Source of the DNA: Candidatus Solibacter usitatus
GTDB lineage: Bacteria; Acidobacteriota; Terriglobia; Bryobacterales; Bryobacteraceae
NCBI GenBank assembly: GCA_016191645.1
Contig: JACPVQ010000116.1
Span: 1 to 44,814 of the forward strand
DNA length: 44,814 bases
Direction of reading: 5' to 3'
Position numbers and translations under genes: made by a program. Shown here one piece after another: positions 1-44,814 of this stretch. Within the stretch, counting starts at the first letter, position 1. Every line of letters begins with the position of its first letter. The notes below the pieces were generated by a model. The model was not told the DNA's origin and did no database searches. It was given only the letters and a program-made list of their open reading frames with translations.

Positions 1-1998
1 GACGTGCGCGGGACGCCGCTGGTCCATCTCGCGCATCACCATCACCGTAGGGAAACTCGCCATGTACTTGGCCTGCTGCGCTCGAGCATCGAGCAGCGCC
101 TTCCAGGCGTCGCGCACATCTGCGTCGCCGAATTCCTCAAGATATGCCGCGCGAAGTTTCGCTTCTCCCGCCGGCGTTGGCGCGGCCGCGATCTGATTCA
201 GGCTCGTGCGCAGCGCCATCATCCCGGCTTCCTCACTGCTCATCGCGCGGCCGTAAATGCGCACGTCTTCGATCATGCCGCGATAGAGAAATTCCTTACC
301 GCCGCCGCCGCCAATCCGCCACGGTTCGCCGGAACGGAACTCCTGATTCAGTTCGTCCAGGTTCACCTTCAGAGCGGCTTCCTTGCCATTTACGTAGATG
401 TGCACACCCGACGCCCAGCGTGAGCCGTCGTAGGTCAGCAGAATGTGCGTCCACTGATTCAGAGCGACGGATTCCTTACTCTCCAGACGCAGCGCATCGT
501 CCAGCCATCGAGCGGCAAGGTAGCAGATAATCTTGCCGTTCTCCAATCCCAACAGAATGCCCTGCTCTTCCGACTCGTCCTTTCCTTTCGTGACAATCGA
601 GCCAGTGGCGGCCTCCGGTTTGATCCACGCCGAAATGCTGAACGCATCGAAATATCCGAAAGGCGCTTCCTTGCCGGCATCGACGTAGGCGGTCCCGTTG
701 AACTTCGCCGATTCCAACGGCCGGTGAATCTTCATTCCGTAGGAGACGGACCAATTGGCCGGCTTTGCATTCGCCAGCCCGCGCGCCCAATCTTTAAGAG
801 ACGCATCGGCCTTCGCTTGCAGCGATGCGTACCGCCGCTCCGCTTCCATCACCGCTGCATCGTATTTCTTGAGTCCTTCTTCCTGCTCCGGCGTAGGCGC
901 GGGCACCAGCGGAGGAGTGTTCCCGAACTTGAAGTAACGGCCGCGGTCGGCGATGTTGTTGAAGTAGGCGAACAGCGAATAGAAATCCTTCTGCGTGAAA
1001 GGATCGTACTTGTGGTTGTGGCATCGCGCGCATCCGATGGTGCTGCCCAGCCACACCGTGGACATGGTTTCCACTCGATCGGCAGCATACTCCACCATGT
1101 ACTCTTCAGGCACGATGCCGCCTTCGCCGTTGCCGCGATGATTGCGGTTGAAGCCGGTGGCGATGATCTGATCGCGCGTCGCACCGGGCAGCAGATCGCC
1201 GGCGATTTGTTCCACTGTGAAACGATCGAAGGGCAGATTGCGGTTGAAAGCCGCGATCACCCAATCGCGCCAGCGCCACATGTTGCGCTCGCCATCGGTT
1301 TGATAGCCGTTCGTATCGGCATAGCGCGCGACGTCCAGCCAGCGCGCGGCCATGCGCTCCCCGTATCGCGGCGAGGCAAGCAAACGGTCGACCAGTTTCT
1401 CGTAAGCTCCCGGCGAATTGTCGGCGAGGAATGATTTGACTTCAGCGGGCGTTGGCGGCAGGCCCGTAAGATCCAGCGAGACTCTGCGGATAAGCGCCGG
1501 CTTGTCCGCCTCCGCGCTGAGCCGCAGCCCTTCGCGCTCCAGTCTGGCAATCACGATGCGATCCACCGCATTCACCGCCCGCCTGTCTTTGATCTCCGGC
1601 AGAGGCGGACTCAAGGGCGGAATCAACGACCAATGCTTCTGCCACTTCGCGCCTTCCTCCACCCACTGCCGCAACAGCGCAATTTCGCGGTCGTTCAGTT
1701 TCAGCCCCGAATATACGGGAGGCATGCGCAGCGCGGGCTTGTCGGCAGTGATGCGTTGGATGAGGACCGACTTCGCCACGTTGCCGGGGACAACGGCTTT
1801 GCGTCCCGCGGTTTCCGCGAACATGCTCGCTTCGGAATCCAGCCGCAGCGGTACTTTTTTTGCAGCCGCGTCCGGTCCGTGGCAAATGAAACAGCGATCG
1901 GACAAAACCGGACGGATGTCCTTATTGAAATCGACAGCGGCCGCGAGCCCGCCCGGAAGCAGACATAGCAGAGCGGTCAAAAGACGCAATTCACCCAT
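1..1998 (-). CDS. PSCyt1/DUF1549/LamG/DUF1553 secreted cytochrome-like protein (partial, C-terminus outside window)
   Basis: The minus strand reads open from an ATG at 1998 to the window edge (666 codons). The start has a GGAG four bases upstream. A short signal peptide is followed by a PSCyt1-type haem segment (residues about 20-80) with a Cys-x-x-Cys-His motif (CFICHGPD). A DUF1549 domain follows, with a second CxxCH (GCARCHNHKYDP). A LamG/concanavalin-like domain is encoded by about 250-750, and the beginning of DUF1553 (TVMVMREM near the edge) comes last. This domain order is characteristic of planctomycete and acidobacterial proteins often placed next to exported sugar enzymes. Function is not established; an extracytoplasmic redox role on carbohydrates is inferred. 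It diverges from the dehydratase-like gene at 2017 with only 18 bases between start codons. Confidence 0.9.
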   Translation of the reverse strand, partial: MGELRLLTALLCLLPGGLAAAVDFNKDIRPVLSDRCFICHGPDAAAKKVPLRLDSEASMFAETAGRKAVVPGNVAKSVLIQRITADKPALRMPPVYSGLKLNDREIALLRQWVEEGAKWQKHWSLIPPLSPPLPEIKDRRAVNAVDRIVIARLEREGLRLSAEADKPALIRRVSLDLTGLPPTPAEVKSFLADNSPGAYEKLVDRLLASPRYGERMAARWLDVARYADTNGYQTDGERNMWRWRDWVIAAFNRNLPFDRFTVEQIAGDLLPGATRDQIIATGFNRNHRGNGEGGIVPEEYMVEYAADRVETMSTVWLGSTIGCARCHNHKYDPFTQKDFYSLFAYFNNIADRGRYFKFGNTPPLVPAPTPEQEEGLKKYDAAVMEAERRYASLQAKADASLKDWARGLANAKPANWSVSYGMKIHRPLESAKFNGTAYVDAGKEAPFGYFDAFSISAWIKPEAATGSIVTKGKDESEEQGILLGLENGKIICYLAARWLDDALRLESKESVALNQWTHILLTYDGSRWASGVHIYVNGKEAALKVNLDELNQEFRSGEPWRIGGGGGKEFLYRGMIEDVRIYGRAMSSEEAGMMALRTSLNQIAAAPTPAGEAKLRAAYLEEFGDADVRDAWKALLDARAQQAKYMASFPTVMVMREMDQRRPAHV

Positions 1999-2016
1999 AG
2001 AGCTCCGTCGAAAGTT

Positions 2017-3279
2017 ATGATATCGCACATGCGCAACATCGGACTCAACAGACGCGGGTTTCTTTCCTCGCTGGCCGCGGTTATCCCGGTTTCCACTCTC
2101 TACAACCAAAAACTGGTTGCACAGGCCAAGACCTTGAATCTCAAAATTACGGGCCTCAAAACCATTGCGGTCAACGTCGGCAGCGTCAACTGGGTCTTCT
2201 GCAAAGTCGCGACCAATCAAGGTCTCACCGGTCTTGGCGAGGGTTCCATCACAAGCAAGGAAGCCACGCTTTCCAATGCCATCATGGAGCACGAGCGGTT
2301 CCTCATTGGCAAAGATCCCACCGATATCGAATTTCTGTGGCAAGGCATGTTCCGTTATCCGCGCTGGCGCGGAGGGCCGATTCTCAATAGCGCCATCAGC
2401 GCCATCGAAATCGCGCTGTGGGATATTTTGGGCAAGGCGCTTGGCGTACCTATATACAAGATGCTGGGCGGCGCAGCCCGGCGCGAGGTCCGCTTATATA
2501 AGGATGTCGGCGGATCTTCGGCCGAGCAACTGGCCGCAGCCTACGTGCAGGCCAAGCAAGAAGGTTACACCGCCGCGAAGTCCGGATTCATTACGATTCA
2601 GAACGAGTTGGTTCGGCCTGCGTTCGCCGTAAGAGAAGCCGCGCGCAAGCTGGAAGTGGTCCGCAAAGCCGTCGGCGACGATTTCGATATCGCCATCGAC
2701 GCGCACGGCCAACTCACCACCGTGATGGCCGTGGACTTTTGCACGCGCATCGAAGAGCTGCGGCCTTTCTTTGTCGAAGAGGCAACGCAACTGGAAGATC
2801 TCGGCGAACTCGAACTCCTGCGCCACAAGACAAAAGTGCCGCTGGCCACCGGCGAACGGTCGTTCACCAAATATGGCTTCGCGGAGTTCTGCCAGCGCCA
2901 CCTGGTGAACTACATCCAGCCCGATGTCTGCCACGCGGGCGGCATTCTGGAACTGAAGAAGATCGGAGCAATCGCCGAGACCTATCGCATCGAGATGTCG
3001 CCACACAATCCGCAGAGCATGGTGAGCACTCTCGCCTCGCTGCATGTCGATGCGACAACTCCGGCCTGCACCATTCAGGAATACGCGCCCAAACGCGAGC
3101 AATGGATTCAGGACTTGTTCCACGGCTACCAACTGCCGGTGAAAAACGGCATGGCGGCGTTGCCATCAGGCCCGGGACTCGGTGTCGAACTCGATGAAAA
3201 AGTCGCCGCGCAACATCCGTATAAACCCGTCACTCGCGCGCAGAACAAGTTCAGTGATGGCGCTGTGGCGGACCATTAA
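2017..3279 (+). CDS. Tat-exported mandelate racemase/enolase-superfamily dehydratase (galactonate/mannonate dehydratase-like)
   Basis: A 420-residue protein with a twin-arginine-type N-terminus (NRRGFLSSLAAVIPVS). An ATG at 2029 is an alternative start and would put the RR motif closer to the N-terminus. The barrel carries the metal ligands of the superfamily: D228 (IDAHGQ), E254 (VEEAT) and E280 (GERSF). H230, two residues after the Asp, and H330 in SPHN match the galactonate-dehydratase arrangement rather than the Lys-x-Lys mandelate racemase one. The expected reaction is dehydration of a sugar acid outside the cytoplasm; the substrate cannot be read from sequence. Its divergent partner at 1998 carries LamG and haem-binding domains, which suggests a joint role in carbohydrate breakdown. 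Confidence 0.9.
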   Translation: MISHMRNIGLNRRGFLSSLAAVIPVSTLYNQKLVAQAKTLNLKITGLKTIAVNVGSVNWVFCKVATNQGLTGLGEGSITSKEATLSNAIMEHERFLIGKDPTDIEFLWQGMFRYPRWRGGPILNSAISAIEIALWDILGKALGVPIYKMLGGAARREVRLYKDVGGSSAEQLAAAYVQAKQEGYTAAKSGFITIQNELVRPAFAVREAARKLEVVRKAVGDDFDIAIDAHGQLTTVMAVDFCTRIEELRPFFVEEATQLEDLGELELLRHKTKVPLATGERSFTKYGFAEFCQRHLVNYIQPDVCHAGGILELKKIGAIAETYRIEMSPHNPQSMVSTLASLHVDATTPACTIQEYAPKREQWIQDLFHGYQLPVKNGMAALPSGPGLGVELDEKVAAQHPYKPVTRAQNKFSDGAVADH

Positions 3280-3324
3280 ACGCACTATGAACGCCGCCCG
3301 AATCATTTCCGACCCTTCCATCAT

Positions 3325-3369
3325 GACCTCGCACTCGGCATAGGCGTCAACACCGCGGTCTTCAGCCTC
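3325..3369 (+). pseudogene. Remnant of a MacB/FtsX-type ABC permease (ADOP family)
   Basis: One frame across 3328-3369 reads LALGIGVNTAVFSL. This closely matches the signature at the start of the first membrane segment of acidobacterial MacB-like permeases (LALGIGANTAIFS). No start, no upstream cytoplasmic segment and no downstream periplasmic domain remain. It is a scrap of about 15 codons, so the call rests on a short match to a well-known motif. Confidence 0.45.
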
Positions 3370-3380
3370 CCGAACGATTC

Positions 3381-3611
3381 CTATTCCAATCCTTCACTTT
3401 CGTAGAGATCATCGCGATTCCAGCTTACCGGCCCGATTGGCAGTGATACTCCCATGAGACGAAGTCTTGCCTGCTGTCTCGAATTCGCTTGCCGAACCGA
3501 TGTTTCCAGAAACACCCGCACCATCTGATTGACGGAGGTGCGGCGATCTAGCGCCAACTTGCGGGCCTCGCGCAAGAGTTGATCATCGATGACGAGAGTT
3601 AGATTCGCCAC
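3381..3611 (-). CDS. Orphan ribbon-helix-helix antitoxin-like protein (VapB type)
   Basis: Starting from a GTG at 3611, this encodes 76 residues beginning MANLTLVIDDQLLREARKLA. This is the N-terminal beta strand and first helix of ribbon-helix-helix antitoxins, followed by RRTSVNQMVRVFLE as the second helix. The C-terminal part (MGVSLPIGPVSWNRDDLYES) resembles the toxin-wrapping tail of VapB proteins. A longer reading of the same frame exists upstream but runs through the overlapping SRPBCC gene and is not credible. No PIN-domain toxin follows: the next 100 bases hold only a permease scrap. It is therefore a solitary antitoxin or the remnant of a lost pair. Confidence 0.7.
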   Translation of the reverse strand: MANLTLVIDDQLLREARKLALDRRTSVNQMVRVFLETSVRQANSRQQARLRLMGVSLPIGPVSWNRDDLYESEGLE

Positions 3612-3615
3612 AGGA

Positions 3616-4218
3616 TCAGTGTAGCGCGGGTTTAGGTTCTGTCTCGAGCAACGCAGCCAGCACCTGCTCCAACCGGCTGTACCCCGCGGCCATGCCGTAT
3701 TCCATGCCGGATCGAGTCGCCGTGTCGCGCGCTTCTTTGGATTCATAAAGCACCGTGAGTCTGATCTTAGTGATCTCTCCACGTTCCTCAAACGCGGTGG
3801 TGTCCAAGGCTTCGCCCGGATACCAGGGGTCGTCGAACTTCTCGGTAGCGACGAGTTTTTCCGGAGAAACGACTTCGTGAAATACTCCGCCCATTCCCAT
3901 CTCGGTTCCAGTGGATTCCTTACGCCAGACGTAGCGATACGCGCCACCAACCCGGAGGTCGATTTCGCACACCGGCATGGTCCAGCCGTCGGGGTACCCT
4001 TGGTCGGATCGAGCATCGCCATCAGCTCGAGGCGACCCCCGACGGCGCCAACCGGGAGACCACACTTTGAGGTGCTTTGAAATCGCCGGCTGCGTCATGG
4101 TAAACGGTTCAGCGAGTTCCTGCACCGTTGCCTCCCCCGAGGCCAACCGGGCCAGAATTGCCCGCCTCGCCGGATGGGCAACCGCCGCGAATACGGCATC
4201 GAGATTAGCAGCTGCCAA
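3616..4218 (-). CDS. ArsR-type HTH fused to a truncated SRPBCC/AHSA1 domain (probable deletion fusion)
   Basis: The N-terminal part is an ArsR/SdpR-like winged helix (NLDAVFAAVAHPARRAILARLASGE through MTQPAISKHLKV), which stops right after the recognition helix. The C-terminal part is an AHSA1-type SRPBCC domain (from PDGWTMPVCEIDLRVGG to FDDPWYPGEALDTT and EYGMAAGYSRLEQVLA) lacking its first roughly 45 residues. A neighbouring frame just upstream still reads LELMAMLDPTKG, which looks like the missing SRPBCC start. The two domains are usually two adjacent genes (regulator and effector), so a deletion with a frameshift probably joined them. I prefer a TTG start at 4218; an in-frame ATG at 4281 would place the operator-like boxes inside the gene. 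DNA binding may survive; ligand binding is doubtful. Confidence 0.65.
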   Translation of the reverse strand: MAAANLDAVFAAVAHPARRAILARLASGEATVQELAEPFTMTQPAISKHLKVWSPGWRRRGSPRADGDARSDQGYPDGWTMPVCEIDLRVGGAYRYVWRKESTGTEMGMGGVFHEVVSPEKLVATEKFDDPWYPGEALDTTAFEERGEITKIRLTVLYESKEARDTATRSGMEYGMAAGYSRLEQVLAALLETEPKPALH

Positions 4219-4224
4219 AATACA

Positions 4225-4256
4225 TAACCATGTAGTTAAATAACCAAGTGGTATTA
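4225..4256. promoter_or_regulatory. Two operator-like inverted repeats with a bidirectional -10-like sequence nearby
   Basis: TAACCATGTAGTTA (4225-4238) and TAACCAAGTGGTATTA (4241-4256) are imperfect inverted repeats in tandem, of the TTAACCA-n2-TGGTTAA kind I associate with SdpR/ArsR-type operators. TATAAT occurs on the plus strand at 4255-4260 and on the minus strand at 4258-4253, so the block could control both the ArsR fusion (minus) and the MazE gene (plus). The assignment to a particular regulator is inference. Confidence 0.4.
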
Positions 4257-4304
4257 TAATGACATGCGAGACATCTGTCAAGGAACCAACACGAGAATTA
4301 CTGG

Positions 4305-4319
4305 GATACCATTGGTATC
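4305..4319. promoter_or_regulatory. Perfect 7+1+7 palindrome in front of the mazE-like gene
   Basis: GATACCA-T-TGGTATC is a perfect inverted repeat ending three bases before the ATG at 4323. Its position fits an autoregulatory operator for an AbrB/MazE-type antitoxin. A related sequence (CCAAGTGGTAT) lies in the upstream block at 4244-4254. Confidence 0.5.
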
Positions 4320-4322
4320 ACA

Positions 4323-4586
4323 ATGAAGTCGATCCACGTGAGAATCAGGAAGATCGGGAACTCGCAAGGTGTAATGATCCCAAAACGAGTCCTGACGCAA
4401 CTGGGACTGAACGGTGGCGAGGGAGCGGAGATGTCTGTCAAGGGAGGCGCACTGGTTTTGCGGTGGCCGTCCAGACAAGTGCGCAAGGGATGGGCGGCGG
4501 CGTCCAGGAAGATTGCCGATGCAGGGGATGATGCGCTCGTGATGGGCGAGTTCAGCAACTCCGCGGACGAGGAAGTGCTGTGGTGA
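4323..4586 (+). CDS. MazE/AbrB-family antitoxin (SpoVT-AbrB swapped-hairpin domain)
   Basis: An 87-residue protein. Residues 1-45 (HVRIRKIGNSQGVMIPKRVL to LGLNGGEGAEMSVKGGALVL) match the MazE DNA-binding fold: the RKIGNSQGV-IPK core, then a GD/GE-rich strand and a GGALVL strand. The acidic C-terminus (NSADEEVLW) would be the toxin-binding tail. No clear Shine-Dalgarno precedes the ATG; a palindrome sits there instead. The stop overlaps the ATG of a truncated MazF-like reading frame (TGATG), the usual coupling in mazEF pairs. With the toxin destroyed it is an orphan antitoxin. Confidence 0.85.
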   Translation: MKSIHVRIRKIGNSQGVMIPKRVLTQLGLNGGEGAEMSVKGGALVLRWPSRQVRKGWAAASRKIADAGDDALVMGEFSNSADEEVLW

Positions 4587-4636
4587 TGCGCGGGGAGGTT
4601 TGGCGCTATCCGAATTCGAACCCCGCGCACGTGTAG
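4586..4636 (+). pseudogene. 16-codon stump of a MazF/PemK-type toxin
   Basis: An ATG overlapping the antitoxin stop opens a frame reading MRGEVWRYPNSNPAHV and then TAG at 4634-4636. MRGEVW is the typical N-terminal strand of MazF/PemK endoribonucleases (consensus M-(K/R)RGE-(V/I)-W). The match ends after about seven residues, and from 4606 the DNA is the 3' end of the opposite-strand GNAT gene. The toxin was probably cut off by a deletion or rearrangement at about 4606-4612. Confidence 0.55.
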
Positions 4637-5397
4637 ATCAGCGGGCTGGTGTCCTTGGAATCGCCACGAACCATGCGCGTCAACCGGCGCACGGGAGCGA
4701 AGCCGGCATCGCTCGCCATGGAAACCGCCGCGGCGTGATCATCGCACAGGTCGAGCATTGTGGGCTCGGAACCATGCCTAGCCAAGAAAGATGCCAGCAA
4801 CTGCCGGGCGGCTTCCGCATCGCGAGCCACGCACGGACCGAAGAAAGTCGCGGTGCGCCCGGGTCTTGCCATTGCGAATCCACTTCCGGGTATGGCATGA
4901 CCTTCCACTTCCGCCAAAGATCGTAACAATGGCGAGCGGTCCGCGCCGAACGCCTCTCCATCGAGAGCGAGCAACTCAGCATCGAGAAAACCGTCTGACG
5001 TAGCAGCCTGAACCGCCCTCGCCTCACGTCTCCACCGCGAGATGGCACATTCTTCGCGAAATCCTAACTTCAGATAAACCGGGCGTCCCAGTTCCGTTGC
5101 ATCCAGCTTTACGCAGCGCACGCCTCGACGCTCCAGATCGTCAAGCACATCTCGCATCACCCGCCGCGCAAGCCCGCGCCCGCGATGCGCCTCTTCTGTA
5201 AGAACCATGCCGATCCAGGCAAGGTCGGTCCCGTAGGCGAGACCCGTGGCTGTCGACACCAAACGTCCGCCATCCATCACGCCCTTGACACCATCGCCGG
5301 CAAGCGAAACCAAACGAATCCAATCGTCGCGAGTCTGGTTCCATCCCGCCTGCGTCGACAGCGCCAATGCATCGTCAATGGGAAAGCGCGTTATCAT
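4606..5397 (-). CDS. GNAT-family N-acetyltransferase with C-terminal second acetyltransferase-like domain
   Basis: A 263-residue protein from an ATG at 5397, preceded by TAAGG; an in-frame ATG at 5430 would overlap the divergent hydrolase gene. Residues about 1-140 form a GNAT domain with an acetyl-CoA-binding motif (EEAHRGRGLARRVM), followed by a GRPVYLKLGF strand-helix. The C-terminal half (FGADRSPLLRSL, SGFAMARPG, GFAPVRRLTRMVRG) resembles the second domain of YitH-like acetyltransferases. The acceptor substrate is unknown. Its stop lies where the toxin stump upstream breaks off, so the 3' end of this gene borders a rearrangement point. Confidence 0.85.
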   Translation of the reverse strand: MITRFPIDDALALSTQAGWNQTRDDWIRLVSLAGDGVKGVMDGGRLVSTATGLAYGTDLAWIGMVLTEEAHRGRGLARRVMRDVLDDLERRGVRCVKLDATELGRPVYLKLGFREECAISRWRREARAVQAATSDGFLDAELLALDGEAFGADRSPLLRSLAEVEGHAIPGSGFAMARPGRTATFFGPCVARDAEAARQLLASFLARHGSEPTMLDLCDDHAAAVSMASDAGFAPVRRLTRMVRGDSKDTSPLIYTCAGFEFG

Positions 5398-5407
5398 CAG
5401 CCTTACT

Positions 5408-7489
5408 ATGCCAGTCGATCCTCGCAGCATAACCCGTCGCGGCCTGTTCGCGCTTTGCGGCCTGCCTCTGGCCGCGCAGCAGCAGATTCTTTATCGTGAC
5501 TATTCGCGCTGTCTGCCGGACTTTTACCGCCACCTGGTTGGCGAAGCCGTGCGCAAGCGCAATGAAGCCATCGGCGCATTGACAAGCGAGTCCGCCATTC
5601 GACGCCGGCAGTCCTGGGTTCGCGAGACATTCTGGAATTTGACTGGCGGTATGCCGGACCGCACGCCGCTGCGCATTCGCACCACTGGCGAATTTCAGCG
5701 GTCCGCCTATCGCGTGGAAAAACTGATCTACGAAAGCCAGCCCGGATTCCATGTACCCGCCAATCTCTATATTCCGAAAGTCGGTTCGCCACCCTACCCC
5801 GCCGTTCTGTTTCAGATGGGTCACTCGGGAAATGGAAAAGCGGCGGGGATGTATCAGAAATGCTGTCAAGGTTTGGCACAACTCGGATTTGCAGTACTGG
5901 CGTTCGATCCGATGGGGCAGGGCGAACGCGTCTACTATCCGCGTAGCGGCGGAAACGCCACACGGCTTCGTTCGTCCGATGACGAACACACCACTCCTGG
6001 CCAGCAACTTCTGCTGGTAGGCCAAAGCGCGACACGCATACAAACCTGGGATGCCATCCGCAGCCTGGATGTTCTGGCGGCACATCCATTGATTGACGCC
6101 AAGCGCCTGGCAACGACTGGCAACTCCGGCGGCGGAACGCTTTCCATGTTTCTGGCGGCCACCGATGATCGACTGGCGGCGGTGGTGGCGTCCTGCCCCA
6201 ATAGCGAGAACTTCGCCTGCGAGGAGTTCATCCCACCCGGCTCCGTCGACGATGCGGAACAGAACTTCGTTGGCTCGGGTCCGCTGGGTTTCGACCGGTG
6301 GGACACGTTCTACCCGCTTGCGCCGAAACCTTTATTGATCGTATTAAGCGGCAAGGATTTCTTCGGAACCTATTCTCCGAGCTACGTCAGGAACGGACGG
6401 CAGGAGTACGCCCGGCTGTCCAGCGTATACCGTACGCTCGGCAAGCAGGACAACATTTCGTGGTGGGAATCGCCGCTCTCCCATGGCCTGCAGCACGAGG
6501 CGCGGATGCGTATCTATGCTTGGTTCCGCCGCTGGCTGCAGGGCCGCACGGATCAACTGACGCAGGAACCGCCGGTATCGCCGGAGAATGACGAAACACT
6601 GTACGCCACCGAAAAAGGCAACACCGTCTATTCGCTCTCCAGCCTCCACCCTGCCGATCTCGGACGTAAGGTAGCTCTCCGCCCGCGGCCCATCGATCTT
6701 CAGAAGCTGTTGGGAGTGGAAGAACTGTATGAACGTCCGAGGCGCGTCAAACTAGGCGAGAGTCCCGCTGAAGGATGCCGCGTTGAGGCGATGGAAGTTT
6801 CCACCGCAACGCATGTGTGGACTCCCTGCTGGATCTTTCATCCGAAACAGGCGCAGAACAGCGATGTGCTTTTGGTGCTCGATGCCAGAGGCCGGAACGC
6901 CGATGCGCCGGAAGGCGGCCTGTGGAATCAATTGGCGAAGGAAGGGATTACTGTGTGCGCCGCCGACGTTCGCGCCAATGGCGATTTGTCGGCGGAAGCG
7001 GGCCGCGGATCGCCGCGCTATACGCTCGGCCACGCGAGTGAGCATAATCACGCATGGGCCGGCGCGATTCTTGGCCAGAGTTTGCTCGGCCAGCGCGTAG
7101 CCGACATCGTGTCCATTGTTCGCGCGCTGAAGCCTTCCAGAATTCGCCTCGCCGCATCCGGGAAGATGACCGTTCCGGCATTGTTCGCCGCGGCCATGGA
7201 ACCCTCCATCGCAAGCGTCTATCTTTCCGGCGGCCTCGCATCGTACCAGCATTTATTGAACTGCGACGAGTATCCCAACCACCCGTTCGCGAACTTCCTG
7301 CCGCGCGTTCTGCTGCATACCGATTTGCCCGCCATCGCGGCCGGTATCAAGGCGACTCTGACATTGGCGGGATTGGTGGACGGCGCTGGGAAGCGCGTTC
7401 CGTTGGAGGAAGCGAAGCGTCTGTATGCGCGTGCCACCGTGCTGCCGGACGCAGCCTGGAATTTGGCGCGGCTTAAGGAATTCCGTTGA
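5408..7489 (+). CDS. Tat-exported two-domain alpha/beta-hydrolase (acetylxylan-esterase-like)
   Basis: The start is taken at ATG 5408, which gives 693 residues beginning with a Tat-like signal (SITRRGLFALCGLPLA). Upstream in-frame starts would run through the divergent GNAT gene. The first hydrolase domain (about 110-400) has an acetyl-xylan-esterase-like core with FQMGHSGNGK, a nucleophile elbow TGNSGGG, an acid in LSGKDFFG and a histidine in SPLSHGLQHE. The C-terminal 220 residues form a second alpha/beta-hydrolase-like fold (LLVLDARGRNAD, VCAADVRANG) whose nucleophile position reads AASGKM, so it is probably inactive. Likely an exported esterase acting on polysaccharide or aromatic esters. 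Its 3' end overlaps the convergent gene by 17 bases. Confidence 0.85.
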   Translation: MPVDPRSITRRGLFALCGLPLAAQQQILYRDYSRCLPDFYRHLVGEAVRKRNEAIGALTSESAIRRRQSWVRETFWNLTGGMPDRTPLRIRTTGEFQRSAYRVEKLIYESQPGFHVPANLYIPKVGSPPYPAVLFQMGHSGNGKAAGMYQKCCQGLAQLGFAVLAFDPMGQGERVYYPRSGGNATRLRSSDDEHTTPGQQLLLVGQSATRIQTWDAIRSLDVLAAHPLIDAKRLATTGNSGGGTLSMFLAATDDRLAAVVASCPNSENFACEEFIPPGSVDDAEQNFVGSGPLGFDRWDTFYPLAPKPLLIVLSGKDFFGTYSPSYVRNGRQEYARLSSVYRTLGKQDNISWWESPLSHGLQHEARMRIYAWFRRWLQGRTDQLTQEPPVSPENDETLYATEKGNTVYSLSSLHPADLGRKVALRPRPIDLQKLLGVEELYERPRRVKLGESPAEGCRVEAMEVSTATHVWTPCWIFHPKQAQNSDVLLVLDARGRNADAPEGGLWNQLAKEGITVCAADVRANGDLSAEAGRGSPRYTLGHASEHNHAWAGAILGQSLLGQRVADIVSIVRALKPSRIRLAASGKMTVPALFAAAMEPSIASVYLSGGLASYQHLLNCDEYPNHPFANFLPRVLLHTDLPAIAAGIKATLTLAGLVDGAGKRVPLEEAKRLYARATVLPDAAWNLARLKEFR

Positions 7490-8123
7490 TCTTGTGACGG
7501 ATGATTTCGTCGACTGTCAGGTTGCCCAGACCTTTGCCGCGCAACACTTGCAGGTCCCACGCCGCAACTCCCTGATTCTTCAAACGAATCATGTCCTGCG
7601 ACGAAAGCACGTCGTGACCGGAGAGTTTCATCTCCTGCAACATCGACGGGGCAACGCCTTGCGATTGCAGGAAAAGCGCTTTGTCCAGCGGAATCACATA
7701 TCGTGTCTTTTCCAGATCGCGCACGTAATCGCGGGTCTGTTGACTGGTGGCGAGGTCGAACATCTTGCCGGGATCCCACCAATTGTGCAGCAGCTTTTTC
7801 ATGGACGCCGCGTATTCCCGGTTCTCAATGAAATGGAACTTTCCTTTGGCGATTCCTTTTTCGACTGTTGCTTCGCAGACGACTGTTCCCGGCGTCCACT
7901 CCAAACGGAACTTCACGGCCGCTCCATTGCGGTCCAATGAAGCGGCATCGAAACCCTTCATTTCCTGCGCGGGAAGAAGCAGCGAGCGGCGCGCATCCAC
8001 TAAAGTGTCGACTCTTGTCAGCACAACGGAGAACCGTTCCCCTTGCCTCTCGACAGAGCATTCGCCGGGCACGGCTGCCGGCAACATCGAAACGGTAACC
8101 GCAAATGCCGCTAGAATTCTCAC
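7473..8123 (-). CDS. Secreted protein with C-terminal repeats of the acidobacterial BlaR/M56-associated type
   Basis: A 216-residue protein with a signal peptide (MRILAAFAVTVSMLPAAVPG). Residues 20-125 are predicted mostly beta strand and carry no motif I recognise. From about residue 140 there are units of the form L-x-L-QGV-x(5)-LQEMK-SGHDVLSSQDMIRLKNQGV. They resemble the L-D-L-I-RL-HGVTPE-Y repeats found in tails of M56/BlaR-like and other secreted acidobacterial proteins. The function is unknown. The gene is followed on the same strand by nothing, because the hydrolase gene converges on it with a 17-base overlap. Confidence 0.75.
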   Translation of the reverse strand: MRILAAFAVTVSMLPAAVPGECSVERQGERFSVVLTRVDTLVDARRSLLLPAQEMKGFDAASLDRNGAAVKFRLEWTPGTVVCEATVEKGIAKGKFHFIENREYAASMKKLLHNWWDPGKMFDLATSQQTRDYVRDLEKTRYVIPLDKALFLQSQGVAPSMLQEMKLSGHDVLSSQDMIRLKNQGVAAWDLQVLRGKGLGNLTVDEIIRHKINGIP

Positions 8124-8128
8124 GTCTC

Positions 8129-8749
8129 CTACTTTACTACCGGACGCTCCAGATCGAAACGGTCCGTTGTGCGCGCATAGGTATTGCCGCCCATGCGCCC
8201 GATGGCATCCAGTTTCGCGGGGTCGATTTTGTAGCCGTCAACAATCCCGTCATCCACATGAATGCGAACCACCTCGCCCACCACGATGCAGGCGCCGCCC
8301 GGCTTGTCGCTGACGGTGACGAACTGCGTTGCTCTACATTCCATTTGCACCCGGCATTCCTTCACGCGGGCCGGCCGCACCGTCTCGCTCGCGATGGGTG
8401 TCAAACCCGCGACCTCGAATTCGTCAATCTCTGGTGCATAATCCCCGGAAGTGGTGTTCATGGCCGCGGCGATGTCGCTACCCACAATGTTCACCACGAA
8501 TTCGCCGGTTTCCTGCACGTTCCGGAGCGTGTCTTTTCTTTTGTCCGCTGACGACGCGCCCTTGAGCCCGGCGCTGAAGATCACCGTCGGCGGATTCTGG
8601 CAGACCGCGTTGAAGAAGCTGAACGGTGCAAGGTTGCGCACGCCATCGGCGCTGACGGAAGAAATAAATCCAATTGGCCGCGGGACCACCGATCCGATCA
8701 GCAGTTTGTACACGTCCCGCGATTCATGTTGCGTTGGGTCTACAGTCAT
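8129..8749 (-). CDS. Flavin reductase family protein (FMN-binding split barrel)
   Basis: The start at 8749 gives 206 residues; longer in-frame readings lack family similarity upstream. The protein shows the DIM6/NtaB pattern: YKLLIGSVVPRPIGFISSVSADG at the N-terminus, then NLAPFSFFNAVCQNPPTVIFS, and GEFVVNI. These form the FMN-binding barrel. The family supplies reduced flavin or acts as an FMN-dependent oxidoreductase; the partner is not visible here. It is followed after only five bases by the secreted repeat protein on the same strand, so the two may be co-transcribed. Confidence 0.9.
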   Translation of the reverse strand: MTVDPTQHESRDVYKLLIGSVVPRPIGFISSVSADGVRNLAPFSFFNAVCQNPPTVIFSAGLKGASSADKRKDTLRNVQETGEFVVNIVGSDIAAAMNTTSGDYAPEIDEFEVAGLTPIASETVRPARVKECRVQMECRATQFVTVSDKPGGACIVVGEVVRIHVDDGIVDGYKIDPAKLDAIGRMGGNTYARTTDRFDLERPVVK

Positions 8750-8837
8750 GGTTTCACTGTAGCGTGTACCCCAGCCGCCGGGAAAACGCGTCAAGATTCG
8801 TAGGAAGGGCGCTACAATAGCGTAAGGAGTCATAGCA

Positions 8838-9608
8838 ATGCTGTATCGTGCTTCGTTCGGGATTTTGATGTCGATCGTCTTGGCATGCGGACAGGAGACT
8901 CCGGCCCCCGCTAAACCCGCCGACTTCAAGGTCACTGAGGGCACACGAATTCCGCTCAACCTGATCAACAGCGTCAGCACCAAGAATTCGGCCGAAGGGG
9001 ATCGAGTGTATTTGGAGACGGCCTTTCCAATCGTTATTTCGGGGAAAATCGTCATCCCGCCGGGAAGCTACGTGGCAGGCACGGTCACGCAAGTAAAACG
9101 TCCCGGGCGAGTCAAGGGGAAGGGCGAGTTGTACATTCGCTTCGACTCTCTTACGCTGCCAAACGGCGTGACTCGCGACTTTCGCGCCCGAATCAGCGGC
9201 CTGGATGGCAGAAGCAGCCAGGAACTCGATCGGACCGAAGGCAAGGTTGTCAGCGAAGGCAACAAAGCGGGCGACCTGAAAACCGTTGCAGAAGCCGGCG
9301 TTACCGGAACATGGATTGGAGCCGTTGCCGGTGCCGCGGCCAAGCACCCAGGCATGGGGGCAGGGATCGGCGGAGCGGCGGGAGCTGCCGCCGGAATGGC
9401 CGGAGTCCTGTTTTCACGCGGTCCCGACGCAATCCTGGCGAAGGGAACTACCATTGAGATGGTGCTGGACAGGCAACTCTACTTCGAAGACTCCGAGCTC
9501 GATTTTGGGACTTCCATTCGCCGCCCCTCTATTGATTCCTCTGGAAACCCCGATCCTGCCCGTAAAAGCAGTGGCCTGCCGGGTTTAGGACGCCGCCCCC
9601 GCCTCTAA
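8838..9608 (+). CDS. TrbI/VirB10-like envelope protein with glycine-rich zipper
   Basis: A 256-residue protein preceded by AAGGAG. The N-terminus is a signal peptide ending in VLAC, a possible lipobox. Residues 30-110 (EGTRIPLNLINSVSTKNSAEGDRVYLET and IVIPPGSYVAGTVTQVKR) match the C-terminal beta barrel of TrbI/VirB10-like proteins, widespread as stand-alone genes in Acidobacteria. Residues about 155-195 are a Gly/Ala-rich segment (GAVAGAAAKHPGMGAG) of the glycine-zipper type that can enter membranes. No conjugation genes are nearby, so a general envelope role is more likely than DNA transfer. Confidence 0.75.
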   Translation: MLYRASFGILMSIVLACGQETPAPAKPADFKVTEGTRIPLNLINSVSTKNSAEGDRVYLETAFPIVISGKIVIPPGSYVAGTVTQVKRPGRVKGKGELYIRFDSLTLPNGVTRDFRARISGLDGRSSQELDRTEGKVVSEGNKAGDLKTVAEAGVTGTWIGAVAGAAAKHPGMGAGIGGAAGAAAGMAGVLFSRGPDAILAKGTTIEMVLDRQLYFEDSELDFGTSIRRPSIDSSGNPDPARKSSGLPGLGRRPRL

Positions 9609-9719
9609 TTCCTCCCTTTGCCGGGGCGGCTAAGCGTAGTTTGAAGGTTCGTACTAGAGTCTTTCTCACGGATCCCCCTAAATACACTCAGACCTTCTGC
9701 CGATAGCTAATTCGAGATT

Positions 9720-11663
9720 ATGGATTCCGGCACATTGGAACTGCAAGTATTTATCAGCCTGGTTGTCATACTGGGCGCAGCGTTTGTCGCGCTGGTCTGC
9801 GACTACCTGAAGGGGAACAATGAGTCCCTACGGGAAGTCAATATTGACCTTAGGGCGCGAAGGGACGAGAACATACGCCGGGAGTCCGTCTCCAAACCGG
9901 CGGATAATTCCACAGTTCCTGAAAAGCAAGAAGTTAAGCAGGTTCAGCGCGATAGCGAGCCACCCTCATGGCTGCCTCAGTTGTTAGCGGCACTGCAGCA
10001 GCACGCCAGCCAGGCGGTATTGCCGACGGTGGCGTCACCGGTAGCATCCGTCGAAACCAAAGAGGCGAAGCCGCAGGAGGCGCCAAAGGAAGCATTAATT
10101 CATGCTTACGCGGGAACTGCCCCGGAAACTAAGCCCGCATCGGTACCCACCTACGAATTTGTCCCGGACTCGCCGGCGCCTGCTCCCCTTCCGAAATGGA
10201 CTCCTCGATCTTTTAAGAGACCCTCGGCAAGCGAGACAACTCCCGGTTTTGAGACGTCCACCAGGCAGCAAGTCACGTTCGAAGAAGAAGTCGTCGTCTC
10301 GCGGAGTAAGACGGTACGTGTAGCCGAGCAAGTTGTTTCCACCGTGGAAGCGCCTCAAGATGCGCCAGTTGTAAATCAGGCCGCACTACCCGCTGCCACA
10401 GAACAGCCCATGCCTGAGCCGCCGCCGGTGAAAGTGGAAGATGTGCTTCCTGCCGCCGTTGTGCCGCAGCAGGAACCAAGGGTGTTTCTGTGGAAGCCTG
10501 CCCCTCAGGAGCCAGTATTGCCCGCGGAGCCAGTAGTATTGCCTGCGGAGCCAGTATTAAAATTTGAGCCCGTGGAATCGGTGCCCGCAGTACCAATCGC
10601 ATGGGTGCCCGAACCAGAGCCGGAACCCGAACCGTTTGTTGCTCCGTTGCTGGTTGAGACCGCTCCCCCGGCAGCAGAGGAAAAACCGACAGGTCCAACA
10701 CCGTTTTGGACCTATGAGGGACTTTCCAGCGGAGTCGCGGAAAGAAACTCCAGAGAAGACAGCGCCAACGACGGAGAAAAGTTTGTTGTTCCGAAGGTCA
10801 CCTCGAAGCCCTCGGAACCCTCCACAGATATATGGCGGCCCAATTCTGTCTGGCAGCCGAAGGACTCCTGGCGTGAGCCTTCCGCGGGGGAAAGCAACCC
10901 GCTTGCCAAGTACGAACAGAGCTTGTTCTCTGGGATGGACCATGCGGAGAAACCCGTCCTCGAGACACCGGCTGCAACGCCCGAAAGCATTGAGGATGAG
11001 GTCCCGGAGACCTATGAAGAATGGGCCGCGCGATTGCCGAAGAACCAAAACGCGACCACAGCATTTGGTTTCGAACCACAAGTCTCGCTGGGTCCGGACG
11101 AGACCACCCGCCCGAAGTCTTTGGATGCCGCCCGCCAAATGCCCGCCCCCGTGGCGGTGAGCCATGAATCCCCGGTGCCAAGCCTCCGAGTGCCCGCTGG
11201 TTTTCAGGAACGGGCCGTTCTGACACAATTGTTGCAGTCCACGGAGGTGCTGACCGGCGTCGTAGTCGCTATTGGCATCAATGAATACGCGCATCAGGCA
11301 GAAAAGATGGGTGCGAACGCCATGGCGGACCTGATGCGTTCCATCGAGAACATGTTGAAGGGCTTGCTGCGCACCGATCTCGACTTCGGCTGCCGCTCTA
11401 GCGAAGACGAGTTTGTTCTGATCTTTGTGAACGAGACAGGCGCCGAAGCGCAGAAGCGCCTCACTACCATCTCCGAACGGCTCTGGAACTTCCAGCTTCG
11501 TTCTCTGCACAACTTCTCGGTCTTGTTCAGCTGGGGAGCTGTGGAAGCGCAGGGTGAAACGCTCTCTGACGCTGCCGCCGGCGCCAGTGAGCGCATGTAC
11601 CAGACCAAGCGCAATCGCAAGACAGCCTCGCTCGAAGCCCAACGCAGAAAACTCGCGGTCTAA
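9720..11663 (+). CDS. Membrane-anchored protein with long Pro/Glu-rich linker and degenerate GGDEF domain
   Basis: A 647-residue protein. One membrane helix (residues 8-30, FISLVVILGAAFVALVC) anchors it. Residues about 60-480 are low-complexity, rich in Pro, Glu, Ala and Val. The last 150 residues follow the diguanylate cyclase fold, but the signature reads SEDEF (residues 561-565) in place of GGDEF, and the metal- and substrate-binding positions upstream are changed (INEYAHQAEKMGANA). Catalysis is therefore unlikely; a structural or nucleotide-sensing role is possible. A 21-bp tandem duplication lies in the linker (10515-10556). Confidence 0.8.
   Translation: MDSGTLELQVFISLVVILGAAFVALVCDYLKGNNESLREVNIDLRARRDENIRRESVSKPADNSTVPEKQEVKQVQRDSEPPSWLPQLLAALQQHASQAVLPTVASPVASVETKEAKPQEAPKEALIHAYAGTAPETKPASVPTYEFVPDSPAPAPLPKWTPRSFKRPSASETTPGFETSTRQQVTFEEEVVVSRSKTVRVAEQVVSTVEAPQDAPVVNQAALPAATEQPMPEPPPVKVEDVLPAAVVPQQEPRVFLWKPAPQEPVLPAEPVVLPAEPVLKFEPVESVPAVPIAWVPEPEPEPEPFVAPLLVETAPPAAEEKPTGPTPFWTYEGLSSGVAERNSREDSANDGEKFVVPKVTSKPSEPSTDIWRPNSVWQPKDSWREPSAGESNPLAKYEQSLFSGMDHAEKPVLETPAATPESIEDEVPETYEEWAARLPKNQNATTAFGFEPQVSLGPDETTRPKSLDAARQMPAPVAVSHESPVPSLRVPAGFQERAVLTQLLQSTEVLTGVVVAIGINEYAHQAEKMGANAMADLMRSIENMLKGLLRTDLDFGCRSSEDEFVLIFVNETGAEAQKRLTTISERLWNFQLRSLHNFSVLFSWGAVEAQGETLSDAAAGASERMYQTKRNRKTASLEAQRRKLAV
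10515..10556 (+). repeat. Two 21-bp tandem copies in the Pro/Glu-rich linker
   Basis: GTATTGCCCGCGGAGCCAGTA (10515-10535) is followed directly by a copy with one C-to-T change (10536-10556). Each unit encodes seven residues of the VLPAEPV kind, so copy number could change without loss of frame. Confidence 0.85.
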
Positions 11664-11701
11664 CCCCCAACTGGGTACAATTCTCAGTTGGAGACTTATC
11701 C

Positions 11702-13093
11702 CTGAAGCCGTTTCTGATCTTCGCCGTAATCTTCTTCTGTGTCCTGGCCGCTCGCCTTTGCCATAAAGACATTGTCTGGGTGGAAGAGGCATATCCGATT
11801 GCCGCCGCCTTGGAAATGCTTCGCGGCAAAGTTCTCTACCGTGACATCTGGTTCGACAAACCCCCTTTGTTCCCGGCCTTCTACGCCACTTTCGGCGCGG
11901 CCGTCGGATGGAAACTTCGCTTGGCGGGATCGCTGTTGGTCTCGTTTTCTTCCGTGACCGCATTCTGGTTGGCTCGCCGGCTTTGGTCGAGTAAGGAAGG
12001 TTTTTGGGCTGCGGGGTTACTGGCATTTTTTCTCACGTTCGGAATTCCTTCCGCGGTTTTGGCGGTGGCGCCCGACATGCTCATGATTGCGCCGCACCTG
12101 TTGGCGTTGCTTTTTTGTGTGAGAAAGCAACCTCTGTTCGCGGGCGTCGCCTCCGGCATTGCGATGTTGATCAATGCAAAAGGGGCATTTGTTCTTGCGG
12201 CGTGCATCGCCTGGGACTGGCGTTCGGCGCAATGGATTCTACTGGGCGCGGCTGCCGCTCAACTGCCCGTACTCAGCTGGATGGCATGGCAAGGTTCACT
12301 CCGCGCGTATTGGGATCAGGTGTGGGTTTGGGGTTTTTCTTACAGTGCGGATCCGCCGTTTGATTCGCCTGCTTCCGAAGGCGTCCGCCGAACCATGAAC
12401 TGGCTGGGCTTCCAACTCGGAATTGTCTTTGCGGCGGCAGCCGCGCTCATGAACTTGAAAAAACCGCTGCAACGCAGCGCGCTCTTCTGGCTGGCCATCT
12501 CATTTGTGGCCGTAATGGCGGGATGGCGCTTCTTTCCCCGTTACTACTTCCACCTGCTCACCCCAATGTGCATTTTCGCGGCGCGCGGGATTTGCACCAT
12601 GGGAAAGGCCCGTTTTGTGACGTTCGCCCTGATGCTGATTCCGTTGATTCGTTTCTCTCCCGGCTACGTGGAGCGGGCGCGCGGGCTGCCAACCATCGAC
12701 CTGGCCCTCCACGACGATGCGGTGCGCGCCGTGGAAATTGTGAAGACGCTGAAACCAAAGTCCATCATGGTTTGGGGCTACAGGCCGGAGATCTACGCCT
12801 ATAGCCGCATTCCAGCGGGGACGCCATTTCTGGACTCGCAGCCACTAACCGGAGTGCTGGCGGATCGCCACCTCACCCAAGTCAAACCTACATTCCCCGC
12901 CTTGGCTAAAGAAAACCGGCGTAAGTTGACTACATACTGGCCCGAAGTGATTGTCGATGGACTCGCCCCCATGAACCTCCAACTTGGATTGGGCTACTAT
13001 CCCGATTTGCAGGATTGGCGGAATTATTATGTGGGAGTGACGCGCATTGAGAACTGCGCTATTTATGTGTTGCGAAACCGAGAACGCCCTTGA
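11702..13093 (+). CDS. GT39-like (GT-C superfamily) membrane glycosyltransferase, probable CTG start
   Basis: From CTG 11702 this is 463 residues. The CTG has GGAG eight bases upstream (11690-11693). The frame from there gives a full first membrane helix (LKPFLIFAVIFFCVLAARL). The only standard start, GTG 11780, would remove it and begin inside the conserved WVEEAYPIAAALEML stretch. The following segment DIWFDKPPLF carries the acidic motif after helix 1 typical of PMT/ArnT-like enzymes. About eight to ten further helices and a soluble C-terminal domain follow. It is expected to transfer a sugar from a polyprenyl-phosphate donor on the outer face of the inner membrane. Its 3' end overlaps the convergent gene by 35 bases. 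Confidence 0.8.
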   Translation: MKPFLIFAVIFFCVLAARLCHKDIVWVEEAYPIAAALEMLRGKVLYRDIWFDKPPLFPAFYATFGAAVGWKLRLAGSLLVSFSSVTAFWLARRLWSSKEGFWAAGLLAFFLTFGIPSAVLAVAPDMLMIAPHLLALLFCVRKQPLFAGVASGIAMLINAKGAFVLAACIAWDWRSAQWILLGAAAAQLPVLSWMAWQGSLRAYWDQVWVWGFSYSADPPFDSPASEGVRRTMNWLGFQLGIVFAAAAALMNLKKPLQRSALFWLAISFVAVMAGWRFFPRYYFHLLTPMCIFAARGICTMGKARFVTFALMLIPLIRFSPGYVERARGLPTIDLALHDDAVRAVEIVKTLKPKSIMVWGYRPEIYAYSRIPAGTPFLDSQPLTGVLADRHLTQVKPTFPALAKENRRKLTTYWPEVIVDGLAPMNLQLGLGYYPDLQDWRNYYVGVTRIENCAIYVLRNRERP

Positions 13094-13565
13094 ACGCCTC
13101 CAGCGTGTTGTAGGCGATGGGACAATACGTGGCGCGATCCGGCATGTGCCACATGCGTGAAACCAGCGAACCTTCGCCGCGCACCAGATTCGGAAAAGTT
13201 TCGCAGGTTTTAGGCCGGGCATCGTAGACGCCGCACAGATTTCCTTCCAAAAACACGCATCCCTTTTCCGAACGTTTGAGAATGAGACCTTCTTCGGTCA
13301 CCTCGGCGTAGTCCTGTAAGAAAACCTGTCTCGAGACGCCAATGAACTTCGCCAACGATTCCACTTCCCGTTCGCGCAGGGTGACCGTTGCCAGCCGGCA
13401 GCAGTTGGCGCATGTAGTGCAATCCATCTCGCTCTCGATGGTTTCGGCGATCCTACGCAGGCGGCGGTCGGCGACGGGATGCGATTTCATGTGCATGCGA
13501 AGCCGCTTGTTCTCCTCGCGTTTTTTTTCGCCCAGCCGCGAGATCTGCACCAGATCGGTGATCAT
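13059..13565 (-). CDS. YkgJ-family cysteine-cluster protein
   Basis: I take the ATG at 13565, which overlaps the stop of the enoyl-CoA hydratase gene as ATGA; an ATG five codons earlier (13580) is the alternative. The 168 residues contain CTTCANCCR (a CxxCxxCC cluster) and CVFLEGNLCGVYDARPKTC, the metal-binding pattern of the YkgJ/UPF0153 family, thought to hold zinc or an Fe-S centre. A basic N-terminal helix precedes the cluster. It is the last gene of a three-gene unit with acyl-CoA enzymes. Biochemical function is unknown for the family. Confidence 0.85.
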   Translation of the reverse strand: MITDLVQISRLGEKKREENKRLRMHMKSHPVADRRLRRIAETIESEMDCTTCANCCRLATVTLREREVESLAKFIGVSRQVFLQDYAEVTEEGLILKRSEKGCVFLEGNLCGVYDARPKTCETFPNLVRGEGSLVSRMWHMPDRATYCPIAYNTLEAFKGVLGFATHK

Positions 13566-14338
13566 CGGCCGGTCCAGCATGGCGCGCGTTTTTCCAGGAA
13601 GGCGTGGATGCCCTCCTGCGCGTCCTGCGCCAATGCATTCATGCTCATCACTTCCTTTGCGTAAGCGTACGCTTTGTTCTGATCCAAATCGATCTGCGCG
13701 TAGAACGCTTGCTTGCCCAGGCCAACGGTAAAACTGCTGGAAGAAACAATGTGGCGAGCCAGTTCCAATGCGGCGGCGGTCAACTCCGCCGGCGGAACCA
13801 CGCGGTTCACTAATCCCCACCCGGCGGCAGTGGCTGCGTCAATGGGCTTCCCCGTCAACAACATTTCCATCGCCCGCTTGCGCCCAATGGCACGCGTCAA
13901 CGCAACCATCGGGGTTGTGCAAAACAAACCGATCTTGACGCCCGGCGTGGCGAAGGTTGCAGCCTCGCTGACCACCGCAAGATCGCACGTGGCAACTAAC
14001 TGGCATCCCGCGGCTGTGGCCATCCCCTGCACTGCGGCAATGACCGGCTGCGGGATGGACTGCACTTTCGTCATCAACTCCGTACAGACCTCGAACACGT
14101 GGCGATATTCGCCTACCGTGCCGCTTGTAATCTCCCGAAGGTCATGGCCTGAGCTGAATACAGGACCGGCGGCGTTCAAAAGTACAACGCGCACCGAAGT
14201 GTCGCGCCCGGTCTCTTCCAAACAGTGCAACAGTTCCCTCATCAGCCCCAGAGAAAGCGCATTTCGTTTCTCCGGCCGGTTTAGAGTGACGGTGACAATC
14301 CCGTCATCCTTGGAACAGGCGATCGATTCATATGTCAT
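13562..14338 (-). CDS. Enoyl-CoA hydratase/isomerase family protein (ECHDC3-like)
   Basis: The ATG at 14338 overlaps the preceding stop by one base (TGATG), giving 258 residues. The crotonase fold shows LNRPEKRNALS, the oxyanion-hole segments FSSGHDLREI and VQGMATAAGCQLVATCDLAV, and the C-terminal helix region. The glutamates of classical enoyl-CoA hydratase are not at their usual places, and the GHDLRE and AAGCQLV sequences are closest to the ECHDC3 subgroup. So a hydratase reaction is plausible but not certain. It works on acyl-CoA produced by the upstream synthetase. Confidence 0.85.
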   Translation of the reverse strand: MTYESIACSKDDGIVTVTLNRPEKRNALSLGLMRELLHCLEETGRDTSVRVVLLNAAGPVFSSGHDLREITSGTVGEYRHVFEVCTELMTKVQSIPQPVIAAVQGMATAAGCQLVATCDLAVVSEAATFATPGVKIGLFCTTPMVALTRAIGRKRAMEMLLTGKPIDAATAAGWGLVNRVVPPAELTAAALELARHIVSSSSFTVGLGKQAFYAQIDLDQNKAYAYAKEVMSMNALAQDAQEGIHAFLEKRAPCWTGR

Positions 14339-15891
14339 CAGTTCACCCGCTTCTCGAGCCCGCCCCATTCCTTCTCCCTTAATTCATTCTTGCGGATCTT
14401 TCCGGTCGCGGTCTTGGGTAACGGACCAAACTCGATCTTCTTGGGACATTTGAAATGCGACATGCGCTCGCGGCAGAAGTGAATAATGTCCTCCGCGCTC
14501 GCCGTACTGCCCTCTTTCAGTGTGACAAAGGCCTTTGGCGCTTCGCCCCATTTTTCGTCGGGAATGGCGATGACAGCGGCTTCCAGCACCGCCGGATGCT
14601 CATAGACGACTTTCTCCACCTCCACCGACGAAATATTCTCGCCGCCGGAAATGATAATGTCCTTCTTGCGGTCGCGGATCTCCAGATAGCCGTTCGGATG
14701 CATGACGGCGTAGTCGCCGCTATGAAACCAGCCACCGCGAAAGGACTGTTCCGTGGACTCCGGGTTCTTGTAATACACGATCATGACGTTGTTGCCGCGC
14801 ATCACTACTTCGCCCATCGATTGGCCATCGGCCGCAACGTCATTCATGTTCTCATCCACCAGCCTGACGTCGGTTCCGGCGATGATGTACGGCACTCCCT
14901 GCCTTGCTTTCCACCGCGACCGTTCCCCGGCTTCCAACCCATTCCATTCTTTGCGCCATGCGCACACCGTCATCGGTCCATACGTTTCCGTCAGGCCGTA
15001 ACAGTGGAACATCTCCGCGCCCGTTTCTTCCGCGGCCCGCAACACGGCGGGCGATGGGGGCGCGCCCGCGGTGATGATGCGCAGGCCGGAAGTAAACTTT
15101 AAACTATTCTGGGCCGCATAATGCGCCAGCCCGCCGACGACGACAGGCGCTCCGCAAAGATGCGTGACGCTCTCTTCGCGAATGGCTGCGGCGGCAAGTT
15201 CCGGCAGCGGCTGCCGCAGGCAGATGTGACGCCCGCCGGCGGCTGTGACGGCCCACGTGAAACACCAGCCGTTGCAGTGGAACATCGGCAAGGTCCACAA
15301 ATAGATGCTGTCCTCGCGCAGGCCGTATTCCATCAACTCTCCCAACGCGTTGAGATACGCGCCGCGATGCGAGAACATCACACCTTTAGGAAATCCGGTA
15401 GTCCCGCTGGTGTAGTTGATGGCCATCAAATCGTCCTCGCCGGGCTCCGGCGGATTCTCCAAACGATCTGCACCGGTTGCCAGCAACGCCTCGTAGTCCG
15501 AAATGAAATGCCGCAAAGAGGGCAGGTCCTTTTTGACTTCCTCCAGCACCGGCGCAAGCTGCGGGTCCACCAGCAGCACCTTTGCTTCGCAATGATTCAG
15601 AATCCAGGTGAGTTCGGAGGAGTGCAAACGCGTATTCAGCATGACCAGCACCGCGCCCAAAAGCGGAACCCCAAAATGCGGTTCCAGGGCCATGGATGTG
15701 TTCGGCGACAGCACCGCCACACGATCTCCTGGCGCAATACCCAAACCGCGCAAGGCCGATGCGAGCCGGTGCACCCGCGTTTCCAGCTCCGCATATGTGA
15801 ATCGGCGCTCGCCATCCACGACGGCTACTTTGTCCCGATAGACGAACGCGCTGCGGGAAAGAAAGTGTAGAGGCGTGAGAACGTTTTTCAT
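14338..15891 (-). CDS. Acyl-CoA synthetase (AMP-binding, ANL superfamily)
   Basis: A 517-residue protein with the full set of adenylation motifs: P-loop-like YTSGTTGFPKGVMFSH (about residue 165), CYGLTETYGP, GWFHSGDYA, the hinge RDRKKDIIISGGENIS, and the C-terminal catalytic lysine in PKTATGKIRKNEL. The overall spacing fits medium- or long-chain fatty acyl-CoA ligases. It activates a carboxylic acid with ATP and CoA. It leads a coupled operon with the enoyl-CoA hydratase-like and YkgJ genes, suggesting use of a fatty or aryl acid. No transporter is linked. Confidence 0.92.
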   Translation of the reverse strand: MKNVLTPLHFLSRSAFVYRDKVAVVDGERRFTYAELETRVHRLASALRGLGIAPGDRVAVLSPNTSMALEPHFGVPLLGAVLVMLNTRLHSSELTWILNHCEAKVLLVDPQLAPVLEEVKKDLPSLRHFISDYEALLATGADRLENPPEPGEDDLMAINYTSGTTGFPKGVMFSHRGAYLNALGELMEYGLREDSIYLWTLPMFHCNGWCFTWAVTAAGGRHICLRQPLPELAAAAIREESVTHLCGAPVVVGGLAHYAAQNSLKFTSGLRIITAGAPPSPAVLRAAEETGAEMFHCYGLTETYGPMTVCAWRKEWNGLEAGERSRWKARQGVPYIIAGTDVRLVDENMNDVAADGQSMGEVVMRGNNVMIVYYKNPESTEQSFRGGWFHSGDYAVMHPNGYLEIRDRKKDIIISGGENISSVEVEKVVYEHPAVLEAAVIAIPDEKWGEAPKAFVTLKEGSTASAEDIIHFCRERMSHFKCPKKIEFGPLPKTATGKIRKNELREKEWGGLEKRVN

Positions 15892-15924
15892 CCGTGAATC
15901 ATTGTACCGGCTATACTGCTACCT

Positions 15925-16344
15925 ATGTTCAGGATTGCGATGCTGATCTGCGCGCTCCCATTGTGGTGCGCCAACGACGATGCGGATATCCGCAATTTGC
16001 TCACGCAACAAACCGCCGCGTGGAATCGAGGGGACATCGAAGGCTTCATGCGTACTTATGAAGCGTCGGATCAAACCACTTACGCCGGGTCGGGCGGCAT
16101 CACGAAAGGCCACTCCAAGGTTCTCGAACGTTACCAGAAAAAATATTCCACGCGGCAAGCGATGGGGCAGCTTCGCTTTTCCGATCTGAGCGTGCGCTTT
16201 ATCGGCCCGGCCCACGCCATAGTCACCGGCCAATTTCATCTGCAGCGGGAAACATCCGCAGGTGGTCCGGCATCCGGTTGGTTCACTCTTGTGTTGTCTA
16301 AGAACGCGGCAGGATGGAAGATCATTCACGATCACACGAGCTGA
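15925..16344 (+). CDS. Secreted SnoaL/NTF2-like protein (DUF4440)
   Basis: A 139-residue protein with a short signal peptide (MFRIAMLICALPLWC). The rest fits the cone-shaped NTF2 fold: LLTQQTAAWNRGDIEGFMRTYE, then YAGSGG, and a C-terminal strand pair ending GWKIIHDHTS. DUF4440 members bind small ligands or serve as enzymes; none of that can be assigned here. Starts 33 bases from the divergent acyl-CoA synthetase start and ends five bases before a convergent gene. Confidence 0.8.
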   Translation: MFRIAMLICALPLWCANDDADIRNLLTQQTAAWNRGDIEGFMRTYEASDQTTYAGSGGITKGHSKVLERYQKKYSTRQAMGQLRFSDLSVRFIGPAHAIVTGQFHLQRETSAGGPASGWFTLVLSKNAAGWKIIHDHTS

Positions 16345-16349
16345 CAGCG

Positions 16350-17672
16350 TTACAGCCGGACGATCTTGTCCGAGGAGAATTTCTTCAACGCATTTCGCGT
16401 GTCCACCAACAGCTTCGCGCTCTTTACGACGGCGTCGTAGTCGAGGCCCGTGTGATCGGTCACCACAACGACGCAGTCCGCCTTACTACACGCGGACAAC
16501 ATGTCCTGCGCGGTCAACTTTACATCGTCAATGGCGAGTTCAGGCACAAAAGGATCGCTGTAGCTCACCTCCGCGCCGCGCTTGCGCAGAACGTGAATGA
16601 TGTCCAATGCCGGCGATTCGCGCATGTCGTCTATGTTGCGCTTATAGGCGACACCAAGCACATGAATGTGCGAACCCCTCAGTGGCTTCGAGTGATCGTT
16701 AAGGGCGTTTTGTATTTTTTCCACAACGAAGTGCGGCATCTGGCCATTGATGTATCCCGCCAGTTCGATGAAACGCGCTTCGATTCCCGCCTGCTTGGTT
16801 TTCCACGAAAGGTAGAAGGGGTCAATGGGAATGCAATGCCCGCCGAGGCCGGGGCCGGGGTAGAACGGCATGAAGCCGAACGGTTTGGTCGCCGCGGCAT
16901 CGATCACTTCCCACACATTGATATTCATCCGGTCGCACATCATCGCCATCTCGTTGACCAATCCGATGTTGATCATGCGGAAGGTGTTCTCCAGAAGCTT
17001 CACCATTTCGGCAACCTGCGTCGAAGCTACTGGGACAACGTGATCCAATGCTTGACCATAAAACAGAGCGGCGAGATCCGTGCAGGTGGGGGTGGTTCCA
17101 CCCACAACCTTGGGAATATTCTTGGTGTGAAAATTCGCGTTGCCGGGATCGACGCGTTCGGGGGAAAAACACAGGAAGAAATCTTCGCCCACCGTGAGGC
17201 CGGTTTTCTCCAGCATCGGCTGCACCAGTTCCGCGGTGGTGCCCGGATAGGTAGTCGATTCCAGAATCACCAGCAGGCCGGGGTGCAGGTACTGCGCGAT
17301 TTGCTGCGACGCCGATACGATGTAGCTCATGTCGGGATCTTTCGTCTTGCGCAAAGGCGTGGGAACGGCGATGTTGACGGTATCCAACTGCAGCAGCGCC
17401 GAGTATTCCGTGGTCCCTCTTAATTTTCCCTCTTTCACAAGAGACTCCAGGACGCTGGTGGGAATGTCCTGTATATAAGAAACCCCGCTATTGAGCAGAT
17501 CGACTTTGCGTTTGTCGAGGTCGATTCCCGTTACACGAAATCCTGCCTGAGCGAATTCCACAGCAAGCGGTAAACCGACATAACCCAAGCCGATGACGCC
17601 CACTTCCGCGGTGTGATTCTTCAGTTTTTCGGCAAGCTTTGCAGCCCATGTGTTCTTGCTTGTTTCAGACAT
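16350..17672 (-). CDS. UDP-N-acetylglucosamine 6-dehydrogenase-like nucleotide-sugar dehydrogenase (WbpA/TviB type)
   Basis: A 440-residue protein. The Rossmann motif GVIGLGYVGLPLAVEFAQAG begins near residue 27. FSPERVDPGN and IPKVVGG follow, then the central-domain helix LENTFRMINIGLVNEMAM. The catalytic cysteine lies in GLGGHCIPIDPFYL. The C-terminal domain carries GVAYKRNIDDMRESPALDII. The pattern fits enzymes that oxidise UDP-HexNAc to uronic acids for surface polysaccharide. The ATG overlaps the end of the dapF-like gene by eight bases, and it ends the long minus-strand run. Confidence 0.9.
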   Translation of the reverse strand: MSETSKNTWAAKLAEKLKNHTAEVGVIGLGYVGLPLAVEFAQAGFRVTGIDLDKRKVDLLNSGVSYIQDIPTSVLESLVKEGKLRGTTEYSALLQLDTVNIAVPTPLRKTKDPDMSYIVSASQQIAQYLHPGLLVILESTTYPGTTAELVQPMLEKTGLTVGEDFFLCFSPERVDPGNANFHTKNIPKVVGGTTPTCTDLAALFYGQALDHVVPVASTQVAEMVKLLENTFRMINIGLVNEMAMMCDRMNINVWEVIDAAATKPFGFMPFYPGPGLGGHCIPIDPFYLSWKTKQAGIEARFIELAGYINGQMPHFVVEKIQNALNDHSKPLRGSHIHVLGVAYKRNIDDMRESPALDIIHVLRKRGAEVSYSDPFVPELAIDDVKLTAQDMLSACSKADCVVVVTDHTGLDYDAVVKSAKLLVDTRNALKKFSSDKIVRL

Positions 17673-18459
17673 AATAGAACTCGCCTCGCACCGTAATCTC
17701 AGCCGGTCCGGTCAGATAATAATTTCCCTTGTCGAGCCGGATGCCCAAAGGACCCGCCGCCGTATGAACCGTTATCGGACTCTCCGCCAATCCTCGCAGG
17801 ACCGCTGCGGCGGCAGCGCCGGTGCTTCCCGTGCCGGAACTTTGTGTTTCGCCCGCACCGCGCTCCCAAAACCGTACGTTGAGGTTGTGCCGGTCCACCA
17901 CCTGAACAAACGACACGTTGGTTCGATGGGGGAATCGCGAATGCCATTCGACGCGTTTGCCTGCCTCGCGCCAATCGAAATCGAAATCATCGACGAACAG
18001 CGCGCATTGCGGATTGCCTACATTCACAATGGTCGCCTCCCGCAATTCATCCACTTGCGTTCTGAGGTCTCCGTCGGCAACCGAGGCGGGCCCCATGTTC
18101 ATTTCGAAGTTGAAATGCGTCCCGTTCCTGGAGAGCACTCGAATGTGCTTCACGCCCGCGCCGGTGGCGATGCGCACTTCTTCCGCGGAAACGCCATCTT
18201 CCAACAGCAATGCCGCGGCGCAACGTGTACCGTTGCCGGAGATTTCCGAATCGCTGCCGTCGGAGTTGTACAGCTGGATCGATCCATTGGTGTCGCCCTG
18301 CATGCGCGTCACCAAGATCCATCCATCTGCGCCGACGCCTGTGTTGCGGTCACAGATGGCGCGCGCCGCCGCGCGCAAATCGGCATCGGGCGCCTCATTT
18401 TTCCACGTAAGCACGAAGTCATTGCGCGCCCCGTGCGCTTTCGTGAATGGGATTCTCAT
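17665..18459 (-). CDS. dapF: Diaminopimelate epimerase-like protein with both catalytic cysteines replaced by serine
   Basis: A 264-residue protein aligning end to end with DapF: FTKAHGARNDF, GVGADG, NSDGS, VGNPQC, ERGAGETQ. The known enzyme uses two cysteines, in NxDGSxxxxCGN and in ACGSGAC. Here those positions are Ser74 (EISGNGTRC) and Ser208 (QSSGTGSTG). The codons are TCC at both positions read directly, so this is not a marginal call. Either this lineage uses serines, or the protein has another substrate. Its neighbours are a glycosyltransferase and a UDP-sugar dehydrogenase, not lysine genes. The start overlaps the glycosyltransferase 3' end by 41 bases. Confidence 0.85.
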   Translation of the reverse strand: MRIPFTKAHGARNDFVLTWKNEAPDADLRAAARAICDRNTGVGADGWILVTRMQGDTNGSIQLYNSDGSDSEISGNGTRCAAALLLEDGVSAEEVRIATGAGVKHIRVLSRNGTHFNFEMNMGPASVADGDLRTQVDELREATIVNVGNPQCALFVDDFDFDWREAGKRVEWHSRFPHRTNVSFVQVVDRHNLNVRFWERGAGETQSSGTGSTGAAAAAVLRGLAESPITVHTAAGPLGIRLDKGNYYLTGPAEITVRGEFYYV

Positions 18460-20032
18460 GTGCGGAGGATTGACGCCGGTAAATCTCGATGACCGGAGCG
18501 TTCTTGATCTCTACTATTTTCTCATAGATGTAGCGCCGGCCGAGCCGGTCGGCCTTCAATAATGTATTCGACACCGTGTCGCCACTCATGGCAATAGCCC
18601 ACTCTTCGTTTAGAAACAGATCGGGCCGCTGCTCTACGGCGTTCCACAGCGGATGGTTGCCGTCATAAAGTGTTTCCTTCAGCGGAATGCCGGCCTCGCG
18701 AAAAATTCCCGCCATGTCGCCGAAGCTGGTGTAGATCCCCTCGCCGGAGCGATACCGGGGGCCAATGTAAGCAGCGGCTTCGCGCGTCCACGCTCTGCGG
18801 GTTTCCGAATTGACTTGCGACTCCTTCCAGCAGATCCAGTTTTCCGCGCGTGGATAGACGAGCCAGGGCAGTGCCGCCACGAAAACCACAAGAGCTGTTG
18901 TGACCATCTGCATCCTTGCGGGAATCACAGCGACGAGACTGGCCGCACACAAGACCAGCAACGGAAAGGCCGCCAAGCCGTAGCGCGTGTTGTAGTAGCT
19001 GTTCGGCCACAGATGTGGCACGTAGATGGGAGTGCCCGATCCGTACAGACTCCACACGTAAAAAACCGAGGGGAGAGCAAGGAACCCCAAAACCCAGAAG
19101 GCCCGCTTCCATAGCGCGGCGATGAATCCTGCCGCGGCCAGCAGCGGTAGCGCGCCACCCGCGCACAATTGCGCGGCAGCCGCGTATTGCGCGAAAGCCC
19201 GGGTCCAATCGTGATCGCCCGGATATCGATCCATTCCACTCTGCAGCGCCCGCTGGTAGATCGCTTGCGCGGAATAGGGACCGTCGTAGAATTCCAGAAC
19301 GTTTCCGTAGTACCACCAGTTGTGAGCGAGCCATGCGAGAGGCGCAAGGGATGCGAGCGCGCCAAACAACATACCCATCCACCACCGTTGTTTCCCTCCC
19401 GTCACAGCGAAATACAAAGCCGCGAATGGCAGCAGAAACCAACCCTCGTAGCGCGTGAACGATGCCGTCAACGAAAAGACGGCACCCAACAGCACCGGCC
19501 AAATCCCGTGGCGTTGACGGAACCAGACCATCGCGTAGAGCAGGCCCATCAACGCCGCCAGAAAAACCGGTTCGGTCATGGGAATGGATTGCAGGTACAG
19601 CATGTTCGGATTCGCGGCCAACAGCAGCACGGCCGCAAGGGCGGCCCATTGCGAAGTGAAGAGTCTTCGCACGGCGGCATAAAGAAATCCGCCGGCGATG
19701 ACAAAACAGATGCCGCTGGGAATGGCGCCCGCCAATCCGCTTCGCCACCAACTGTCCACGCGCACGAATGGCAGCATCAACAAATGAGGAAGAGGCAGCC
19801 AGACGGTGCCAATTTGCATTGGGCCAGGAGTGCGCGAATCGATAACGCGCCGCGCGATGCCTAAATGCGCCTGCGCGTCGCCATAATACAGAAGGTAGCC
19901 GTGGGCATAATGCCACGCGATGGCCGCGGCGCTGATGACGGCAAGCAGCAGGCACACGCCTGCCACATCCAGGAAGCCGAACTGCGCTCCGGAGGATTTC
20001 TTAGAACGACGTGAACGTCCGGAATTCTTCAA
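18419..20032 (-). CDS. GT-C-type multispanning membrane glycosyltransferase (PMT/ArnT-like)
   Basis: A 537-residue protein with a basic cytoplasmic N-terminus (GRSRRSKKSS), then about ten membrane helices and a soluble C-terminal stretch. The acidic motif after helix 1 is YYGDAQAHLGIARRV, the place of the catalytic Asp in GT39-like enzymes. MTEPVFLAALMGLL and FTRYEGWFLLP are common landmarks in these proteins. Donor and acceptor are unknown; a polyprenyl-linked sugar donor is expected. It overlaps its upstream neighbour (PfkB kinase) by 32 bases and its downstream neighbour by 41, so translation is probably coupled. Confidence 0.85.
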   Translation of the reverse strand: MKNSGRSRRSKKSSGAQFGFLDVAGVCLLLAVISAAAIAWHYAHGYLLYYGDAQAHLGIARRVIDSRTPGPMQIGTVWLPLPHLLMLPFVRVDSWWRSGLAGAIPSGICFVIAGGFLYAAVRRLFTSQWAALAAVLLLAANPNMLYLQSIPMTEPVFLAALMGLLYAMVWFRQRHGIWPVLLGAVFSLTASFTRYEGWFLLPFAALYFAVTGGKQRWWMGMLFGALASLAPLAWLAHNWWYYGNVLEFYDGPYSAQAIYQRALQSGMDRYPGDHDWTRAFAQYAAAAQLCAGGALPLLAAAGFIAALWKRAFWVLGFLALPSVFYVWSLYGSGTPIYVPHLWPNSYYNTRYGLAAFPLLVLCAASLVAVIPARMQMVTTALVVFVAALPWLVYPRAENWICWKESQVNSETRRAWTREAAAYIGPRYRSGEGIYTSFGDMAGIFREAGIPLKETLYDGNHPLWNAVEQRPDLFLNEEWAIAMSGDTVSNTLLKADRLGRRYIYEKIVEIKNAPVIEIYRRQSSAHENPIHESARGAQ

Positions 20033-20918
20033 AGCGGCGATCGATTTCTTTCCGCGTCAGCGTGCGGAATCGCTCCACACCGAAGCGCTCGCAGCAGAAG
20101 CTACCCATGACCGAGCCGTATACAACGGCACGGCCCAGAATCTTCGCGTCGATGGGGCCCTTACCAGGGTCGACCCCTTCGCCCGCCAGATATCCCATGA
20201 AGCCTCCCGCGAAGCAATCGCCGGCGCCGGTCGGGTCGAAAACCTGCTCCAACAGATAGCCCGGAACGGCAAAGTATCCCTGGGAATGGAAGAGCATCGC
20301 GCCATATTCGCCGCGCTTGATGATGAGCGACTTCGGCCCCATCGCCATAATCTTCTCCGCCGCCTGGCCCAAATGATTGACGCCGGAAAGCAGGCGCGCC
20401 TCGCTGTCATTGATAAGCAGGAAATCCCAATGGCGGATGGTTTCCAACAGTTCGGCGCGGAAATCGTTGATCCAGAAATTCATCGTGTCGCCGCCGAGCA
20501 GGCGCACGCCGTTCATCTGCCGCCGGACGCTGTGCTGCAATGCGGGCTGAATGTTTCCCAGAAACGCATACGGTTGATTGCGATAGTGCTCCGGCAGCTT
20601 CGGATCGAAATTGGCGAAGACGTTCAGATCGGTGGTGAGTGTCGTTCGGTCATTCATATCCTGCGAATAAACGCCCGCCCAGAAGAAGGTCTTCCCCGGC
20701 ACGCGCTCCAATCCCGCAAGATCGATCTCGCGCGAGGCCAGCAGATCGCTATCTTCCTGCGCGAAATCGTCTCCCACGATCCCTACGATCTTCACCTGCG
20801 TGAAGTAGCTTGCAGCCAGGGAAATGTAAGTGCAGGCCCCGCCCAGCATGCGGTCCACTTTGCCGTGCGGGGTTTCCACCCCGTCGTATGCTACCGATCC
20901 GACAACAACAAGAGACAT
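20001..20918 (-). CDS. PfkB-family carbohydrate/nucleoside kinase
   Basis: A 305-residue protein with the ribokinase fold. The N-terminal GSVAYDGVETPHG and GGACTYISLAASYF are the substrate side, and DPTGAGDCFAGGFMGYLA is the PfkB signature 2 with its catalytic Asp. An unusually long lid segment (WAGVYSQDMNDRTTLTTDLNVF) resembles that of acidobacterial adenosine kinase-like proteins. It phosphorylates a sugar or nucleoside; the exact substrate is open. It lies 51 bases after the ABC permease gene and overlaps the glycosyltransferase gene. Confidence 0.88.
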   Translation of the reverse strand: MSLVVVGSVAYDGVETPHGKVDRMLGGACTYISLAASYFTQVKIVGIVGDDFAQEDSDLLASREIDLAGLERVPGKTFFWAGVYSQDMNDRTTLTTDLNVFANFDPKLPEHYRNQPYAFLGNIQPALQHSVRRQMNGVRLLGGDTMNFWINDFRAELLETIRHWDFLLINDSEARLLSGVNHLGQAAEKIMAMGPKSLIIKRGEYGAMLFHSQGYFAVPGYLLEQVFDPTGAGDCFAGGFMGYLAGEGVDPGKGPIDAKILGRAVVYGSVMGSFCCERFGVERFRTLTRKEIDRRFEEFRTFTSF

Positions 20919-20969
20919 GAAAAATGTTTTTTCTCCAAAATTGATTTTCTCATTCGCGGCTACACCGGC

Positions 20970-21761
20970 TCAAGTGCCGGTCGACCCATAGGCGCGGATG
21001 CCGCGGTTCCACACCCAAATCGCCAACATGCAAAACGCGGCCGTTACCACCGGAATCAACCACGCGTAGAATCCAAACGCCTGCGGGCGCAGAATGGAGG
21101 CCGCCGGATAAAAGGTGGCAAAGCCCATCGGCGCCACCCAACTTAGTAGAACCCTGATAAATCCATTGTAGATGTCCAGGGGGTACCGGCCGAAGGAAAT
21201 GAGGTTATACACAGGCGGCATGATTCCCACTCGATCTTCAAACCAGAACGAACAAGCCGCCAGCGCCGTGAACATCGCCGTGTACAGCACCGCGCCGAAG
21301 ATCGCCGCGATTGCCAGAAAAAACATGTCGAATGGAGTGATGGTGAGAGTAAGAGACTTCGACGCGGCAATGAGGATGACGATGCCCAGCACGGCATCTC
21401 CCATAGCTTCAAGGCGCAACTGCTCGCACAGGACCTGGAACAACGAATGCACCGGCCGCAGCAGGACGCGGTCCATTTTTCCTTGAATCAGATACGTCTC
21501 GCTGAACTGGTAGAGATTGACGCTGATCACGTTAAACATCGACATGGGAAGCAGGGAGAATCCGTAGAGGAACAGCAACTCGGGAAACGTCCAGCCGGGC
21601 AGGGGGCGCGCCGATGGAAACATCAGGTAGACAACGGCCAGGCCAAAGACGGTGGCCAGCGTCATGGTCAACAGACTGATCAGAAAATCGCCGCGATACT
21701 CCAGGCGCTGCTTGGCATATTGCAGCGTGTACTGTCCCAGTAGTCTTGCGTAGCGCAGCAG
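20970..21761 (-). CDS. ABC-2-type permease (COG3694-like), probable CTG start
   Basis: From CTG 21761 this is 263 residues, beginning LLRYARLLGQYTLQYAKQRLEYRGDF, the usual amphipathic N-terminus of this family. AAGGAGG (21773-21767) lies five bases ahead and also contains the end of the previous gene. No ATG, GTG or TTG occurs between the previous stop and the TTG/ATG near 21677-21671, which would remove the conserved N-terminus and part of helix 1. Six membrane helices are predicted. MDRVLLRPVHSLFQVL corresponds to the coupling region. It pairs with the next permease and the ATPase as an exporter of unknown substrate. Confidence 0.85.
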   Translation of the reverse strand: MLRYARLLGQYTLQYAKQRLEYRGDFLISLLTMTLATVFGLAVVYLMFPSARPLPGWTFPELLFLYGFSLLPMSMFNVISVNLYQFSETYLIQGKMDRVLLRPVHSLFQVLCEQLRLEAMGDAVLGIVILIAASKSLTLTITPFDMFFLAIAAIFGAVLYTAMFTALAACSFWFEDRVGIMPPVYNLISFGRYPLDIYNGFIRVLLSWVAPMGFATFYPAASILRPQAFGFYAWLIPVVTAAFCMLAIWVWNRGIRAYGSTGT

Positions 21762-21762
21762 A

Positions 21763-22560
21763 TCAGCCTCCTTGAATCGTGATCGCGCGGCTCAGCCGGT
21801 TCCAAACCCAGACGCCCGCGAAGAGCAAACCAACCACCCAGCAAAGTTCCAACATCAAGGTCGATCGCACTTGCGCGAAGCTGGTCTTTCCGAGATAGAT
21901 CATCATCGGCGTGTACCCAATATGTTCGAACGGAAGCCACGAACTGACGGCGCGCAGCGGCGCGGGGAACAGCGCCAGCGGAACCAGCAGACCGCTCAGC
22001 AACTCCTGCATCCAGAACTTGAATCGCAGCAGGCCTTGAATGCTGATCAACACCAGGGCGCAACTGCCAACCAGGAAGTTCAACGACGCGACAATCAACA
22101 CGCTGCCCAGAAGCGAAAGGAAAAACAACCCCAAATGCGCCGGGCTTTTCGGCGGCAGGATAGGGAACACAATCGCCAGCACGATACTCACCGGTATCGC
22201 CAGAAGAATGGCGCGAAACGCCGCCTCGCCCATCGCGCGTCCGATATAGCTTAAGGGTAGGCTCACCGGCCGCATCATCTCCATCGCGATCTTGCCTTCC
22301 TGAATGCTGATCGAAAGGTCCCAGTCGATGTTGTTGAAATAGAACGAACGGATGATCCAGCCCACCGCGACGTAGGTGATCATCTCTTCCATGCGGAATC
22401 CGCCGTAACCGGGATTCGCGGAGAACACCGCCTTCCAAATGAAGTAGTACACCGTGACGTTGATGAAATAGTTGATCACTCCGGTGTAATAGCGCACGCG
22501 ATACGCCAGCATGTCGAGGAATCCCATGCGGGCAAAGGCGAACAACGCGCGCGCGTTCAT
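21763..22560 (-). CDS. ABC-2-type permease (COG4587-like)
   Basis: A 265-residue protein with six predicted membrane helices. The N-terminal segment MGFLDMLAYRVRYYTGVINYFIN and the coupling helix IQEGKIAMEMMRPVSLPLSYI are typical of the first permease of three-gene exporters. The ATG overlaps the ATPase stop as ATGA, and its own stop lies inside the Shine-Dalgarno region of the second permease. So the three products are probably made in fixed ratio. The substrate is unknown; related systems have been linked to envelope lipids or drugs. Confidence 0.88.
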   Translation of the reverse strand: MNARALFAFARMGFLDMLAYRVRYYTGVINYFINVTVYYFIWKAVFSANPGYGGFRMEEMITYVAVGWIIRSFYFNNIDWDLSISIQEGKIAMEMMRPVSLPLSYIGRAMGEAAFRAILLAIPVSIVLAIVFPILPPKSPAHLGLFFLSLLGSVLIVASLNFLVGSCALVLISIQGLLRFKFWMQELLSGLLVPLALFPAPLRAVSSWLPFEHIGYTPMMIYLGKTSFAQVRSTLMLELCWVVGLLFAGVWVWNRLSRAITIQGG

Positions 22561-23573
22561 GCCACCGGCTCTCGCAATGAGGTTCCGGTGTAGATTTCCT
22601 TCACCACGTCCTCAATCGACTCTTCCTCAATCGCTATATCCATCACCGCCGCCAAGGCCAGCACGCCGCGAATGACGTCCGCCGAGGTTTGACGCTCTCT
22701 ATCGAACTTCGCGCGCACCGTCAAGTCTCCGCTACGCTGCATGGTGACGCCCGGCAGCGTTGCGGCCATCAGTTTTTCCGCCTGTTCGCGATCACGCAGC
22801 TGGAATCGTACCGCCATCTCGCGCCACAATCTTCGTTTCAGTTCGGCCAGCGGTCCGTCAAACAGCAGCACGCCTTTGTCGATCACCATCAAGCGGGCGC
22901 ACAGCTCTTCGATATCCGCCAAGTCGTGCGTAGTCAGGAGAACGGTAGTCCCTTGTTGGCGATTCTGCTCCTTGAGAAATTCGCGGATTCGTTCCTTCGC
23001 AACAATATCCAATCCGATGGTCGGCTCATCGAGGAACAGGATCGGCGGATTGTGCAGCAACGCCGCCGCGACGTCGCAACGCATTCGCTCGCCGAGGCTC
23101 AGTTTGCGAACGGGCGTTCGCAGGTATCGTCCAATCTCCAACACCTCATCGAAGCGCTTCATGCGCGCGTCATAGTCTGAATCCGTCACACCGTAGATAC
23201 TCTTCAGAAGGCGGAACGACTCCGCCACGGCGATGTCCCACCACAGCTGCGTGCGCTGCCCAAATACGACGCCGATGGTGCGTGTGTACGTTGTGCGCTG
23301 CTCAAAGGGATGAAAGCCGTTGGAGCGGATCTCTCCGCCGGTGGGCATCAGAATACCCGTCAACATTTTGACCGTGGTGGATTTGCCCGCCCCATTCGGA
23401 CCGATGTAGCCGACCATCTCGCCGGCGGCGATGCGAAAATCTATGCGGTCGACGGCGCGCACGGTCCGGTACTTACGGTGAAACAGATTTGCGATCGCCC
23501 CGCGCAGTCCTTCCTGTCTATCGAAGGCGCGAAACTCTTTCACCAGATTCGCGACTTCAATAAGGGGAGGCAT
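22557..23573 (-). CDS. ABC transporter ATP-binding protein (COG4586-like)
   Basis: A 338-residue ATPase. Walker A is GPNGAGKST (about residue 60), the Q-loop region is VVFGQRTQLWWD, the signature is LSLGERMRCDVAAAL, Walker B is ILFLDEPTIGLD and the switch histidine lies in LTTHDLADIE. The C-terminal 100 residues form the small extra domain found in this family. It energises the two ABC-2 permeases encoded downstream. It starts three bases after the mqnC stop, so it may share a transcript with the menaquinone genes, although no functional link is evident. Confidence 0.93.
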   Translation of the reverse strand: MPPLIEVANLVKEFRAFDRQEGLRGAIANLFHRKYRTVRAVDRIDFRIAAGEMVGYIGPNGAGKSTTVKMLTGILMPTGGEIRSNGFHPFEQRTTYTRTIGVVFGQRTQLWWDIAVAESFRLLKSIYGVTDSDYDARMKRFDEVLEIGRYLRTPVRKLSLGERMRCDVAAALLHNPPILFLDEPTIGLDIVAKERIREFLKEQNRQQGTTVLLTTHDLADIEELCARLMVIDKGVLLFDGPLAELKRRLWREMAVRFQLRDREQAEKLMAATLPGVTMQRSGDLTVRAKFDRERQTSADVIRGVLALAAVMDIAIEEESIEDVVKEIYTGTSLREPVA

Positions 23574-23576
23574 TAC

Positions 23577-24611
23577 TCAGTTCAGGAAGTACGTCCTATA
23601 GAGGGTGTCGCGCTGTTTCGGCAGGAATCCGGCGCTGCGAATCATGCGGCGCAGCTCTTCTTCGTTGGCGCGATTGCGGGTGCCCGCCGCCGATACAACG
23701 TTCTCTTCAATCATGATGCTGCCCACATCGTTGCCGCCAAAGCGCAGCCCGAGCTGGCATACTTTGAGCCCTTGAGTAACCCACGAAGATTGCACGTTCA
23801 GGAAGTTCTCCAGAAAAATGCGCGAGACGGCCAATGTTTTCAGGTATTCCACACTGGTCGCCTCTTCTTTCACGAACCGTCCCAGCGAAGTGTTCTCGCG
23901 CTGGAACGACCACGGAATGAAAGCCGTGAATCCGCCGGTCTCTTCCTGAATGCGGCGCACGGTCTCCAAATGATTGACACGCTGCTCGATAGTTTCGCCG
24001 CAGCCGAACATCATGGTGGCAGTGGTTCGCATCCCAAGACGGTGCGCGGCGAGGTGGACATCAATCCATTCCTGCGTCGAGCATTTCAATCGGCTGATAC
24101 GATGGCGCACCGCATCATCAAGGATCTCAGCGCCGCCGCCCGGAATGGAATCAAGCCCCGCGTCGCGTAGACGCGCAATGGTGTCATGCAAATCGAGCCC
24201 ACTCACTTCGGCGATGTTCGTAATCTCCGGCGCGGAAAAGCAATGCATGTGCACCCGTGGATACTTCCCCTTGATGGCGCGCAGCATATCTTCATACCAT
24301 TCGATCTTCAGATCGGGGTGCAGCCCGCCCTGCATCAGTACGCCGGTCCCGCCCAAGTCCACGGTTTCCTGAATCTTTTCGAAGATCGTCTCCATCGGAA
24401 GCACGTAACCTTCTTTGTGCCCCATCGGCCGGTAGAAGGCGCAGAAGCTGCAATACTCCGTGCAGAAATTCGTGTAGTTAATGTTGCGGTCGATGATGTA
24501 GGTGACCACGCCTTCCGGATGCAGCTTGCGGCGCACCGCGTCGGCGGCCATGCCGATACCGACTAAGTCGTCACTTTGCAGAAGGTCACATGCTTCGCGG
24601 TGGGTCATCAT
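23577..24611 (-). CDS. mqnC: Cyclic dehypoxanthinyl futalosine synthase (radical SAM)
   Basis: A 344-residue radical SAM protein. The cluster motif is CTEYCSFCAFYRP (CxxxCxxC) after NRNINYTN, which separates MqnC from the related CofG/CofH and MqnE. GGTGVLMQGGLHPDL and FIPWSFQRENTSLG also fit MqnC. It closes the cyclic intermediate of the futalosine route to menaquinone. The ATG overlaps the mqnA stop (ATGA). Only mqnA and mqnC are in the window; the other steps must be encoded elsewhere. Confidence 0.93.
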   Translation of the reverse strand: MMTHREACDLLQSDDLVGIGMAADAVRRKLHPEGVVTYIIDRNINYTNFCTEYCSFCAFYRPMGHKEGYVLPMETIFEKIQETVDLGGTGVLMQGGLHPDLKIEWYEDMLRAIKGKYPRVHMHCFSAPEITNIAEVSGLDLHDTIARLRDAGLDSIPGGGAEILDDAVRHRISRLKCSTQEWIDVHLAAHRLGMRTTATMMFGCGETIEQRVNHLETVRRIQEETGGFTAFIPWSFQRENTSLGRFVKEEATSVEYLKTLAVSRIFLENFLNVQSSWVTQGLKVCQLGLRFGGNDVGSIMIEENVVSAAGTRNRANEEELRRMIRSAGFLPKQRDTLYRTYFLN

Positions 24612-25405
24612 ACGGAGTTGCCTTGAGATACGGCTACTTTCAGCGTATCCAATTCCCGCGCCAGGCGCAGATACTCGCGCATTCCCTGGTAATCGCGTTC
24701 CACCAATTCAGACACGATGTGACGACTCAAATACTTCCTTGCCAGTTCCAGAGGAATCCCCCGCGCCGGGGCTTCGCTCGCCACGATGTCGTCGATGTGT
24801 TCCAACCCGTAACGGCAGGAAGCCGCGAACAGTTCCTGCATGCCGGCCCGCAGATGATCGCTCTTGCCCGCCCACAACGCAAAGATCATTGGCAGGCCCG
24901 TGTATCGCGCCCACTCTTCGCCAAGATCGAGAACCTCATATTGACGGCGCAACGACTCGGGATCCAGTCGCAGCGCGGGATCGCCGATGACGAGGGCCGC
25001 ATCCGCCGCCGCAAGCATCGTTGGCAAATCGGCCGGCATATTGTGGCAGGAGGGAGCCGACCCATACCGCTCGGCGAGAAGAATGCGCGCCAGCATCACC
25101 GAAGTCCGCGACCCGGAATCGAGCGCCAAACTCTGAACCTGGCCGAGTGGCTTCTTGGAAATGAGAAGGATGCTGCGTACCGCGCCGCGGCACGCGATCC
25201 CCGTGCCGGGCAGCCATTCCAGCCCCTGCCGCTCGATCTCAATCACCGGCAGAATTCCAATATCGGAGAGTCCGTCGCGTACACGATCGGCGCAAACCGC
25301 CGGCAAATCGTACTCAAGACGGATTTGGCGGCCCAGATCTGTCTTCTCAAAGCCCCAAATGAGAGGCGTGGTATTGAGGTAGCTAACCGCGGAAACGACA
25401 GGCAA
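24608..25405 (-). CDS. mqnA: Chorismate dehydratase (menaquinone, futalosine pathway)
   Basis: A 265-residue protein from a TTG at 25405. The N-terminal VSAVSYLNTTPLIWGF is the MqnA landmark, followed by DIGILPVIEIER, LDSGSRTSVMLARIL, LVIGDPAL and FALWAGK. The fold is a periplasmic-binding-protein type. It forms 3-enolpyruvylbenzoate from chorismate as the first step of futalosine synthesis. An ATG at about 25421 is in another frame, so TTG is the best start. It is divergent from groES. Confidence 0.9.
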   Translation of the reverse strand: MPVVSAVSYLNTTPLIWGFEKTDLGRQIRLEYDLPAVCADRVRDGLSDIGILPVIEIERQGLEWLPGTGIACRGAVRSILLISKKPLGQVQSLALDSGSRTSVMLARILLAERYGSAPSCHNMPADLPTMLAAADAALVIGDPALRLDPESLRRQYEVLDLGEEWARYTGLPMIFALWAGKSDHLRAGMQELFAASCRYGLEHIDDIVASEAPARGIPLELARKYLSRHIVSELVERDYQGMREYLRLARELDTLKVAVSQGNSV

Positions 25406-25483
25406 GGGTCCAGTGTACCATGGCGGCTGATCCGCTTGATTAATGTTTGTTAATGTAATATAACTTACTTATTTTTAACTACT

Positions 25484-25489
25484 TATACT
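25484..25489 (+). promoter_or_regulatory. Candidate -10 box of the groES promoter
   Basis: TATACT lies in an AT-rich stretch (25430-25530) that contrasts with its surroundings. Transcription would begin near 25496, the first base of the CIRCE-like element, so a bound repressor would block initiation. No good -35 match is seen at the right distance. Confidence 0.45.
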
Positions 25490-25495
25490 TTTTTC

Positions 25496-25522
25496 TTGTC
25501 ACTCCTCATGGTCTTGTGCTAA
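25496..25522 (+). promoter_or_regulatory. Degenerate CIRCE element (HrcA operator) upstream of groESL
   Basis: TTGTCACTC - nine bases - TTGTGCTAA matches the CIRCE consensus TTAGCACTC-N9-GAGTGCTAA with two mismatches in each arm and the exact 9-9-9 spacing. It lies 94 bases before the groES ATG, the usual place. HrcA is not encoded here. Confidence 0.7.
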
Positions 25523-25616
25523 TAATATCTTTGTGTGGATCGGACAGGCGACGCCCCGTCCGCGCCACGCCAAATCGAAGTAAGTCGAACCCTGACGTTG
25601 GAGGTCCATTAAGAAA

Positions 25617-25934
25617 ATGAATATTCGGCCCCTCTATGACCGCATTGTGGTCAAGCGGATTGAAGAAAGCGGAGAAACGATGATGGGTGGCATCATCATT
25701 CCCGATTCGGCGAAAGAAAAGCCGCAGGAAGGCGAAGTCGTCGCCGTTGGCAAAGGCAAGCGCGCCGAAGACGGCAAGCTGATCGCCTTGGATGTAGTGG
25801 TTGGAGACAAGATCCTCTTTGGAAAGTACTCCGGCAGCGACATCAAGATTGATGGCAACGAGTACCTGATCATGCGCGAAGACGAAGTTCTTGGCGTACT
25901 GGAAGGCAACGGCGCCGGCAAGAAAAAGAAGTAA
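25617..25934 (+). CDS. groES: Co-chaperonin GroES
   Basis: A 105-residue protein starting [17 protein letters not shown], with the mobile loop [22 protein letters not shown] and the C-terminal strand [14 protein letters not shown]. The Lys-rich end (AGKKKK) adds a few residues to the family length. It caps the GroEL chamber. Expression is probably controlled by the CIRCE-like element. A GGAGG lies 12 bases before the start. Confidence 0.97.
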
Positions 25935-27587
<1,653 letters not shown>

Positions 27588-27613
27588 ACCAGTCCAAGCT
27601 CTGTTTGATCAAG

Positions 27614-27640
27614 GCCCGTCGCGAAAGCGGCGGGCTTTTT
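27614..27640 (+). terminator. Intrinsic terminator after groEL
   Basis: GCCCGTCGC (27614-27622) and GCGGCGGGC (27627-27635) pair with one G-U, closing a four-base loop, and are followed by TTTTT. Strong rho-independent terminator 27 bases after the groEL stop. Confidence 0.9.
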
Positions 27641-27678
27641 CATTTGATAAGTCCTGGACAAGAGTAGAATGGGATCGC

Positions 27679-27864
27679 GTGAGCGTTAAGTCCGCCGTCA
27701 TCTTTGAACGAGCCGAAAATAATTGGGCGGCGTACGTTCCAGATCTCCCAGGGTGCATCACGACAGGCCAGACCCTGGACGAAACGAAGCTGAACATTCG
27801 GGAAGCGATTCAGGGCCATTTGGATACGCTTCAAGAGTTCGGAGAGGCTGTTCCCGAACCATGA
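27679..27864 (+). CDS. Solitary HicB-like antitoxin-family protein
   Basis: A 61-residue protein from a GTG at 27679. It contains the partial RNase H-like HicB fold: SAVIFERAENNWAAYVPDLPGCITTGQTLDE, then a helix KLNIREAIQGHLDTLQE. HicB antitoxins normally accompany HicA and have a DNA-binding tail. Here there is no HicA upstream or downstream and no tail, so this may be a stand-alone HicB-like protein of unknown role. It is followed by a 103-base gap. Confidence 0.7.
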   Translation: MSVKSAVIFERAENNWAAYVPDLPGCITTGQTLDETKLNIREAIQGHLDTLQEFGEAVPEP

Positions 27865-27967
27865 GCTTGGCCGGAGAAGTTGAAATCACGACTGCGGCTT
27901 AAGCCCAGCCTTTGTAAACCGCCGCTGTCTTGCTTCCAACCATTTCACTGTGCTCCCATGTGCAAAT

Positions 27968-29083
27968 ATGCAACTCCTCATCGGAACCCGCAAGGGCGCG
28001 TTTTTTCTCGATTCGGACAAGAATCGGCGCAAGTGGACAACGCGTGGTCCCGTACTGCTGGGCCAGATTGTGAACCATATTGTGCAGGACCCGCGGCAGC
28101 TAAACGTATTTCTAATGGCCGCGAGGCCGGGCCATTTGGGCCCGACGCTGATGCGATCCACGAATTCCGGAAAGACGTGGAAAGAATCTTCCAAACCGCC
28201 GGCGTTCGCGAAGGCGGAAGACGGTTCGGGGCGTGTGGTGAAGCACGTGTTCTGGCTCACGCCGGGCCACGCTTCTGAGCGAGGCGTTTGGTACGCGGGC
28301 ACGAGTCCGCAAGGTCTTTTCCGCACTGAAGACAGCGGCGACACCTGGCAGTCCGTCACGGGCTTTAACGATCATCCGCTGCGTCCCAAGTGGTGCAACG
28401 ACGGAGAAGAAGGTCCGCCGGACGGCGCGACGCTGCACTCCATTCTGGTCGATCCGCGCGATGCGCGCCACATGTACATCGGCATGTCCTCGGGCGGAAT
28501 GTTCGAGTCCACCGATCAAGGAGCGTCGTGGGCTCCTTTGAACAAGGGCTGCGCGGCGGACTTCCTGCCTGATCCCAATGCCGAATACGGCCACGATCCG
28601 CATTGCGTGCGCTACTCGCCCGTGAATCCAGACCGTCTCTACATGCAAAACCATTGCGGTGTTTACCGCCTGGACCGGCCAGGCCGCCTTTGGGATCGCA
28701 TCGGAATGAAGCTGCCGAAAAAAATCGGCGACATCGGATTCGGCATCGTCGTTCATCCGCGCGACGATCAATCGGCTTGGGTTTTTCCCATGGATGGCAC
28801 CACCGTTTGGCCGCGCACGAGTCCCGCCGGTAAGCCCGCTCTCTACGTCACGCGGAATGCCGGAAAATCGTGGCAGCGCCAAGATAAGGGCTTCCCAACG
28901 GAGAACGCGCATTGGACCGTCAAGCGCCAGGCAATCACCGGCGACAGCGAATCGCCGGCGGGGATCTATCTCGGCACGACGTCGGGCGAAGTCTGGGCCA
29001 GCCGCAACGAAGGCGAATCATGGGCCTGCATCGGACGCCATCTTCCGCACATTTACAGTGTCGAAGTTGCGCGGAAGCCATGA
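27968..29083 (+). CDS. Asp-box (BNR/sortilin-like) beta-propeller protein
   Basis: A 371-residue protein from ATG 27968; an ATG six codons earlier is possible. Five Asp-box motifs of the form (S/T)-x-(D/N)-x-G-x-(T/S)-W are visible: STNSGKTW, TEDSGDTW, STDQGASW, TRNAGKSW and SRNEGESW. They mark blades of a six- or seven-bladed propeller as in sialidases and sortilins. No signal peptide is seen (MQLLIGTRKGAFFL), so it may be cytoplasmic. The stop overlaps the ATG of a MoaD/ThiS-like gene (ATGA), which suggests a functional pair. Catalytic sialidase arginines cannot be identified, so enzyme activity should not be assumed. Confidence 0.85.
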   Translation: MQLLIGTRKGAFFLDSDKNRRKWTTRGPVLLGQIVNHIVQDPRQLNVFLMAARPGHLGPTLMRSTNSGKTWKESSKPPAFAKAEDGSGRVVKHVFWLTPGHASERGVWYAGTSPQGLFRTEDSGDTWQSVTGFNDHPLRPKWCNDGEEGPPDGATLHSILVDPRDARHMYIGMSSGGMFESTDQGASWAPLNKGCAADFLPDPNAEYGHDPHCVRYSPVNPDRLYMQNHCGVYRLDRPGRLWDRIGMKLPKKIGDIGFGIVVHPRDDQSAWVFPMDGTTVWPRTSPAGKPALYVTRNAGKSWQRQDKGFPTENAHWTVKRQAITGDSESPAGIYLGTTSGEVWASRNEGESWACIGRHLPHIYSVEVARKP

Positions 29084-29388
29084 CGGTCTTTATCCCGACA
29101 CCTCTGGTTTCGTATACAAAGAACCGGCGTCAGGTGACGGCCAATGGCGGGACGCTCGGCGAAGTCTTACTCGATCTCGACCGCCAATTTCCCGGAATCC
29201 GCTTTCGCATGATCGATGAACAGGATGGCGTACGGCAGCACATCCGGTTCTTCATCAACGGCGATGCGGCCATGAAATTGGATGCCGCGCTCATGCCGCG
29301 CGATGAACTACAAATCATTTGCGCGATCAGCGGCGGGGCTGGAGCCTGCTGGGGCAGTTCTCCCACAAAGCAATTCGTCCCGGCTTGA
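29080..29388 (+). CDS. MoaD/ThiS-family beta-grasp protein with C-terminal extension beyond Gly-Gly
   Basis: A 102-residue protein. Residues 1-86 follow the beta-grasp sulfur-carrier fold: MTVFIPTPLV, a helix TLGEVLLDLDRQFPG, then IRFFINGD, LMPRDELQIICAISGG. In MoaD and ThiS the Gly-Gly is the C-terminus and is adenylated by an E1-like enzyme. Here it is at residues 85-86 and 16 residues follow (AGACWGSSPTKQFVPA). It would need trimming to act as a sulfur carrier, as known for some pro-carriers processed by JAMM proteases. Coupled to the Asp-box gene by ATGA. No moa, thi or E1 gene is nearby. Confidence 0.8.
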   Translation: MTVFIPTPLVSYTKNRRQVTANGGTLGEVLLDLDRQFPGIRFRMIDEQDGVRQHIRFFINGDAAMKLDAALMPRDELQIICAISGGAGACWGSSPTKQFVPA

Positions 29389-29427
29389 CGAATGCGTCCG
29401 GAAGGCATACGGAGTCATAATGGGGGC

Positions 29428-30726
29428 ATGGAACGGCGCAGTTTTGTCAGCGCGGCCGCGGCCGCCACTCTTGTTTCCGCCGCAACGGACAAGCCTGCCG
29501 TACTCGGCGGTTCGCCTGCAAAAGTCAGCCCGGTTGCCTGGCCCATCACCGATGAGACGGACGAGAAAGCCCTGCTGAATGTTTTCCGTGGCGGAAAATG
29601 GTTTCGCGGCTATGGGAAAAAAGTTCAGGAGTTCGAAGAAAGCTATGCGCGGCTGACCGGCGCTCGCCATTGCGTGGCCGTGGCGAATGGAACCAGCGCG
29701 CTGCTCGCCTCGCTTGCCGTGTTGCAAGTGGGCGCGGGCGATGAGGTGATTCTGCCGCCGTACACCTTCGTGGCAACCTTGAACGCAATCCTCGAACGGC
29801 AGGCGATTCCGATTTTCGTCGACGTCGATCCCGCTACATTTCAAATCGACCCCGCGCGTATTGAGGCTGCCATCACACCCGCCACGAAGGCGATCATCCC
29901 GGTTCACATGGCCGGCGCGGCGGCCGATCTCGATTCCATTCTCAAGGTGGCCAACCGCCATCGCATTCCAGTGATCGAAGATGCCTGCCAGGCGCATTTG
30001 GGCGAATGGAAGGGCAGGAAAGTGGGCACCTACGGCGTCACCGGATGCTTCAGTTTTCAGGCTTCGAATAATCTCAACTCCGGCGAAGGCGGGGCCATTC
30101 TTACCAACGAGGAAGAAGTCTTCCTGCACTGCTCGGGATTTCACAACAACGGGAACAGTTCGCACCGGCCGCACTCCTACGTGGGCAATGGACTGAACCT
30201 GCGCATGACGGAGTTTCAAGCGGCGCTGTTAATGGCGCAGATGACGCGCTTGGAAAAACAATCGCAGCAGCGCGAATCGAACGCGGCCTATTTGACGAAG
30301 ATGTTCAACGAAATCCCGGGTATCGTTCCGGCGCTCTTGTATCCCGGCTGCACGCGCAATGCCTGGCATCTTTATATGTTCCGCTACAAGGCAGCGGAGT
30401 TTGACGGTTTGTCGCGCGCTCAGTTTCTCAACGCGCTGAAGGCGGAAGGCATCGGCGCATCGTCCGGGTATTCGCCGCTGAACAAGAATCCGCTCATCGA
30501 CAAAACCTTCCAAACGCGCGGCTATCAGCGATTTCTTTCGCCGGCGGAGCGAAAGCAGTGGCCGGATCGCACAAACTGCCCGCAGAACGACAAGCTCTGC
30601 GGGGAGGCGGTGTGGTTCACGCAGACAATGCTGCTTGGGCCGCGCTCCGGCATGGAGACCATCGCCGGGGCGATTCGCAACATTCGCGCGCATGCCGGCG
30701 AAGTGAAGCGGAAGCTGCAAGGATAG
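29428..30726 (+). CDS. Exported DegT/DnrJ/EryC1-like protein lacking the PLP lysine
   Basis: From ATG 29428, 432 residues with a Tat-like signal (MERRSFVSAAAAATLVSAA). The body is a complete DegT-family aminotransferase: NGTSALLASLAVL, PPYTFVATLNAIL, IFVDVDP, VIEDACQAHLGEW. The segment carrying the PLP-binding lysine, usually SFQ-x-SKNL-GEGG, reads SFQASNNLNSGEGG, so the lysine position is Asn214 (codon AAT). A normal Schiff base is therefore impossible. Combined with export, this points to a binding or non-PLP role, or to a non-aminotransferase reaction. It starts a plus-strand group with two paralogous membrane proteins. Confidence 0.85.
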   Translation: MERRSFVSAAAAATLVSAATDKPAVLGGSPAKVSPVAWPITDETDEKALLNVFRGGKWFRGYGKKVQEFEESYARLTGARHCVAVANGTSALLASLAVLQVGAGDEVILPPYTFVATLNAILERQAIPIFVDVDPATFQIDPARIEAAITPATKAIIPVHMAGAAADLDSILKVANRHRIPVIEDACQAHLGEWKGRKVGTYGVTGCFSFQASNNLNSGEGGAILTNEEEVFLHCSGFHNNGNSSHRPHSYVGNGLNLRMTEFQAALLMAQMTRLEKQSQQRESNAAYLTKMFNEIPGIVPALLYPGCTRNAWHLYMFRYKAAEFDGLSRAQFLNALKAEGIGASSGYSPLNKNPLIDKTFQTRGYQRFLSPAERKQWPDRTNCPQNDKLCGEAVWFTQTMLLGPRSGMETIAGAIRNIRAHAGEVKRKLQG

Positions 30727-30729
30727 CCG

Positions 30730-32835
30730 GTGCATCGATTTCTACGCTCCTCACATCCACTCTCCTGGTGGATGGACGGAGTTCTCGTCTTCGTTCTCGC
30801 GGCTTGTCTGATTGCACCCATTTTCAAACTCGACTACAGCGACAAGTGGGCTTCTATTGAGAGCACCTTCATCGCCGACGCGCGATTCCTGAAGGATCAC
30901 TGGCCTGCTCCACGCTGGCAGCCGCTTTGGTACACGGGCACGCGGTTCGATTACATCTATCCGCCCGCGCTGCGATACGGAACGGCGGGTCTGGCCAAGG
31001 CTATGAACGTCGGCACGGCGCGCGCTTATCACATCTACGTGGGATTCTTCTACGCTCTAGGCATTGCAGGCGTGTATGTTCTGGCGCGCACCCTCGGCGG
31101 CTCGCGAGGCTTCGCGCTAGTGGCTGCATTGTTGGTCGCCACAGTTTCTCCGGGGTTCCTCGTCTTCCCGGAGATTCACCGCGATGCGAAGGGATCGTGG
31201 TCTGAGCCGCAGCGATTGGGCGTGCTGGCGCGGTACGGCGAGGGTCCTCACATGAGCGCGCTTGCCGTGCTCGGGTTTGCCATCGCCTTTTCCTTGCGCG
31301 CTCTGCGGCAGGGGAGCTATGGTTGGATCGCGGCCGCGGCGTTTGCATGCGCACTCGCCGTTTCCAATAATTTTTACGGCGCGACGGCTCTCGCGATGCT
31401 GTTCCCCATCGTTCTGTGGGCCTGCTACGTGACGTCGAGCGACAAGCGCGTTTTCAAGCGGGCCGCGGCCATTGTGGCTCTCAGCTACGGATTAACCGCG
31501 TTCTGGCTGGTCCCTTCCTACTTCGCCATCACCGTGGACAACATGCGATTCGTGAGCGAACGCGGCAACCGCTGGTCCATGTGGGTGACGGTGCTGCTGC
31601 TGATCGTTTATTTGAAAGTGTCCGAACGGTGGGCAAGAAACCGGCCGCATCTACAGACGCCTGTCTTCCTCTTGGGCGCGGTAGCGCTGCTTACTTTGAA
31701 CGTGGTGGGGAATCGCTTCTTCGAGTTCCGCGTGATCGGCGAGCCGTTTCGCATGATTCCCGAATGGGACATGTTCGTACTGCTGGCCGCCGCGGAAGGC
31801 CTGAGAATGTTGTGGGGCAGATCTCCAGATCTGCGAGGCGGTCTCCAGACCGCCTCTGCCGAGGCGGGGCGGGATCTGGAGATCCCGCCGCAGGTCTGGA
31901 GACCTGCCCCACACAGCACTTCAGAGTTTAGGAGCACCTTATTCAAGCGAATCGCCATCGTAATTGTGTTGCTGATTGCGCTGCGCGGCGTACGGCGATA
32001 CATCGGAGGCGGCTGGAAGATCTTCGTGCCGGGCGGCAAGGTTGAGGACCGCATTGAGTTTCAGGTTACCGACTGGCTGGCAAAGAACATGCCGGACGCG
32101 CGTGTCTACACGAATGGCACGATACGCTTCTGGTTCAACGCCTGGTACGATCTGGCGGAGTTGGGAGGAGGATCGGAACAAGGGCTGCTCAATCCTACGC
32201 CGCAACCCGCGACGTGGATTCTCGGCATGAGCGAAGACGCGCAGTACAGCATTGCATGGCTGATTTGCACAGGCGTCGACGCAGCCTTCGTCGCCGACAA
32301 GACCAGCGCCGAGCACTACAAAGACGTTTCGCATCCACAGAAATTCGTCAACGTGCTGCCAGTGGCTTTTGACGATCGCAAAGGGAATCGCATTTACAAA
32401 GTGCCGCGCCGTTATCCGGGGTTGGCGCGCGTGGTTTCCACAAAAGATCTGGACGCGCTTCCCCCATTTCCGGAGGACCCCGGCGCGTGGCTGCTGTATC
32501 AACTTGCGGACGTATTGGAAAAAGGTCCCGATGCGCCGGCGTCCACGCGATGGGAAGGCACCGAGCGTTTATGGATTCACGCACCCATCGCCGCTGGACA
32601 AACTCTATTCGTGCAAGTTGCCTATGACCCGGCATGGCGCGCCTACAGCGGAGCGCAGCCGCTGACGGTGACAAAATCCCGGCTTGGGTTTATGCGCATC
32701 GACGCGCAGCCCGGCAACCACGATGTCCGGTTGGAATTCGAAACGCCGTTGGAGAATCACGTGGGGCGCGTGGTGTTCGCAGGCTCCGCCGGATTGTTCC
32801 TCTGGATGGGATTCCGCAGGAGGAGGATTCTGTGA
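30730..32835 (+). CDS. Multispanning GT-C-like membrane protein (PTPS-related/YfhO-like) with in-frame palindromic insertion
   Basis: A 701-residue protein with about ten membrane helices and a C-terminal beta-rich domain (LFVQVAYDPAWRAYSG). WYTGTRFDYIYPPALRYGTAGL and RYGEGPHMSALAVLG match the membrane proteins grouped as 6-pyruvoyl-tetrahydropterin-synthase-related. It is paralogous to the next gene: VLLAAAEGLRMLW aligns with LALAAAEWLRVGW, and TNGTIRFWFNAWYDLAELGG with SGGLRFRLHSWFDLNQTNG. About 35 residues (361-395), encoded by a palindromic element, sit between these landmarks and are missing in the paralogue. It starts three bases after the DegT-like gene. The role is probably in envelope glycan assembly, which is inference. 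Confidence 0.85.
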   Translation: MHRFLRSSHPLSWWMDGVLVFVLAACLIAPIFKLDYSDKWASIESTFIADARFLKDHWPAPRWQPLWYTGTRFDYIYPPALRYGTAGLAKAMNVGTARAYHIYVGFFYALGIAGVYVLARTLGGSRGFALVAALLVATVSPGFLVFPEIHRDAKGSWSEPQRLGVLARYGEGPHMSALAVLGFAIAFSLRALRQGSYGWIAAAAFACALAVSNNFYGATALAMLFPIVLWACYVTSSDKRVFKRAAAIVALSYGLTAFWLVPSYFAITVDNMRFVSERGNRWSMWVTVLLLIVYLKVSERWARNRPHLQTPVFLLGAVALLTLNVVGNRFFEFRVIGEPFRMIPEWDMFVLLAAAEGLRMLWGRSPDLRGGLQTASAEAGRDLEIPPQVWRPAPHSTSEFRSTLFKRIAIVIVLLIALRGVRRYIGGGWKIFVPGGKVEDRIEFQVTDWLAKNMPDARVYTNGTIRFWFNAWYDLAELGGGSEQGLLNPTPQPATWILGMSEDAQYSIAWLICTGVDAAFVADKTSAEHYKDVSHPQKFVNVLPVAFDDRKGNRIYKVPRRYPGLARVVSTKDLDALPPFPEDPGAWLLYQLADVLEKGPDAPASTRWEGTERLWIHAPIAAGQTLFVQVAYDPAWRAYSGAQPLTVTKSRLGFMRIDAQPGNHDVRLEFETPLENHVGRVVFAGSAGLFLWMGFRRRRIL
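31811..31913. repeat. 103-bp nested-palindrome element inserted in frame in a gene
   Basis: Four palindromes follow each other: GCAGATCTCCAGATCTGC (31817-31834), GGCGGTCTCCAGACCGCC (31837-31854), a 22-bp one with a central GG (31868-31889), and GCAGGTCTGGAGACCTGC (31890-31907). All share the core TCTCCAGA or its complement. The ends TGTGGGGCAG and CTGCCCCACA are inverted, so the whole unit can fold into one branched cruciform. CCGCCTC/GAGGCGG form a central stem. It has no stop codon in any of the six frames. The first 24 bases recur exactly at 44788-44811. Confidence 0.95.
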
Positions 32836-34856
32836 CGCGCCGTCCGGCAATCGCGGTGGCGCTATTGGCACTGGCGTTGTTCGCCTTGAACATTTGGCTC
32901 AATCTGCCCCTCTTCCAAGGTGGCGCGCAACCATATCGCGGATCCATTGAAAGCGGCTACGCGGGAATCTCCCGATTTTTAGCGCAGCATCCCAACCCTT
33001 GGGGATGGAACGCCAACGCATACGGCGGCATCTCCACGCATCACCTGTATCTTCCGGGCCTGCCGTATACAGTGGCTCTTTGGATGCGGCTGCATCCGGA
33101 CTTGAGCGCGCTGGAAGCCTATCGACAGGTGACGGCAACGTTCGCGTGCTTTGGTCCCGTGAGTTTGTTTCTATTTGCTCTGTACGCAACCCGCAGCCGC
33201 GCGTGGGCCTTGGCGGCGGCCATTGCCTATACGTTCTGCTCGCCCTCCTACGATCTGTTTCAAACCGTCGACAAAGACCGCGGACTGCTTCCCATTCCGT
33301 GGCGATTGCACGTGATGGTGAAGTACGGCGAAGGTCCGCACAATGGCGGTCTCGCGCTGTTGCCGCTGGCGCTGATCGGAGTGTGGGAAGCGGCGAAGGA
33401 CCGCGGCTTCCGAAGAGTTTTTGCCGCGGCGTTGGGACTCGCGGCGGTGGCCTTGACGCACTGGATTGCCGCTTTGGCCCTTGCTGTTTGCTGCACGGTA
33501 TTGCTAGCGGTCTATCTGATCCGGCGCGCGGAAACGTTCCGGCATGCAAGAGTAGCGATGGCGGGATTGCTCGCCTACGGCCTGGCATGCTTTTGGCTCA
33601 CGCCGACCTTCATTCGCGCCGTGGCTCTCAACTGGCCGCAGGACGCGTTCGGTTATACTCTCGCCAACAGACAGAGATTGGCGTTGCTGCTGATTGCCGC
33701 CGTGTCGGCATTGCTTTGGTGGCTGTTCCGCAAGGAGTTTCAGCACCGCTATCTTTGCTTTGTCACCATCTGCTTTTTTATTTTCGCGGCGCTGACTGAG
33801 GGCCACTACGCGCACGGCGTCGACGCCATTCCCGAATCGCGGCGCTATGCATTGGAGATGGAACTCTTCCTGGCCCTGGCTGCCGCAGAATGGCTGCGCG
33901 TTGGCTGGAAGGCAGGCGGCGAGGTTAACCGCTTCTGCGTGATCGCGGCATCTTTGCTGTTGCTATCGAGCGCCTTTCCGCAAGCGCGACGGTTTGCCGG
34001 CGAAGGCTACTCCGCATGGAAGCTGCGCCCGGAAAAGGAGACGGCCGAATATCGCGTCGCAAACTGGCTGAACGAACGGACTCTTTCCGGCCGCGCCTAC
34101 GTCTCCGGCGGACTTCGCTTTCGTCTTCACTCGTGGTTCGATCTCAACCAGACGAATGGGACATTCGATTCCGGCGTCCTTTCGCGAACGCCGTTAGACT
34201 TCGACTACCGTATTCGATCGGGAGCCGGATTGGACCCCGGCCACGAAGCAGAACAGACGCGCTGGATCTTGCAGGCGATGGGCGTCGAATATGCCGTCGT
34301 GCACGGGCAGGAATCCGAAGAATACTACAGAGACGTGAAGCGGCCGGAACGTATAGAGTCGTCTCTGGAGAAAGTCTATGAGCACGGCGGCGACCGCGTG
34401 TATCGCGTCCCCTATAGGGGCCTCGGCTTTATCCTTTATGAAGACGATCTGCCCCGAAGCGGCGCTACGCGGCATCTGGAAACATTCGTCAAAGCATTGG
34501 AGAACCCCGGCCGCGCCGTTGCCGGCTTGCGTTGGGAAGGGCAAAACCGTTTGTGGATCGAGGGTGGTGAAGTGCCCCCGGACCACGCTGTTACGCTCCT
34601 GATGAACTATGACCCCGGTTGGCGCGCCACACAGGACGGCCAGCGCTTAGTAGTAGATAAAGACAACCTGGGTTATATCCGCTTGCGCACCATCCAAGGC
34701 AGGCCCGCAACCGTACTAATGGAATATGGCCCAACCGGGGAACGGATAGCGGCGCTGATTCTCACTGTCCTCTGTTGGGTGTGGGCCCTGGGGAAGTTGC
34801 TGCGTGAGAGAAGAGTGCGCAGCGGGAACCTGCATCCTATGTCCGGCGTCCAATAG
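32832..34856 (+). CDS. Multispanning GT-C-like membrane protein (PTPS-related/YfhO-like), paralogue of the preceding gene
   Basis: The GTG at 32832 overlaps the previous stop as GTGA and has AGGAGGA six to eleven bases upstream, giving 674 residues. The N-terminus is a membrane helix (AIAVALLALALFALNIWL), followed by NPWGWNANAYGGISTHHLYLPGLPYTVALW and KYGEGPHNGGLALLPLALIGVW, the same landmarks as in the preceding protein. About ten helices and a C-terminal beta-rich domain (TLLMNYDPGWRATQDGQRLVV) follow. It lacks the palindromic insertion of its neighbour, with only about ten residues between AAAEWLRVGW and the next helix. Substrate unknown. Confidence 0.85.
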   Translation: MTRRPAIAVALLALALFALNIWLNLPLFQGGAQPYRGSIESGYAGISRFLAQHPNPWGWNANAYGGISTHHLYLPGLPYTVALWMRLHPDLSALEAYRQVTATFACFGPVSLFLFALYATRSRAWALAAAIAYTFCSPSYDLFQTVDKDRGLLPIPWRLHVMVKYGEGPHNGGLALLPLALIGVWEAAKDRGFRRVFAAALGLAAVALTHWIAALALAVCCTVLLAVYLIRRAETFRHARVAMAGLLAYGLACFWLTPTFIRAVALNWPQDAFGYTLANRQRLALLLIAAVSALLWWLFRKEFQHRYLCFVTICFFIFAALTEGHYAHGVDAIPESRRYALEMELFLALAAAEWLRVGWKAGGEVNRFCVIAASLLLLSSAFPQARRFAGEGYSAWKLRPEKETAEYRVANWLNERTLSGRAYVSGGLRFRLHSWFDLNQTNGTFDSGVLSRTPLDFDYRIRSGAGLDPGHEAEQTRWILQAMGVEYAVVHGQESEEYYRDVKRPERIESSLEKVYEHGGDRVYRVPYRGLGFILYEDDLPRSGATRHLETFVKALENPGRAVAGLRWEGQNRLWIEGGEVPPDHAVTLLMNYDPGWRATQDGQRLVVDKDNLGYIRLRTIQGRPATVLMEYGPTGERIAALILTVLCWVWALGKLLRERRVRSGNLHPMSGVQ

Positions 34857-34899
34857 CCGAGGAGTAGAGTATGCGGCTTGACTCAATCGGTCCAAGAGG

Positions 34900-34929
34900 T
34901 TGCGGAAATTCAACCAATTCCGGTATACT
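34900..34929 (+). promoter_or_regulatory. Candidate sigma-70-type promoter
   Basis: TTGCGG (34900-34905), an 18-base spacer and TATACT (34924-34929) precede the secreted-protein gene at 34975. The spacing and -10 box are good, the -35 box is fair. Confidence 0.5.
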
Positions 34930-34974
34930 CCGCTTTACGTCCGTAACCCAACATTTGCGCGCGAGGAGGCGACG

Positions 34975-36309
34975 GTGTTTTTGAAGATGTGTACTACGGC
35001 AGTTTGCGCCAGTCTATTGCTGGCGGTGTCGATGCTGGGGCAGCAGCCGAAAAAGGACTGGATCGACCGCGGAGAGTACGATCTGTTCAACTCGTGCGCG
35101 ACGCAGCAGGATGCAAACAAGAAGCTCGACTGCTTGAAGTCGTGGCGTGAAAAATATCCTAACTCCAACTTCAAGCACGAAGGTCTGACCCTCAGCCTGA
35201 CTGCCTACGTCGCGCTTGGGAAAGGCGCGGATGTCGCAAAGACGGCTAAAGAGATTCTTGTGCTCTCACCCGCCGATCTCACCGCGCTCTACTATCTCAC
35301 GTCGATGGCGGCCAACAACACCGATCCTGGCGCTCTCGCCGACGGGGAAAAGGCGGCTACCACCTTGCTGGCAAGCCTGGACGCGACGTTCGCCGCCGAC
35401 AAGAAGCCGGCGAATACGCCCGCCGATGCCTGGGCCAAGGCCCGCAAGGACATGGAACTCCTGGGGACTCGTGTTCTCGCCTGGGTTGCCACGCAAGGCA
35501 AAGACACCGCAAAAACAGAAAAGGCGATCATGACGTTGCTGGCGATGACGCCGAACGACGGCGAAGCTTCGTATTGGATGTACACAACCATTCGTGGCCA
35601 AAAGAACGCCGCCAGAAACTCCGAAGCGTTCTTCTATTTGGCCCGCGCGGCGACCCTCACGAAGGACAAGGGCGGCTTTCCCGATGAGAATCGCGTCAAA
35701 GTGAATGACTTCTTCGTCAAGGCTTACAACAGCTATCACGGTGCGGACGATGCCGGCTTGGCCGAGTTACGCAAGCTGTCCTTGGACGGGATCAAGCCTC
35801 CGGCAGGTTACGTCATAAAGACTTCCGGTGAGATTGCCTCTGAGAAAGAAAAAGAGTTCGTGACGAAGAATCCCCAACTTGCCTTCTGGATGAACATGAA
35901 GAAGGAATTGGCGACGGCCGAAGGCGAGAAGTTCTTCGAAGAACGAGTCAAGGGCGCGGCGCTTCCGGGCAAAATTGAGGGAACGGAGTTCACCAGATTG
36001 AAAGGGCGCCTGATCTCTCACAAGCCCGCGGCGAATCCCAAAGAACTGGTCCTTCAGATGGATACGACTCAGACCAATGCCACCGACGGCGATGTCATCC
36101 TGAAATTCGAGAAAGCTCTGAACGGCAAGGCCGACCCGGGCATCGAAATCGAATTCGAAGGCGTGGCTGCCGCGTTCACTCGTGAGCCGTTTGCACTTAC
36201 GTTCGAAGTGGAAAAGGACAACCTGGTCGGTTGGCCCGTGCAAGCGGCGACTCCGGCTAAGAAAGCCGTTGCGCCCGTGAAGAAGGCCATCGCGCCGAAG
36301 AAAAAGTAG
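34975..36309 (+). CDS. Secreted alpha-helical (TPR-like) protein of unknown function with Lys/Ala/Pro tail
   Basis: I take GTG 34975 because GAGGAGG lies five bases upstream; ATG 34987 is the alternative. The 444 residues begin with a signal peptide (CTTAVCASLLLAVSMLG). Residues 30-270 look like helical repeats (LDCLKSWREKYPNSNFKHEG, AKTAKEILVLSPADLTALYYLTS), comparable to TPR units in acidobacterial secreted proteins. A beta-rich region follows, and the end is low-complexity (KKAVAPVKKAIAPKKK), which may bind nucleic acid or anionic polymers. No named family is recognised. The gene converges on the DUF4149 gene with one base between stops. Confidence 0.75.
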   Translation: MFLKMCTTAVCASLLLAVSMLGQQPKKDWIDRGEYDLFNSCATQQDANKKLDCLKSWREKYPNSNFKHEGLTLSLTAYVALGKGADVAKTAKEILVLSPADLTALYYLTSMAANNTDPGALADGEKAATTLLASLDATFAADKKPANTPADAWAKARKDMELLGTRVLAWVATQGKDTAKTEKAIMTLLAMTPNDGEASYWMYTTIRGQKNAARNSEAFFYLARAATLTKDKGGFPDENRVKVNDFFVKAYNSYHGADDAGLAELRKLSLDGIKPPAGYVIKTSGEIASEKEKEFVTKNPQLAFWMNMKKELATAEGEKFFEERVKGAALPGKIEGTEFTRLKGRLISHKPAANPKELVLQMDTTQTNATDGDVILKFEKALNGKADPGIEIEFEGVAAAFTREPFALTFEVEKDNLVGWPVQAATPAKKAVAPVKKAIAPKKK

Positions 36310-36310
36310 T

Positions 36311-36781
36311 TCAGTATCCCCGGCCCGCCATCCAGATCAGATAGGCCACGCACGCAATCAGCGTGAATGCGTTGATTGCCACGCTCCTAAGGTGCAGCGC
36401 TGAAAACCGCTTTTTCTCCGCTGGCCCGGCATCGCGGGCTCTATTGATCGCCGGGGCAAGTACCTGCCTTGCGTAAAGGTTCAACGCTCCCAGCAACAGA
36501 AACATCGCTGCTGCCAACCCAATCATTCCTCCCCAAAACCAAAGAAACCCCCTTGCCAGTTGCACGCCGGCAACGAGAAAACTGCACACTGTTCCCAATA
36601 AGTAATACCGCGGAAAGAGAATGCGGATGATTCTGGTGGCGTCCTCCTCATTCAGCCGCTGAAACAGGACGGGCGCTGTGAACAACGTGAAGAAGACGAT
36701 CGCCCCCACCCATACCGCCAGCGAAAGCTGTTCGATGAAGTTCAGGAATGGTGTCATTACCGGATAGTCTAGCGGATTCAA
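36311..36781 (-). CDS. DUF4149-family integral membrane protein
   Basis: A 156-residue protein with four predicted membrane helices. The first (LSLAVWVGAIVFFTLFTAPVLF) and the conserved FPRYYLLGTVC region match DUF4149 (TMEM205-like) proteins. A start at ATG 36757 (MTPFLNFIEQ) would remove eight residues and fits the family equally well. Function unknown. It is divergent from hfq. Confidence 0.8.
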   Translation of the reverse strand: MNPLDYPVMTPFLNFIEQLSLAVWVGAIVFFTLFTAPVLFQRLNEEDATRIIRILFPRYYLLGTVCSFLVAGVQLARGFLWFWGGMIGLAAAMFLLLGALNLYARQVLAPAINRARDAGPAEKKRFSALHLRSVAINAFTLIACVAYLIWMAGRGY

Positions 36782-36887
36782 ATCGGCAACACGGATTAGT
36801 TATGATAGGTACAATTAGTAGAACCGTTTAGCTAGCGGAAAAAAATAACCGAACCCCCAGTAGTAAGGAGGGCCAAAGGAAAACACA

Positions 36888-37166
36888 ATGGAGAAGCTGG
36901 CACAAAACATTCAAGAGACCTTTCTCAACACTGCTCGCAGGGACAAGACCTTTCTTACCATTTATCTGATGAGCGGCGTTAAGTTGAGCGGTCGTATCAA
37001 GAGTTTTGACAAGTATTCCGTGGTGCTGGAAACCAACAACCAGGAGCAGCTGATCTTCAAACATGCCATCTCCACGGTTGTTGTTCCCAAGGGCATGTAT
37101 GCGGTGGGAACTCATCCTTCCGCGCCCGGCGCACCCCCCAACACTGGAATGTCCGAGGCAGAATAG
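36888..37166 (+). CDS. hfq: RNA chaperone Hfq
   Basis: A 92-residue protein with the Sm1 motif ([18 protein letters not shown]) and Sm2 motif ([12 protein letters not shown]) that build the Hfq hexamer. [18 protein letters not shown] gives the N-terminal helix with the proximal RNA-binding positions. The C-terminal tail is short and Pro-rich. AAAGGA lies seven bases before the ATG. It binds small RNAs and mRNAs. hflX follows directly in the same frame, after the TAG, which is the classical hfq-hflX order. Confidence 0.95.
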
Positions 37167-37181
37167 ATCCGAACCACGCAT

Positions 37182-38495
37182 CTGACAAAACCGGAATCTC
37201 CCGAGACCGCCGTTCTGGTAGGTGTGGCAAGGAAGCTTCGCCCATCGCAGGCAGCTGCCGAGGCTTCGCAGGCGACGCCCGAAGAGTCATTGGAAGAACT
37301 TGCGGCGCTTGCACACACAGTGGGCGCGGCCATTGCCGGCAATCTCATCCAAATACGGGAGAGCTTCGACGCCGCGACTCTCATTGGCGAGGGAAAAGTG
37401 CAGGAGTTGACCGCGATGGTGAAGGGTCTTGACGCCAGCGTGGTGATTTTTGATCGCGAACTGACTCCCACGCAATTGCGCAATCTGGAAAAAGCGCTGG
37501 AAGTGAAAGTGCTGGACCGCACGCAGCTGATTCTCGACATTTTCGCCTCGCGCGCGCGGACGCGGGAAGGGCAGCTTCAAGTAGAACTGGCGCAGTTGAA
37601 CTACCTCTTGCCGCGATTATCGGGGCACGGCGTGATGATGTCGCGTTTGGGAGGCGGCATTGGAACGCGCGGTCCCGGCGAAACGAAATTGGAAACGGAT
37701 CGCCGCCGCATCCACATCCGCATTCAAAAGCTGGAGCGGGATTTGGAGCATGTGAAGATGGGGCGCGCCACGCAGCGCCGCCAGCGCGTGGAAGTGCCAT
37801 TGGCCACCATAGCCTTGGTGGGATACACGAACGCCGGCAAGTCCACGCTCTTTAATCGCCTCACCGGCTCGACGGTTGCGGCGGACGCCAGGCTCTTCGC
37901 CACGCTCGATCCTACGGTTCGCCAGATGCCGCTGCCTTCCCGGCGCGCGGTGCTCTTGAGCGATACCGTCGGATTCATCCGCCACCTTCCGACAACTCTG
38001 GTGAAGGCGTTTCGCGCCACGCTGGAAGAGGTCCGCCAGGCGGCATTACTGATCCATGTCGTGGACGCCTCCAGTCCGCTGGCCGAAGACCATGCGCGCC
38101 AGGTGATGGAAGTGCTGCGCGAGATTGAAGCTGCCGAGACGTCGCAAATCCTGGTCTTGAATAAGAGCGACTTAACCGGCGAGAGCAGTCCCGATGCCGC
38201 CATCTCGCGGCTGCTGGGTGAGGAGGCGAATGCCTCAAGGACAAGAGCGGTAGCCGTGTCCGCCCGAACGGGCAGCGGCATTCCGCGGCTGCTGCAAGTG
38301 ATTGATGAAGTGCTTCCCGCCGATCCTATGCTGGAGACGCATTTCCGCATCCCCGCCGGCGACGGAGCAACCATTCACGAGATTCATTCCAACGCCGCCG
38401 TGGAACGCGTCGACTATCACGATGAGGCCTGCGAAATTGTCGCTAGCGCCCCGGAATCGCTGCGGCGGCGGTTGAGAGATTTTGTGGTTCAATAA
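37182..38495 (+). CDS. hflX: GTPase HflX, probable non-AUG start
   Basis: HflX with the N-terminal domain glycine-rich segment SGHGVMMSRLGGGIGTRGPGE, G1 GYTNAGKST, G3 DTVGFI and G4 NKSD. It binds ribosomes and can split them under stress. The only standard start, GTG 37224, is too far in: the frame before it reads ETAVLVGV, the conserved first strand of HflX. Between the in-frame hfq stop (37164-37166) and that strand only CTG 37182 or rarer codons can start translation, so I begin there; this start is an inference. pgsA follows after 11 bases. Confidence 0.88.
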   Translation: MTKPESPETAVLVGVARKLRPSQAAAEASQATPEESLEELAALAHTVGAAIAGNLIQIRESFDAATLIGEGKVQELTAMVKGLDASVVIFDRELTPTQLRNLEKALEVKVLDRTQLILDIFASRARTREGQLQVELAQLNYLLPRLSGHGVMMSRLGGGIGTRGPGETKLETDRRRIHIRIQKLERDLEHVKMGRATQRRQRVEVPLATIALVGYTNAGKSTLFNRLTGSTVAADARLFATLDPTVRQMPLPSRRAVLLSDTVGFIRHLPTTLVKAFRATLEEVRQAALLIHVVDASSPLAEDHARQVMEVLREIEAAETSQILVLNKSDLTGESSPDAAISRLLGEEANASRTRAVAVSARTGSGIPRLLQVIDEVLPADPMLETHFRIPAGDGATIHEIHSNAAVERVDYHDEACEIVASAPESLRRRLRDFVVQ

Positions 38496-38506
38496 GGCAA
38501 GAGAGC

Positions 38507-39166
38507 ATGAACATACCCAACAGTCTCACATTGTTGCGGATCTTCTTTGTTCCGCTCCTGGTGGCCGCTTTGGTCGCCGAGACGAAGACATTCGTTGTGT
38601 TTGGATACTCCATCGCCAACGAATTCGTGGCCTTGTGGGCGTTCCTGATAGCCGCCGCCACCGACATGCTGGATGGCTATCTGGCGCGGCGTTGGAAGCA
38701 GATCACAACGGTCGGCACACTGCTCGATCCCATTGCCGACAAGTTGCTGATTTCCAGCGCCCTCATTGCGCTGGTGCAAGTGCATGCGACTCCAGGATGG
38801 ATGGCGATTCTCATTGTGGGGCGCGAATTCGCGGTCACGGGCCTGCGTGCCATCGCGGCGTCCAGCGGCATCACCATTCCCGTGAGCGATCTGGGCAAGA
38901 CAAAGATGGTGGCGCAGGTCACCGCCATATCCCTTGTCATGATCGGTATCCGCAGACCGGAGATCGCGACATTCGCCATGGCCTGGATGTGGGGTGTTGT
39001 CTTCTTCGGTGTCGCCTCCGCCGTTCAGTATTTCCTCAAATTCTGGCGTCTGTTGGATCTCGACATCAAGACCCGGCGTCGTCAGGAATTGCTGCGGCTT
39101 GACCGCCAGCGGCGTCGCGCCGCCAAGGCTGTTGGCCGCGGCGCAACACAAAGCGTCCAGTCCTAA
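38507..39166 (+). CDS. pgsA: CDP-diacylglycerol-glycerol-3-phosphate 3-phosphatidyltransferase
   Basis: A 219-residue membrane protein with the CDP-alcohol phosphatidyltransferase signature: D-x2-D-G-x2-A-R-x8-G-x3-D-x3-D seen as TDMLDGYLARRWKQI and TVGTLLDPIADK. MNIPNSLTLLRIFFVPLL is the typical PgsA N-terminus, which separates it from phosphatidylserine synthase. It makes phosphatidylglycerol phosphate. The basic C-terminal tail (RRRQELLRLDRQRRRAAK) extends beyond the usual length by about 25 residues. It is third in the hfq-hflX-pgsA group. Confidence 0.9.
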   Translation: MNIPNSLTLLRIFFVPLLVAALVAETKTFVVFGYSIANEFVALWAFLIAAATDMLDGYLARRWKQITTVGTLLDPIADKLLISSALIALVQVHATPGWMAILIVGREFAVTGLRAIAASSGITIPVSDLGKTKMVAQVTAISLVMIGIRRPEIATFAMAWMWGVVFFGVASAVQYFLKFWRLLDLDIKTRRRQELLRLDRQRRRAAKAVGRGATQSVQS

Positions 39167-39371
39167 AACCTGCGGCCGCCTTTCGTACTAAGCACCTCAA
39201 ACTTACGTCCGGGAATACGGATAGGACACCGGTACGTTGAGCCAAAACGTGCAAGGCCCTAGGGACTTTGGTACAACAATTCGCGGCATCCGTTGGACCA
39301 GGACGAAGCACGCGCATAACAGTACGGCGGAGGCGTTGTTGCGCCACGAATGCTCCCGTAGGATGAGAATC

Positions 39372-39391
39372 GAGCGTTGAGCACAACGCTC
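39372..39391 (+). promoter_or_regulatory. Hairpin in the leader of the PEP-CTERM gene
   Basis: GAGCGTTG-AGCA-CAACGCTC forms a perfect 8-bp stem ending 26 bases before the ATG. No T run follows, so it is not a terminator of the usual type. The rest of the 251-base gap from pgsA (39167-39417) shows no gene and no riboswitch I can recognise. Confidence 0.4.
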
Positions 39392-39417
39392 ATAGACCGC
39401 AAGATCGGAGTTCTCGT

Positions 39418-40062
39418 ATGTTTCGGAAGTTTATCCCGCTGGTTCTCATGGCAGCCGCAGCGTCGTCTGTGATTGAGGCATCCCCATTGTTCAATCTAAG
39501 TTTTGGGGGGCTGGCGCTGACTTTAGTGAGCTCGTCCATTGACGGCGGCATCGTCAACTTTGACGTGAGAGGAACTGCTTTTGCGGATGTCGCCGATCCT
39601 GGCCCGCTGGGTGCGGTAGTGGTCACCGATGGAACCATCGCCCCCATCAATCAGCCTTCTCCCGCATTCCCGAACCATACGATGTTCGCTCTCAACACGG
39701 CCTTCAGCCAAGGCGGGTTCCTGAACTTTGTGAACCCCACTGCCGCCGGCGGCACCGCGCATTTGGACACCACGTTCACGCCTGCCTTTGGGCCCATTCT
39801 CGATCCGGCAACCATAGCGTTTGCTTCACAGCCTTTGTCAATCACCTTCACGCAGAGCGCAGCTCCGGTCAGCTTCGGCGGATCGACCTTCAGCTTCTAC
39901 GATGCAACCAGCTTAGCGGCGGGTGGACCGGCCGGCGCGGGCCCTCCCGTTCCTCCTCCGCCAGGCGGCGGAGTTCCTGAGCCGTCCACGTACACGATGT
40001 TGGCCAGCGGCCTTCTGTGGATCGGCCTCTACGTTCGCAGCAAGCGCGGCCACCAGGGCTAG
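39418..40062 (+). CDS. PEP-CTERM sorting-domain surface protein
   Basis: A 214-residue protein. Signal peptide residues 1-21 (FIPLVLMAAAASSVIEA), a beta-rich passenger, a Gly/Pro-rich linker (GPPVPPPPGGG), then the sorting signal VPEPSTYTMLASGLLWIGLYVRSKR: the PEP motif, a membrane helix and a basic end. EpsH/XrtA-type exosortase would cleave at PEP and release or anchor the protein. No exosortase is in the window. The gene ends with a four-base overlap to the convergent gene. Confidence 0.92.
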   Translation: MFRKFIPLVLMAAAASSVIEASPLFNLSFGGLALTLVSSSIDGGIVNFDVRGTAFADVADPGPLGAVVVTDGTIAPINQPSPAFPNHTMFALNTAFSQGGFLNFVNPTAAGGTAHLDTTFTPAFGPILDPATIAFASQPLSITFTQSAAPVSFGGSTFSFYDATSLAAGGPAGAGPPVPPPPGGGVPEPSTYTMLASGLLWIGLYVRSKRGHQG

Positions 40063-41183
40063 TTGGCCTCGTCTAACTCCGCAACGTACACCTGAGGGTG
40101 GCCTGTGCGGTCGCTAGCGAACACAACCATTCGCTCATCGGCCGAAAAGGATGGGTGCGGATGAGTCCACTGCGGACCGTAAACAGTATCGGTAGCCACT
40201 TCCATCCAACTCAGCGCGCCCGCTTCGGCAGCGTTTCTTGCGCGATCGAAATCTTCTTTCAGCGCATAGCGCGACGTCTTCCATTGCGAGCCTTGATTGC
40301 TGGAACCGGACTGGCAGATTGCCTTACGTTCGCCGGTTAAAACGTCCACCAGAAACAGGCCCTCGTCGGGGTGATTGGTATCGCAAAGAACCAGGGTTCC
40401 CGCGCGGTTCGGCGTGATGTGCCATGCGTTGAACGAGGCAATCGTTGTTATTTCGCGGCTCTCCCAGTTCATTCGCCGCAGGGCATGGGGCCAAACCGTG
40501 AACACAAGGTCGCCGCTATCCCCTAGACCGCCATCGCCTAGAAAGGTTTCGTGCACCACGAACTCATCGTTGGTGTGACGATAGAGGCACTCCAGTCCCG
40601 AACCATCGCGGCGCACGCGATGCATCCGTGGCGCCGGATCGCCCGCAAACTCAATCCATTCGCGCTGCAAGGGATGAAACTGCGGGTGAATGACCGTCCT
40701 CTCAAATGGAATGAAGATCCATTGCGTGCCGTCCGCGCGTCCCGCTACGATGCCGCTCTGCGCGCCCTGCTTCGCCGCCGCGGTTATCCATTCTCCGCGC
40801 CGGTCCGGCGAACATTCTCCTAACTGAGCGCCTTCCCATCGAACGATGGATCGTTCTCCCAGAGTCTTCCTGTTCAATTCCAGAATTTCCCCGCCGCGCA
40901 CAAAGAAGATGGACTCGCCGGATGGATGAATCGCCGCGGAAAAGGGATGAATGGCTCCGCCCGCGGTCAGTTGGCGAATCTCGCCGTGGGGAAAGTCTAC
41001 TTCGAACAATTGTGCCGAACCCGTTCGATAAGAGGTGAACAGCAATGTCCTTCCGTCCGGCGTGAAGGAGCTTTGCAGAAAGTACGTCGCGTGATTGATG
41101 CATGCCTGCGACGTCAACTGGTGGACGCGAACGCCGGTCGCGGCGTCGCGGTATTCCGAATGTTCGGAAGGCCAAGTGTTCAT
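40059..41183 (-). CDS. PD40/TolB-like beta-propeller, oligogalacturonate-lyase-like (PL22)
   Basis: A 374-residue protein without a signal peptide. Repeating PD40 blades are visible: SSFTPDGRTLLFTSYRTGSAQLFEVD, AAIHPSGESIFFVRGG and HPSFSADERMVVFASDRTGHPQVYVAEL. Histidines in TVIHPQFHPLQREWIEF, HETFLGD and THPHPSFS occur where PL22 lyases coordinate the metal, so an oligogalacturonide lyase role is reasonable but not proven. The ATG overlaps the stop of the methyltransferase-like gene by four bases. Confidence 0.75.
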   Translation of the reverse strand: MNTWPSEHSEYRDAATGVRVHQLTSQACINHATYFLQSSFTPDGRTLLFTSYRTGSAQLFEVDFPHGEIRQLTAGGAIHPFSAAIHPSGESIFFVRGGEILELNRKTLGERSIVRWEGAQLGECSPDRRGEWITAAAKQGAQSGIVAGRADGTQWIFIPFERTVIHPQFHPLQREWIEFAGDPAPRMHRVRRDGSGLECLYRHTNDEFVVHETFLGDGGLGDSGDLVFTVWPHALRRMNWESREITTIASFNAWHITPNRAGTLVLCDTNHPDEGLFLVDVLTGERKAICQSGSSNQGSQWKTSRYALKEDFDRARNAAEAGALSWMEVATDTVYGPQWTHPHPSFSADERMVVFASDRTGHPQVYVAELDEAN

Positions 41184-41860
41184 TGGTTCGCCGTGGGCAC
41201 GAAGATCAGAATGTGCTGGCGGGGCAGGGAAGAGATCACTTTATCCAGGCGGAATCCTTCGGCCTCAATCTCCGCCTTCGCCTCTCCCACTGTCATCTTA
41301 TGCTCCAGGCGAATGGGCACTTTGGGATCTTCCTTGCGGTATTCGAGCAGAATCATCCGCCCGCCCGGTTTCAATGCGGCGCGCATTTTCCGCAGCATCT
41401 CCTGAGGCTTGGAGAATTCGTGATAGACATCCACCATGAGAATCATGTCGATGGATGCAGCCGGAAGTTTCGGATCGTTCGCCGTGCTCACAATCCCTTC
41501 AATGTTGGTGATTCCTTCCCGTTTGGAATACTCTTGCAGACTCTGAATCATGCGCGGCTGAATGTCCACGGCGTAAACTTTTCCCGCCGCCCCGGTACGC
41601 TTGGCCATGCGTCTGGAAAAATAACCCGTGCCGGAGCCGACATCGGCAATGATCATTCCCGGCTTGATACCGATCGCATCGAGCGCCATTTCCGGCGCTT
41701 CTTCGGCGTCCCGCTCGGAGCGCTCCAGCCACGGCGCGCCGCCAAATCCCATAACGTCGGCGAACTTGCGATTCGAAACCGGATGCTGATCCTGGGCTTG
41801 CGTGACGCCGCCTGTCAGTACGGCTAACAACAAGGCGCGGACATAATTATTGAGATTCAT
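41180..41860 (-). CDS. Class I SAM-dependent methyltransferase-fold protein with signal peptide
   Basis: A 226-residue protein. Residues 1-22 (YVRALLLAVLTGGVTQAQ) look like a cleavable signal peptide, followed by PWLERSERDAEEAPEMALDA. Motif I is IADVGSGTGYFSRRMA (about residue 71), the acidic end of strand 2 is VYAVDIQPRMI, and the motif-IV-like segment is DMILMVDVYHEF. The fold is the methyltransferase one, but SAM is not expected outside the cytoplasm. It is either misexported-looking and cytoplasmic, or an exported protein with another role. Coupled to the propeller gene (ATGA) and starting 22 bases from a divergent lipoprotein gene. Confidence 0.85.
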   Translation of the reverse strand: MNLNNYVRALLLAVLTGGVTQAQDQHPVSNRKFADVMGFGGAPWLERSERDAEEAPEMALDAIGIKPGMIIADVGSGTGYFSRRMAKRTGAAGKVYAVDIQPRMIQSLQEYSKREGITNIEGIVSTANDPKLPAASIDMILMVDVYHEFSKPQEMLRKMRAALKPGGRMILLEYRKEDPKVPIRLEHKMTVGEAKAEIEAEGFRLDKVISSLPRQHILIFVPTANQ

Positions 41861-41882
41861 GATACCCTCGAATCATTCCAGC

Positions 41883-42437
41883 ATGAAACAAAACCTCTGC
41901 GCGGTTCAAGTTTTCCAGCGGATTCTATGTCTAGCGGCCCTTGCGGCGGCCGTGGGATGTAGCAACAAATCGATCAAGGGTGAACCCATTACTTTCAAGA
42001 TGGGGGAAGCGGCGTCGGTTGGCAAGCTCCTGTACACGGTAACGGAAACCAACTGGATCCCCTCATTGGGCAGCGGCGCAAAGTCCAGGATGCCCCAACA
42101 TCGATTTCTATTGGTGAAGGCGACGGTTACGAACAATGGCCCCGCGGCGATTAACGTTCCGCTTCTCGCCCTGGTCGATCCCGCAAAAAAGCAATATCGC
42201 GAATTGGACGAAGTGGATGAACTCACCGGTTGGATGGGTCTGATTCGAACGGTTAAGCCCGGTTCGTCGTTATCGGGTTCCATGGTTTTCGACGTGCCCG
42301 TGGGCACCTACAAGCTGCAGCTTAGCGACGCGGGTGAGCTTGAGAATGAGCAGCTCGCCTACGTGGAGCTAACGTTGAGTATGGAGGCCAACCCGATCCT
42401 CTCCGAGCAACCCGCACTGCCTCCGATGAAGAAGTGA
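41883..42437 (+). CDS. DUF4352-like lipoprotein
   Basis: From ATG 41883, 184 residues. The N-terminus is a lipoprotein signal with lipobox AAVGC (ILCLAALAAAVGC). The remainder resembles the DUF4352 immunoglobulin-like fold: KLLYTVTETNWI, HRFLLVKATVTNNGPAAINVP, KPGSSLSGSMVFDVPVGTYKLQL. Such proteins bind or shield at the cell surface; no activity is known. The stop overlaps the GTG of the next gene (GTGA), so the two are translationally coupled. Confidence 0.8.
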   Translation: MKQNLCAVQVFQRILCLAALAAAVGCSNKSIKGEPITFKMGEAASVGKLLYTVTETNWIPSLGSGAKSRMPQHRFLLVKATVTNNGPAAINVPLLALVDPAKKQYRELDEVDELTGWMGLIRTVKPGSSLSGSMVFDVPVGTYKLQLSDAGELENEQLAYVELTLSMEANPILSEQPALPPMKK

Positions 42438-43267
42438 TTCGCACCTTAGCACTCCTCTCCGTTCTGGCATTCCAGGCCCGTGAGGCATGGGCCCAGAAAC
42501 TGGAGATTGTGTCGCCCATGTTCCACCAATACGAGGACAGCCCGCCGCTGCGCGGAGAGGTGAGCTACTTCGCCGGCGAAACGGTGTACTTCTCCGGACG
42601 CGTTGCCGGCTTCAAAGCAAACGCCAAGGACATGGTGAACGTCCAATGGACGGCGGAAGTCTTCGACGAGGCCGGAGTAGCTTTGGTGAAGGCGGAAACC
42701 AAAACCGTTGAAGAAGAACTCGCGCCGGAGGACAAGGATTGGAAACCGAAGATCGTTTTTCAATTCGATACTCCGCCCACGGCTCTTTGCGCCGCATGCC
42801 GCGTTGTGGTGCGCGCAAAAGATACCATCGGCCAAACGGAGGCGCGGCTGGAAACCAGGTTCGCTCTGCGCGGCAGGTTGGTGGAGCCAAGCCCCACTCT
42901 CACGATTCGCAACATGCGTTTTTTGCGCACGGAAGAAGACGGCGCTCCGCTGGAGCCTGTCGTCTATAAGGCCGGAGAGGAACTCTGGGGACGCTTCGAA
43001 ATTGTCGGGTTTAAGTACGGCGCCGGCACTCAACTTGGCGTCGAGTACGGTTTGACCGTCTTCCGGCCGTCCGGAAAACAGCTCTATCAGGAACCAACCG
43101 CGGCGGCGATCACGGACAAGGATTTCTATGCGAAGCGCTACGTTTCGGGAATTTTGAATCTTCGCATGCAAGGACTCCCCGCCGGCGAATACACCATTGT
43201 TGTCGAAGTGCGCGACAAGATCGGCGACCAGAAATACGAGGGGAAGTACACCTTCCGCATCGAATAA
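42434..43267 (+). CDS. Secreted protein of two or three Ig-like beta domains
   Basis: The GTG at 42434 gives 277 residues. A signal peptide (LALLSVLAFQAREAWAQ) is followed by repeated beta-rich segments with GETVYFSGRVAGFKAN, GEELWGRFEIVGFKYG, and the ending GLPAGEYTIVVEVRDKIGDQKYEGKYTFRIE. The two halves look like copies of one domain. I do not recognise a named family. It is coupled to the lipoprotein gene upstream and abuts the convergent esterase gene with no base between stops. Confidence 0.75.
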   Translation: MIRTLALLSVLAFQAREAWAQKLEIVSPMFHQYEDSPPLRGEVSYFAGETVYFSGRVAGFKANAKDMVNVQWTAEVFDEAGVALVKAETKTVEEELAPEDKDWKPKIVFQFDTPPTALCAACRVVVRAKDTIGQTEARLETRFALRGRLVEPSPTLTIRNMRFLRTEEDGAPLEPVVYKAGEELWGRFEIVGFKYGAGTQLGVEYGLTVFRPSGKQLYQEPTAAAITDKDFYAKRYVSGILNLRMQGLPAGEYTIVVEVRDKIGDQKYEGKYTFRIE

Positions 43268-43891
43268 TCAGAACAGGAATTGTTGCATCCGCAGCCACAT
43301 TGGTTCCAGGATGTTGAGCAGTTCATGGTCCGACTCTTCCAGCAACAACTCCACGTTCGGCTTGCCCTGCGCGAACTCCGCGGACCATCCGGCGGGAACC
43401 ACATCGTCGTTCTTTCCATGAAAGATGAGACAAGGCTGAGTTACAGCGGGGTAATCCTCGTAGGTGAGGCCATCGGAGATGAGCTGGTAGCCGAGTGGCA
43501 GCTCTTTCCCGGCGCCGTAATGGTAAAAGTTGAGGTGCCCGGCGCGCTCCCACTCCGCAAGCGTGTTCGCGCCCAGTGTTTGCGGCCATCGCCTGGCGAA
43601 TCCGAAACCGGGAGCCATCAGCACAATCTGTTTTACGTCCGCATGTCTGGCGGCATATAGAGCCGCCAGATAACCGCCGAGGCTGGAACCGATGAGCACT
43701 GCGGGCGCGCCATCGGCCGCGCGCTCCACCACTTTCAGTTGCCCCGTAAGCGTTAGCGTTTCAAAGCGGCCTTCGGCGAGGTCGGGCACGTGCAATTCCA
43801 ATCCGAGTTCCTGGAAACGCACCGCAAAGTATCGCGCCTTCTTCGACCCCGGGCCGGAGGCGAAACCGTGGAGATAGATGTATCGCGTCAT
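43268..43891 (-). CDS. YqiA-like small alpha/beta-hydrolase (esterase)
   Basis: A 207-residue protein. YIYLHGFASGPGSKKA is the YqiA/UPF0227 N-terminal landmark. The catalytic Ser is in GSSLGGYLAAL, the acid in FHGKNDDVVP and the His in ESDHELLN. No signal peptide, so it is cytoplasmic. Hydrolyses small esters or thioesters. The ATG overlaps the stop of the upstream secreted-protein gene by four bases. Confidence 0.9.
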   Translation of the reverse strand: MTRYIYLHGFASGPGSKKARYFAVRFQELGLELHVPDLAEGRFETLTLTGQLKVVERAADGAPAVLIGSSLGGYLAALYAARHADVKQIVLMAPGFGFARRWPQTLGANTLAEWERAGHLNFYHYGAGKELPLGYQLISDGLTYEDYPAVTQPCLIFHGKNDDVVPAGWSAEFAQGKPNVELLLEESDHELLNILEPMWLRMQQFLF

Positions 43892-44772
43892 TTCTTAGTA
43901 GGCTCATCCACCGTGAACTTCAAATCCGAACTGGCCCCGAACATTTTGAAATTCGAATAATGAAAGCGATTCTCCACCACTTGCTTACCCGACGAAATCT
44001 CCTTGTAAGAAACGAATGCCGGCAGAACGCATCCGTAGGAGCTCATTGCGTAGTCGATGACGGCGGTGTAGCGGGTCTCCCGGTTATCTTCCTTGCGAAG
44101 GATATCGACGGTGACGCGCAGAGGCAAGCCGTCCGGTTCCCGCAGCCAGATCTCTCCGCTCATTGTCTGGCGATGAACCTGGCGTCCTTCAAACACCGTC
44201 ATCGCGGCGGGACCGTTTTTTTGTTTGTAACTGGCGATCATCGCCCGTTCCGCCCCGAAGTACTCGTAGCGCAACGGAGCAAAGTCGAAAGAAGGCTGCC
44301 CGCGTGGAACAAACATCAGCAGGATCTGGCCAAAATCGGTTGCCGCCTCGCGCAAACCAAAGCTTTGGAATTCCTGCAGCATCTTTTTCTTTAACTTGTC
44401 CGCATCCCCGCGCGAGCCCATGGAGAGCGTCTCCCGCAATTTGCCGCGCGCCTTTACCTGCGCGCCGTCGACAGTCAGCACCTGCCGCACTTCGTGCAGA
44501 TTCCCCGGATCTTCCTTGTACGTGGAAAAACCATACTCGGAGACAATCGTTCGCGTGTTGCCGGCCTGCTTGGCCTTACCTCCTCGAGGCTGAAAACGCG
44601 CCTGCGCGCCCGCAACGATCGATTCCAACTTCTCCTCGCCGATCACTTTCGGCGCGATGTTGAGGAATGCCGAGGCTTCCTCCGCCAGCCGCTGCATTTG
44701 CTTGCGAATCGCCATCGGCGTCTCCGCCCGGCACATGGCGGCGAATCCCAGCGCAAGCGCCAACTCTCTCAT
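43888..44772 (-). CDS. Conserved secreted protein of unknown function
   Basis: A 294-residue protein with a signal peptide (MRELALALGFAAMCRAE). A helical segment (IRKQMQRLAEEASAFL) is followed by long beta strands such as GEIWLREPDGLPLRVTVDIL and YTAVIDYAMSSYGCVLPAFVSYKEI. The pattern resembles outer-membrane lipoprotein carrier-like folds, but I cannot name a family. It is the last gene before the window edge and begins 15 bases downstream of the second palindromic element copy. Confidence 0.7.
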   Translation of the reverse strand: MRELALALGFAAMCRAETPMAIRKQMQRLAEEASAFLNIAPKVIGEEKLESIVAGAQARFQPRGGKAKQAGNTRTIVSEYGFSTYKEDPGNLHEVRQVLTVDGAQVKARGKLRETLSMGSRGDADKLKKKMLQEFQSFGLREAATDFGQILLMFVPRGQPSFDFAPLRYEYFGAERAMIASYKQKNGPAAMTVFEGRQVHRQTMSGEIWLREPDGLPLRVTVDILRKEDNRETRYTAVIDYAMSSYGCVLPAFVSYKEISSGKQVVENRFHYSNFKMFGASSDLKFTVDEPTKK

Positions 44773-44787
44773 ACCCTCATTTTATCC

Positions 44788-44814
44788 TGTGGGGCAGATC
44801 TCCAGATCTGCAGC
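44788..44814. repeat. Second copy of the palindromic element (truncated by window end)
   Basis: The 24 bases 44788-44811 are identical to the first 24 bases of the element at 31811, including the palindrome GCAGATCTCCAGATCTGC (44794-44811). The last three bases (AGC) already differ from the first copy, so the unit composition varies. This copy lies between genes, upstream of the gene that starts at 44772. Confidence 0.9.

Follow-up and report, generated by a model that had tools for sequence, protein, structure and literature searches.

The window, i.e., the whole 44,814-nucleotide stretch analysed here (contig C10 of Candidatus Solibacter usitatus), carries a gene for a multi-helix membrane protein followed by a paralogue on the same strand (Table 1). 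The first of these genes, referred to below as the host gene, starts with GTG and stays unbroken across a 103 bp nested palindrome that lies in frame within it. Its product matches the Pfam YfhO profile (5.9e-9, residues 622-673); an NCBIfam profile search of the protein gave no match. The palindrome spans residues 361-395, with the first and the last codon partly made of host bases, so the gain to the protein is about 34 amino acids, placed between two helices. The end of the contig falls inside another copy of the same element, and elements of this kind may break the assembly.

Table 1. Features of the host locus and of the palindromic element (positions in the window).
Feature	Position	Strand	Evidence or remark
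Host gene, 701-codon multi-helix membrane protein	30730..32835	+	ORF; C-terminal YfhO Pfam match; AF2
Paralogous membrane-protein gene lacking the element (natural control)	32832..34856	+	ORF; alignment
Inserted palindromic element of probable REP/REPIN type, 103 bp	31811..31913	+	sequence; copy comparison; missing in 29 aligned homologues
5' foot TGTGGG including the GTGG tetranucleotide	31811..31816	+	TGG 31813-31815 read as Trp362
Hairpin H1, GCAGATC-TCCA-GATCTGC	31817..31834	+	covariation across copies
Hairpin H2, loop TCCA	31835..31856	+	sequence
Spacer, short, H3 and H4 missing; RAYT gene site in the C62 copy	31857..31868	+	copy comparison
Hairpin H5, loop TGGA	31869..31888	+	sequence
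Hairpin H6, inverted H1-type copy	31890..31907	+	sequence
Inverted foot CCCACA	31908..31913	-	sequence
Second element copy, truncated by the contig end	44788..44814	+	sequence

The palindrome cores of H1, H2, H5 and H6 read, in this order, TCTCCAGA, TCTCCAGA, TCTGGAGA and TCTGGAGA. The window contains TCTCCAGA or its complement 11 times (1.11 expected) and TGTGGGGCAG three times (0.07 expected). The whole element folds end to end, at -46.5 kcal/mol as single-stranded DNA (z -9.4) and at -85.3 kcal/mol as RNA (z -11.3), and none of 200 shuffles was as good in either case. GTGG is located 1 nt from a 7-bp stem with a TCCA loop, which is the foot-hairpin arrangement of a REP (defined here by GTAG or GTGG at a distance of 0-2 nt from a hairpin that has at least 7 pairs and a 2-5 nt loop). 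Rfam yielded ten matches at E≤1, all under the gathering scores and mostly to microRNA models, and these were dismissed as generic hairpins.

The element belongs to a large repeat family. Its 24-nt terminus has 374 matches in the 4.47-Mb assembly at up to three mismatches, and the reversed control has none, so the element is not confined to the host gene and the contig end, the outcome that was to count against the original prediction. A similarity search of the assembly returned at least 77 matches at E≤1e-3 (40 of 304 candidates scored). Fuller copies have six hairpins, are about 155 bp long and often carry further inverted repeats outside. At 103 bp the window copy is the shortest among 50 complete copies, none of the others having this length; a separate 98-bp copy with one mismatched foot is also on the copy list. 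All seven stem pairs are present in 123 of 159 tag-anchored windows. In 26 distinct tag-anchored sequences with the CTCCAG core, taken from 48 distinct windows, the H1 stem covaries: 20 both-side cells were counted against 7.0 in shuffles, and 86.8% of positions pair, compared with at most 37.5% when the stem is slid. A weaker measure gave four pairs changed on both sides against 2.3, a value reached by 18 of 500 shuffles. The outer repeats GCGGCTGTGCTGCT, CATTTCCCGAGTTTG and AATCGTGATGAAAACCGA flank copies at, e.g., C9:53, C16:9340 and C250:33938 and are inverted on both sides of some of them, while several outer-repeat copies without the element continue directly as TGTACTACTAG. When the outer repeats were compared within the genome as candidate target sites, none proved to be a clean empty site.

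Comparison with homologues indicates that the 103 bp are an insertion in the host gene. A protein match at E≤1e-30 was found in 69 of 121 family genomes (the source genome counted), and 29 returned loci, all from other genomes, were aligned. The insert residues are missing in all 29, and the loop is 49 residues long here versus 8-24 there; it has 23 and 20 residues in the two same-genus proteins (L122 and L124). In L141, one of these homologues, the bases directly before the site are ambiguous, which makes it uninformative alone. The adjacent paralogue, too, aligns without insert residues. The sequences on both sides of the element are halves of a single gene, as seen in an end-to-end alignment with the congener G098. 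In the AF2 model of the host protein (mean pLDDT 85.8; input of the host protein and 27 homologues) helix 339-362 stops where the insert starts; the helix that follows, transmembrane-like in its length, starts at 397. Across residues 361-400 pLDDT is 45-64, mostly below 50 at 367-391; low values in the insert are expected anyway, because the loop is absent from every aligned relative. The added loop of about 34 residues is probably disordered. The original prediction thus holds in its description of the locus: the nested palindromes with a common core and inverted ends agree in coordinates, cores and feet, the ORF, the homologues and the AF2 model bear out an in-frame insertion between two helices of an intact 701-codon gene, and the paralogue does lack the insert.

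The tryptophan at the junction is kept in 25 of the 29 homologues. TGTGG is present in 17 of them, but in neither of the two same-genus ones, which read CTCTGG. In REPtrons the cut is presumably directed by the foot, and in the available part of the source GTGG variants of one REP were cut at CA or CC (PMC8266576). For this reason the conserved tryptophan and TGTGG would fit insertion at an existing GTGG, an idea weakened by the CTCTGG of the same-genus homologues. Leu-Trp and Met-Trp codons often yield TGTGG anyway. Because its length of 103 bp is not divisible by three, the complete element, if inserted cleanly, would put the gene out of frame.

The location of copies was studied in 87 joined stretches totalling 1,579,018 bp (35% of the assembly). 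Some stretches were chosen for containing matches, so densities in this sample are biased, location shares less so. Out of 112 clusters found, fragments included, nine footless single cores were dropped and 103 kept. Eighty-four are intergenic, nine lie at a stretch edge (within 60 bp of its end), four overlap a gene end, three are inside a gene near its end and three are deep in ORFs. Away from stretch edges the intergenic share is therefore 84/94, though 90.3% of the sample is called coding; together with the 374 termini this gives the many, mostly extragenic copies by which REPs are recognised. The genes around 82 intergenic clusters are convergent in 41 cases, on the same strand in 39 and divergent in two, compared with 72, 185 and 93, respectively, for all 350 gaps of at least 100 bp.

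The three clusters deep in ORFs, out of 94, are the window copy, C151 and C146. C151 is a second in-frame loop insertion in a membrane protein, with 42 residues missing in 10 of 10 aligned homologues; its upstream part is weakly coding and fails the codon-score test (2.7), so this case was accepted by homology alone. The window and C151 copies share one reading frame, in which GRSPDLRGG follows ..LW or ..VW. At C146:11449-11603 (locus L293) an outer-membrane barrel match stops at profile position 816 of 838, 22 positions early, and the barrel gene runs in frame through the element into the next ORF, possibly a gene fusion or damage. Ninety-two clusters have one or more open frames and lie more than 350 bp from stretch ends; in two of them (the window copy and C146) an open frame is bordered on either side by coding-like sequence. 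Continuation of an open element frame into a downstream coding stretch was seen in 18 rows (17 clusters, including C151). N-terminal overlaps given by our codon-score gene caller were not counted as insertions, because called starts may be misplaced within the element. At C6:14916, C65:827, C199:7952 and C20:15762 elements lie in frame just upstream of signal-peptide-like starts, and the C6 element might supply the start codon of the downstream gene.

All six frames of the window copy are open, as had been predicted, a property common to 11 of the 50 complete copies. Complete copies have on average 4.62 open frames out of six versus 2.28 in first-order Markov resamplings. Random elements built on the hairpin plan of the window copy, however, already average 4.23 open frames, and 31.5% of them are open in all six; this plan has 103 bp and four hairpins, so the comparison with longer copies is only rough. 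Six open frames are not special for palindromes of this plan. Selection for six open frames was rejected on this control, which preserves the hairpin structure; the Markov resamplings alone would have been misleading. The suggestion that stop-free frames were the means of spread into genes is not supported.

Two Y1 transposase matches, 51% identical to each other, are present in the genome, on contigs C62 and C167, and the former is a part of an element copy. This copy of 719 bp consists of H1-H2, the gene at 72-650 and H3-H6, with feet at 18 and 736, so that, as in a REPtron, a transposase gene is flanked by the same repeats (C62:18-736). The C62 protein scores 83.1 bits against the NCBIfam model of REP-associated tyrosine transposases (RAYT; NF047646, cut-off 80) and the C167 protein 90 bits against the same cut-off. 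Both proteins are under the NCBIfam IS200 cut-off (NF033573, 30.1 bits versus 55); on this score, and with only two Y1 genes in the genome, an IS200/IS605 insertion sequence was rejected. The C62 RAYT has 192 aa, Y1_Tnp as its sole Pfam match, the motifs NHVH, WQ and YIAANP and an arginine at the spacing of E. coli R104 (NHVH, WQ and the arginine placed by eye). Its nearest named relatives come from Acidobacteria MAGs, some of them Bryobacterales, in agreement with the host group assumed in the original prediction.

Spacers were compared with the C62 unit without demanding any spacer letters. In the 12 nt after H2, 82 gene-less copies match the unit at a median of 9/12 positions, while further in the same spacers are near chance (median 6/21). 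On the other side, 52 copies follow the unit over most of H3 and H4 (agreement of about 70-88% at the majority of positions), and their agreement is 4-37% in the 12 nt before H3. Thus the copies have their ends in common with a transposase-bearing unit and homology to both gene boundaries, as is required of MITEs, and on this alignment the C62 unit minus its gene is the best reading of the short copies.

The family is patchy among relatives. Two congeners (G042 and G098) have no element terminus and no Y1 transposase at E≤1e-6. Of 250 genomes in the class, 4 contain the terminus at up to two mismatches (336 matches in the source genome, 13 in G319, 11 in G119 and one in G302); at up to three it is found in 7 of 61 family genomes, the source counted. 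Genome G048 contains 33 related termini, most of which have GGCC stems, and no Y1 transposase match at E≤1e-6; either its REPs are an orphan population or the gene was missed. RAYT relatives were scanned for inverted flank matches in 41 of 80 fetched loci, chosen by us: the longest match contains GT[AG]G in 18 of the 41 (12 with GTGGG, 6 with other GTAG/GTGG), lacks it in 8, and in the remaining 15 there is no inverted match of 12 nt.

Considering all this, the 103-bp element is very probably a non-autonomous palindrome of REP/REPIN type, a gene-less relative of the C62 RAYT unit whose insertion in the host gene has been tolerated. The RAYT, an HUH/Y1 enzyme, would recognise the foot and hairpin on single-stranded DNA, cut and then rejoin the foot-hairpin DNA, and new copies would settle mainly in intergenic regions. 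One copy would have landed at the helix end of the host membrane protein; with no stop in the frame used, the product gains a loop before the next helix, which the protein would tolerate. The C62 gene, found once and on another contig than the window copy, presumably moved it to this target and made the present junction, and we expect the host protein to be still functional.

Palindromic elements of Rickettsia (RPE) are defined by lying mainly inside genes, in frame, and the original prediction drew this analogy. A protein-coding palindrome with its niche inside genes, kept open by selection, could be argued from the reading frame common to the window and C151 copies, the read-through in C146, the 18 rows (17 clusters) with a frame open into a downstream coding stretch and the excess of open frames over Markov resamplings (4.62 versus 2.28). 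The analogy nevertheless fails on location, as 84 of 94 clusters are intergenic, mostly in convergent or same-strand contexts (41 and 39, with two divergent), and only three are deep in ORFs, one of them ending a barrel gene early; random hairpin-plan elements come close to the observed openness (4.23, on a rough comparison). We regard this explanation as very unlikely. Hardly more probable is a host-useful RNA structure, such as a terminator or 3'-end stabiliser, for which mobility would be secondary and the landing in the host gene accidental. The very stable RNA fold and the avoidance of divergent gaps (2 of 82 clusters versus 93 of the 350 gaps no shorter than 100 bp) would suit it, but promoter avoidance is equally expected from selection on insertions, both congeners do without the element, and one family member bears a transposase gene. 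As for an ancestral protein loop or an assembly artefact joining pieces at a repeat, the contig end within a copy and the nine of 103 clusters within 60 bp of a stretch end would speak for an artefact. Against it are the flanks, which form one gene end to end with G098, and the 103-bp length, unique among 50 copies; the ancestral loop, named beforehand as a refuting outcome, is contradicted by the 29 aligned homologues without the residues. We give this pair almost no credence.

Returning to the RAYT-derived palindrome, the question is whether the gene-bearing unit itself moves. Among 30 listed pairs of RAYT loci with DNA homology we chose seven for comparison of their flanks. In six the unit matches and the flanks have no protein match at E≤1e-3; in the seventh (L191/L192) the neighbourhood is common on both sides of the RAYT gene. 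The palindromes at the RAYT gene differ between L191 and L192. In L218/L220 the right edge of homology is the inverted end. In L233/L238, L234/L236, L213/L263, L244/L254 and L251/L256 homology extends past the gene, which is what sites held in common would show. We tentatively propose, while considering it rather doubtful, that some RAYT units of Acidobacteria are self-moving transposons made of the gene and inverted multi-hairpin ends, with REPIN-like palindromes as their MITE derivatives. Homology past the unit in the other listed pairs lowers this probability, and an old rearrangement may have taken place instead of unit movement. If the proposal were true, the units would form an extant link between IS200-like elements and the REPtrons of Proteobacteria, which are described as immobile, and would occasionally write a stop-free loop into a protein. 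As gene-bearing and gene-less copies occur in one genome and congeners have neither, the mobility of the unit is testable.

As to the origin and spread of REPINs, Bertels and Rainey proposed that they derive from the ends of IS200-like elements, and the RAYTs they saw seem not to be self-moving, according to the available part of that paper (PMC3116915). As far as the accessible portions of three papers describe REP/REPIN systems with a RAYT, i.e., REPtrons (PMC3116915; PMC6006769; PMC3733652), these are similar to the present family in the GT[AG]G foot by a short hairpin, the inverted doublets with a spacer, the mostly intergenic copies rare in divergent gaps, the patchy occurrence between species and the single-copy RAYT flanked by the same repeats. 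Here, unlike there, a unit has up to six hairpins, the foot is lengthened to TGTGGGG, and the RAYT lies between the short copies' own ends, a transposon-MITE relation. TIRtrons, with a RAYT-like (TIRYT) gene between inverted repeats some of which are repeated in the genome, share that arrangement and include a sharply defined group in Acidobacteria, e.g., in Koribacter versatilis, in the sections available (PMC3733652; Di Nocera et al., 2013). The printed TIRYT motif GGGGWSAS, compared by eye with GTGGGGCAG of our element, has no exact fit. Table 1 of PMC6006769 assigns 20 of 26 TIRYT proteins to subclass 2.1, whose marks are an HTH at the C terminus and YIELNP or Y[IV]HLNP; by this description the 192-aa C62 protein with NHVH, WQ and YIAANP seems to differ. 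Subclass 2.4 of TnpA-REP, with double-foot REPs, is similar in having the foot at both ends, in-frame loop insertion (there in tnpA genes) and a median length of 194 aa versus our 192, but its motif is YIxNNP, in the available text (PMC6006769). Aspartate and arginine of the C62 protein at the positions of E100 and H101, assigned by eye, recall subclasses 2.5 and 2.7 as these are outlined there.

Palindromes in frame inside proteins are described, in the available part of the source, for intragenic REPs of Opitutus terrae and Thauera and for RPE-4 and RPE-6 of Rickettsia conorii, where dimers or groups add 20-30 residues and larger clusters 43-82 (PMC3733652). The window copy resembles them as an in-frame palindrome within a protein; our family differs in that just 3/94 clusters are deep in ORFs. 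What these papers present thus already includes REPs lying in frame within genes, REPtrons, and tyrosine transposases of Acidobacteria between inverted repeats (PMC3733652; PMC6006769; PMC3116915). The present family is a good new example of a transposon-MITE pair, and its in-frame copies, together with the insert-free homologues, are examples of a mobile palindrome adding a protein loop. A literature search by titles and abstract openings, with many subscription papers outside its scope, found, among the papers listed, none that describes this family or copies located inside genes of Acidobacteria.

The second RAYT gene of the genome (contig C167, locus L154, 1977-2525) lies beside a different palindromic element at about 2606-2716. 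This palindrome shares the TGTGGGGCA start with the element described above but has TTCA as its loop, and represents a second REP-like family in the genome.
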